Assembly: GCA_017443945.1 (NCBI GenBank)
Contig: JAFSXS010000057.1
Span: forward strand, 1-36,718
Length of the DNA: 36,718 bases
Source: Synergistaceae bacterium
GTDB lineage: Bacteria; Synergistota; Synergistia; Synergistales; Aminobacteriaceae
Direction of reading: 5' to 3'
Shown here: positions 1 to 36,718 of the stretch, in pieces
Position numbering within the stretch: the first letter of the stretch is position 1
Layout of the letters: each line of letters begins with the position of its first letter
Program-made: the position numbers and the translations under genes
The notes under the pieces: model-generated
Told to the model about the DNA's origin: nothing
Databases searched by the model: none
What the model saw: only the letters and a program-made list of their open reading frames with translations

Positions 1-108
1 TAGCAAATTATGAGTCTCAACGGGCAAATTTTTAAACTCTGACGCAATTTCCTTCACAATTTTTTCTGTTGAACCGCTCGGACTGAAATAAACTAAATGC
101 AGCGTCAT
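1..108 (-). CDS. EFR1-like flavodoxin/ferredoxin protein, N-terminal fragment
   Basis: Partial gene running off the left edge. The ATG at 108-106 opens a frame of 36 codons that stays open to base 1. The peptide begins MTLHLVYFSPSGSTEKIVKE, the first beta strand and phosphate-binding loop of a flavodoxin fold (YFSPSGST). That loop form is typical of EFR1-family proteins, which carry a flavodoxin domain followed by a 4Fe-4S ferredoxin domain; the ferredoxin part would lie outside the window. GGTGA at 120-116, overlapping the stop of the upstream gene, is a plausible ribosome binding site. It is the last visible gene of a redox operon transcribed leftward. Fold is fairly sure, exact family is inference. 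Confidence 0.55.
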   Translation of the reverse strand, partial: MTLHLVYFSPSGSTEKIVKEIASEFKNLPVETHNLL

Positions 109-115
109 GAAATTT

Positions 116-496
116 TCACCTCTTGTCAATTACGTCAAAAATTATTGTGCGTTCGTGTTCTCTCGGAGTTAATGAAGTCAGCGCAAATTTATTGCCGTCC
201 CTGCCTGATTTAGAGCCTAGAACCGCTAAATCTTTCCTGTACTTGATGTCAAAGAATGAGACCGAAAAATTTTCGTGCTTCAACAAATAATCAGCCGTAT
301 AACGCAAAGGGTTTACATAAATTGTAATTATCGGGCGCGATTGATTCGGAAGTCCCCAAATTTCACCCATTGACCCCCAGCCGATTGTACAGCCGTCAAA
401 ATCTTCAAGAGTTCCGGCAGTCGCGAGTCCCCATTCTTTGTCAAAGATGTTGAAGACTTCATAATGTTTGCTTCTGAAATCCATTTTACTTGACAT
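116..496 (-). CDS. flavin reductase-like FMN-binding protein, C-terminally short
   Basis: 126 aa resembling the flavin reductase (DIM6/NTAB, split-barrel FMN-binding) family: EWGLATAG near the N-terminus, WGSMGEIWGLPN, a NPLRYTADYL segment and FSVSFFDIKYRKDLAVLGSKSGRD. Family members usually have about 165-190 residues. This one stops soon after the GRDGNK/LTP region, so the C-terminal part of the barrel is missing. It overlaps the end of the nitroreductase gene by 11 bases; a second in-frame ATG at 484-482 would avoid the overlap, and neither start has a clear Shine-Dalgarno sequence. It could be a functional short form or a decaying copy. In context it probably bound FMN next to a nitroreductase. 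Confidence 0.7.
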   Translation of the reverse strand: MSSKMDFRSKHYEVFNIFDKEWGLATAGTLEDFDGCTIGWGSMGEIWGLPNQSRPIITIYVNPLRYTADYLLKHENFSVSFFDIKYRKDLAVLGSKSGRDGNKFALTSLTPREHERTIIFDVIDKR

Positions 497-1052
497 ATGA
501 AACGGGTATAAATTCCGGCTTTACTTTGCGTTCAGGCAGAGGCGAGTCAGAATAACCTACAATCACAGACGCAAGAGCATCATAACCATCGGGAATGTCA
601 AGAGCTTTTCTCACGTCGGGACGATTCCTCATAGCTACAACTGTTGTATTAATTCCGCAGCTCGCGAGTCCTAAATCTGTAGCTTGTAACTCCATATTTT
701 CAATGATTGAGCCTACGTTCCAGAATAAATTTACGTTCATTAAATGCGCTTGGGGATTCTCTTTCTCGTCGTAAATTTTGCCTGAAAGAATTATCCAAAC
801 CGGTGCGCCATACATATAGGGACGAGGCATTTTCACGGGTGCGTCAGGTGCTGCGAAAATTTCTGCTGCTGCGTCGTCTGCAAGTTTCATAGCTTCAGGA
901 TTAGTAACGACTGACAAATGTAATTTATGCCAATGCACGATCGGAGCTAATAAAGCTGCGTCAATAATTTTTTGAATTGCTTCATCACTGGGCATTTTGT
1001 CATTATATTTGCGCGTCGATACCCTGTGAGTTAAAACTTTCTCAAATTCCAT
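486..1052 (-). CDS. nitroreductase family protein
   Basis: 188 aa. The N-terminus EFEKVLTHRVSTRKY is the typical nitroreductase opening (phosphate-binding R-S-T-R-K/Y region), followed by AALLAPIVHWHKLHLSVV and, near the middle, NVGSIIENMELQATDLGLAS, the dimer-interface/FMN-binding helix of the family. Members are FMN-dependent, homodimeric NAD(P)H oxidoreductases acting on nitro compounds, quinones or flavins in the cytoplasm; the substrate cannot be read from sequence. The gene lies 3 bases downstream of the MBL hydrolase and overlaps the flavin-reductase-like gene, so it is translationally coupled within one leftward operon. Confidence 0.88.
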   Translation of the reverse strand: MEFEKVLTHRVSTRKYNDKMPSDEAIQKIIDAALLAPIVHWHKLHLSVVTNPEAMKLADDAAAEIFAAPDAPVKMPRPYMYGAPVWIILSGKIYDEKENPQAHLMNVNLFWNVGSIIENMELQATDLGLASCGINTTVVAMRNRPDVRKALDIPDGYDALASVIVGYSDSPLPERKVKPEFIPVSYVK

Positions 1053-1055
1053 ATT

Positions 1056-1805
1056 TTAGTCCAGCTTCATAATTAAATTTTTCTCAAGATTCTCGATTGC
1101 TTCAGGCGTATGAGTCGATAAATAGACTGTCGGATTATTCCTGATAAATTCGCGGACTCGGTTAAGTGTGTCGCGTGCTGCTGCTAGATCCTCAAAGACT
1201 ACGGATAATTTATTTGCCTTCAATGCTGCGTCAGTGTAAGTTACGTCGCCGTGAATCAAGTAAAATTTGCCGTCATTCTCGACAATAATAATGCTGTTGC
1301 CGTTAGTGTGGCCGCGTGCTTTGATGAAATAAATTCCGTCTGCGATTTTCTGGCAGTGTTCGAAATTTTTGTAAGCTCCGTCAGTGTATTCACATCTGAT
1401 GACATTATCGCCGGTTAATTTGAGTGTGTCTGCGTCTTCGGGGCCGATATAGATTTTTGCGTTCGGGAAGGACTTTAACTCGCCTGTGTGGTCGGGGTGC
1501 TTGTGAGTTACTAAAATTTTCGTTACCTGTTCGGGCTTATAACCGAGTGCTTTAAATGCGTCGATGTACTCGCAAATTTTTTTGCCGGTGTCGATCTGGG
1601 TTTTCTCTGTAACGGGAGTCTCCTTAAAACCGTAGGGCATACCTGTATCGACAAGTATAATTTCTGTGCCTGTGTCGATTAAATAATTTTGCAGACTCGA
1701 AGAATATTTTACATCGGGGCTGCCGTCGTTCTTGTTTTCTCCGCCGAAAGCAAAAGCCTGCGTCATGAAGCCGTTATTAGAAAATTGTATAGCTTTGATT
1801 TGCAT
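1056..1805 (-). CDS. MBL-fold metallo-hydrolase (AiiA/lactonase-like)
   Basis: 249 aa metallo-beta-lactamase fold. The metal motif HxHxDH is seen as THKHPDH (H101, H103, D105, H106). A later ARGHTNGNS histidine, HGDVTYTD aspartate and a C-terminal STHTPE histidine complete a binuclear metal site. The insertion pattern and LIDTGTEIILVDTGMPYGF near the N-terminus resemble the AiiA-type N-acyl-homoserine-lactonase branch, but that branch includes many hydrolases of unknown substrate. A good AGGAGG lies about 14 bases upstream. The gene follows the PNPOx-like gene by 44 bases, with an AT-rich stretch containing TATAAT-like sequence between them, so a secondary promoter is possible. Confidence 0.88.
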   Translation of the reverse strand: MQIKAIQFSNNGFMTQAFAFGGENKNDGSPDVKYSSSLQNYLIDTGTEIILVDTGMPYGFKETPVTEKTQIDTGKKICEYIDAFKALGYKPEQVTKILVTHKHPDHTGELKSFPNAKIYIGPEDADTLKLTGDNVIRCEYTDGAYKNFEHCQKIADGIYFIKARGHTNGNSIIIVENDGKFYLIHGDVTYTDAALKANKLSVVFEDLAAARDTLNRVREFIRNNPTVYLSTHTPEAIENLEKNLIMKLD

Positions 1806-1849
1806 GATAATTTTACCCTCCTGAGAAATATAACTACGAATATATTATA

Positions 1850-2245
1850 TTATAATGGAAGTTCCTTTTTTTCGCCGCTCATTGATGAACAAACTGCGCA
1901 GCCTTCATCGAGATAAAATACTTCGAGTTTTCCGTCGCCTACTGAATAACTTTTTGCGAGTGCGGGCATGACCTCAAGAACTTTTTGCTGAGTCTCCGGT
2001 GTTGTCGCAAATTTTACGGTGCCTGAAATTCTAAGCGTGTTCATATTTTCGTCAACGGCAGAAATTTCGATTTTCGGATTAGCTGCTAATTGTTTGCATA
2101 ATGACATATTGTTATCGGTCATGAATGCTAATTTTCCGCCGCATTCCATAATAAAGCCCATAGGACGGACATGAGGGACGTTATTTTCTGATGTTGCGAG
2201 GAAGAATACTTTTGACTTCTGGAGAAATTGTAATACTTCTTTCAT
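1850..2245 (-). CDS. pyridoxamine 5'-phosphate oxidase family protein
   Basis: 131 aa, split-barrel FMN-binding fold of the PNPOx-like family. Visible features: a helix MKEVLQFLQKSKVFFLATSE leading into the first strand, VPHVRPMGF (the R-P-M/hydrophobic FMN phosphate region), LAFMTDNN and LRISGTVKF. Small proteins of this type bind FMN, F420 or haem, and many have no assigned reaction. It is the first gene of the leftward redox operon and is divergent from the HxlR regulator, a common arrangement in which the regulator controls the operon. AGGAGGC lies upstream of the ATG. Confidence 0.85.
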   Translation of the reverse strand: MKEVLQFLQKSKVFFLATSENNVPHVRPMGFIMECGGKLAFMTDNNMSLCKQLAANPKIEISAVDENMNTLRISGTVKFATTPETQQKVLEVMPALAKSYSVGDGKLEVFYLDEGCAVCSSMSGEKKELPL

Positions 2246-2392
2246 GAATAAATCAGCCTCCTTGAAAATTTATAGTTCAAATTTTAGAATCTCGATACAC
2301 ACAAAACAAGAACGCAGTTTTTGCATATATAGTACATAAAAGCGTACTGAAAATTTTGCTTGTCTCATAATTCATACACGCAAGAAAAGTGA

Positions 2393-2520
2393 TATAATTA
2401 TTCACATCAATTCACGAAAGTTTTTCCCGCAAAAAATAAATTCTTACAACTACATTTGCAACTACAAAAAATTAATTTCATTCACGCACTCGCAATGACT
2501 CGCAAAGAAAAAAATTTTTT
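2393..2520 (+). repeat. dispersed intergenic element A, copy 1
   Basis: Lies in the 342-base gap between the PNPOx-like gene and the HxlR gene. It contains TATAAT at 2393-2398 followed, 52 bases later, by a tandem pair TACAACTACA (2445-2454) and TGCAACTACA (2457-2466), then AAAAATTAAT and a conserved tail CGCAATGACTCGCAAAG ending in AAAAAAATTTTTT. The same order with nearly the same spacing recurs at 13614-13741 (+) and 27560-27688 (-). No ORF runs through it. A second TATAAT at about 2545 is closer to the HxlR start and may be the gene's real promoter. The remaining gap (2246-2392) is AT-rich and shows nothing else clear. Confidence 0.75.
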
Positions 2521-2587
2521 TATCGCGATAAATTCTTGATGTCATATAATAATCTATAAATATTTCATGAAACGGAGAAATTTTTAC

Positions 2588-2947
2588 ATGACAGAAAATT
2601 ATTTATGTCCGTTAAAGCACCTTGCAAACACTTTCGGCGGAAAATGGAAGCTGCCAATAATCTGCATACTTTCAAGCGATGACTCGCCCAAACGTTACAG
2701 CGCAATTAAACGCAGACTCGGTAACATCACAAATTTAATGCTTGCTCAATCTTTGCGCGAGCTTGAGTCTTCCGGCCTCGTTCACAGAGAGCAATATAAC
2801 GAAATCCCCCCAAGAGTCGAATATTCATTGACTGAACGCGGAAAAAGCGCACTATCATTCATAACTTATGCGGCACAATGGGCGATAAAAGATTTGCAGG
2901 AAAATTCAACGCAAATTTTTTGTGCAAAATGCGTTATTACGGACTAA
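2588..2947 (+). CDS. HxlR-family winged-helix transcriptional regulator
   Basis: 119 aa from the chosen start. It has the HxlR hallmarks: N-terminal CPLKHLANTFGGKWKLPII, with the conserved Cys and GGKW, a winged helix-turn-helix (KRYSAIKRRLGNITNLMLAQ, SLRELESSGLVHRE) and the wing PPRVEYSLTERGKSAL. An ATG at 2567 is in frame, but the one at 2588 has GGAG (2574-2577) ten bases upstream and aligns with the family N-terminus, so it is preferred. HxlR proteins bind DNA as dimers and many sense electrophiles or redox state through that Cys. It is divergent from the nitroreductase/PNPOx operon and is the natural candidate to regulate it. Confidence 0.9.
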   Translation: MTENYLCPLKHLANTFGGKWKLPIICILSSDDSPKRYSAIKRRLGNITNLMLAQSLRELESSGLVHREQYNEIPPRVEYSLTERGKSALSFITYAAQWAIKDLQENSTQIFCAKCVITD

Positions 2948-3033
2948 ATTTTTTGTTACAGCTTAATCACGAAATTTGTAATAAAATATATGTACTTGAA
3001 ATTTGAATATCTTGAAATCAGGAGAAAATTTTT

Positions 3034-3162
3034 ATGACATGACGAAAATTTAATCACGGCGCGGAGTGCTTTAATTTATGTGAGACTCTCTCCTTGTGTG
3101 ATATGCGCGGGGAGGTGAAAATTTTATATAGGAGGCTTAAATTTTTATGGACAGAATTTTAA
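3034..3162 (+). other. possible UGA-containing leader ORF upstream of yedE
   Basis: GGAG at 3021-3024 is followed at ideal spacing by ATG (3034), ACA and then TGA (3040-3042). If the UGA is read, the frame stays open for 39 more codons and ends with TAA at 3160-3162, inside yedE, passing over the yedE ribosome binding site (AGGAGG, about 3131). If the UGA stops translation, the product is only Met-Thr. Since this locus encodes tRNA-Sec and selenium genes, a selenocysteine-dependent readthrough switch is conceivable. The stretch includes a CTCTCC/GGGGAG inverted repeat (about 3090-3117). Chance retention of an open frame this short is not unlikely; treat as a hypothesis. Confidence 0.25.
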
Positions 3163-4220
3163 CGTCAAGGCAGGGCCCATGGATCGCAGGCGGTTTTATA
3201 GGCTTGATTGCTGTAGCATTAGCTCATTTCGGCAACCCCGGGAATATGGGATTTTGCGTCGCTTGTTTCACTCGTGATATTGCGGGTGCTTTAGGTTTTC
3301 ACAGAGCCGGAGTCGTGCAATATATTCGGCCTGAGATTCCCGGATTCATTCTCGGATCTTTCATTTCTTCATTGCTATTTCGTGAATATTCACCGCGCGG
3401 AGGTTCTTCCCCTATTGTGAGATTTGGACTCGGAGTCTTTGCCATGCTGGGAGCTCTTGTATTTCTCGGCTGTCCGTGGCGCGCATATTTGAGAGTCGCC
3501 GGCGGAGATTGGAACGCTTTATACGGTGTCGGAGGCTTAATCGTAGGTGTAATAATCGGAATATTATTTTTGTGGCAGGGATTTAGTCTCGGAGCAGCTG
3601 AATCGAATCCCAAATCAGCAGGTTTAATTATGCCGTTGATAGCTGTTTCTTTGCTTGCGTTCTTGTTCCTTGCGCCGAAATTTGGAGAAAACAACCCGAT
3701 ATTTTTCTCGACCAGCGGCCCAGGTTCACAACATGCACCCGCATTAATGGCACTTGCAGCAGGTTTAATTGTCGGCTGGCTCGCACAAAGAAGCAGATTT
3801 TGCACAGTCGGAGCAATTAGAGATTTTCTCATGATGGGCGACGCTTATTTATTGAAGGGTATTATCGCGTTTACAGTCGTTGCATTTGCTGCAAATTATG
3901 CGCTCGGAACGTTCAAGCCGGGATTTGAGTCACAGCCTGTAGCACACACAAATGAATTATGGAATTTTCTCGGAATGGTGTTATCTGGATTAGCTTTTAC
4001 TCTTGCGGGAGGATGCCCGGGCAGACAATTAATTATGGCCGGTGAAGGTGATTCGGATGCAGGAATATTTGTAATCGGAATGCTTGCGGGTGCGGCTATT
4101 GCACATAATTTTTCGTCGGCTTCAAGCGGTGCAGGACTCGGCCCGACTGGAATTTATGTAACTGTAATAGGGCTTATTTTCTGTCTTTGCGTCGGATTCT
4201 TATTTGTTGACAGGAGGTAA
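3147..4220 (+). CDS. yedE: selenium metabolism membrane protein YedE (YeeE/YedE transporter family)
   Basis: 357 aa polytopic membrane protein with roughly nine to ten hydrophobic segments. It shows the YeeE/YedE-fold signatures: GFCVACFTRD near the N-terminus, a mid-protein QRSRFCTVGAIRD and a C-terminal LAGGCPGRQL, each with a conserved Cys. The related TsuA protein moves thiosulfate through a cysteine relay; the YedE/FdhT branch is linked to selenium metabolism by genome context. AGGAGG lies about 10 bases before the ATG. A TusA/YedF-like gene follows by 6 bases and tRNA-Sec lies just beyond, which supports a selenium role. The transported species (selenite, a selenium-sulfur compound or thiosulfate) cannot be decided from sequence. 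Confidence 0.9.
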   Translation: MDRILTSRQGPWIAGGFIGLIAVALAHFGNPGNMGFCVACFTRDIAGALGFHRAGVVQYIRPEIPGFILGSFISSLLFREYSPRGGSSPIVRFGLGVFAMLGALVFLGCPWRAYLRVAGGDWNALYGVGGLIVGVIIGILFLWQGFSLGAAESNPKSAGLIMPLIAVSLLAFLFLAPKFGENNPIFFSTSGPGSQHAPALMALAAGLIVGWLAQRSRFCTVGAIRDFLMMGDAYLLKGIIAFTVVAFAANYALGTFKPGFESQPVAHTNELWNFLGMVLSGLAFTLAGGCPGRQLIMAGEGDSDAGIFVIGMLAGAAIAHNFSSASSGAGLGPTGIYVTVIGLIFCLCVGFLFVDRR

Positions 4221-4226
4221 ATTTTT

Positions 4227-4448
4227 ATGAGTGAAGTAATAACAGTTAATGCAAAAGGGTTATCTTGTCCGCAGCCTGTACTTGAGACCCGTAAAGCAAT
4301 TTCAGGACTCGAATCTGGAGTCGTTGTAGTTCTTGTCGATACAGCAACATCAAGAAATAATGTAACTCGTTTTGCAGAAAATAAAGGTTGGCGGGTCAAT
4401 GTCAGCGAACTTGACGAGGGCGGCTACAAATTAACGCTTGAGAAGTGA
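4227..4448 (+). CDS. yedF: TusA-family sulfurtransferase-like protein (YedF-like, short form)
   Basis: 73 aa, a complete TusA/SirA-like domain: GLSCPQPVLETRKAI carries the CPxP motif whose Cys carries persulfide (or perselenide), and the C-terminal strand GGYKLTLEK closes the two-layer fold. The Shine-Dalgarno AGGAGG overlaps the yedE stop region, so the two genes are translationally coupled. Selenium-associated YedF proteins are usually near 190-200 aa with an extra DsrE-like domain; here only the TusA part exists. It probably hands sulfur or selenium between YedE and a partner. The gene symbol rests on context and domain, not on full-length agreement. Confidence 0.85.
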   Translation: MSEVITVNAKGLSCPQPVLETRKAISGLESGVVVVLVDTATSRNNVTRFAENKGWRVNVSELDEGGYKLTLEK

Positions 4449-4460
4449 GAAAAAATAAAT

Positions 4461-4502
4461 CCCTGTTGAATGAGTCAATCACTCGGCAGGGAAAATTTTT
4501 TT
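4461..4502. terminator. bidirectional terminator between yedF and tRNA-Sec
   Basis: CCCTG (4461-4465) pairs with CAGGG (4487-4491), with an inner GAGT/ACTC stem, followed on the plus strand by AAAATTTTTTT. On the minus strand the same hairpin is followed by ATTTATTTTTTC, so it can also end the tRNA-Sec transcript. Confidence 0.75.
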
Positions 4503-4510
4503 GCGATAAT

Positions 4511-4608
4511 TGGCGGAAGTGTGTGGGAATCGAACCCACCAGAGACAGCTCAAACCGCCTCTCACCGGGTTTGAAGCCCGGGCCCATCACCAGACAAATC
4601 TCACTTCC
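4511..4608 (-). tRNA. selC: tRNA-Sec (UCA anticodon)
   Basis: 98 nt including an encoded CCA. Read on the minus strand it begins GGAAGTGA and ends ACTTCCGCCA. The anticodon arm is CCGGG-CTTCAAA-CCCGG with anticodon UCA. The D arm is a six-pair stem (TTTGTC/GATGGG with wobbles) and a four-base TGGT loop. A long variable arm opens with GAGAGGC and closes with TCTC. The T arm is GTGGG-TTCGATT-CCCAC. The long D stem, long extra arm, extended acceptor and UCA anticodon together identify tRNA-Sec, which SelB delivers at UGA with a SECIS element. Seven acceptor pairs are perfect; the eighth position appears as A opposite A. selA, selB and selD are not in this window. Confidence 0.97.
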
Positions 4609-4635
4609 GATTTCTAATAAACAGGCAATGAACGC

Positions 4636-4643
4636 ATTATAAT
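4636..4643. promoter_or_regulatory. selC/HK promoter: overlapping divergent -10 boxes for tRNA-Sec and the sensor-kinase operon
   Basis: ATTATAAT contains TATAAT on both strands: plus 4638-4643, upstream of the kinase gene, and minus 4641-4636, 27 bases before the tRNA-Sec 5' end. Neither side has a good -35 hexamer. Two polymerases cannot occupy it at once, so the two transcripts are likely mutually exclusive or balanced. Confidence 0.6.
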
Positions 4644-4690
4644 TGATTTATTCGCAAAAATCTATTAGACGGGAAAAAATTTTATTGAGA

Positions 4691-5746
4691 ATGCTTAATT
4701 TTTCGTATAAGATATTATTTGATAGAGTCTTTGATCCGATTGCAGTACACAGAGTCGAGTCAGAAAATATTATATTCATTGACGTTAACACGGCTTATGA
4801 AAGAGTCATGAAGTTACCGCGCGATAAAATAATCGGCAAAAATTTTAATGATGTCTGGCCAAACGCTGAGTCTATGTGGTCGCAAATTATTCGTGATTCA
4901 GTCGCCCAGAAAAAAACTATGCATTGTATCGGTGAAAGTGTTGACGTTAAAAGCTACTTAGAGGCGATTGCTTTTCCTGTACCTCCTGATATGGCAGCAG
5001 TAATTTTTCTTGACAGAACGAAATTAAAGCGTTCAGACAATGCATTGAGAAAAAGTCAGAGGCATTTACGCGAATTAGCAGCACAGCTCACAATAATAGA
5101 AGAAGACACCCGCCGTGAAATAGCGTCATACTTGCATGATAAAGTCGGTTATGATTTAATCTCGCAGCTAAAAATTTTGCGGGAAATTGACTCACTCGAT
5201 GACATAACGCAAATTAAATCGCTCACAAAAAATTTAATCGCAGGCACAGAAAATATTATCTCCGAAAATCGCAGCTTGATATTCGAGTTAAGCCCGCCCG
5301 TTTTGAAGGAAGCCGGACTCAATCCCGCACTTGATGAACTCGCGAAAAATATTCTTGCGCCTCATGGAATTTTTTGGCAGGTCATAAGCAAGGGCAGCAC
5401 CGACGAATTTAGAGAGGATGACTCTATAAGCGTAATTTTATACAGAATGGCACGCGAATTATTAATCAACATCGTCAAGCATTCGGGAGCCTCGTACGTG
5501 AATATCATAATCAACCGCAAGCCCGAAATTATCACGATTGCAATAGAAGATAACGGCACAGGACTCGCGGGTAATAATAAAGGTTTTGGATTGTTCAGCA
5601 TTCAAGAAAGATTATTAGCACTAGGAGGAAATTTTAAGATTATTTCTGAATCGGGTAAAGGTTTAATGGCTGTAATGACTTGCCCGCTGAAATTAAAGAA
5701 TGGAGAAATCTTGCATGACAAAAATATTATTAGCAGACGATCATAA
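4691..5746 (+). CDS. PAS-containing sensor histidine kinase (NarX/DegS type)
   Basis: 351 aa, no membrane segment, so a cytoplasmic sensor. Residues about 10-115 form a PAS domain (IAVHRVESENIIFIDVN, RDKIIGKNFNDVWPN). A HisKA_3 dimerisation helix follows with phospho-acceptor His149 in ASYLHDKVGYDL. A HATPase_c domain has MARELLINIVKHSGA (N box), IEDNGTGL (G1) and GFGLFSIQERLLALGG (G2). The start is uncertain: TTG at 4685 is possible, while TTG at 4643 lies inside the -10 box and is excluded. The gene overlaps the response-regulator gene by 32 bases. The PAS ligand is unknown; position in a selenium locus suggests a selenium or redox cue, but that is inference. Confidence 0.9.
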   Translation: MLNFSYKILFDRVFDPIAVHRVESENIIFIDVNTAYERVMKLPRDKIIGKNFNDVWPNAESMWSQIIRDSVAQKKTMHCIGESVDVKSYLEAIAFPVPPDMAAVIFLDRTKLKRSDNALRKSQRHLRELAAQLTIIEEDTRREIASYLHDKVGYDLISQLKILREIDSLDDITQIKSLTKNLIAGTENIISENRSLIFELSPPVLKEAGLNPALDELAKNILAPHGIFWQVISKGSTDEFREDDSISVILYRMARELLINIVKHSGASYVNIIINRKPEIITIAIEDNGTGLAGNNKGFGLFSIQERLLALGGNFKIISESGKGLMAVMTCPLKLKNGEILHDKNIISRRS

Positions 5747-6350
5747 TTTATTTATTGAAGGTTTGACAGAGTTAATGCGCAAATATCCTGATATAGAACT
5801 TATCGGCCAAGCTAAAAACGGTCTTGACTCAATAGAACAAGCGCAGAAATTAAGGCCGGATTTGATTCTAATGGATATAGCAATGCCGGAGCTTAACGGG
5901 ATTAAGGCTGCTAGACAAATTCTCGCAAAATTGCCCCTCACAAAAATTATAGTTCTCTCAATGTATAACAGCCGTGAATTAATAGTCGAGAGTCTGCGGG
6001 CCGGCGCACAGGGTTATATCTTGAAAGAATGCAGCTCTAGTGAATTACATGAGGCTATAATAACAGTTATAGGCGGAAATTTTTATATTGCGCGTTCATC
6101 ACTTGCAGTCGTTGTTGAAGATTATTTGCGTTTGCTCAAGGCCGACGAGAGAAACTCAGCGCGTTTATTGTCGGAACGTGAGCGGGAAGTCCTGAAACTT
6201 TTAGCGGACGGCAAGAACACGAAGGAAATAGCTTATGATCTCTCAATCAGCAAAAACACTGTAGACGTTCACAGGCGGCACATCATGGAAAAAACCGGCT
6301 GCACGAGTATGGCTGCTCTTGTGCGTTATGCGATAAGGGAGGGCTACTAA
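5715..6350 (+). CDS. LuxR/NarL-family response regulator
   Basis: 211 aa. Receiver domain: D8-D9 acidic pair, phospho-acceptor D54 in LMDIAMPELNG, S82 and K104 (ILKE). C-terminal LuxR-type helix-turn-helix: LSEREREVLKLLADGKNTKE and ISKNTVDVHRRHIMEKTG. ATG at 5715 is preceded by GGAG nine bases upstream and aligns with the family start (MTKILLADDHN). It is encoded within and after the kinase gene, so it is its cognate partner. Likely targets include its own operon and neighbouring selenium genes, but no operator is recognised. Confidence 0.93.
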   Translation: MTKILLADDHNLFIEGLTELMRKYPDIELIGQAKNGLDSIEQAQKLRPDLILMDIAMPELNGIKAARQILAKLPLTKIIVLSMYNSRELIVESLRAGAQGYILKECSSSELHEAIITVIGGNFYIARSSLAVVVEDYLRLLKADERNSARLLSEREREVLKLLADGKNTKEIAYDLSISKNTVDVHRRHIMEKTGCTSMAALVRYAIREGY

Positions 6351-7511
6351 ATGGCTGTATATTTAAACAATGCTGCAACGACTTGGCCGAAACCTGAAAT
6401 AGTCGCGGACTCAATGCGAAATTTTTTAATCAACGGCGGTGCAAATTCTTCACGCGGGACTTCATCAGCTCGTGATATGTCGACGATGAATTTAATATTA
6501 GACTGCCGGATAAAGCTGGCTGAACTCTTTAACGGTTATGATAATCGCAACCCGCTTTTAATAACTTTTACGGCGAACATTACAGAGTCATTAAATATCG
6601 TTCTGCGTGGATTCTTGAGACCCGGAATGAGCGTATTAACTTCTTCAATGGAACATAATGCAGTAATGAGGCCTTTGCGCGCGTTAGAGTCAAAAGGTGT
6701 GAAACTTGATATTTTGCAGGCTGATTCAACTGGGAGTCTGAGTCCTGACGATTTGAGCGCGAAATTAGCAGATAATGTGTATGATTTAGCGGTATTTTCG
6801 CACGCAAGCAATGTATCAGGCACGCTGCAGGATATTAGCTCGTTGGCTGAAATTTGCAGGAAAAATAATTTGCCGTTAGTTCTTGACTCTGCACAGACGG
6901 CGGGACTAATTGATATTGATGCTGAAAAATTAAATCTTGCTGCATTGTGCTTCACTGGTCATAAAAGTTTAATGGGACCTCAAGGCACGGGCGGGATAGT
7001 TTGGAATCCTGATTTTGCGTCAAGAGTTGAACCTATTATAACTGGCGGGACTGGGAGTTACTCGCATTTAGAGATTCAGCCTGAAGATTTGCCCGATAAA
7101 TTTGAGTCAGGGACTCCGAATTTGCCCGGTATAGCTGGTTTGAATGCTGCATTAGATTGGCTTAACGAGACGGGAATAAATAATATCGCAAATAAAGAAC
7201 GTGGAATCGGCGCATATTTTCTTGAGAGGCTCAAAACTTTTAATGATGTTTTATTGACGGGAAAATCTGACATGAATAATAGACTTCCTGTTTTCGCATT
7301 TAACGTGAAGGATATAGATAACGGTATTCTTGCTGATGAGTTGTCATGCGCAGGATTCGAGACTCGGCCGGGACTTCATTGCGCACCGATAGCACATAAG
7401 ACTTTGAATACTTTTCCTCAGGGAGCATTACGGGTTTCTCCGGGATATTTTACGACTATTGACGAGATTGACGCGTTTTTTGCTGCATTAAGTGAGTCAA
7501 TAAAGCGATGA
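6351..7511 (+). CDS. class V aminotransferase, cysteine desulfurase/selenocysteine lyase-like
   Basis: 386 aa, PLP fold type I. N-terminus YLNNAATTWPKPEIV and a Gly/Ser-rich GGANSSRGTSSARD loop; DSAQTAG binds the PLP pyridine; the Schiff-base lysine is K205 in FTGHKSLMGPQG; a candidate persulfide cysteine is C344 in RPGLHCAPIAHKT. The pattern fits the Am_tr_V_EF2568-type subfamily, which often sits beside selenium genes. It begins directly after the regulator stop (TAA|ATG), so it is translated as the third gene of the kinase operon. A role in releasing sulfur or selenium from cysteine/selenocysteine for the YedF-like carrier is inferred from context. Confidence 0.88.
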   Translation: MAVYLNNAATTWPKPEIVADSMRNFLINGGANSSRGTSSARDMSTMNLILDCRIKLAELFNGYDNRNPLLITFTANITESLNIVLRGFLRPGMSVLTSSMEHNAVMRPLRALESKGVKLDILQADSTGSLSPDDLSAKLADNVYDLAVFSHASNVSGTLQDISSLAEICRKNNLPLVLDSAQTAGLIDIDAEKLNLAALCFTGHKSLMGPQGTGGIVWNPDFASRVEPIITGGTGSYSHLEIQPEDLPDKFESGTPNLPGIAGLNAALDWLNETGINNIANKERGIGAYFLERLKTFNDVLLTGKSDMNNRLPVFAFNVKDIDNGILADELSCAGFETRPGLHCAPIAHKTLNTFPQGALRVSPGYFTTIDEIDAFFAALSESIKR

Positions 7512-7520
7512 TAACAAATA

Positions 7521-7559
7521 CCGCCGCCGAACGGGTGGGTGGGTGGGGTGAGGCGGCGG
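7521..7559. repeat. G-quadruplex-capable hairpin (C-tract/G4 element)
   Basis: CCGCCGCC (7521-7528) and GGCGGCGG (7552-7559) form a perfect eight-pair stem. The 23-base loop carries GGGTGGGTGGGTGGGG (7533-7548), an ideal four-tract quadruplex sequence. It lies between two convergent genes (PLP enzyme and plsY) where a terminator would be expected, but no T tract follows directly. Related elements lie at 13455-13465, 13557-13571, 30434-30480 and 36639-36675. Confidence 0.85.
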
Positions 7560-7624
7560 GGAAAAACTTTATTGCTGCATTATTGATTATTGCGTGTATG
7601 TGAATAATGTTTTAGCTTTTGACT

Positions 7625-8272
7625 TTATTTCTTGGACTTAGGCGTAAATTTCGCTTCTGTGCCGTGAATCATTCTTGCTATATTCGTTCTATGCCTGAAC
7701 ACACACAAAGCAGCAAGTACAGCAGACAAAATAATAAACTCTTTCGGCGCTCCTAACATAGCAAAACCTAACGGCATCGCAGCAAGTGAAAGCATTGACG
7801 CAAGTGATACATATCGAGTCAGCCACCTCACAGCATACCAGATAGCCCCGCATAATAACACTACAGCAAATGACTTGTACGGCCAAATAAAAAATAATGT
7901 CCCGTAAGTTGTAGCTACTCCCTTGCCGCCTTTAAATTTCAGCCAGACCGGATAATTATGGCCTATTACGACAGCAAATGCAGCGATCGACGCAATTAAA
8001 TTTTGCGACTCAGCCGGCGCAATATGTGCAGCTAGTAATAACGCAAATGCACCTTTTAACATGTCTACTATCGCCGTAAACCATGACCATACAGGCCCCA
8101 TCGCGCGCCCTACGTTTGTTGCTCCGATTGCTCCGGATCCTATTGAACGAATGTCGAGTCCGTCGCGCTTTCCGTTTTCGTCCTTGTGAAATAATTTCGT
8201 TACTACATAGCCCGTCGGAAATGAGCCTATTAAATATGAGACTATCGCCCATAAAATTATACTTCTCATCAT
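7625..8272 (-). CDS. plsY: glycerol-3-phosphate acyltransferase PlsY
   Basis: 215 aa inner-membrane acyltransferase that moves an acyl group from acyl-phosphate to glycerol-3-phosphate, the first step of phospholipid synthesis. Visible family motifs are SYLIGSFPTGYVV at the N-terminus, SIGSGAIGATNVGRAMG (motif 1, near residue 45) and GHNYPVWLKFKGGKGVATTYG split over motif 2. About five hydrophobic segments are present. Two adjacent ATG codons exist at 8272 and 8269; AGGAGG lies at 8292-8287, slightly far from both. It is the last gene of a five-gene leftward operon. Confidence 0.95.
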   Translation of the reverse strand: MMRSIILWAIVSYLIGSFPTGYVVTKLFHKDENGKRDGLDIRSIGSGAIGATNVGRAMGPVWSWFTAIVDMLKGAFALLLAAHIAPAESQNLIASIAAFAVVIGHNYPVWLKFKGGKGVATTYGTLFFIWPYKSFAVVLLCGAIWYAVRWLTRYVSLASMLSLAAMPLGFAMLGAPKEFIILSAVLAALCVFRHRTNIARMIHGTEAKFTPKSKK

Positions 8273-8279
8273 GATAAAT

Positions 8280-9356
8280 TTATTTTCCTCCTGTAATTCT
8301 GTCTGAGCCTGATTTAATGTTGAGCTTCACTAAGTCTTTATCCTTGAGGTTATCCCACTTGAAATTTAACACCAGCAGGAACAATGCCGAGAACGGATCC
8401 ATTTTCCAGTTTGTATTTTCCCTGAATGTGTCGTGAATCGTCTGCAACTGTCTCAAGCCTTTATTATCGCTTTCCATGTCGGCGAGAAATTTTTTAACGT
8501 CAGAAATTGTATCAAGTCCCGACGCGCGCAAAATATTGCACAAATAATTAAAGCTCTCACGCAGATAATTCGAGTCCGGCGTAAATTCCGGGAATCCTGC
8601 TTCAAGTGCTGCTGCGTTCCATTTCGCGAGAATTGAGTCATCTTCCTTGAACAAATTATATAATTCTTCGTCTGTAAAAAGTTTTTCGGCATTGATTGAC
8701 TCAGGCTTTGAACGTCCGGGATTTTCTGAAGGCGGAATTAATACGGCCTCGTCCTTTATCTCGTTGCGCAAATTTAAGAAGCCTTTGTCGGCAGTCTCAA
8801 GCAGTCCCGCTAATAAAACTAGTTCGCGCGTTAATTTTTTCTCGGAAATTGCCCCTACAGTGCGATTCACTCGCGGGAAAATCGTAGCCCATGCCTCTTG
8901 TAACATTGTAGGAAGTTCGAGTCTGAAGCTCAAATTTTTATATTTCGCCCATTCACGCAAATTAGCTCTTGATTCTGACAGCGATAAAATGTACACAACT
9001 GCCGGATAACCAAATCTGAACGGATCTTCAAGCCCGCTGGATGGTACAGAACGAGTCGAATCAATATCAAATTCAGATTTTACGACCGACTCAATTTTCA
9101 GCACGTCCTCAGGGAATCGCAGCAAGACTCTAACTGTAACGAGGTCAATAGCGTTTAATTCGTTTTCCTCAAGTGCAGAAAGTGCGCGCAACAATTCCGC
9201 CGGAGGTTTTGCCCAGCCTTCTATCGCGTAAAATTCGACTCCCTCAAGCTCGACTAAATCCTGAATTAAATTCCTGATTCTTGTCGCAAATTCCTCGTAA
9301 AGCGTGAGGCTCTCGACATATCTTATTCCGATTTCATTAGTTCTGCGTTTATCCAT
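8280..9356 (-). CDS. RelA/SpoT-like nucleotidyltransferase-fold protein, catalytically degenerate
   Basis: About 358 aa. Residues roughly 15-170 follow the RelA/SpoT synthetase layout: an N-terminal helix (LYEEFATRIRNLIQDLVE), a DLVTVRVLLRFPED strand where active enzymes have D-I-x-G-I-R, RFGYPAVVYILSL where they have GY-R-S-x-H, and LELPTMLQEAWATIF where they have E-x-Q-x-R-T...W. The histidine, the motif glutamate and the arginine are replaced, so pyrophosphate transfer is doubtful. The C-terminal half (about 180-358) is charged, helical-looking and unrecognised. The start may be ATG 9356 or TTG 9362; both overlap csaB. Stringent-response-derived regulator or scaffold is only a guess. Confidence 0.6.
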   Translation of the reverse strand: MDKRRTNEIGIRYVESLTLYEEFATRIRNLIQDLVELEGVEFYAIEGWAKPPAELLRALSALEENELNAIDLVTVRVLLRFPEDVLKIESVVKSEFDIDSTRSVPSSGLEDPFRFGYPAVVYILSLSESRANLREWAKYKNLSFRLELPTMLQEAWATIFPRVNRTVGAISEKKLTRELVLLAGLLETADKGFLNLRNEIKDEAVLIPPSENPGRSKPESINAEKLFTDEELYNLFKEDDSILAKWNAAALEAGFPEFTPDSNYLRESFNYLCNILRASGLDTISDVKKFLADMESDNKGLRQLQTIHDTFRENTNWKMDPFSALFLLVLNFKWDNLKDKDLVKLNIKSGSDRITGGK

Positions 9357-10288
9357 GTGCAAATTTTATCATAATATAATAAATTAATTTCGCGCGGTTT
9401 TACTGGCTCTACCCACGAGTCAATTATGCAGGGAACGCCGGACTCTTTTGCAAACTCGCTGACTTTCACGTCATAAGGCATTAACGCTAAAGGAGTCGCA
9501 AAGATTCTCGACAACACACCGAAATGTAAGCGCATTCCAATAGCTGACTCTGAATCACTCCAAATTTCGCACGCCTCATGAAAATTTTTGACTCTTATAA
9601 TATCTGTAAGCGGCAAATTTTTTAGTGCGCTCTCGTCTTCAGGAGCAAGGGCAACACCGATTTTCGCGGATTTATAATTATTTATGTGAGGCAAAATTAT
9701 TTTCACGAACGAGTCAAGATTCCTGCATGGACGCAAATTTATGAGCAATTTATTATTTTCGCGCGTAAAATTTCCCGGTTTGAGACTCAATGCAATGTCA
9801 GAGCCTCTAATTATATTCACGCAATTAAATTTTTCTGCGAGTTTCTGCGAGTTATTGTCCCTGACGTGAACCAGCCTGCACAGCCTTAAAGCATTTCCCG
9901 CAAAAAATTGACCCGTTCGACTCTCAAGCGGCCCGATTGACTGACCAAGCGCAAAAATTTTCGTTCCGGCCATTTTCGCGAGCCTCATAATAAGCCAATA
10001 CCATACGCAAGATTTTATACTTGTTGAGTCCTGAAAGAGTCCACCTCCGCCGAGTATTAGACTTTCGGAATTTCTCAGCACCCGCCAGACTTCGCGATAT
10101 TGCCAGCGGTTAATCGAGTCAACACCGAAATTTTTTGTTGTCTCATCGGGATTATTTGAGAGAACTATAATTTTTTCGCGCGTGACTCCAGCCTCAAGCA
10201 AAATATTTATACTCGCCTGCAGTAATAATTCATCACCGAGATTATTAAATCCGTAATAGCCTAATAGAGCAGCTTTATATTTTCTCAT
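9323..10288 (-). CDS. csaB: polysaccharide pyruvyl transferase CsaB
   Basis: 321 aa. N-terminal GYYGFNNLGDELLLQ and SLILGGGGLFQDSTS match the polysaccharide pyruvyl transferase family, as do FALGQSIGPL and, near the C-terminus, GMRLHFGVLSRIFATP. CsaB adds pyruvyl ketals to cell-wall-linked polysaccharide, which in many bacteria anchors SLH-domain S-layer proteins. It overlaps the DUF5693 gene by four bases (ATGA) and the RelA/SpoT-like gene by about 34, so it is tightly coupled in the operon. No SLH protein is visible in this window. The family call is firm; the acceptor polymer is unknown. Confidence 0.92.
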   Translation of the reverse strand: MRKYKAALLGYYGFNNLGDELLLQASINILLEAGVTREKIIVLSNNPDETTKNFGVDSINRWQYREVWRVLRNSESLILGGGGLFQDSTSIKSCVWYWLIMRLAKMAGTKIFALGQSIGPLESRTGQFFAGNALRLCRLVHVRDNNSQKLAEKFNCVNIIRGSDIALSLKPGNFTRENNKLLINLRPCRNLDSFVKIILPHINNYKSAKIGVALAPEDESALKNLPLTDIIRVKNFHEACEIWSDSESAIGMRLHFGVLSRIFATPLALMPYDVKVSEFAKESGVPCIIDSWVEPVKPREINLLYYDKICTWINAELMKSE

Positions 10289-12144
10289 GATATAAGAGGC
10301 CGCAAAATTTTCAACAACGGAATCAGCACAAATTTTACCAGCAGGACAACAGCAAGACCGACAATTAAGCCCGTCCAGAGTCCGTTAAATTCCCGCAGTA
10401 ATATCAGCGTCAAAGGCGTGTGAAAGTGGCAGAAACTATTTATTACAGTCGAGAAGCCTAATACAACGCCGATTCTCAAAATTTCGCGGTAATGTGCAAA
10501 TAATTTTTTGCTCACTAGAAAATTTAACAGCAATAACGACGGATAACCGACAAAAACTTCACGCGTTCTTGGCCTTGCGATTAAGACTCTTTCTAATGTC
10601 TCGCGTATTCGTGCTTCAAATCCCGGAATAAATGCAACGTTCCCGCTCCTGAATATCATTAAACCAACAGCAGCCAGCAGAACGCCTATTAACACCAGCT
10701 CACCCCATAGCGGCGGCCTTGAGAGAAATTCTATCAATGACTCAGGATGTATGCGCCTCTTCAAGTCATGCAGCAAAACAAGTACAGGAGGCAGAATTAG
10801 AGTCAGCTTTACTCCCGAAAAAGTTTGCAATCTCAGCATATAACTCGTAACACTGAAGAACGACGCAAGAGCAAGACCGCTTATTATCGCAAACAAGAAC
10901 GAGGGAATTAAATTTTTATCGCGGTTAGAGTCCATTGCAATTAATGACGCTTCAACAGCAATTAACGGCGCGGCAAAGGCTCCGGCAATACGTGCAATGC
11001 CTGAAAATTTATATATCGCTAGTGCAGTCAGAATCCCTAAAATTGTGAACACTGCAAAATTTTTATTCGTGCGTGATAATCCCATTCTCGTAAAATATGA
11101 GTACGCCGCAAAAAATAATACGCCTGACAAAGCAAATGCCGCAAAAATATTCGTGTCCAGCTTCTCGCGCGCAAAAACCGCATCAGGCCAAGCAAGTTTA
11201 AACCCGTGAGATTTGAGTCCGTCAGCAAGTGATTTTACTTCTTTCGCGAAATCTTCAAATATAAATTCTGACGAGTTCGGCGGAGCAGTCCTCAGCAGCA
11301 AAAATCTAACTGAACGCTCAACAGCAGCCCGCAAGAGTCTTTCACGCAATGCAGTTCTTGAAATTTTACGGGTCGTCATTTCCTCATTTGTAACGCTGTG
11401 TAACGGGATTAATAACGGCGACGATAAATTATTCATTGCAGGTTCACCAACTTGGCGCGAAAATTCAACGAGTCCAACCGGCAAATTTAATTCGTGCGCA
11501 ACATTAGCAAGTACGCTGACATCAGGATAACCGGAAACAATTTCTCCCGCAGGTGTGAAAGCTGACAGTTTGTAAAGCTCATTAACTTTTTTCAGCATTA
11601 AAGCAGCTCGGTCGGCCAAGTGCCCCGGTGATGGTGCAGGTCTGTAGTAAATAGGAAGATTATTGCGTTTTGCTGCTTCGAGTCCGTCAATGTCAGGAAT
11701 TATTCCCGAAGTCTTGAACACGTTAAATGACATTGGAATCTTTACCGGTCCGGTTTTATCGTCGGAAATTGCAAATCTGACTCTAAGCCATTCATTTAAC
11801 AAATTTTTATACGGGCTGTCGGGCATTATTGAAATTATTGTGCCTTCTGTGCCGTTTATTGGGTCGCGTGCTGTCTTAAATTCTGCGTGGCCTAGTCCGT
11901 GATCAATGTTATCGCCGGTTAACTCACTGACCATTAAGCCTGTCAAACCGTTGTCAACTAAAATTTTTATTGCCTCGTCAGTGTCAAGGCCGGAATTTTT
12001 TGCTAATGCCGTAATCTCCCGATAATCTGCGAGAATGGCGACATCATTATTTGCCCGTTCGAGTCTGAATCTCGGAATCAATCCATAACAGGCGCAGGCA
12101 AGTATTACAGCAAAGAATATAATTACACAAAATTTTTTGTTCAT
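10285..12144 (-). CDS. DUF5693 family membrane protein
   Basis: 619 aa. One N-terminal hydrophobic helix (IIFFAVILACACYGLIP) probably anchors an external region of about 300 residues, which includes motifs such as DYREITALA and SGYPDVS. The C-terminal half, from about residue 335, contains eight or more hydrophobic segments. This architecture matches DUF5693 proteins, which are often encoded beside csaB. The biochemical function is unknown; a role in secondary cell-wall polysaccharide or S-layer assembly is inferred from the neighbour. The gene starts 26 bases after tmcAL and overlaps csaB by four. Confidence 0.8.
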   Translation of the reverse strand: MNKKFCVIIFFAVILACACYGLIPRFRLERANNDVAILADYREITALAKNSGLDTDEAIKILVDNGLTGLMVSELTGDNIDHGLGHAEFKTARDPINGTEGTIISIMPDSPYKNLLNEWLRVRFAISDDKTGPVKIPMSFNVFKTSGIIPDIDGLEAAKRNNLPIYYRPAPSPGHLADRAALMLKKVNELYKLSAFTPAGEIVSGYPDVSVLANVAHELNLPVGLVEFSRQVGEPAMNNLSSPLLIPLHSVTNEEMTTRKISRTALRERLLRAAVERSVRFLLLRTAPPNSSEFIFEDFAKEVKSLADGLKSHGFKLAWPDAVFAREKLDTNIFAAFALSGVLFFAAYSYFTRMGLSRTNKNFAVFTILGILTALAIYKFSGIARIAGAFAAPLIAVEASLIAMDSNRDKNLIPSFLFAIISGLALASFFSVTSYMLRLQTFSGVKLTLILPPVLVLLHDLKRRIHPESLIEFLSRPPLWGELVLIGVLLAAVGLMIFRSGNVAFIPGFEARIRETLERVLIARPRTREVFVGYPSLLLLNFLVSKKLFAHYREILRIGVVLGFSTVINSFCHFHTPLTLILLREFNGLWTGLIVGLAVVLLVKFVLIPLLKILRPLIS

Positions 12145-12170
12145 GAATAAATTTAATCCCTCCGAAAAAA

Positions 12171-13292
12171 TTATTTAAATTGTAGCACTCTATGTGATAG
12201 CAGCATATCAGAATTATTTAACAAATTATATAATTGTGAGGCTTTATGTTCAGTCAGCGCGAAAAATTTGCCCGTTAGAGATTCAGAATCTTTGAGTCTG
12301 GTTATAATTTTTATGCGCGAAAATTTTTTACGTTCATGCAAAATTTCACGCCCGATCGAGTTAAAAGCGAGCACTCTAGCATATGGGACTCCGACTCGTA
12401 AAGCACCGGTTACACGCCATTTATCGAGGTTCAGCAAAATATAAATTAACCGCCTTCTTATGTGTGAACGCGTATATCTTGCACAGACGCACCGGCCGAT
12501 AAAGTCATCAAGGCTCTTTGCTTTGTACCAGTTCCGCAAAAATAGATTCTCGATTCCTTCGTCAATGGCGTAAATTTTTCTCAAGTCTTGCGGCTGACTC
12601 CTGATAAAAATATTCTGCAGCAACGGCCATAATTTTGACTCATCACATAAATTACATGACTCCAAAATTTTTTGCGCAAATTCCGGAATCATGTCAAAAT
12701 TTTTGCGTAAATCTTCACGAATTATTTTGCTTGAGTAACTGCCAGTGCGCTCGAACTTTATTATTTGCAGGGGATAATTATTTTTCTTGATGTTCATGAT
12801 ATATGAGAGAGCCAATAAATTATTTGGACGCGAAATAAATTCATGACTGCCGGGGAAAATTTTTTCGAGCGCGATAGAATTTGCTTTGCTGAACGATGCT
12901 CCCTTTGCAAGCTCATTTTTTAGGAGTGCGCTATATTCTTGAGGGTGATTTATAATTTCTGACACGAGAGACTCAACGGGAAAATTTATATCTTCCATTC
13001 CAAATGTAATTGAGTCAGCGAGTCCGGTTTTCGCAATTAAATCGATTCCCCCGCGCGCAAAATCCTGACCAGCCGAACACGCAAACAAGAACGGAAGCTC
13101 AATCACTAAATCAGCACCGGCCTTTATCGCAATTTCCGAGCGTTTGAACTTGTCAATAATTGCTGGGCTGCCTCTCTGCGTGAAATTTGACGAGAGAATA
13201 ACAACTACTGCGCCGCGTTCCTTCATGAAATTTATTATTGATTCATGGCCTTTATGCAACGGGTTAAATTCTGCGATTATTGCATTGATTAT
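12171..13292 (-). CDS. tmcAL: tRNA(Met) cytidine acetate ligase TmcAL, probable non-ATG start
   Basis: TmcAL (YlbM family) uses acetate and ATP to form N4-acetylcytidine at the wobble base of elongator tRNA-Met. The nucleotidyltransferase HxGH site is visible in EFNPLHKGHESI, and SSNFTQRGSPAIIDKFKR, DLVIELPFLFACSAGQDFA and SRPNNLLALSYI match the family. No ATG, GTG or TTG is in frame upstream of EFNP: TTG at 13259 begins at HKGH and would remove the first strand. After an in-frame TGA, AAGGAG (13307-13302) is followed nine bases later by ATA (13292-13290), giving MINAIIAEFNPLHKGH. AUA (or AUC) initiation, or a one-base error or mutation, are the options. First gene of the plsY operon. Confidence 0.85.
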   Translation of the reverse strand: MINAIIAEFNPLHKGHESIINFMKERGAVVVILSSNFTQRGSPAIIDKFKRSEIAIKAGADLVIELPFLFACSAGQDFARGGIDLIAKTGLADSITFGMEDINFPVESLVSEIINHPQEYSALLKNELAKGASFSKANSIALEKIFPGSHEFISRPNNLLALSYIMNIKKNNYPLQIIKFERTGSYSSKIIREDLRKNFDMIPEFAQKILESCNLCDESKLWPLLQNIFIRSQPQDLRKIYAIDEGIENLFLRNWYKAKSLDDFIGRCVCARYTRSHIRRRLIYILLNLDKWRVTGALRVGVPYARVLAFNSIGREILHERKKFSRIKIITRLKDSESLTGKFFALTEHKASQLYNLLNNSDMLLSHRVLQFK

Positions 13293-13364
13293 ATTGACTC
13301 ACTCCTTCAAGAATTATTATACGCGCTAAAATAGCAGGGGGGATATACCGTTGAATATAATTTA

Positions 13365-13610
13365 TTGACTCTGGAGTAGCATTTATAGAAAAGTTTATTG
13401 CTCATATTCCCGTAACAATGCAAATAATTAAGAGTCGCGTTCAAATTGGTTAGTCCCACCCACCCGGTTTTGAATCTGGAGTCGCATTTATGCAAAAGTT
13501 TATTGCTCATATTCCCGTAACAATGCAAATTAAGAGTCGCGTTCAAATTGGTTAGTCCCACCCGCCCACCCGGTTTTGACTCTGGAGTCGCGTTTATGCA
13601 AAAAGTTTTA
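13365..13610 (+). repeat. tandem repeat, about 2.4 units of 105-106 bp
   Basis: Units start at 13365, 13470 and 13576 (TTGACTCTGGAGT or close variant); the third is truncated after about 35 bases. Shared blocks are TTTATTGCTCATATTCCCG, TAACAATGCAAAT, AAGAGTCGCGTTCAAATTGG and TTAGTCCCACCC. The first two units end in a C-tract (13455-13465 and 13557-13571) in the loop of a TTCAAA/TTTGAA hairpin, linking them to the G4 hairpins elsewhere. Each unit also has TGCAAAAGTTT or TAGAAAAGTTT, a piece of the dispersed box described at 20477. It merges into element A copy 2. It has no even repeat/spacer pattern, so it is not a CRISPR array. Confidence 0.9.
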
Positions 13611-13613
13611 TGA

Positions 13614-13741
13614 TATAATTTTCTCGTTGACTCACAAAATAATTTTACATGAACGAAGAAAAGTTTTTTACAACTACATTTACAACTACAAAAATGTTAT
13701 CTCATTCACACAATCGCAATTAACCGCAAAGAAAATTTTTT
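13614..13741 (+). repeat. dispersed intergenic element A, copy 2
   Basis: TATAAT at 13614-13619, then TACAACTACA at 13669-13678 and again at 13681-13690, followed by AAAAATGTTAT and CAATCGCAATTAACCGCAAA and a run of A and T to 13741. Distance from TATAAT to the tandem pair is 55 bases (52 and 53 in the other copies). A second TATAAT at about 13769 follows and probably drives the Rpn-like gene. It is preceded directly by the third tandem-repeat unit with GCAAAAAGTTTTATG. Confidence 0.75.
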
Positions 13742-13812
13742 CATTAACGCACAATTTTTTACGCGCTTGATATAATTTATTCACAAAAAATTTTTTCACG
13801 AGAGATGAAATA

Positions 13813-14719
13813 ATGACGAGAATAAAATTAGACGCTGAAACAATAAAAATTTTTCTCGAAGATTTAACGCTCATGAACGACGCTTTTATGAGTTATGCGC
13901 TCGATAATAACATTAAATGCGTTCAAGCGATGATAAATCACCTTCTGCCGAGTCTGAATCTTACAGTAAATGAAGTTCACGCGCAGAAAAAAAATTGCAG
14001 ATTTAGGACGTTCTATTGTGCTTGACATTTTAGCGGTTGACACTGAAGGACGCTTATATAATCTCGAAGTTCAGCGAGACCCAAGAGGAGCAAAACCCAA
14101 ACGCGCAAGACTTCACGGAGCTTTTATCGACGTTCACACAGCGAAAAAGGGCGGAGATTTCGAGGAGACTCCGGAATGTTATATAATTTTCATAACAGAG
14201 ACTGACGTTCTTGGGTATGGCGAACTCGTTTATACGATCCAGCACACTATAAAAGAAGTCAATCACGCAAAATTTAATGATGGTCAGACATTTATTTATC
14301 TCAACTGTTCGGCGAAAGACGACGGCAGCCCGGCTTGGAAGTTAGCTCACGACATGAAATGCGCTGATCTCGACAAAATATTAATTCCCGAAATCGCAGA
14401 AACTATGCGCGATACTAGGGAAGAAGCACCGTTAAAGTTAATGAAAGGAGACGGAAACATGAACGAACACACTAGACCAGTAGACAAAAAAATGCTCCGA
14501 TTCATAAAGGACTATTTTAGAGACGAAATCGCAGCCGACAAAAAACGCGCGAAGGAAAAGGGCATTCAAGAAGGCAAAGAAATCGGCATTCGAGAAACCA
14601 TCACGAGAGCTATAAAAGCATTTCTCACTACAACAGACTTGACCTTCAAAGCTATTGCAGAAAATCTCGGTGTCTCACTCGCAGAAGTCGAAGCCGTAGC
14701 TAAAACTTTAGGGAGATAA
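13813..14719 (+). pseudogene. Rpn/PD-(D/E)XK nuclease family transposase-like gene, frameshifted in an A8 run
   Basis: Two overlapping frames make one protein: 13813 to about 13990 (MTRIKLDAETIKIFLEDLTL...) and then the frame open to 14719. Dropping one A from the eight-A run at 13987-13994 joins them as HAQKKIADLGRSIVLDILAV, giving about 301 aa, a normal size. The nuclease signature is LDILAVDTEGRLYNLEVQ (D and E-x-Q). A middle region resembles the Rpn/PDDEXK_2 family, and the C-terminus has charged KEKGIQEGKEIGIRE helices and IAENLGVSLAEVEAVAK. Homologues are recombination-promoting nucleases, often many per genome. It may be a phase-variable gene, a sequencing slip, programmed frameshifting, or a dead copy. 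Confidence 0.85.
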
Positions 14720-14724
14720 TATAT

Positions 14725-14910
14725 TTTAGAGAGGAAATTGAAGCAGATATAAAACGTGCTGAAGAACGCGGCTTTAAAGAAGGGATCACGAAGGCTATAG
14801 AAGTTTTTCTCAACACAACAGACCTGACTCTGAAGGATATTGCAGAAAATCTCGGTGTCTCGCTTTCACAGGTCAAGACCGTTGCAAAAAATGTTAAACG
14901 CGAAAAATAA
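14725..14910 (+). pseudogene. duplicated C-terminal fragment of an Rpn-like gene
   Basis: 61 codons beginning FREEIEADIKRAEERGFKEG and ending in VAKNVKREK with TAA. They parallel the C-terminus of the gene just upstream; over the 30-residue core from the FL-TTDLT helix to VAK, 21 positions agree by my count. No start codon or ribosome site precedes it, and the shared breakpoint ATTTTAGAGA (14723-14732) suggests deletion or recombination between two tandem family members that left one tail. The fragment lacks the nuclease domain. Confidence 0.85.
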
Positions 14911-14913
14911 CTA

Positions 14914-14943
14914 TTGCAATTTACGTCATTTTACGTGTATAAT
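14914..14943 (+). promoter_or_regulatory. sigma-A-type promoter for the Synerg-CTERM gene
   Basis: TTGCAA (14914-14919), 18-base spacer, TATAAT (14938-14943). Predicted transcript start near 14950, about 290 bases before the coding start. Confidence 0.65.
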
Positions 14944-14949
14944 GCCAAA

Positions 14950-15240
14950 GACTACAGCGTACGATAATATTAAAGACTGTTCTAAATCTTCAAATCTTCT
15001 GCTGTATCTTTCTGATACGCTGTAAGGACGGTCAAAAATTTTCTGGAGGTGTTCTGTTATAAAAAGTTTTATGCGCGGCGGTCTGCAATCAAGGGAAGGG
15101 ACAGACTGCATAGGGAAGGATAACGGGTAGAGACTTAGATTTTGTCCGTGAGATCAAGCGGACGGTTTTGATGATTTGTTCGTGTGAAAAATTTTTGCGT
15201 GTCATGCGGACAGGTTTATTTATGAAGGAGGATTTTTATT
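14950..15240 (+). other. structured 5' leader of unknown type
   Basis: This stretch lies between the promoter and the coding start. Inverted repeats: ACAGCGTA (14954-14961) with TACGCTGT (15016-15023), eight perfect pairs closing a 54-base loop right at the predicted 5' end; GTCTG (15081-15085) with CAGAC (15102-15106); GTCCG (15144-15148) with CGGAC (15159-15163) followed by GGTTTTG. GGGAAGG occurs twice. I do not recognise a known riboswitch class. A 19-codon ATG frame at 15071-15130 lacks a good ribosome site and is not called. Confidence 0.4.
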
Positions 15241-17253
15241 TTGAGTAAATATTTGCGTGCGTTTTTGTTATCGCTTGTAATTGCGTTGTTTGCTGTATCG
15301 ACAGGTTTTGCGAAAACCTATACTGTCAGCAGCGATTTCTCATCAGGTTTCACTATTGAAGCTACTGGGACATTTGCTGAGATTGCAGACGGAACCACTA
15401 CAGGAGCTGGCTTAAGCAATTACAGTTTTTACAGCGAAATCACACTGCCGGCATCAACAGACGTTACAGACGCTTTAACAGTTTATGACGAAAACGGCGG
15501 AGAAGCAGAAGACGAAACTGTAAATGGCATTAAGAACGATCTTAGTATTACATGGAGTGCAGATTCAGATCTGACAAATTTTGATGCCTATCTTTCAGGC
15601 GATACATCAATTATTGTAAGCGGAACATTCCCCGAAGTAACATCAGGTTCAGAGGATTACTACATAACAATTAATATGACTGTTAGTATTGATTCATCTG
15701 TTGTATATCTTACCAGCGTAGACGAATTTAACCACAAAATTTCATTCTATGTTTCCGCAGACGAAAGAACAGCTGTAGAATCCGGCGAAGTATTTGCTGA
15801 AATGGTATCTGCTGATAGTGGAATTGACATTTCAGCTGTCTCATATGATTATAAAGTTACAGTCAGCAATGCAACAATAAACTATACTCCCTACAATGTA
15901 TTAAATGATGAGAGCAACACTGATGTATTTGCATGCGGTATAAGCGTTCCTTATTGGCTGTCATATGATCTCGGCAGTACTTCAGCTACAATATTCTACA
16001 ATGAGGCTGCTGAACTTGCACCGACCGAGGGCACAACCGGCGTAGTTATCATTCCTCTTGCAACAACTTCTGATGCAGACGCAGCGACCGAATACCTCAA
16101 ATGGACTGTAACGTACGGCTCATCAAGCAGTGAAGAAGACAGCGACACAACAGCATTTGAATTAACTTCAACGGATATCACAGTAACATTATCTGCCGAC
16201 GAGACAGCTACATATGTAGTATCTGTTTCAGGCGATACAAAAGCAGCTTACTGGCAAATTTCCCCTGACATTACATCAGATGACTACTTCTTTAAAGTCA
16301 ACACGTCAGACGAAGTATCAATCACTCTTTATGCAACACCTGACTCAGCAGACATTGGAGAGCATGAATTCCAAGTCATTGCATGGAGCAGCCCTGATCA
16401 GTCAGTATCAGCTGATTTAACATTCTATTTCACTATCGTATCAGCAGACGAAGAGAGCAGCGAATCTGAATCTGAAGACGTTTTCACAATAACAGTAACT
16501 CCTGCAAGCTACAATATGAAAGCCGGCCAGTCTGCAAGCGGAACTGTTAAAGTAGAGAATAATTCAGGCGACGTAACAATTACAACAAGTCCTGCTTATG
16601 AGTGGTTCACTGTAACTTCTGCTTCGATTAGATTCAATCCTCCTGTTACAATGGCAGCGACTTCGTTTGATTTAGTTATCACAGCAACAGACGCGTCAGG
16701 TGATGTAGCTTCAGCAAGCATTCCTGTAACAGTAACTAGCGATAGCGTAACACCTCCCACACCATCCGAAGATGACAAGCCTGCAGCTCCGTCAATTGAC
16801 ACGACTTCAACTGAAAATGCAGCAGCAGCAGCGTTACTTGAAACTGGCGAGGCAGCATCAATACAGTTACCGACAGTATCAGGTGCACAGGCTTGGGTTG
16901 TTTATATGTATTCCGCAACTGGTTTGAAATATGCCACAATCACATTATATACAAACGGCAGAGTTACTGTAGCAGCAGTATCAGATTTGTCAAAAGCCTT
17001 CAGCCTTGACACAACTAACAATGAACTTGATGTAGATCCTGCCTATATCCCTGAGGGAGACTATACATTTACGATGGCATACATTGATGCTAACGGCCAA
17101 ACATCTGAAGAGTCTACGGCTTCATTTGATGTAGCAGGTACAGGCACTTCCGCAGACGAAACAGAATACACCGGAGGCGGCAGCGGCGGTTGTGATGCAG
17201 GTTTCGGCGCATTAGCATTAGCAGCGTTATTCCTTCTCAAGAAACGTTCATAA
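15241..17253 (+). CDS. secreted Synerg-CTERM protein with Ig-like repeats
   Basis: 670 aa. TTG start with AAGGAGG nine bases upstream. A Sec signal peptide (YLRAFLLSLVIALFAVSTG, cut after GFA) is followed by a Thr/Ser/Asp-rich, beta-strand-dominated body. From about residue 415, ITVTPASYNMKAGQSASGTV and later strands look like Ig/cadherin-like modules, and PPTPSEDDKPAAPS is a linker. The tail GGGSGGCDAGFG, ALALAALFLL, KKRS is the Synerg-CTERM sorting signal. The acidic, low-Lys composition is typical of surface proteins. No enzymatic motif is seen; adhesion or a surface layer is a guess. It is preceded by its own promoter and long leader, and followed by a strong terminator, so it is monocistronic. 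Confidence 0.9.
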   Translation: MSKYLRAFLLSLVIALFAVSTGFAKTYTVSSDFSSGFTIEATGTFAEIADGTTTGAGLSNYSFYSEITLPASTDVTDALTVYDENGGEAEDETVNGIKNDLSITWSADSDLTNFDAYLSGDTSIIVSGTFPEVTSGSEDYYITINMTVSIDSSVVYLTSVDEFNHKISFYVSADERTAVESGEVFAEMVSADSGIDISAVSYDYKVTVSNATINYTPYNVLNDESNTDVFACGISVPYWLSYDLGSTSATIFYNEAAELAPTEGTTGVVIIPLATTSDADAATEYLKWTVTYGSSSSEEDSDTTAFELTSTDITVTLSADETATYVVSVSGDTKAAYWQISPDITSDDYFFKVNTSDEVSITLYATPDSADIGEHEFQVIAWSSPDQSVSADLTFYFTIVSADEESSESESEDVFTITVTPASYNMKAGQSASGTVKVENNSGDVTITTSPAYEWFTVTSASIRFNPPVTMAATSFDLVITATDASGDVASASIPVTVTSDSVTPPTPSEDDKPAAPSIDTTSTENAAAAALLETGEAASIQLPTVSGAQAWVVYMYSATGLKYATITLYTNGRVTVAAVSDLSKAFSLDTTNNELDVDPAYIPEGDYTFTMAYIDANGQTSEESTASFDVAGTGTSADETEYTGGGSGGCDAGFGALALAALFLLKKRS

Positions 17254-17299
17254 AAGAGTAATAACTTGACAGAACACTAAAGCAGAAGATTAAAATTTT

Positions 17300-17332
17300 T
17301 CTCCCGGAGCTAACAACTTCGGGAGATTTTTT
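17300..17332. terminator. bidirectional terminator
   Basis: TCTCCCG (17300-17306) pairs with CGGGAGA (17320-17326), followed by TTTTTT on the plus strand and, on the minus strand, by AAAAATTTTAAT. It ends the Synerg-CTERM gene and can end the his-cbi operon arriving from the right. Confidence 0.9.
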
Positions 17333-17354
17333 ATGTGTGCTGGAAAGATTAATT

Positions 17355-18296
17355 TTATCTCGCGCTATTTCTTGCAAGTGCTAAAGTTATGCAGCCATTA
17401 TAAACAAATTTATTGCGGATTAGCACACCTCCGGCCATTACACAAGCACGTTCGCAAATATTATCAACTCCGGTAATTTGTAAGACTCTTTGTGAACTCG
17501 TGAAACTTCCCGGCAAATTCTGCAACTCATGCGCCGTAAATGTCAAAAAAGGGATATTATGTGTCTCAGCAAAAATTTTTAACGCGGGCTCATTAGCTTT
17601 AATGTCAATCGATGCAAGAGCTTTCAGACTCAAAATTGAGACTCCTGAATCATCAAGAAATTTTTTTACTGCCGACTCAAATTCTGAAGGGTCAACGCTT
17701 TTATTACAGCCTGCACCGAGTATTAAATCTCTTGGCCGCAAAAAAAGCGTAACGGGGAACGGGGTAATTTGCGCTAAATCACTTACTGCAACACCGATAG
17801 AATGACCTTCAAGCAAAGCACCGGAAATTTTTTTTATCGCGCTGGGATTCTCGATCACGCAATTATTATTTACTGCCCATTCATCGACGGCGGGAATATT
17901 ATTTATGTCCGTTGCAGTTGTTATCACGGGAACAGCATTCAAGAACGCAGCAATTTTTCGCGCGAGATTATTTGCTCCGCCGATATGACCTGACAAAATG
18001 GGAATTACAAATTTTCCGGACTCGTCAATTACAATAACTGCGGGATCTTGAGTCTTGCTCGTGATATGACTCGAAATTGCCCGGACTGCTATTCCGACAG
18101 CAGAAATAAATATCAACGCATGAGAATTATTAAAATATTTTCCTGCCCAGTTAGTCAAAGGCGAGTCAATTAAATTTAATCGCGGGTCAAGACTCATGAA
18201 TCTTTCAGGCACAAACACGCGCGAATCAAATTTTTCTGCGAGTCTTAAAGCTAAATTTACGCCGTTATTCGTGAAGGCTGCTATTTCTATATTCAT
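17355..18296 (-). CDS. cbiG: cobalt-precorrin-5A hydrolase CbiG
   Basis: 313 aa. CbiG opens the delta-lactone of cobalt-precorrin-5A, losing acetaldehyde, in the anaerobic corrin pathway. Seen: HALIFISAVGIAVRAISSHI, SGHIGGANNLARKIA and TATDINNIPAVDEWA, all typical of the N-terminal and linker regions, and a C-terminal domain with LILGAGCNKS and SIDIKANEPAL. The gene overlaps cbiF by 32 bases. It is the last gene of the leftward his-cbi operon, 22 bases before a terminator. Confidence 0.94.
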   Translation of the reverse strand: MNIEIAAFTNNGVNLALRLAEKFDSRVFVPERFMSLDPRLNLIDSPLTNWAGKYFNNSHALIFISAVGIAVRAISSHITSKTQDPAVIVIDESGKFVIPILSGHIGGANNLARKIAAFLNAVPVITTATDINNIPAVDEWAVNNNCVIENPSAIKKISGALLEGHSIGVAVSDLAQITPFPVTLFLRPRDLILGAGCNKSVDPSEFESAVKKFLDDSGVSILSLKALASIDIKANEPALKIFAETHNIPFLTFTAHELQNLPGSFTSSQRVLQITGVDNICERACVMAGGVLIRNKFVYNGCITLALARNSAR

Positions 18297-18999
18297 GTGA
18301 AAAATTTTTGTCGTAGAGCTTTGATTTAGTGATTGACTCTTTCAGGAAATCCCCGACGAGAATCAATGCGCTTTTACTTATTCCGGAGTCTTTCGCGAGT
18401 TCTGGAAGAGTTAATAAATTTCCTGTGATAATTTTTTCTTCCGGCCAAGACGCTTTATAAACTATTGCCGCCGGAGTCGACGAGTCATAACCTTTTGCAA
18501 TTAAATCATGACATACACTCTCAAGCATTCCAGCTGATAAGAAAAACGCAAGCGATTTATTATCGGGAACAGGGGTCCGGCCTTCTTTGCGTGAAATTAT
18601 AAGGGTCTGGCTGACTTCCGGAATCGTAAATTCTGTCTCCAAACTTGCAGACGCAGCAAAAAGAGAGCTTACACCCGGTACAATCTCAAAATTTATATTT
18701 TTTTTGCGCAAAATATTTATTTGTTCATTTATTGCACCGAATAAAGCAGGATCGCCCGAATGCAAACGAGAGACAATCAAGCCCCTATTATGGCCGTCAA
18801 TTAATTTTTCGATAATTTCATCAAGAGTCATGAAAGCGCTATCATAAATTTCACAATCTTCACGCGCATATTTACGCACTAATTCAGGATTCACGAGAGA
18901 CCCCGCAAAAATTATCATTCCTGAACGTGATAAAATTTCCGCTCCCCTGACCGTTATTAAATCAACCGCTCCCGGCCCTGCACCGATAAAATAAATCAC
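18265..18999 (-). CDS. cbiF: cobalt-precorrin-4 C11-methyltransferase CbiF
   Basis: 244 aa. SAM-dependent uroporphyrin-type methyltransferase: FIGAGPGAVDLITVRG at the N-terminus, SRLHSGDPALFGAI (the GDP/GDxx motif) and EIVPGVSSLFAASASLETEF, which is characteristic of CbiF/CobM, then AIVYKASWPEEKII. It methylates C11 of cobalt-precorrin-4, directly before CbiG acts. It begins inside the PHP phosphatase gene with a four-base overlap. Confidence 0.94.
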   Translation of the reverse strand: MIYFIGAGPGAVDLITVRGAEILSRSGMIIFAGSLVNPELVRKYAREDCEIYDSAFMTLDEIIEKLIDGHNRGLIVSRLHSGDPALFGAINEQINILRKKNINFEIVPGVSSLFAASASLETEFTIPEVSQTLIISRKEGRTPVPDNKSLAFFLSAGMLESVCHDLIAKGYDSSTPAAIVYKASWPEEKIITGNLLTLPELAKDSGISKSALILVGDFLKESITKSKLYDKNFSHEYRNSSLHE

Positions 19000-19772
19000 A
19001 GACTCACGACCTCAAGCCCTAAAGATTTTGCAAGTTTTTCGCACTCATCGAACTTGAATAATATAGTCTCTTTGCTGTGAGAGTCGCTCGATAAAATTAC
19101 TTTTCCGCCCTTTTTCGCGATATACTCTAAAATTTTTCTGCTTGGATATGGGGTCGTCCTGTAACCTCGTGAAATTGCGCCGGTGTTAATCTCGAACGGG
19201 ATATTATATTTCATCAGCGAGTCTACTGCGTTAAAGGCTGCATTCTCATAACGCGCGTTATTCTCGTCAAAAATTTTGTGAAGCTCGTTAAATTTCGTGA
19301 GTAAATCAAAGTGTCCGATTATATTTGCGTGAGTCTTGTTCACGACATCAGCAACGAGAGAAAAATATTTTTCTGCCAATGAGTAAACGTCATCGCCCAA
19401 TTCATGAATCAAAATATTTAACTTTTCCGGTGTGCTGTCGACGTGATGAAATTTCCCGCCGATATTTATATAATGCACCGAGCCTATCACGAAATCATAA
19501 TCATTCACGGGCATATCTGAATAATATTCCTGTTCGATTCCGCAAAAAATTTCGATTTTGGATTTATATTCGTGCTTGAGCCTGTTAATTTCGCGTTTAT
19601 ATTTTTCTGTAGAGTCGGGACTCATGCAGGGTTCCTCGTCAAACGGCGTGTAAGAATGCCCGGAGAAACCGATTTTGTTCATGCCGAGAGAAATTGCGCG
19701 CAAAACTATATCTTCGGGCTTGTCCTTTCCGTCGCAAAAACATGTATGCACGTGAAAATCGCATTTAATCAT
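18996..19772 (-). CDS. hisK: PHP-type histidinol-phosphatase
   Basis: 258 aa. PHP-superfamily phosphatase of the HisK/HisJ type: [13 protein letters not shown] (HxH metal motif), [50 protein letters not shown] and LSSDSHSKE supply the trinuclear metal ligands. It removes phosphate from histidinol phosphate, the penultimate part of histidine synthesis. Four-base overlaps with hisIE and cbiF show translational coupling. Confidence 0.92.
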
Positions 19773-20422
19773 GATCTCATAGTCTCCTGTTTGACTTTCT
19801 TGTCTATTACGTGGCGTGAGGCTAACTCCTTTATAATTTCTGGAATCTCTATATTCATTTCTGCCATTAATACGAGCATGTGATAAATCAAGTCGGAAAT
19901 TTCGTAAATGGCCTCGCGTTTGTCGTTCTTTGCAGCGATAATAACTTCAGAGCTTTCCTCGCCGATTTTCTTTAGAATCTTGTCAAGCCCCTTATCGAAT
20001 AAATACGAGGTGTAAGAGCCTTCAACTTTTTGCGACTTGCGAGCTTTAATTAATTCCATGAGTCCGCAGATAGTAAATTTTTCGTGCTGTTCATTCTCGC
20101 GAGTCATTAAATCATCAACAAAACACGATTTATTGCCTAAATGACATGCAGGGCCGTCGGGTTTGACGTAAATTAACAGTGTATCACGGTCGCAATCGGC
20201 CTTAATTTCTCGTATGTGCTGATAATTTCCGCTGGTCTCGCCTTTGAGCCATAATTTTTTGCGCGAACGACTCCAGAAGCACGCCAATTTTTTATCAAGC
20301 GATATTTGCAGGCTTTCACGGTTCATGTAAGCAAGCATTAAAACATCGCCGGAGTCATCGTCAATTAAGATAGCCGGGATTAATCCATCAGAGTCAAATT
20401 TTAATTCGTTTATATTCAACAT
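19769..20422 (-). CDS. hisIE: bifunctional phosphoribosyl-AMP cyclohydrolase / phosphoribosyl-ATP pyrophosphatase HisIE
   Basis: 217 aa. The N-terminal HisI domain shows [30 protein letters not shown] and [11 protein letters not shown] (metal-binding DCD), with [12 protein letters not shown]. The C-terminal HisE domain from about residue 125 has [20 protein letters not shown] and [13 protein letters not shown], an all-alpha MazG-like fold. It carries out steps 2 and 3 of histidine synthesis. It is separated from the antiporter gene by a 128-base gap with a dispersed repeat, yet probably belongs to the same transcript. Confidence 0.95.
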
Positions 20423-20476
20423 TTTATGACCTCACAATAAATATTTATACTTCATAACACTTTTAACGCTATAACA

Positions 20477-20550
20477 GCAAAGTCAAAGTCAAAACCTTAT
20501 CGGTTGCTCCCGTTGGTCTCAGCAAAAGTTTTTACAGCTATTCAAGTGCG
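20477..20550 (+). repeat. dispersed intergenic repeat (D block plus C box)
   Basis: Block D: GCAAAGTCAAA followed after a gap by CGGTTGCTCCCGTTGGTC; both parts recur in 27397-27471 on the minus strand (GCAAAGTCAAA exact; 16 of 17 in the second). Box C: GCAAAAGTTTTTACA-GC-TATTCAAGTG (20522-20548); the same 27-mer with 25 matches occurs at 33364-33338 (-). The element fills the 128-base gap between the antiporter and hisIE on the strand opposite to them. Confidence 0.8.
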
Positions 20551-21708
20551 TTAAACATATTCTTTCTTGAGAATCATCGGCGTTACAATCGAGCTTACAA
20601 GAATCATCAATATTACAGCCGTGAAATAATCAGCCGTCAGCAATCCTATAGCCAACCCCTTTTGAGCCGTTATAAGTGCTACTTCTCCGCGAGTCATCAT
20701 GCCTGTACCGATTTTAAGAGAGTCGCCGGAATTGAATCCCATAAGCCTCGCACAACCTCCGCAGCCGATAACTTTCGAAATTAGCGCAATTATAACAAAA
20801 CAAATACTGAACATCAGAAGACGCGCGTCCATACTGCTAAAACTCGTCTTAAGGCCTATGCCAGCAAAGAAAATAGGAGCAAATATCATGTACGAGCTAA
20901 TATCTATACGGCGTGCAACATAATTACTGTCTGCTATATTGCATAAAATTACTCCTGCAACGTATGCGCCGGTAATGTCAGCGATTCCAAAATAAGTTTC
21001 CGACACATAAGCAAGAATAAAACAATAACAAAGACTTATTATAGGAATACGCCTTGTGTGTGAATAAATATTATCAAGCCATGACATAAATTTATAGACT
21101 ATGAAGCCCGTTATAATCGTACCTGCAAAAAAGGCCGCAACCTTTAATAGAACACTTGACACAGTTTCAGTCTCACCATGACCGCTTAAACCCGTTACAA
21201 TCGTCAATAAAATTATTCCGAGAACGTCATCAATAATTGCTGCACTTACAATCGTAGTCCCGACTGTATCTGATAATTTGCCTAGCTCCTTTAATACTGC
21301 AACAGTAATACTCACTGATGTAGCCGACATAATTGTCCCGATAAATAATCCCTTCATGAAACGTGGCGCGTCAAAACCGTAAAACGACATAAATAAAATC
21401 GTACCCATTATTAACGGCACAATTACACCACCACAGGCAATAAATATAGCTTTCAAACCTGATTTCTTGAGTTCCTGCAGATTAGTGCTGAGTCCGGCCT
21501 CGAACATAAGCATAATAACGCCTAATTCTGCCATAATATTTAGGAAGTCAGACTCCTTCACAACGCCCAACACAGCAGAACCGACTACAAGCCCCGCTAA
21601 AATTTCCCCGACGACTTCAGGCACGCCGAATTTCCTTCCGATTACGCTAAAAATTTTTGCAGCAAATAAAATAATCGCCAAATCCAGCAAATATTGAATA
21701 CTGTTCAT
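20551..21708 (-). CDS. CPA2-family cation/proton antiporter
   Basis: 385 aa, about twelve hydrophobic segments. Typical motifs: VPEVVGEILAGLVVGSAVLG, LGVIMLMFEAGLSTNLQELK, SATSVSITVAVLKELG and the ion-binding pair AAIIDDVLGIILL (two aspartates, as in Na+/H+ antiporters), then FFAGIGLKTSF. Likely exchanges Na+ or K+ for protons at the inner membrane; no C-terminal TrkA/RCK domain is present. It sits between hisF (15 bases upstream) and hisIE, so it is embedded in the his operon, which is odd. Confidence 0.9.
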   Translation of the reverse strand: MNSIQYLLDLAIILFAAKIFSVIGRKFGVPEVVGEILAGLVVGSAVLGVVKESDFLNIMAELGVIMLMFEAGLSTNLQELKKSGLKAIFIACGGVIVPLIMGTILFMSFYGFDAPRFMKGLFIGTIMSATSVSITVAVLKELGKLSDTVGTTIVSAAIIDDVLGIILLTIVTGLSGHGETETVSSVLLKVAAFFAGTIITGFIVYKFMSWLDNIYSHTRRIPIISLCYCFILAYVSETYFGIADITGAYVAGVILCNIADSNYVARRIDISSYMIFAPIFFAGIGLKTSFSSMDARLLMFSICFVIIALISKVIGCGGCARLMGFNSGDSLKIGTGMMTRGEVALITAQKGLAIGLLTADYFTAVILMILVSSIVTPMILKKEYV

Positions 21709-21723
21709 TTATTTATCACCTTT

Positions 21724-22482
21724 TTATAATCTAACAGGAATATTTTCCGCGAACATTGCAGATTTCAAATCTTTTATTGCAACCTCGCCGAAATGAAATA
21801 TTGACGCAGCTAAACCCGCATCAACTTTCGGAAGAGTCTTAAAAAGTGTAATAAAGTCTTCAATACAGCCTGCACCGCCCGAAGCTATAACAGGAACGCT
21901 CACAGACTCACAGACAGCAGCAAGCATTTCGAGATCAAAACCTTTTTTCACGCCGTCAGTGTCAATAGAATTTAATACGACCTCGCCCGCGCCTTTGTCA
22001 ACACAATTTTTTATCCAGCTTATAGCCTCAAGTCCTGTATCATCACGGCCGCCCCGCGCGAAAACATGAAATTGACCGCCGACTCTCTTAACGTCAGCAG
22101 AAATTACAACGCATTGAGAGCCATACAATTTTGCAGCTTCAGGAATTAAACCGGGATTCTTTATTGCGCCGGTATTGACACTAACTTTATCAGCTCCGCA
22201 CGATAAAACCCGCTCGAAGTCCTGAACACTTGAGATTCCTCCGCCTACTGTCAACGGGATAAAAACGTTTCTAGCTGTCTCACGCAAAATATCAGTAAAA
22301 ATTTTTCTGCCGTCTGATGAAGCCGTAATATCATAAAAAACTAGCTCGTCAGCTCCGTTATCGCTATAAAATTTTGCAAGTTCAACGGGTGAATCAACGT
22401 CATTCAAGCCCTGAAAATTTACGCCCTTCACGACTCGCCCGTTTTTAACGTCAAGACATGGGATTATTCGCTTTGTAATCAT
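21724..22482 (-). CDS. hisF: imidazole glycerol phosphate synthase cyclase subunit HisF
   Basis: 252 aa TIM barrel. RIIPCLDVKNGRVVKGVNF (catalytic first Asp), ELVFYDITASSDGR, PLTVGGGISS, ISADVKR (second catalytic Asp region), EVVLNSIDTDGVKKGFD and PVIASGGAG. It uses ammonia from HisH to make imidazole glycerol phosphate and AICAR. It overlaps hisA by four bases. Confidence 0.97.
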   Translation of the reverse strand: MITKRIIPCLDVKNGRVVKGVNFQGLNDVDSPVELAKFYSDNGADELVFYDITASSDGRKIFTDILRETARNVFIPLTVGGGISSVQDFERVLSCGADKVSVNTGAIKNPGLIPEAAKLYGSQCVVISADVKRVGGQFHVFARGGRDDTGLEAISWIKNCVDKGAGEVVLNSIDTDGVKKGFDLEMLAAVCESVSVPVIASGGAGCIEDFITLFKTLPKVDAGLAASIFHFGEVAIKDLKSAMFAENIPVRL

Positions 22483-23201
22483 TTTATTGCTGCCGCCTCG
22501 ATTGCTTGTGATAGATTTATTGCTCCGGTGTAGTAAGCCTTGCCGATTATTGCTCCGTAGAGATTCATTTTTGCGAGCGAGATAACATCATCAAGGGTGC
22601 TGACTCCTCCTGAAGCTGTTATATTCATGTGAAATTTCGCGCTTAGATTCTCGTATAATTTGCGGTTAGTGCCTTTCATTGCGCCGTCTCGTGATATGTC
22701 AGTGCAGATTATAAATTTTACTCCGAGCGAATCAAGTTCCGCACAGAAATTAAATGCGTCAAGACTCGTTTTTTCCTGCCATCCTTTGACAGCTACGAGA
22801 CCATCACGAATATCAACACCAACTGCGATTTTGTCAGCACCGAAATTTTTTATTGCCTGAACTAGTAAATTTTTGTCATTAACTGCTGAAGTTCCTAAAA
22901 TTATTCTATCAATGCCGGAATTTATATAACGTTCAATAGTAAATAAATCTCTGATTCCTCCGCCTACCTCACATTTTAAGCCGGACTCTTTGCGAACATT
23001 TATAATGACATCAAAATTTTTTGTATCGCCCGTTTTAGCTCCTTCTAAATCGACTATATGAATCCATTCAGCACCCGAATCACGAAATTTTTTAGCAGTG
23101 TTTAAGGGATTAGAGTCATAAATTGTCATGTTCTCATAATCGCCCCGCAAGAGCCTCACTGCCTCGCCCTTGTACAAATCTATTGCAGGAAAAATTATCA
23201 T
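22479..23201 (-). CDS. hisA: ProFAR isomerase HisA
   Basis: 240 aa TIM barrel. IIFPAIDLYKGEAVRLLRGD (catalytic Asp), WIHIVDLEGAKTGD, CEVGGGIRDL, RIILGTSAV, GVDIRDGLVAVKGW, CTDISRDGAMKG and NITASGGVSTLDD. It isomerises ProFAR to PRFAR. It lies directly after hisH (adjacent bases 23201/23202) and overlaps hisF by four bases. Confidence 0.97.
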   Translation of the reverse strand: MIIFPAIDLYKGEAVRLLRGDYENMTIYDSNPLNTAKKFRDSGAEWIHIVDLEGAKTGDTKNFDVIINVRKESGLKCEVGGGIRDLFTIERYINSGIDRIILGTSAVNDKNLLVQAIKNFGADKIAVGVDIRDGLVAVKGWQEKTSLDAFNFCAELDSLGVKFIICTDISRDGAMKGTNRKLYENLSAKFHMNITASGGVSTLDDVISLAKMNLYGAIIGKAYYTGAINLSQAIEAAAIK

Positions 23202-23813
23202 TTATTGCACCTCACAGAACGCACGCAAAATATCAAGTCCGACCGAGCCGCTTTTTTCCGGATGAAATTGGACTCCGTAAATATTGCCTGATTGAATCGC
23301 TGCTGTTAAATCTGCGCCGTAATTTGTAGTCGCCGTAATAAATTTTTCATCGCACACCGCACAATATGAATGCACAAAATAAACGTGCTGCCCCTCGTGA
23401 GTGTTCGCAAAGACTCCGCCGGTTTTGTGCAAGTTTAAAGCGTTCCAGCCGATTTGGGGAATCTTGAGTCCTGCCGGTATAAATTCACCAATTGAACGAA
23501 TCTCGCCGGGAATCAAATTTAATCCGTCATGCTCGCCGAACTCATAACTTTTTGTAACTAATAATTGCATACCTAAACAAATTCCGAGTAAAGGTTTTCC
23601 CGAATGAGCTTCATTTATTAACGGCTCTGCAAGTCCGGAGTCAAATAATTTTTCCGCAGCATCACCGAACGCGCCAACCCCCGGCAAAATTATACGTTCT
23701 GAGTCGTGCAAGTCTTGAGGATTTGACGTGATAATAACGTCCTGACCTATCGCCTTGAATGAGCTTGCAAGAGAAAATAAATTTCCTACACCATAATTTA
23801 TAATTGCAATCAT
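23202..23813 (-). CDS. hisH: imidazole glycerol phosphate synthase glutaminase subunit HisH
   Basis: 203 aa class I glutamine amidotransferase: YGVGNLFSLASSFKAIG, LPGVGAFGDAAEKL, the nucleophile Cys in LLGICLGMQLLV, and the His-Glu pair in GVQFHPEKSGSVGL. It supplies ammonia to HisF. First gene of the leftward his-cbi operon; hisG, hisD, hisC and hisB are not in the window. Confidence 0.97.
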   Translation of the reverse strand: MIAIINYGVGNLFSLASSFKAIGQDVIITSNPQDLHDSERIILPGVGAFGDAAEKLFDSGLAEPLINEAHSGKPLLGICLGMQLLVTKSYEFGEHDGLNLIPGEIRSIGEFIPAGLKIPQIGWNALNLHKTGGVFANTHEGQHVYFVHSYCAVCDEKFITATTNYGADLTAAIQSGNIYGVQFHPEKSGSVGLDILRAFCEVQ

Positions 23814-23841
23814 GAAATTTTTTCACAACCTTTCTAGCAAG

Positions 23842-23847
23842 ATTATA
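23842..23847 (-). promoter_or_regulatory. -10 box of the hisH operon
   Basis: TATAAT on the minus strand about 30 bases before the hisH ATG. A TTGCGG 19 bases farther upstream is a weak -35 candidate. Confidence 0.5.
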
Positions 23848-23878
23848 TATGAAGCTCTTAAATTCTCCGCAAAAATTT

Positions 23879-23908
23879 TTGCAAATAATCAAGTATAATT
23901 GCTATATT
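23879..23908 (+). promoter_or_regulatory. promoter of the acetyltransferase-cbiCDET operon
   Basis: TTGCAA (23879-23884), 18-base spacer, TATATT (23903-23908); an alternative -10, TATAAT, lies at 23894-23899. The start codon TTG is at 23934. Confidence 0.5.
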
Positions 23909-23933
23909 CACAAATGAAAGGAGTATTTAAATT

Positions 23934-24596
23934 TTGCTGCCGGATCCTAATAAAGTTTTCCCGATAAGCGGCTACAATAACGAAATTTATATCAAGCCTA
24001 CTATCACAAATAAAAATATAATCGTCGGTGAATTTTCGTATATTGCTGACTCAGATTTTGAGAGTCATGTTACGCACTTATATGATTTTATCGGCGATAA
24101 ATTAATAATCGGTAAATTTTGTCAGATTGCTTCAGGAGTAGAATTTATAATGAACGGCGCGAATCATCAAATAAATTCTATAACGACATTCCCATTTTAC
24201 ACGTTAGAGGGCTGGCACATGAGTCCCCCTGATTTAAAAAATTTACCGCTCAAGGGAGATACGGTCATAAATAATGACGTTTGGATCGGACAAAATGCTG
24301 TTATTCTTCCCGGAGTCAATATCGGCGACGGTGCAATTATCGGCGCAAATAGTGTAGTCGGCTGCGATGTTGCTCCTTATAGTGTAGTAATAGGCAATCC
24401 GGCGCGGGAAATTCGTAAACGTTTTGACGATGAATTAATTAATTTGCTGCTAAAATTTAAATGGTGGGACAAATCAATAACAGAAATTAACTCGTTGATT
24501 CCTGTCTTGACGAGTCCTGACTTGGAACGGGTAAAGGCTCATATAAAAAATTATTTATACGGAGGTAATGAAAATTTAAATGATTCTCAATCCTGA
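23934..24596 (+). CDS. CatB/Vat-like hexapeptide acyltransferase
   Basis: 220 aa. TTG start with AAGGAG 12 bases upstream. Family pattern of xenobiotic (CatB/Vat) O-acetyltransferases: PDPNKVFPISGYNN at the N-terminus, NIIVGEFSYIADSD, FMNGANHQINSITTFPF (the catalytic His region) and left-handed beta-helix hexapeptides INNDVWIGQNAVILPGVNIG, GAIIGANSVVG, VAPYSVVIGNPAREIRKRF. Active trimers transfer acetyl from acetyl-CoA to hydroxyl groups, and known members inactivate chloramphenicol or streptogramin A, but many are housekeeping or polysaccharide enzymes. It overlaps cbiC by 17 bases and is therefore co-transcribed with cobalamin genes. Drug resistance should not be assumed. Confidence 0.85.
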   Translation: MLPDPNKVFPISGYNNEIYIKPTITNKNIIVGEFSYIADSDFESHVTHLYDFIGDKLIIGKFCQIASGVEFIMNGANHQINSITTFPFYTLEGWHMSPPDLKNLPLKGDTVINNDVWIGQNAVILPGVNIGDGAIIGANSVVGCDVAPYSVVIGNPAREIRKRFDDELINLLLKFKWWDKSITEINSLIPVLTSPDLERVKAHIKNYLYGGNENLNDSQS

Positions 24597-25197
24597 CGAA
24601 ATCGAACGCGAAAGTATGCGAATTATAGAGATTCTCATATCAGGCAAGTATTCGGGTTCAAGTGAAAATTTACCAGTAATTAAACGCGTCATCCATGCAA
24701 CGGCAGATTTTGACTTTCTCGAAACTCTATATTTTTCCGAAAATGTAATCTCAAAGGCTCATGACGCAATTTTATCCGGCACTCCCATAATTACAGATAC
24801 AAATATGTTAAAGGCCGGAATTAGCAAGACTTTCACGCAAAAATTTGGGATAAATATAATCTGTCATGTAAACGAGCCTGAGACTCAAGAAAGCGCGCAA
24901 AAATTGAATCTCTCACGCTCAATAATCAATATAGAACGCGCAGTAAAAGATTTTCCCCGTGCAATTTACGCGATAGGCAATGCTCCGACGGCCTTAATAA
25001 AATTGTGTGAACTCATAAACGAAGGACTCGCATATCCCGCACTTATAATCGGAGTCCCGGTCGGCTTTGTGAACGTCATCGAAGCTAAAGAAATGCTCGC
25101 AGATTTAGTGAACGTTCCCCGAATTATCGCAAACGGACGCAAGGGAGGAAGCTCCGTCGCTTGTGCAATAGTCAACGCCCTGTTATATTCGGCATAA
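24580..25197 (+). CDS. cbiC: cobalt-precorrin-8 methylmutase CbiC
   Basis: 205 aa. Precorrin-8X methylmutase family: KRVIHATADFDFLETLYFS includes the active-site His, SGTPIITDTNMLKAGI, FPRAIYAIGNAPTALIKLCE and GVPVGFVNVIEAKEML, then ANGRKGGSSVA. It moves a methyl from C11 to C12, forming hydrogenobyrinate-type (cobyrinate) product. GGAGG is 14 bases upstream; a nearer ATG (24568) gives only three codons. Confidence 0.95.
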   Translation: MILNPDEIERESMRIIEILISGKYSGSSENLPVIKRVIHATADFDFLETLYFSENVISKAHDAILSGTPIITDTNMLKAGISKTFTQKFGINIICHVNEPETQESAQKLNLSRSIINIERAVKDFPRAIYAIGNAPTALIKLCELINEGLAYPALIIGVPVGFVNVIEAKEMLADLVNVPRIIANGRKGGSSVACAIVNALLYSA

Positions 25198-26210
25198 CAA
25201 CGGGAACATGTGCAGCAGGTGCAGCAAAGGCCGCAGCAATCTTTGAGTCAACGCAAAAAGTTTCTGAAAGCGTAATAATTCATAATCTCGACGGACTCGA
25301 ATTTAAGCTGAACACTTTCAGGCACGACGCACATTTTTTCGGCGTACAAAAATTTTCAGGCGATGACAAGTGCGACATTACTGACGGAATAAAAATTTTA
25401 GCCCGCGTTGATATTCTTGACGACTTCAACAGATTTATTTTTACGGCAGGAGAAGGAGTCGGAGTCGTAACTCTCCCCGGCTTGAAAGTTCCCCCCGGCG
25501 AACCCGCAATTAATCCAGTTCCGCGCAAAATGATAGAATTTGCAGTACGTGAAATTATTCCGCGCAGATCCGTTAATGTTACAATTGCAATCCCCGACGG
25601 TGAAAAAATTGCGCAGAAAACTTTTAATCCAAGACTCGGAATTTACGGCGGACTCTCGATTTTAGGCACAACCGGACTCGTTAAGCCCATGAACGAACGC
25701 GCATTATTGGAGTCTCTCACTCTTGAACTTAATATGATTCGTTCACTTGGATTTGACGAGATTTACATAACTTTTGCGAATACAGGCGAGAAGGCTTTAC
25801 GCAAAATTTTTAGTGTTACAGGCAGAAATATAATTCAATCAGGAAATTATATCGGTCATGTTCTCGACGAGTCAGCTAGATTAAATTTTTCGCGCGCAAT
25901 AATCTGCGGTCATCCCGGAAAATTATTAAAAGTTGCAGCAGGTTCATTCAACACTCATAATAAAATTTCTGACGGGAGGCTCGAAGCTCTTTGCACTCAA
26001 TTAGCTTTAACGGGGGCAAATCACGAAATTATTTCACGAGTCTATCACAGCAACACGACCAATGAAGCAATAAATATAATCAGTGAGTCAGGTTATAATA
26101 ACGTCTGGCAGAATTTAGCAGCAGTAACCGCAAAAAAATGCGCTGAACGAGTGAATAATAAACTAGAAATTTTTGCATATTTTATCGACAATGACGGGAG
26201 ATTATTATAA
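25161..26210 (+). CDS. cbiD: cobalt-precorrin-5B C1-methyltransferase CbiD
   Basis: 349 aa. The family N-terminus is GITTGTCAAGAAKAA, followed by GVGVVTLPGLKVPPGEPAIN, GIYGGLSILGTTGLVKPM and CGHPGKLLKVAAG. The likely start is TTG at 25161, inside the end of cbiC (37-base overlap), with GGGAGGA about 12 bases upstream. It methylates C1 after the CbiG step. Confidence 0.95.
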   Translation: MCNSQRPVIFGITTGTCAAGAAKAAAIFESTQKVSESVIIHNLDGLEFKLNTFRHDAHFFGVQKFSGDDKCDITDGIKILARVDILDDFNRFIFTAGEGVGVVTLPGLKVPPGEPAINPVPRKMIEFAVREIIPRRSVNVTIAIPDGEKIAQKTFNPRLGIYGGLSILGTTGLVKPMNERALLESLTLELNMIRSLGFDEIYITFANTGEKALRKIFSVTGRNIIQSGNYIGHVLDESARLNFSRAIICGHPGKLLKVAAGSFNTHNKISDGRLEALCTQLALTGANHEIISRVYHSNTTNEAINIISESGYNNVWQNLAAVTAKKCAERVNNKLEIFAYFIDNDGRLL

Positions 26211-27377
26211 ATGCTTACTATTGCCGGAGCAGGTACGGGAGAAATTATTAACTCAGTCAAGAAGGCCATAAACGAGTCTGATATTATATTTGCTCATGAA
26301 AGATTTAAATATTTAGTCCCGGCAGATAAAAAGTTTATCCCGCTCAAAAATTTTAGTGAAATATTTAATATAATCGAGTCAGAGTCAGGAAATAAATTAA
26401 TTCTCGTCTCAGGAGATCCCGGAATTTACAGCCTTTTACCGCTCGTGAAGAAAAAATTTAGCGATATTCGAGTCATTCCCGGTATAAGCTCACTTCAAGT
26501 AATATGCGCTCATGCGTGCGAATCATGGCAGGACGCGAAAATTTTATCAGGTCATGGCCGTAAACTTAAATCAGCAACTTTCTTGAACATAATCGAACGC
26601 TCAAGACTCGTTATTTTATTTTGCGACGAAAATATTTCTCCTGAATGGGCATGTAAGAATTTAGCAGATTTCAGAGAGCTTGATATTTTTATCGGTGAGA
26701 GACTCGGAAGCAGCGAAGAAAAAATTTATTCAGGCACTCCGAAAGATTTCATGACTCGAAAATTTTTGCAGCCTTCTATAATTCTTATACGCAACAAAAA
26801 TATTTATGAGCCGTTAAAGCTGTGTGATAAAAACTTTTTGCGCGAGTCAGGGATTCACATAACGAACGAAAATATAAGATCTATAATTCTTGACAAATTA
26901 GCGCTGAGTCAAGACTCGATTTTATGGGACATCGGCGCAGGTTCAGGAAGTATAAGCGTTACAGCAGCTCACAAATTTATTTACAGTGAAGTTCACGCAA
27001 TAGAGTGTAAATCTCAGGCAGCAAAATTAATTTCCCGCAATGCACAAAAATTTCATGTTCATAATATTTGCGTTCATGAAGGCCGAGCGCTTGAAGTGAT
27101 AAAAAATTTACCTGCACCGACCCACGTTTTTATCGGAGGCAGCAAGGGCGAATTAACCGGCATTCTTAAATATTTATCGGGGCTGAAAATTTCTATAAGA
27201 CTCGTGATTGAGTGTGTAACCCTTGAGACTTTGTGCTGTGCATTTGACTTCATGAAGGAATATAAAAATTTCGAGATCACCCAAGCAGCAATTAACACAT
27301 CAAAGAATATTTCAAATTCTATAACTCTTATGAAAGCTCACTCACCAGTAAATATTTTGTGTGCTGATGTGAATTAA
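26211..27377 (+). CDS. cbiET: cobalt-precorrin-6B/7 methyltransferase-decarboxylase CbiET
   Basis: 388 aa fusion. CbiE part, residues 1 to about 200: LTIAGAGTGEI, HERFKYLVP, LVSGDPGIYSLLP and PGISSLQVICAHACESWQDA. CbiT part, from about 215: ILWDIGAGSGSISVTAAH (SAM loop), VHAIECKSQAAKLISRNAQ and THVFIGGSKGEL. It methylates C5 and C15 and decarboxylates the C12 acetate. It begins directly after the cbiD stop. Together with cbiF and cbiG, only part of the pathway is here. Confidence 0.94.
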   Translation: MLTIAGAGTGEIINSVKKAINESDIIFAHERFKYLVPADKKFIPLKNFSEIFNIIESESGNKLILVSGDPGIYSLLPLVKKKFSDIRVIPGISSLQVICAHACESWQDAKILSGHGRKLKSATFLNIIERSRLVILFCDENISPEWACKNLADFRELDIFIGERLGSSEEKIYSGTPKDFMTRKFLQPSIILIRNKNIYEPLKLCDKNFLRESGIHITNENIRSIILDKLALSQDSILWDIGAGSGSISVTAAHKFIYSEVHAIECKSQAAKLISRNAQKFHVHNICVHEGRALEVIKNLPAPTHVFIGGSKGELTGILKYLSGLKISIRLVIECVTLETLCCAFDFMKEYKNFEITQAAINTSKNISNSITLMKAHSPVNILCADVN

Positions 27378-27396
27378 ATTTTTGTATGTTCGCGCC

Positions 27397-27471
27397 AGAC
27401 GTGTTTTATGCTACGACCAACGGGAGCAGCCAACGCCACTCAGACGGCAGGTTTTAATCTTTTGACTTTGC
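27397..27471 (-). repeat. dispersed intergenic repeat, block D copy
   Basis: Read on the minus strand it holds GCAAAGTCAAA and, after a longer gap, GGCTGCTCCCGTTGGTC followed by GTAGCATAAAAC. The block matches 20477-20520 in order and orientation. It lies just downstream of cbiET. The whole 644-base gap between cbiET and the binding-protein gene (27378-28021) is filled by such pieces: this block, element A copy 3, a partial C box at 27714-27696, and AT-rich sequence with the next promoter. Confidence 0.75.
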
Positions 27472-27559
27472 ATGTATAGATTTAAAGTGTTTGCAGTATA
27501 TCAGCGTAAAATTTTCTCGTGAGTCATCGCAAATTATCAGCGCAAAATTTGAGGCATTA

Positions 27560-27688
27560 ATAAAAATTTTTTCTCTGTGAGTCATTGCAATAAGTGCAGA
27601 AAAATTAATTTTTTGTAGTTGTAAATGTAGTTGTAAAATTCTCGTCTTTCGTCAAACATTGAGTGAAAATTTTTCTGTGAATATTATA
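27560..27688 (-). repeat. dispersed intergenic element A, copy 3
   Basis: On the minus strand: TATAAT (27688-27683), 53 bases to TACAACTACA (27635-27626) and again TACAACTACA (27623-27614), then AAAAAATTAATTTTT and GCAATGACTCACAGAG with an A/T run. A partial C box (CAAGTATTCAAGTG, 27709-27696) lies directly before the TATAAT. No minus-strand gene follows, unlike copies 1 and 2, so this copy is an orphan and could express a short RNA. Confidence 0.75.
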
Positions 27689-27942
27689 GCAGTCCCACTT
27701 GAATACTTGCAAAATATTTATAGTCAGCACACTTTAATAGCAGTAAAAATTTTTTGTGTCAGCTCTGCAAATTATCTCATACATATTTATGCAGCTATTA
27801 ACGCACACGGCATCGGTTATAAAAAGTTTTACTTATGACTTTACTTGCGTCGACTCTAATATTAAATCCTCTCATAAATAATTATTTCGCGCATTAATAA
27901 AATTTATAAAAGTTTACTCGTAAAATAAATTCATGAAAAAAT

Positions 27943-27970
27943 TTTACATTTTGCAAAATTAGTGTATAAT
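27943..27970 (+). promoter_or_regulatory. promoter of the binding-protein gene
   Basis: TTTACA (27943-27948), 16-base spacer, TATAAT (27965-27970), about 52 bases before the ATG. Confidence 0.6.
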
Positions 27971-28021
27971 ATTCCGCGTTGAATTAAGAAATAAATATTT
28001 TATTACGGAGGTTCTAACATA

Positions 28022-28825
28022 ATGAAAAAGTTTTTAGCAATTATTATGATGCTCGCGTTAAGTGCTGGTGTGTGCTTTGCTGAAGGACTCAATATTTCCA
28101 AGCCCGACCAGTTTGTAAATTACAAAATAGGAACTCAGAGAGGCACAATCGCAGAGGGTATCGCAAAAAAAATGCTCGGCGACAAAGCATCAAAGCAGCT
28201 TATCACTTATGAGAAAGCAACAGACGTTATTCAGGCGTTGAAGGTCGGAAAAATCGACTGCGCAATCATGGACGAGGCTCCCGCGCTGCAATTCAAGAAA
28301 AATGACCCTTCGAATCTTACAATTTTGCCGGACGCTTTGACAGTTGAGCAATATGCAATAGGATTCAAGCAGGGCAATAAAGAATTAGTCGAGCAGGTCA
28401 ACAAAGCACTTGCACAGATTAAAGCCAGCGGACAACTTCAAGCAATCATGCTCAAGTACAAAGAAGACCCGATGTCAACCAAGCCAGAAGATATTGATTT
28501 ACACGTCGGAGCTAAGGGCGGAAAATTAATCGTCGGCACTGAGTCAGGCTTCCCCCCCTATGATATTAAAGTCGGCGACGGTTACACCGGAATCGATATT
28601 GAAATGTGTGCATTAATCGCCGGGATTCTTGACAAAGAGCTTGTAATTATCGCTTACCCGTTCGACTCATTGTTCGCAGCAGTCAACAGCGGAAAAGTTG
28701 ACATGATCTGCGCAGGAATTACAGTAAATGAAGAGAGAAAAATGTTTACAGATTTCTCTGACCCCTACGAGGACGCAAAACAGGTCGGAGTCGTTCTCAC
28801 AAAGGATTATGCGCCCGCAAAATAG
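28022..28825 (+). CDS. amino-acid ABC-type substrate-binding protein, apparently circularly permuted
   Basis: 267 aa. Signal peptide KKFLAIIMMLALSAGVCFA, then an SBP_bac_3 (family 3 solute-binding) fold in swapped order. Residues about 35-158 match the usual C-terminal half: YKIGTQRGTIAEGIAKK, GKIDCAIMDEAPALQF, EQYAIGFKQGNKELVEQVNK. Residues about 165-267 match the usual N-terminal half: GKLIVGTESGFPPYDIK, GYTGIDIEMCALIAG, SGKVDMICAGITVNEERKM, TDFSDPYEDAKQVGVVL. The protein stops where a normal member would continue into lobe 2. No ABC permease or ATPase gene is nearby. GGAGG precedes the ATG, and a terminator follows. Ligand probably a polar amino acid; unproven. Confidence 0.85.
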   Translation: MKKFLAIIMMLALSAGVCFAEGLNISKPDQFVNYKIGTQRGTIAEGIAKKMLGDKASKQLITYEKATDVIQALKVGKIDCAIMDEAPALQFKKNDPSNLTILPDALTVEQYAIGFKQGNKELVEQVNKALAQIKASGQLQAIMLKYKEDPMSTKPEDIDLHVGAKGGKLIVGTESGFPPYDIKVGDGYTGIDIEMCALIAGILDKELVIIAYPFDSLFAAVNSGKVDMICAGITVNEERKMFTDFSDPYEDAKQVGVVLTKDYAPAK

Positions 28826-28860
28826 TTTCATCAGTCAGTCATAATTAACTAAAATTTTTC

Positions 28861-28890
28861 TGTCCCGGTTTTAACGAGCCGGGATTTTTT
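28861..28890 (+). terminator. rho-independent terminator after the binding-protein gene
   Basis: TCCCGG (28862-28867) pairs with CCGGGA (28878-28883), followed by TTTTTTG. The next gene's ribosome site begins 17 bases later. Confidence 0.85.
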
Positions 28891-28924
28891 GTTATTATTT
28901 ACTTGCAGGAGGTGTCATAAAAAA

Positions 28925-30397
28925 TTGGTCGAACTCGGAATCTTAATTGTTGTAATTCTCGTAACGGGAGCAGGTTTAATCGCAGGTTATAAAGTCAGAG
29001 ACAACGCAGATTTTCTCACGGGGGGCGGTAAATCTTCGACTCTTTTAGCTACGGGCGCGGTAGTCGGGACTCTCATAGGTTCGCAATCAACTTTAGGGAC
29101 GGCTCAATTAGCATTTAATTTCGGGATTTCTGCTTGCTGGTTTACTGTCGGAACGGCTTTAGGTTGTCTTGCTATTGCGTTGCTTTATTGTGATAAATTA
29201 CGTTATTCGGGCTGCACTACACAATTTCAAATTATTTCGCGCGAATATGGAAAATTAACCGAGAAGGCCGGCGCGATTTTGTGTACTACAGGAACATTTA
29301 TAAGCATTCTCGCACAAGTTACGGCGTGCATAGGCTTTATGATGACTCTTTACCCGTCATTGAATTTATTTCAGGCTTCTTGCGTGAGTTCTTTATTAAT
29401 TTGCTTATATATAATTTTCGGAGGGACATGGGGACTCGGTTTCGGAGGACTCATAAAGGTTGCATTAATTTATATCACGTGTGCGGCCTGTTTTGTGATT
29501 GCTTTAATGAATGCGGGCGGAGTTACAGGAATTTTTACGGGAGCAGAAAAATTTTTGCTTGATTCTAATATAGGAAGAGTACATAAAATTTTTAATCATT
29601 CAGATTTTGCAGCAAATTATTTGAATCTCACTGCTAGGGGATTTCACAAAGATTTAGGCTCGTGCGTGTCGTTGATTCTGGGGTTGTTGTCGACTCAGAC
29701 GTACATGCAATTTATTCTTAGCGCAAGAGATTCGAGAAGTGCGAAATATAGTTTTTTATGGGGCTTGGCCTTAGTTCCTCCGGTTGGTGTTGCAGGAATA
29801 TTTATCGGGCTTTACATGAGAGCAAATTATATAACTCTTGACGAATTAAAGACTCTCGTTTCTATGGGTTTGCAAATTCCTGATGTCCCTGTTCTTGTGA
29901 GTACGATACAAGTTTTCCCGGCCTTTATCGTTAGACATATTTCGCCGTTTTTCGGGGGCTTAATGATAGGGACTCTTTTTGTTACGGTTATTGGCGGTAG
30001 TTCGGGCTTATTGCTGGGAATTTCTGCGATTCTTGTAGAAGATGTCTTGACAGCGTTTAAATTTGTGAAGAGTCATAAATTGTTTTTCTCGCGTGCAATA
30101 ATAATTTTCACGTTGATTATAGCGGCATTTATCGCAAATAATTTTACGGCCAGTGCAATAAATGATTTAGGTTTTCTCTCGATGACGTTGCGTGCGAGCG
30201 TTGTATTTATGCCGTTGACTTGTGCATTATGGCTGAAGAAAAGAATTTCGCGCAGATTTATTCTAGCTTCGATTATATTATCGCCGTTAATTGCAATTAT
30301 GGGAGCGTTATTTAATTTCCCGTTAGAGCCTTTATATATTGGGATGAGTGTTTCTGTCTTGTGTTGTGTGATAGGCTTTTATAGTCAACGTACTTGA
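28925..30397 (+). CDS. sodium:solute symporter (SSS family)
   Basis: 490 aa with about twelve to thirteen hydrophobic segments. The start is TTG at 28925, with AGGAGGTG (28907-28914) ten bases upstream; a longer reading from 28889 would start inside the upstream terminator and is rejected. Seen: NADFLTGGGKSSTLLATGAVVG (split over the first helices), GTIGSQST-like VGTLIGSQSTLGTAQLAF, and SLILGLLSTQTYMQFI. These fit the SSS (LeuT-fold) Na+ symporters. Substrate unknown; organic acid or amino acid is likely. It follows the orphan binding-protein gene but is separated from it by a terminator. Confidence 0.85.
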   Translation: MVELGILIVVILVTGAGLIAGYKVRDNADFLTGGGKSSTLLATGAVVGTLIGSQSTLGTAQLAFNFGISACWFTVGTALGCLAIALLYCDKLRYSGCTTQFQIISREYGKLTEKAGAILCTTGTFISILAQVTACIGFMMTLYPSLNLFQASCVSSLLICLYIIFGGTWGLGFGGLIKVALIYITCAACFVIALMNAGGVTGIFTGAEKFLLDSNIGRVHKIFNHSDFAANYLNLTARGFHKDLGSCVSLILGLLSTQTYMQFILSARDSRSAKYSFLWGLALVPPVGVAGIFIGLYMRANYITLDELKTLVSMGLQIPDVPVLVSTIQVFPAFIVRHISPFFGGLMIGTLFVTVIGGSSGLLLGISAILVEDVLTAFKFVKSHKLFFSRAIIIFTLIIAAFIANNFTASAINDLGFLSMTLRASVVFMPLTCALWLKKRISRRFILASIILSPLIAIMGALFNFPLEPLYIGMSVSVLCCVIGFYSQRT

Positions 30398-30433
30398 TTC
30401 AGATCCTATGCAGTTAATTTATCGCGCGAATAC

Positions 30434-30480
30434 GTTCGTTCTGCCCACCCACCCACCCGTTTATAAGGGGTAGCGCGAAC
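30434..30480 (+). repeat. C-tract hairpin element upstream of the AGCS gene
   Basis: GTTCG (30434-30438) pairs with CGAAC (30476-30480), and CTGCCC (30441-30446) pairs with GGGTAG (30468-30473). The apical region holds CCCACCCACCCACCC (30444-30458), four C3 tracts, so quadruplex-capable on the minus strand. GCAAAAGCTTT follows at 30483. The rest of the 215-base gap carries only the TATAAT noted next. Confidence 0.8.
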
Positions 30481-30553
30481 ACGCAAAAGCTTTCAGGCCA
30501 TGAATGAATAATCTCGTAAAATATGTGCAAGTCATAAAGTTTTGCAGATATTG

Positions 30554-30559
30554 TATAAT
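30554..30559 (+). promoter_or_regulatory. -10 box of the AGCS symporter gene
   Basis: TATAAT; start codon 54 bases downstream. The -35 is not clear. Confidence 0.5.
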
Positions 30560-30612
30560 ATAACGAAAATTTTTGCATTTATTGCAATCAACAAAGGAGA
30601 GTGTAATTTTCC

Positions 30613-32262
30613 ATGCAAGGCATAATGGACACAATTATGTATTATAACGGGATAATAAACAGCTTTGTCTGGGGTGCTCCTGTTTTAATACTGCTCGTTG
30701 GAACGGGCGTTTATTTGACGCTTTTGCTTGGTCTTCCTCAGTTCCGTTATTTTTTCTCGGCATTATCAGAAGTCTTCAGCTTCAGGAAAAAATCCGGCGA
30801 GGATAAATCAATATCATCATTTGCGGCGATGGCTACTGCGATGGCTGCTACAGTCGGAACAGGTAACGTCGCAGGAGTTGCTACAGCTTTACACTTAGGC
30901 GGCCCCGGTGCAATGGTTTGGATGTTAATTTCTGCAATTTTTGGTATGTGCACGAAATTTTCAGAAGTTACTCTTGCAGTTCATTACAGACAGAAGGACG
31001 CTCACGGAGACTGGCGCGGAGGCACAATGTATATACTTGATAAGGGCGTTCGTGAGGTTATGGGACCCGGACTCGGTGCGTTTGTCGGTAAATTATTAGC
31101 GATTCTATTTGCAATTTTCGCGTTCTTAGCCTCATTTGGAATCGGTGCAGCAACTCAGGCAAACTCAGCGGCAGAAGCTATTTCAATGGGCTGGGGAGTC
31201 GATCACCTTTACACCGGAATTGCTATGGCCGTTCTTGTTGCACTTGTTATCATCGGCGGATTGCAGAGTCTTTCAACTGTTACAACTTTGATAGTTCCCT
31301 TCATGGCAATTTTCTATATCGCAGGTTCAGTATTTGTTCTTGTAACGAATGCTGAAGCAATACCCGGCGCAATTTCTAACGCACTTCACTTAGCATTCAG
31401 CAACCCTACAGAAACTCTGCCCGGAGCATTAGCAGGCTGGTGCGTCAAAGAAGCAGTGCAGAGAGGTATCGCAAGAGGCGTTTTCTCCAATGAAGCTGGT
31501 ATGGGTTCTGCTCCTATGGTACACGCTACAGCAAGCGTTGAACATCCTGTGCAGCAGGGCTTTTACGGAATATTTGAAGTCTTCATGGACACGATCGTTA
31601 TTTGTATGATGACAGCACTTGTTATCATGTCGACAGGGACTCTTACGGGATCTCCTGAACTTACCGGCGCGCAGTTGACGTTGAAAGCCTTTGAGAGCGC
31701 ACTCGGAACGCCCGGAAAATATATTTTATCGGTCGGGTTATTATTATTTGCGTTCACGACGATTTTAGGCTGGTACTGGTACGCAGAGACGGCAGTTACA
31801 TATTTGTTCGGCGTATGGTGCAAACCTATCATGAAAATTTTATGGATCGCAATGGTCTTAATCGGATCGGCGGGCGCACAGTTTATCGGCTCAGAAGGCA
31901 ATCAATTCTTGAATAACATCTGGGATATTTCCGACACATTAAACGGCTTAATGGCATTACCGAACTTAATCGGATTATTAATTCTTTCCGTAACGTTAAA
32001 GCGCATAGTTGACGATTACGAAGAGAAATTTGGTGTGCCAGATGATAAATATTTGACTCCTTCGCACAAAGTCTTAATCGCAAAGGCTGAATATATTGTA
32101 ATAGGCGTTATCGGAGTAGTTGCAAGCATGGTCGCATTCTTTGGACACGCAAATATTTTCGGAACGATAGCTATATTGCTCGGCCTTCTTTCAGCGTATA
32201 AGCGTCAAACGTTGTTAGGATTTATTTCTGTTGTGCTCGGCATTGTAGCTGTTGCATTGTAG
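30613..32262 (+). CDS. alanine/glycine:cation symporter (AGCS family)
   Basis: 549 aa. Family signatures are clear: ATAMAATVGTGNVAGVATAL after helix 1, FGMCTKFSEVTLAVHYR, RGGTMYILDKG and IARGVFSNEAGMGSAP. These import alanine or glycine with Na+ (or H+). Usual members have about 440-490 residues; here the C-terminus continues after the normal core with DDYEEKFGVPDD and two to three more hydrophobic segments (AEYIVIGVIGVVASMVAFFG and NIFGTIAILLGLL). AAAGGAG lies 12 bases upstream. It has its own promoter and terminator. In an amino-acid fermenter this is a main nutrient importer. Confidence 0.93.
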   Translation: MQGIMDTIMYYNGIINSFVWGAPVLILLVGTGVYLTLLLGLPQFRYFFSALSEVFSFRKKSGEDKSISSFAAMATAMAATVGTGNVAGVATALHLGGPGAMVWMLISAIFGMCTKFSEVTLAVHYRQKDAHGDWRGGTMYILDKGVREVMGPGLGAFVGKLLAILFAIFAFLASFGIGAATQANSAAEAISMGWGVDHLYTGIAMAVLVALVIIGGLQSLSTVTTLIVPFMAIFYIAGSVFVLVTNAEAIPGAISNALHLAFSNPTETLPGALAGWCVKEAVQRGIARGVFSNEAGMGSAPMVHATASVEHPVQQGFYGIFEVFMDTIVICMMTALVIMSTGTLTGSPELTGAQLTLKAFESALGTPGKYILSVGLLLFAFTTILGWYWYAETAVTYLFGVWCKPIMKILWIAMVLIGSAGAQFIGSEGNQFLNNIWDISDTLNGLMALPNLIGLLILSVTLKRIVDDYEEKFGVPDDKYLTPSHKVLIAKAEYIVIGVIGVVASMVAFFGHANIFGTIAILLGLLSAYKRQTLLGFISVVLGIVAVAL

Positions 32263-32278
32263 AAATTAAAAATTTTCG

Positions 32279-32311
32279 GCCTCCTGATTTAATGTCGGGA
32301 GGTCATTTTTT
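32279..32311 (+). terminator. terminator after the AGCS gene
   Basis: CCTCCTGA (32280-32287) pairs with TCGGGAGG (32295-32302, one G-T pair), followed by TCATTTTTT. Confidence 0.8.
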
Positions 32312-32325
32312 ATGAGCAAATGAAA

Positions 32326-32361
32326 TCCCCTCACGTGATTAACTCGCAAGGGGAAAAAATT
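32326..32361. terminator. terminator between convergent AGCS and aldolase genes
   Basis: TCCCCT (32326-32331) pairs with AGGGGA (32349-32354), followed on the plus strand by AAAAATTTTTTT. On the minus strand it follows the aldolase stop directly, with a weaker T stretch (TTTCATTT). Confidence 0.7.
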
Positions 32362-32364
32362 TTT

Positions 32365-33255
32365 TTATTTCAGTAAGCCTATTTCCTTAAGGACTCCTGC
32401 TAATTTTTCGTGTTGTTCGGGCGTTAAAGGCTGAATCGGTTCCGCACATTTTCCGACGTTGTAGCCTATCATGTTGAGAGCTTCTTTTATTACGACCGGG
32501 AAACTTCCCATATTAGTGGCGATTCTCAGTGCGCTTAATTTAAATTGTGCTTCGAGTGCTGCGTCATAGTTTTTGTTAATAAAATTTTCGTAAATATCGA
32601 CTGCTATACGCGGGGCAATATTTCCGCAGCTTGTTATTGCTCCTGCTGCACCATACCAGAGAGCCGCATAAATGAGTGTATCGCGTCCCATTAACACGCA
32701 GAAATCCGGATTATCGCGCGTGAGTCTTATATATTCTTCACTGTTAGTCATATCGCCGGTAGAGTCTTTTACTGCGATGATATTTTTCACTTTCGCGAGT
32801 TCCTTAATAGTTGCAGGTTCGACAGTTACATTTGTTTTGGGCTTATTGTTGTAAATTACGATCGGGAGGCTTGTAGCGTCGGCAACTTTCCTGTAATAGA
32901 TTTCTACTTCTTTCTGCGTCTGACTCACAAACATAGGAGTTAAAACGCTGAGAGCGTCGACTTTGACTTCTTCGGCAATTTTCGCGAGTTCGATTGCTCC
33001 CTTAGGCGTGATATGATTTGCACCTGCGTAGATGTCCATTTTTCCGCGCGCATATTCTGCCGTAACTTCTAGGACATGGCGGTAAAATCCGTTATCGAAC
33101 GCGTAAAACTCTCCTGAAGTTCCGAACGGAAATACGCCTTGAACGCCGTTATCAATGAAATACTGCAAAAGTTTCTTGTACTCTTCATCCATAAATTTGC
33201 CGTTATCGTCAAAAGGAGTAACAACAGGGATGACTATACCTTTAGGCTTGAACAT
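32365..33255 (-). CDS. DapA/NanA-superfamily class I aldolase
   Basis: 296 aa TIM barrel of the dihydrodipicolinate synthase superfamily: GTSGEF (45-50), Y135 in IVIYNN, Schiff-base K163 in AVKDSTGD, and GRDTLIYAAL. True dihydrodipicolinate synthases have an arginine five residues after the Tyr (YNxPxR) for the aspartate-semialdehyde carboxylate; here it is K140 (YNNKPK). The enzyme is therefore more likely an aldolase or dehydratase for a keto acid, such as N-acetylneuraminate or KDG-like substrates, than DapA. TATAAT at 33319-33314 (-) is its probable -10. It is transcribed alone. Confidence 0.85.
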   Translation of the reverse strand: MFKPKGIVIPVVTPFDDNGKFMDEEYKKLLQYFIDNGVQGVFPFGTSGEFYAFDNGFYRHVLEVTAEYARGKMDIYAGANHITPKGAIELAKIAEEVKVDALSVLTPMFVSQTQKEVEIYYRKVADATSLPIVIYNNKPKTNVTVEPATIKELAKVKNIIAVKDSTGDMTNSEEYIRLTRDNPDFCVLMGRDTLIYAALWYGAAGAITSCGNIAPRIAVDIYENFINKNYDAALEAQFKLSALRIATNMGSFPVVIKEALNMIGYNVGKCAEPIQPLTPEQHEKLAGVLKEIGLLK

Positions 33256-33313
33256 GATGAAAAAATTTCCCCTTTCCGTAATGTAAAGTATAAAAATTTA
33301 TTGAGATTTAATA

Positions 33314-33407
33314 ATTATACACGTTTTATGGCTATTACACTTGAATACTTGTAAAAACTTTTGCATGTCAGAGCTACCCCCCGCCGGGATATTACACAGC
33401 AGGGGTA
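33314..33407 (-). promoter_or_regulatory. promoter region of the aldolase gene with hairpin and C box
   Basis: In minus-strand order: TACCCC (33407-33402)/GGGGTA (33380-33375) hairpin, then the 27-nt C box GCAAAAGTTTTTACA-AG-TATTCAAGTG (33364-33338), then GTGTATAAT with TATAAT at 33319-33314. The start codon is 59 bases downstream. The order hairpin, C box, -10 is shared in part with the loci at 13540-13619, 27714-27683 and 30434-30559. Confidence 0.65.
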
Positions 33408-33425
33408 ATTATGAGTTATAAATTT

Positions 33426-36400
33426 TTATTTTTCTCCGGGCTTCCTGAAAAATGCCGCAATGACTGCCGCTAAAGTCATGACTCCGAGAACACCAGAGTT
33501 ACAGCCGCCGCCTGAACCGTTTGGGCCTTCAACGTTGTTGTTCTGATTCCCTGCAATGAGTTCGCTTGTCTTGAACGTTATTATTTTCTCGTCAGTCCAA
33601 GTTTTTCCGTTATCAGTAGAAAACTGTACAGGAATCGAATAATTTCCGGCCGGAGTTATTGTTGCTATTGACATTACAGCAAGGGCAGCTTCTTTTGCCG
33701 GTACTGTGTCTGCGCTGTCAACATTGAATGTGAACAGGATTAAGTCCGCAGAAGTCAAATTTTCATATGCAGCGGAATTTTCTTCAAGTTTTATGTCTGC
33801 GCTGTTGACTCTCCAGCAGACCGCAATATCTTTCGAAAACGTGAATGTCTTTGCGATTGAGTAATTGAATGTTCCGTCCTCTGCAACCTGATTATCAGGA
33901 TCTATCGGGCGTACCGTGTAATAATTTATAACAAAGTGGCTGATAGCCTTATCCGATTTGCTGTTAGTGCTGTAAAATGCCACAAGAAATTTCTGCTCTT
34001 CAGTCGCGCCTTCTTCAAGTTTAATCGTTATCGGACCTGTATACTTTACGGGTGATTTCAAGATATCCTGTGAGGCAACGTAGTAATAAATTTCAGCATC
34101 AGGGTCATCACAGAAAAGGTGAATTTCCTGCGAGCCATAGAAAACTCCCTCCGGCGGATAAGCATAAGGCTCTTCAACCCGTTCAAATCCATCAACAAAA
34201 ATTTCAAGCGTAATATCTGTGCTTATATTATTTGGATTGCTTACTCTGTCCGGCAGATTCACTTTCCCGTTGAAAAGATAAAGACGCGGTGCACGTTCTT
34301 CGGGTTTTTCTCCGGCTGCTTCGTTGTAAGAAACCCATGCTTCTTTGTTTTCGTCGAATATATAATCAGTGTTAAGGTAAGAACTTTTGTAGCTCGATGT
34401 ATTCCATGTTACCGGCAGTTTTTCAACGGCTCCGCTTTCATACAGGACATCAACGGACGTTCTTTGACTCAGCAACGTTTTTACGTCCTCTACATAATCT
34501 GAAGCTAAATCGTCAGCCTCAATGATATCAAGGAGTACTTGAGCTCCTTCAGCACTAATTTTTACGTTCGCGAGATTCAGATAATCAGGGTCAGAAATTT
34601 CAGCGATTGAAGCAGCAGTAATCTGACTTGTCTCGTTTTCATACAGTGAATCATCAGCACGAAGCCATGCCATTGCGATATTAGTAGAATGATTTTGCCC
34701 TATTCCCTGAATATAATTCATCAATGTCGTTGTATATGCCAGTCCGCCGGTATCGTACATGTTCGTGGAATAATCTTTATTCAGAAAGGCCATCGCAAAA
34801 TTTACCAGCACTAACAAGTCGTGATTCATGAGCTTGTTTCTCTCAGCAGCAGTCAAATGTTTAAGTTCCTGAAAAGCTCCGCTCTCCCGAATCATCCTGA
34901 TTAAAGTGGCACTAATAAAATTCTCATTTTGGCTTAGAGCCCATATTAGTATGCTACATATTGACTCGAATATATCAACTTCATTATTAAGTCTGGTGAG
35001 ACTGAATCTAGCTTGTATTTTCTCGCAGAATCTCTCGAAATCCTCATTAGTGCCGCTATGAATGGCATTCATAACATCACGGAGTGAGTCCTGCAGTGTG
35101 GCATCAGTCATTTTAACGCCGCTAGCCCCTATAACTATGCCGTAACCGCCGTTCGTTCCCTTTGCGATATATTTAGTGCGCGTAAGTTCTGTCCAGCTGC
35201 ATAAATTATTGACAAACTCATCAAGAAATTTGTCCAGACGCACGTTTTGGCCTCTGCTGAAAAGTTGTATGTTATCAAGCAGCGGTTGTCCCAGAATGAT
35301 ATTCAAATTATGATCCATTATATCCTTGCTGACGAAAGAATTAGCTGTGTAGGCAGCACCTTTGAGAATGCCGGCTTTTATCGCGTTTTCGAGTGTGAAT
35401 CCGTGAGTATCAACAGCTGCAAATCTCTGCAATAAAGAGCTATACCCATTTGGATCAATCGCCTTGAGATGTGTTTCCATTTTCGCACGTGCCGAGTTAT
35501 ATAACGAATTGAACTCGTAAAATGAAGCATTGTCGCAGCGTTCATCATAAGTTTGAATTTTGCCGGCCTGATAACCTGGAACATAATGGTCAACGCCGTA
35601 ACGTATAAAATTCATGGCCTTAGGCGCAACTCTCGGCACGACATCTCCAGGATCAACAATGTTATGAATGCAGTCGTATTCTTCTACGGAATATTTCAGC
35701 TTACCCTGCCAGCCTCCTCTGGGTGTTGCAAAGGTATAAGCTACAACTTTGCTGCTGGTGTCATGGCAGAGTTCGACAAGACGTTTTGCAGTTAAGTTGC
35801 TTACTGCTGCTGCACGGGAATAACCCGCAATCCAGAATACAAATTTTTTGTCCTTGTTGAGTGTAACCGTATTATCTGATGACGTAATTGCGCCCTTATC
35901 ATGACTGTTCACGAATGCTACAAGCTCCTTGTAAACTTTTGTTGCTGATTCGGAAAATCCCTTTGCCTCGTCCTTAGCGTCATTGCCGCCGTCATTGTCG
36001 TTTCCGCTGCCTAAAGTTACGTTGCTTACCCATTCTTTTTCGTAATTTGCGCCTCGTACTGCAATCGGGATTAATATACGGCCGTCTTTCATTGGTCTCC
36101 AGCCGAATGTTACGCCTATGCTGTCAGGTCTAGGTTTGACTCTGTTGTCTCTGTTGAGGTGAATATTGTTCGCGTCAACTCCGATATCTTTCATGTACTG
36201 GATGATATTTCTGCTTCTTGTCGAATATTCCCCGCCGTCGGTATACATGCCCGATATTGCCATACACAGCGAGGCCGTTGCTACATGAGGATTATATTTG
36301 TAGGGATCTTCAGCAAAGAATCCCTCCGAAAAGAAAAATCTCATAGGGAGCTCGGACGGTGATTTGAAGACTCCTTTCACTAGATCATATTTAGTGCCCG

Positions 36401-36518
36401 ATTCAGTCGTGTAACCGTTTGCAACCGTTTCAGTAACAGAAGCATAAGCCCTCCCGTACATAAACATGAATACAGCCGTGAAAATACAGATAAATTTTGC
36501 GGTTTTGCTGGACTTCAT
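33426..36518 (-). CDS. secreted lipase-like (alpha/beta hydrolase) Synerg-CTERM protein
   Basis: 1030 aa from ATG 36518, which has AAGGAG eight bases upstream and begins a signal peptide (KTAKFICIFTAVFMFMYG, cut after AYA). A longer reading from 36572 is disfavoured. An alpha/beta-hydrolase (class 3 lipase-like) core: nucleophile S234 in WIAGYSRAAAVSN, and HNIVDPGDVVPRVAP as the acid/late-strand region. A long helical middle follows. Near the C-terminus, PPEGVFYGSQEIHLFCDDP, DAEIYYYVAS and KYTGPITI resemble the chitobiase/beta-hexosaminidase-type Ig module, then GSGGGCNSGVLG, a hydrophobic helix and RKPGEK give the Synerg-CTERM tail. Probably a surface-anchored esterase or lipase. Confidence 0.85.
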   Translation of the reverse strand: MKSSKTAKFICIFTAVFMFMYGRAYASVTETVANGYTTESGTKYDLVKGVFKSPSELPMRFFFSEGFFAEDPYKYNPHVATASLCMAISGMYTDGGEYSTRSRNIIQYMKDIGVDANNIHLNRDNRVKPRPDSIGVTFGWRPMKDGRILIPIAVRGANYEKEWVSNVTLGSGNDNDGGNDAKDEAKGFSESATKVYKELVAFVNSHDKGAITSSDNTVTLNKDKKFVFWIAGYSRAAAVSNLTAKRLVELCHDTSSKVVAYTFATPRGGWQGKLKYSVEEYDCIHNIVDPGDVVPRVAPKAMNFIRYGVDHYVPGYQAGKIQTYDERCDNASFYEFNSLYNSARAKMETHLKAIDPNGYSSLLQRFAAVDTHGFTLENAIKAGILKGAAYTANSFVSKDIMDHNLNIILGQPLLDNIQLFSRGQNVRLDKFLDEFVNNLCSWTELTRTKYIAKGTNGGYGIVIGASGVKMTDATLQDSLRDVMNAIHSGTNEDFERFCEKIQARFSLTRLNNEVDIFESICSILIWALSQNENFISATLIRMIRESGAFQELKHLTAAERNKLMNHDLLVLVNFAMAFLNKDYSTNMYDTGGLAYTTTLMNYIQGIGQNHSTNIAMAWLRADDSLYENETSQITAASIAEISDPDYLNLANVKISAEGAQVLLDIIEADDLASDYVEDVKTLLSQRTSVDVLYESGAVEKLPVTWNTSSYKSSYLNTDYIFDENKEAWVSYNEAAGEKPEERAPRLYLFNGKVNLPDRVSNPNNISTDITLEIFVDGFERVEEPYAYPPEGVFYGSQEIHLFCDDPDAEIYYYVASQDILKSPVKYTGPITIKLEEGATEEQKFLVAFYSTNSKSDKAISHFVINYYTVRPIDPDNQVAEDGTFNYSIAKTFTFSKDIAVCWRVNSADIKLEENSAAYENLTSADLILFTFNVDSADTVPAKEAALAVMSIATITPAGNYSIPVQFSTDNGKTWTDEKIITFKTSELIAGNQNNNVEGPNGSGGGCNSGVLGVMTLAAVIAAFFRKPGEK

Positions 36519-36638
36519 GAAAAATTCTCCTTCCTTAAGGTATAAAATTTTACAGTCATGATACAATTTCAAACACTCTAAAACAATATAACATATTTAT
36601 ACCGGGCTGATTTATGCGCGAAAAATTATTTGTCTCCT

Positions 36639-36675
36639 GCCGCCTCGCTCCCACCCACCCACCCCGCTCGGCGGC
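36639..36675. repeat. C-tract/G4 hairpin element at the right edge
   Basis: GCCGCC (36639-36644) pairs with GGCGGC (36670-36675); the loop holds CCCACCCACCCACCCC (36650-36665), a quadruplex former on the minus strand. It lies about 120 bases upstream of the lipase-like gene. The remaining right-edge sequence shows no ORF; TATATAATTTG near 36684 may be a promoter for something outside. Confidence 0.8.
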
Positions 36676-36718
36676 TTTGCTCGTATATAATTTGTGAAAA
36701 ATTTGCGATTATTATAGA

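Follow-up and report, generated by a model that had tools for sequence, protein, structure and literature searches.

Binding proteins of the SBP_bac_3 family (family 3, PF00497) usually run from lobe 1 through lobe 2 to a C-terminal segment; the sequence family itself does not require this order. In the following, A stands for the main segment of lobe 1 (the canonical N-terminal half), B for lobe 2, and C for the C-terminal segment returning to lobe 1, the canonical order being A-B-C. Canonical members, such as GlnH, HisJ, the T. maritima ArgBP, and AncQR (4zv1), possess both halves, the Arg and Asp motifs of the pocket, and a signal peptide. Permuted binding proteins are already known in the type I fold and in the OpuAC family. 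The former case is TpMglB-2 (Tp0684) of Treponema pallidum, a natural circular permutant of an ABC-importer binding protein, which has retained ligand binding and undergoes a conformational change in the process; its authors proposed tethering as a possible driver of the permutation (PMC4990184). OpuAC, in turn, falls within a circular-permutation family of glycine-betaine-binding proteins (PMC2395249). As for SBP_bac_3 itself, no report of a circular permutation was found in an open-access library, outside which most subscription papers lie, and novelty is not proven.

The window, that is, the whole stretch of DNA analyzed here (36,718 nucleotides), harbors on the forward strand, at positions 28022-28825 (stop included), a gene with an unbroken reading frame from ATG to stop, coding for a 267-residue protein which, judging from its sequence, is a genuine natural circular permutant of a family-3 binding protein with the order B-C-A. 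It starts with a signal peptide (residues 1-20, MKKFLAIIMMLALSAGVCFA; 28022-28081, +) with a basic start, a hydrophobic core, and an AxA-like end; this single N-terminal signal, visible in the sequence, had already been recognized in the first-pass annotation. The Pfam SBP_bac_3 profile recognizes the protein with 105 bits, against a cut-off of 26.4, in two stretches. Aligned to a profile derived from 22 proteins of canonical order, residues 24-147 (lobe 2 and the canonical C-terminal segment; 28091-28462, +) match columns 135-253 (E 1e-28), and residues 158-261 (lobe 1 main segment; 28493-28804, +) match columns 29-132 (E 7e-34). What comes second in canonical proteins is thus first here, and the linker in between (residues 148-157; 28463-28492, +) would connect the former C-terminal helix with the former N-terminal strand. 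Family-3 proteins from the PDB likewise align in two stretches each, with swapped order. The first-pass annotation had read the halves as reversed, with boundaries at 35-158 and 165-267, close to the profile limits; the possibility it had left open, that the first half forms an unrelated domain, does not hold, both segments being bona fide halves of SBP_bac_3.

Moreover, every cyclic rotation of the mature chain was scored against the canonical profile. In the native order, the best stretch reached 107.6 bits and corresponded to one half, while the chain starting at residue 151 gave 205.9 bits in one unbroken alignment over columns 29-253; for three canonical controls, the gain was at most 0.2 bits. 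Paralogues from the same genome (C18, C100, and C86) and eight distant permuted proteins behaved like the protein under study.

The order is shared well beyond this gene. A genome scan retrieved 35 loci with 74-93% identity from rumen and gut MAGs of Synergistaceae/Fretibacterium (hosts including goat, sheep, deer, and reindeer). The alignment of 34 of these orthologues (74-94% identity) with the protein (A1) revealed the same order in all of them, each with one signal peptide, and the search for Synergistota homologues that the first-pass annotation had proposed thus gave a positive answer. According to alignments A1 and A2, two residues are invariant: Asp84 (28271-28273, +; VDAVVxD motif), aligned with the pocket Asp of AncQR, and Arg239 (28736-28738, +; AGITVNEER motif), aligned with its carboxylate-binding Arg. 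As in other members of the family, they would act in the amino-acid pocket and in carboxylate binding, respectively.

The structure predicted by AF2 from 35 sequences is of moderate quality (best model pLDDT 77, pTM 0.62; mean pLDDT of the five models 77, 63.5, 57, 47, and 44), with low pLDDT in the linker and a helix at residues 2-15, within the signal peptide; a single-sequence prediction for the orthologue L074 (pLDDT 33) was left unused. The model contains a long strand at residues 99-116 and a final strand at 250-259, which, compared with the domain limits of GlnPQ SBD1 (PMC8025302), would represent the two hinge strands; both chain ends would then lie in the small lobe, whereas those of canonical proteins lie in the large one. 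Type II binding proteins head the list of fold matches of this moderate-quality model (Z 8-11). The best sequential match is B. subtilis OpuAC (2b4m; Z 11.2, 213 aligned residues, rmsd 5.0, residues 32-266), ahead of the T. maritima ArgBP (172-174 aligned), which belongs to the protein's own sequence family. OpuAC having itself been described as a circular permutant, its match to the model agrees with the sequence result; it is supportive only, given the high rmsd and the fact that sequential aligners can match pseudo-symmetric lobes. The two proteins would share the two-lobed type II topology only, OpuAC (2b4m/2b4l, PF04069) belonging to another sequence family with other ligands, and the PF04069 profile did not match our protein at E up to 1. 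TpMglB-2 resembles it in being a naturally permuted ABC-importer-type binding protein, and differs in its type I sugar-binding fold, its cut, and its family.

The gene appears to stand alone. It is preceded by a sigma-70-like promoter (TTTACA-16-TATAAT, 11/12; 27943-27970, +; a consensus match only) and by a GGAGG ribosome-binding site (28007-28011, +) 10 nt 5' of the ATG, and it is followed by a terminator-like hairpin with a T run (28862-28885, +; again a consensus match only), which suggests a transcript of one gene. No riboswitch was detected upstream of it at the Rfam gathering threshold. No permease or ATPase of this type adjoins it within the window, and a C18-type permease (see below) was not found in the flanks of the orthologues. 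The window also contains a cbiD and cbiE/T region (25161-27377), 644 bp upstream of the permuted gene; a link of the latter to corrinoid metabolism is possible. On the 3' side lie two sodium symporter genes (28889-30397, SSF family, and 30613-32262, Na:alanine AgcS family); the SSF gene was matched in only one orthologue flank, so that the pairing is not conserved. Elsewhere in the window, a selenocysteine tRNA (4515-4608, -; Rfam tRNA-Sec, 76 bits) makes it probable that the organism uses selenoproteins, and a 1048-residue protein (33426-36572, -), in which a class 3 lipase domain is accompanied by weak Ig-like/chitobiase-C repeats, is probably a large surface or secreted protein.

The picture changes when the rest of the genome is considered. 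Sixteen places match the protein, itself included; its permuted relatives number about 15. The closest paralogue (C18:7006-7821; 55% identity) is permuted and lies directly 5' of a polar-amino-acid permease (7811-8617), followed by an ATPase (8624-9373). Seven permuted genes in a row, within L085:8274-14250, adjoin one permease and ATPase on C86 (L085 6469-14250); two further permuted genes are found on C100, two groups of three on C52, and one on C88. The canonical order occurs on C32. A search for polar-amino-acid permeases revealed two clear ones (C18 and C86), plus a weak one (C43). Both clear permeases adjoin permuted binding-protein genes; therefore, this organism appears to rely on permuted binding proteins for its ABC uptake of amino acids of this type. 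The array proteins (C86, C52, and C88) are divergent, and their ligands may differ from those of the others, since the one checked by motif lacks the pocket Arg motif; the seven-gene array perhaps represents a diversified ligand set. The permuted relatives in other genomes rule out that the architecture is unique to this protein, and the first-pass description of it as rare finds no support, given this large paralogous family and the several origins across bacteria discussed below.

In the light of these data, we consider with good confidence that the gene encodes a genuine permuted SBP_bac_3 protein, most likely binding an amino acid and feeding an importer encoded elsewhere, from a family that arose by in-frame rearrangement. 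The protein would be exported to the periplasm and fold as an ordinary two-lobed Venus flytrap, except that its ends would have left the large lobe for the small one, where they would lie just past the first hinge strand, the short linker bridging the original ends. Since the Arg and Asp of the family pocket are kept in the sequence, a free amino acid would most likely be bound between the lobes. It would most likely be delivered to an ABC importer whose genes lie at another place in the genome; the C18 permease and ATPase, downstream of the 55% identical paralogue, are the best candidates. The family would have been born by in-frame rearrangement of canonical genes, probably via tandem duplication.

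The reading that survives best beside this one, although unlikely, is that of a permuted protein acting in the periplasm as a sensor or scavenger, without any ABC partner, e.g., by presenting its ligand to a receptor. It would fit the solitary gene with its own promoter-like and terminator-like signals, the orthologue flanks lacking a matching ABC permease, and the occurrence of cbiD and cbiE/T cobalamin-synthesis genes ahead of the gene in about 20 of the 34 orthologue loci, at a distance of sometimes only about 40-100 bp. However, the nearest paralogue is embedded in a complete ABC operon, and no receptor or kinase gene was found adjoining the binding-protein gene. Orphan binding proteins sharing an importer are common. 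The first-pass annotation had proposed a protein without ABC partners, either a sensor or the client of a distant transporter: the absence of partners is true of this locus and does not extend to its relatives, and the distant transporter is favored over the sensor, because the nearest paralogue and most distant permuted relatives either lie beside permease and ATPase genes or are fused to a permease.

Such fusions occur in other Synergistota, where one to eight permuted units precede a permease in the same protein: one unit in G125 (513 aa), two in G090 (799 aa), six in G085 (1787 aa), and eight in G070 and G065 (2260 and 2252 aa, respectively). The ATPase gene lies directly 3' of the fusion gene in the last four, and Pfam recognizes in the G070 protein a C-terminal BPD_transp_1 domain and eight SBP_bac_3 stretches. 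The large Synergistota fusions (1787-2260 aa; six to eight permuted domains and one permease, an ATPase gene lying 3' of them) are located at L119:4644-11426, at L120:5667-12425, and on L129 and L130. GlnPQ of Lactococcus lactis (6h30) likewise carries tandem binding domains fused to a permease (PMC8025302). The likeness concerns the presence of several family-3 domains in one chain with the permease; GlnPQ possesses two domains in canonical order, the Synergistota relatives one to eight permuted ones, the largest of them going well beyond the two of GlnPQ, and the protein at 28022-28825 is unfused.

The complete fusions also bear on how the chain folds, all of them starting with B and ending with A before the permease. 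It is conceivable that lobe 2 pairs by domain swap with lobe 1 of a different molecule (as a dimer) or, in the fused proteins, of a neighboring unit, instead of with lobe 1 of its own chain, so that the canonical connections are restored; the sequence is compatible with it, and a protein with several units could in principle adopt either pairing. Nevertheless, the joint from C to A within a unit hardly varies in length (about 19 aa, sd 0.0-0.9) and shows a recurring DESxK..DYxxLP, whereas that from A to B between units is variable (14-28 aa), of low complexity, and rich in P, S, A, and K. This pattern favors B-C-A as the unit that folds over canonical A-B-C units read with a shift, and, together with the single-unit permuted proteins present in many lineages, makes the domain swap improbable.

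Still less credible is a binding protein turned enzyme, for example a cyclohexadienyl dehydratase: the PDB matches do comprise ancestral forms of this dehydratase and precursors of them, but the best one is AncQR, an arginine/glutamine-binding ancestor, Arg239 and Asp84 are invariant, and the nearest paralogue belongs to a transport operon. Finally, an artefact of assembly or gene prediction, i.e., a chimera of two tandem canonical genes, which the first-pass annotation had considered and for which the tandem arrays of binding-protein genes in this genome might speak, can be dismissed, because 34 orthologues in independent assemblies share the order and the single signal peptide, the reading frame is uninterrupted, and a related permuted protein is encoded in a single-contig genome of 2.73 Mb (G039).

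The amino-acid-binding permutant that we favor has counterparts outside Synergistota. The permuted alignment was used to search 299 genomes from the phylum to which a Clostridia MAG belongs, as well as 149 from that of a Streptomyces, and the ORFs of the best matches were read; permuted proteins were found in at least 15 genomes of the former and in at least one of the latter. These Clostridia-type and actinobacterial proteins rule out a restriction to Synergistota. Most of them are lipoprotein-like or fused to a permease (L137, L157, and L158). Most of the unfused ones adjoin permease and ATPase genes (L135, L143, L155, and L160), as do the permuted proteins of L222-L224; that of L136 adjoins a permease at the end of its sequence stretch. 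The association with polar-amino-acid permeases and ATPases is common to canonical PF00497 proteins and to the relatives of the permuted protein. Search matches alone are no proof of order, since one candidate that looked permuted in the search table (G485/L140) turned out, on parsing, to be a canonical tandem A-BC-A-BC and was excluded. In the plasmid collection, no permuted match was confirmed; the sole match covering 80% of the query (H1) is annotated as a basic amino-acid binding protein and is canonical in the tree set.

The cut points differ as well. The commonest one falls at about profile position 131/135, just past the first hinge strand; that of L143 lies at 143/144, those of L142 (654-1550) and L155 (2532-3350) at 163/164, inside lobe 2, and that of L139 (1234-2091) near 203, which yields the order C-A-B. 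The number of distinct cut points is at least three (around profile positions 131, 163, and 203).

A tree was built from the A and BC segments (71 rows, 205 columns) by a quick method. On it, the permuted label needs eight changes, and the starred branches alone force three. The AU test rejected a single clade of all permuted proteins, and hence their single origin (p 8.8e-9), and did not reject one clade for the single-domain Synergistota proteins (p 0.47). Given the quick 205-column tree and some long branches, the exact count of origins is uncertain. The protein under study groups with those of C18, C100, and G039 (support 100, starred). A permuted (L135) and a canonical (L178) protein are sisters (98, starred), with 66% identity in A and 60% in BC. 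In the G439 family, a full-length permuted-type match was obtained in about 24 of 63 matching genomes, the rest giving separate or partial matches; domain parsing confirmed the order in five permuted and three canonical loci. In the actinobacterial G622 family, the permuted match was full-length in 15 of 27 genomes, whereas in 11 the halves were matched only separately.

Among these data, the natural permutation stands out most clearly where the locus around it has stayed the same, in an actinobacterial region conserved between genomes (L218 and L212). Both have in common the upstream genes, a first binding protein of canonical order, a permease (homologous between the two), and the downstream gene; they differ in the second binding protein, which has the order A-BC in L218 (3757-4638) and BC-A in L212 (3729-4859), its halves being 55% and 56% identical. 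Tree, cut points, and synteny together support the idea that the permutation arose several times independently in bacteria. As for the mechanism, the first-pass annotation had suggested a tandem duplication followed by loss of the outer halves, in agreement with the tandem-duplication model of circular permutation (PMC3320104). The tandem fusions of canonical units that are known (L140 and GlnPQ) make the duplication step plausible, but no half-truncated intermediate was found among the loci examined; fission and fusion would be another possible route.

Most natural circular permutations are ancient events, deduced by comparing distantly related structures. In the present case, the identity between canonical and permuted relatives amounts to about 55-75%; they share the same kind of operon, use closely related permeases (78% identity between those of the canonical L225 and the permuted L222), and in one case occupy the same locus. 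What makes the SBP_bac_3 permutation of interest is its recurrence, the switch at one locus, and the multi-domain fusions. Such matched pairs represent a testbed for the effect of moved chain ends on folding, hinge closure, binding, and importer docking, and bear on how permutation happens in DNA and on whether tethering drives it. From a practical viewpoint, annotation easily takes permuted members for ordinary or broken binding proteins, and the natural cut points are of use in biosensor design. For the family as a whole, circular permutation is probably a mode of evolution that recurs and is fairly recent, with independent events, several cut points, and, in one bacterial family, a switch that left the surrounding locus unchanged; it would be repeatedly tied to tethering, through lipoprotein anchors or permease fusion, and would have expanded in Synergistota to as many as eight permuted domains per permease.
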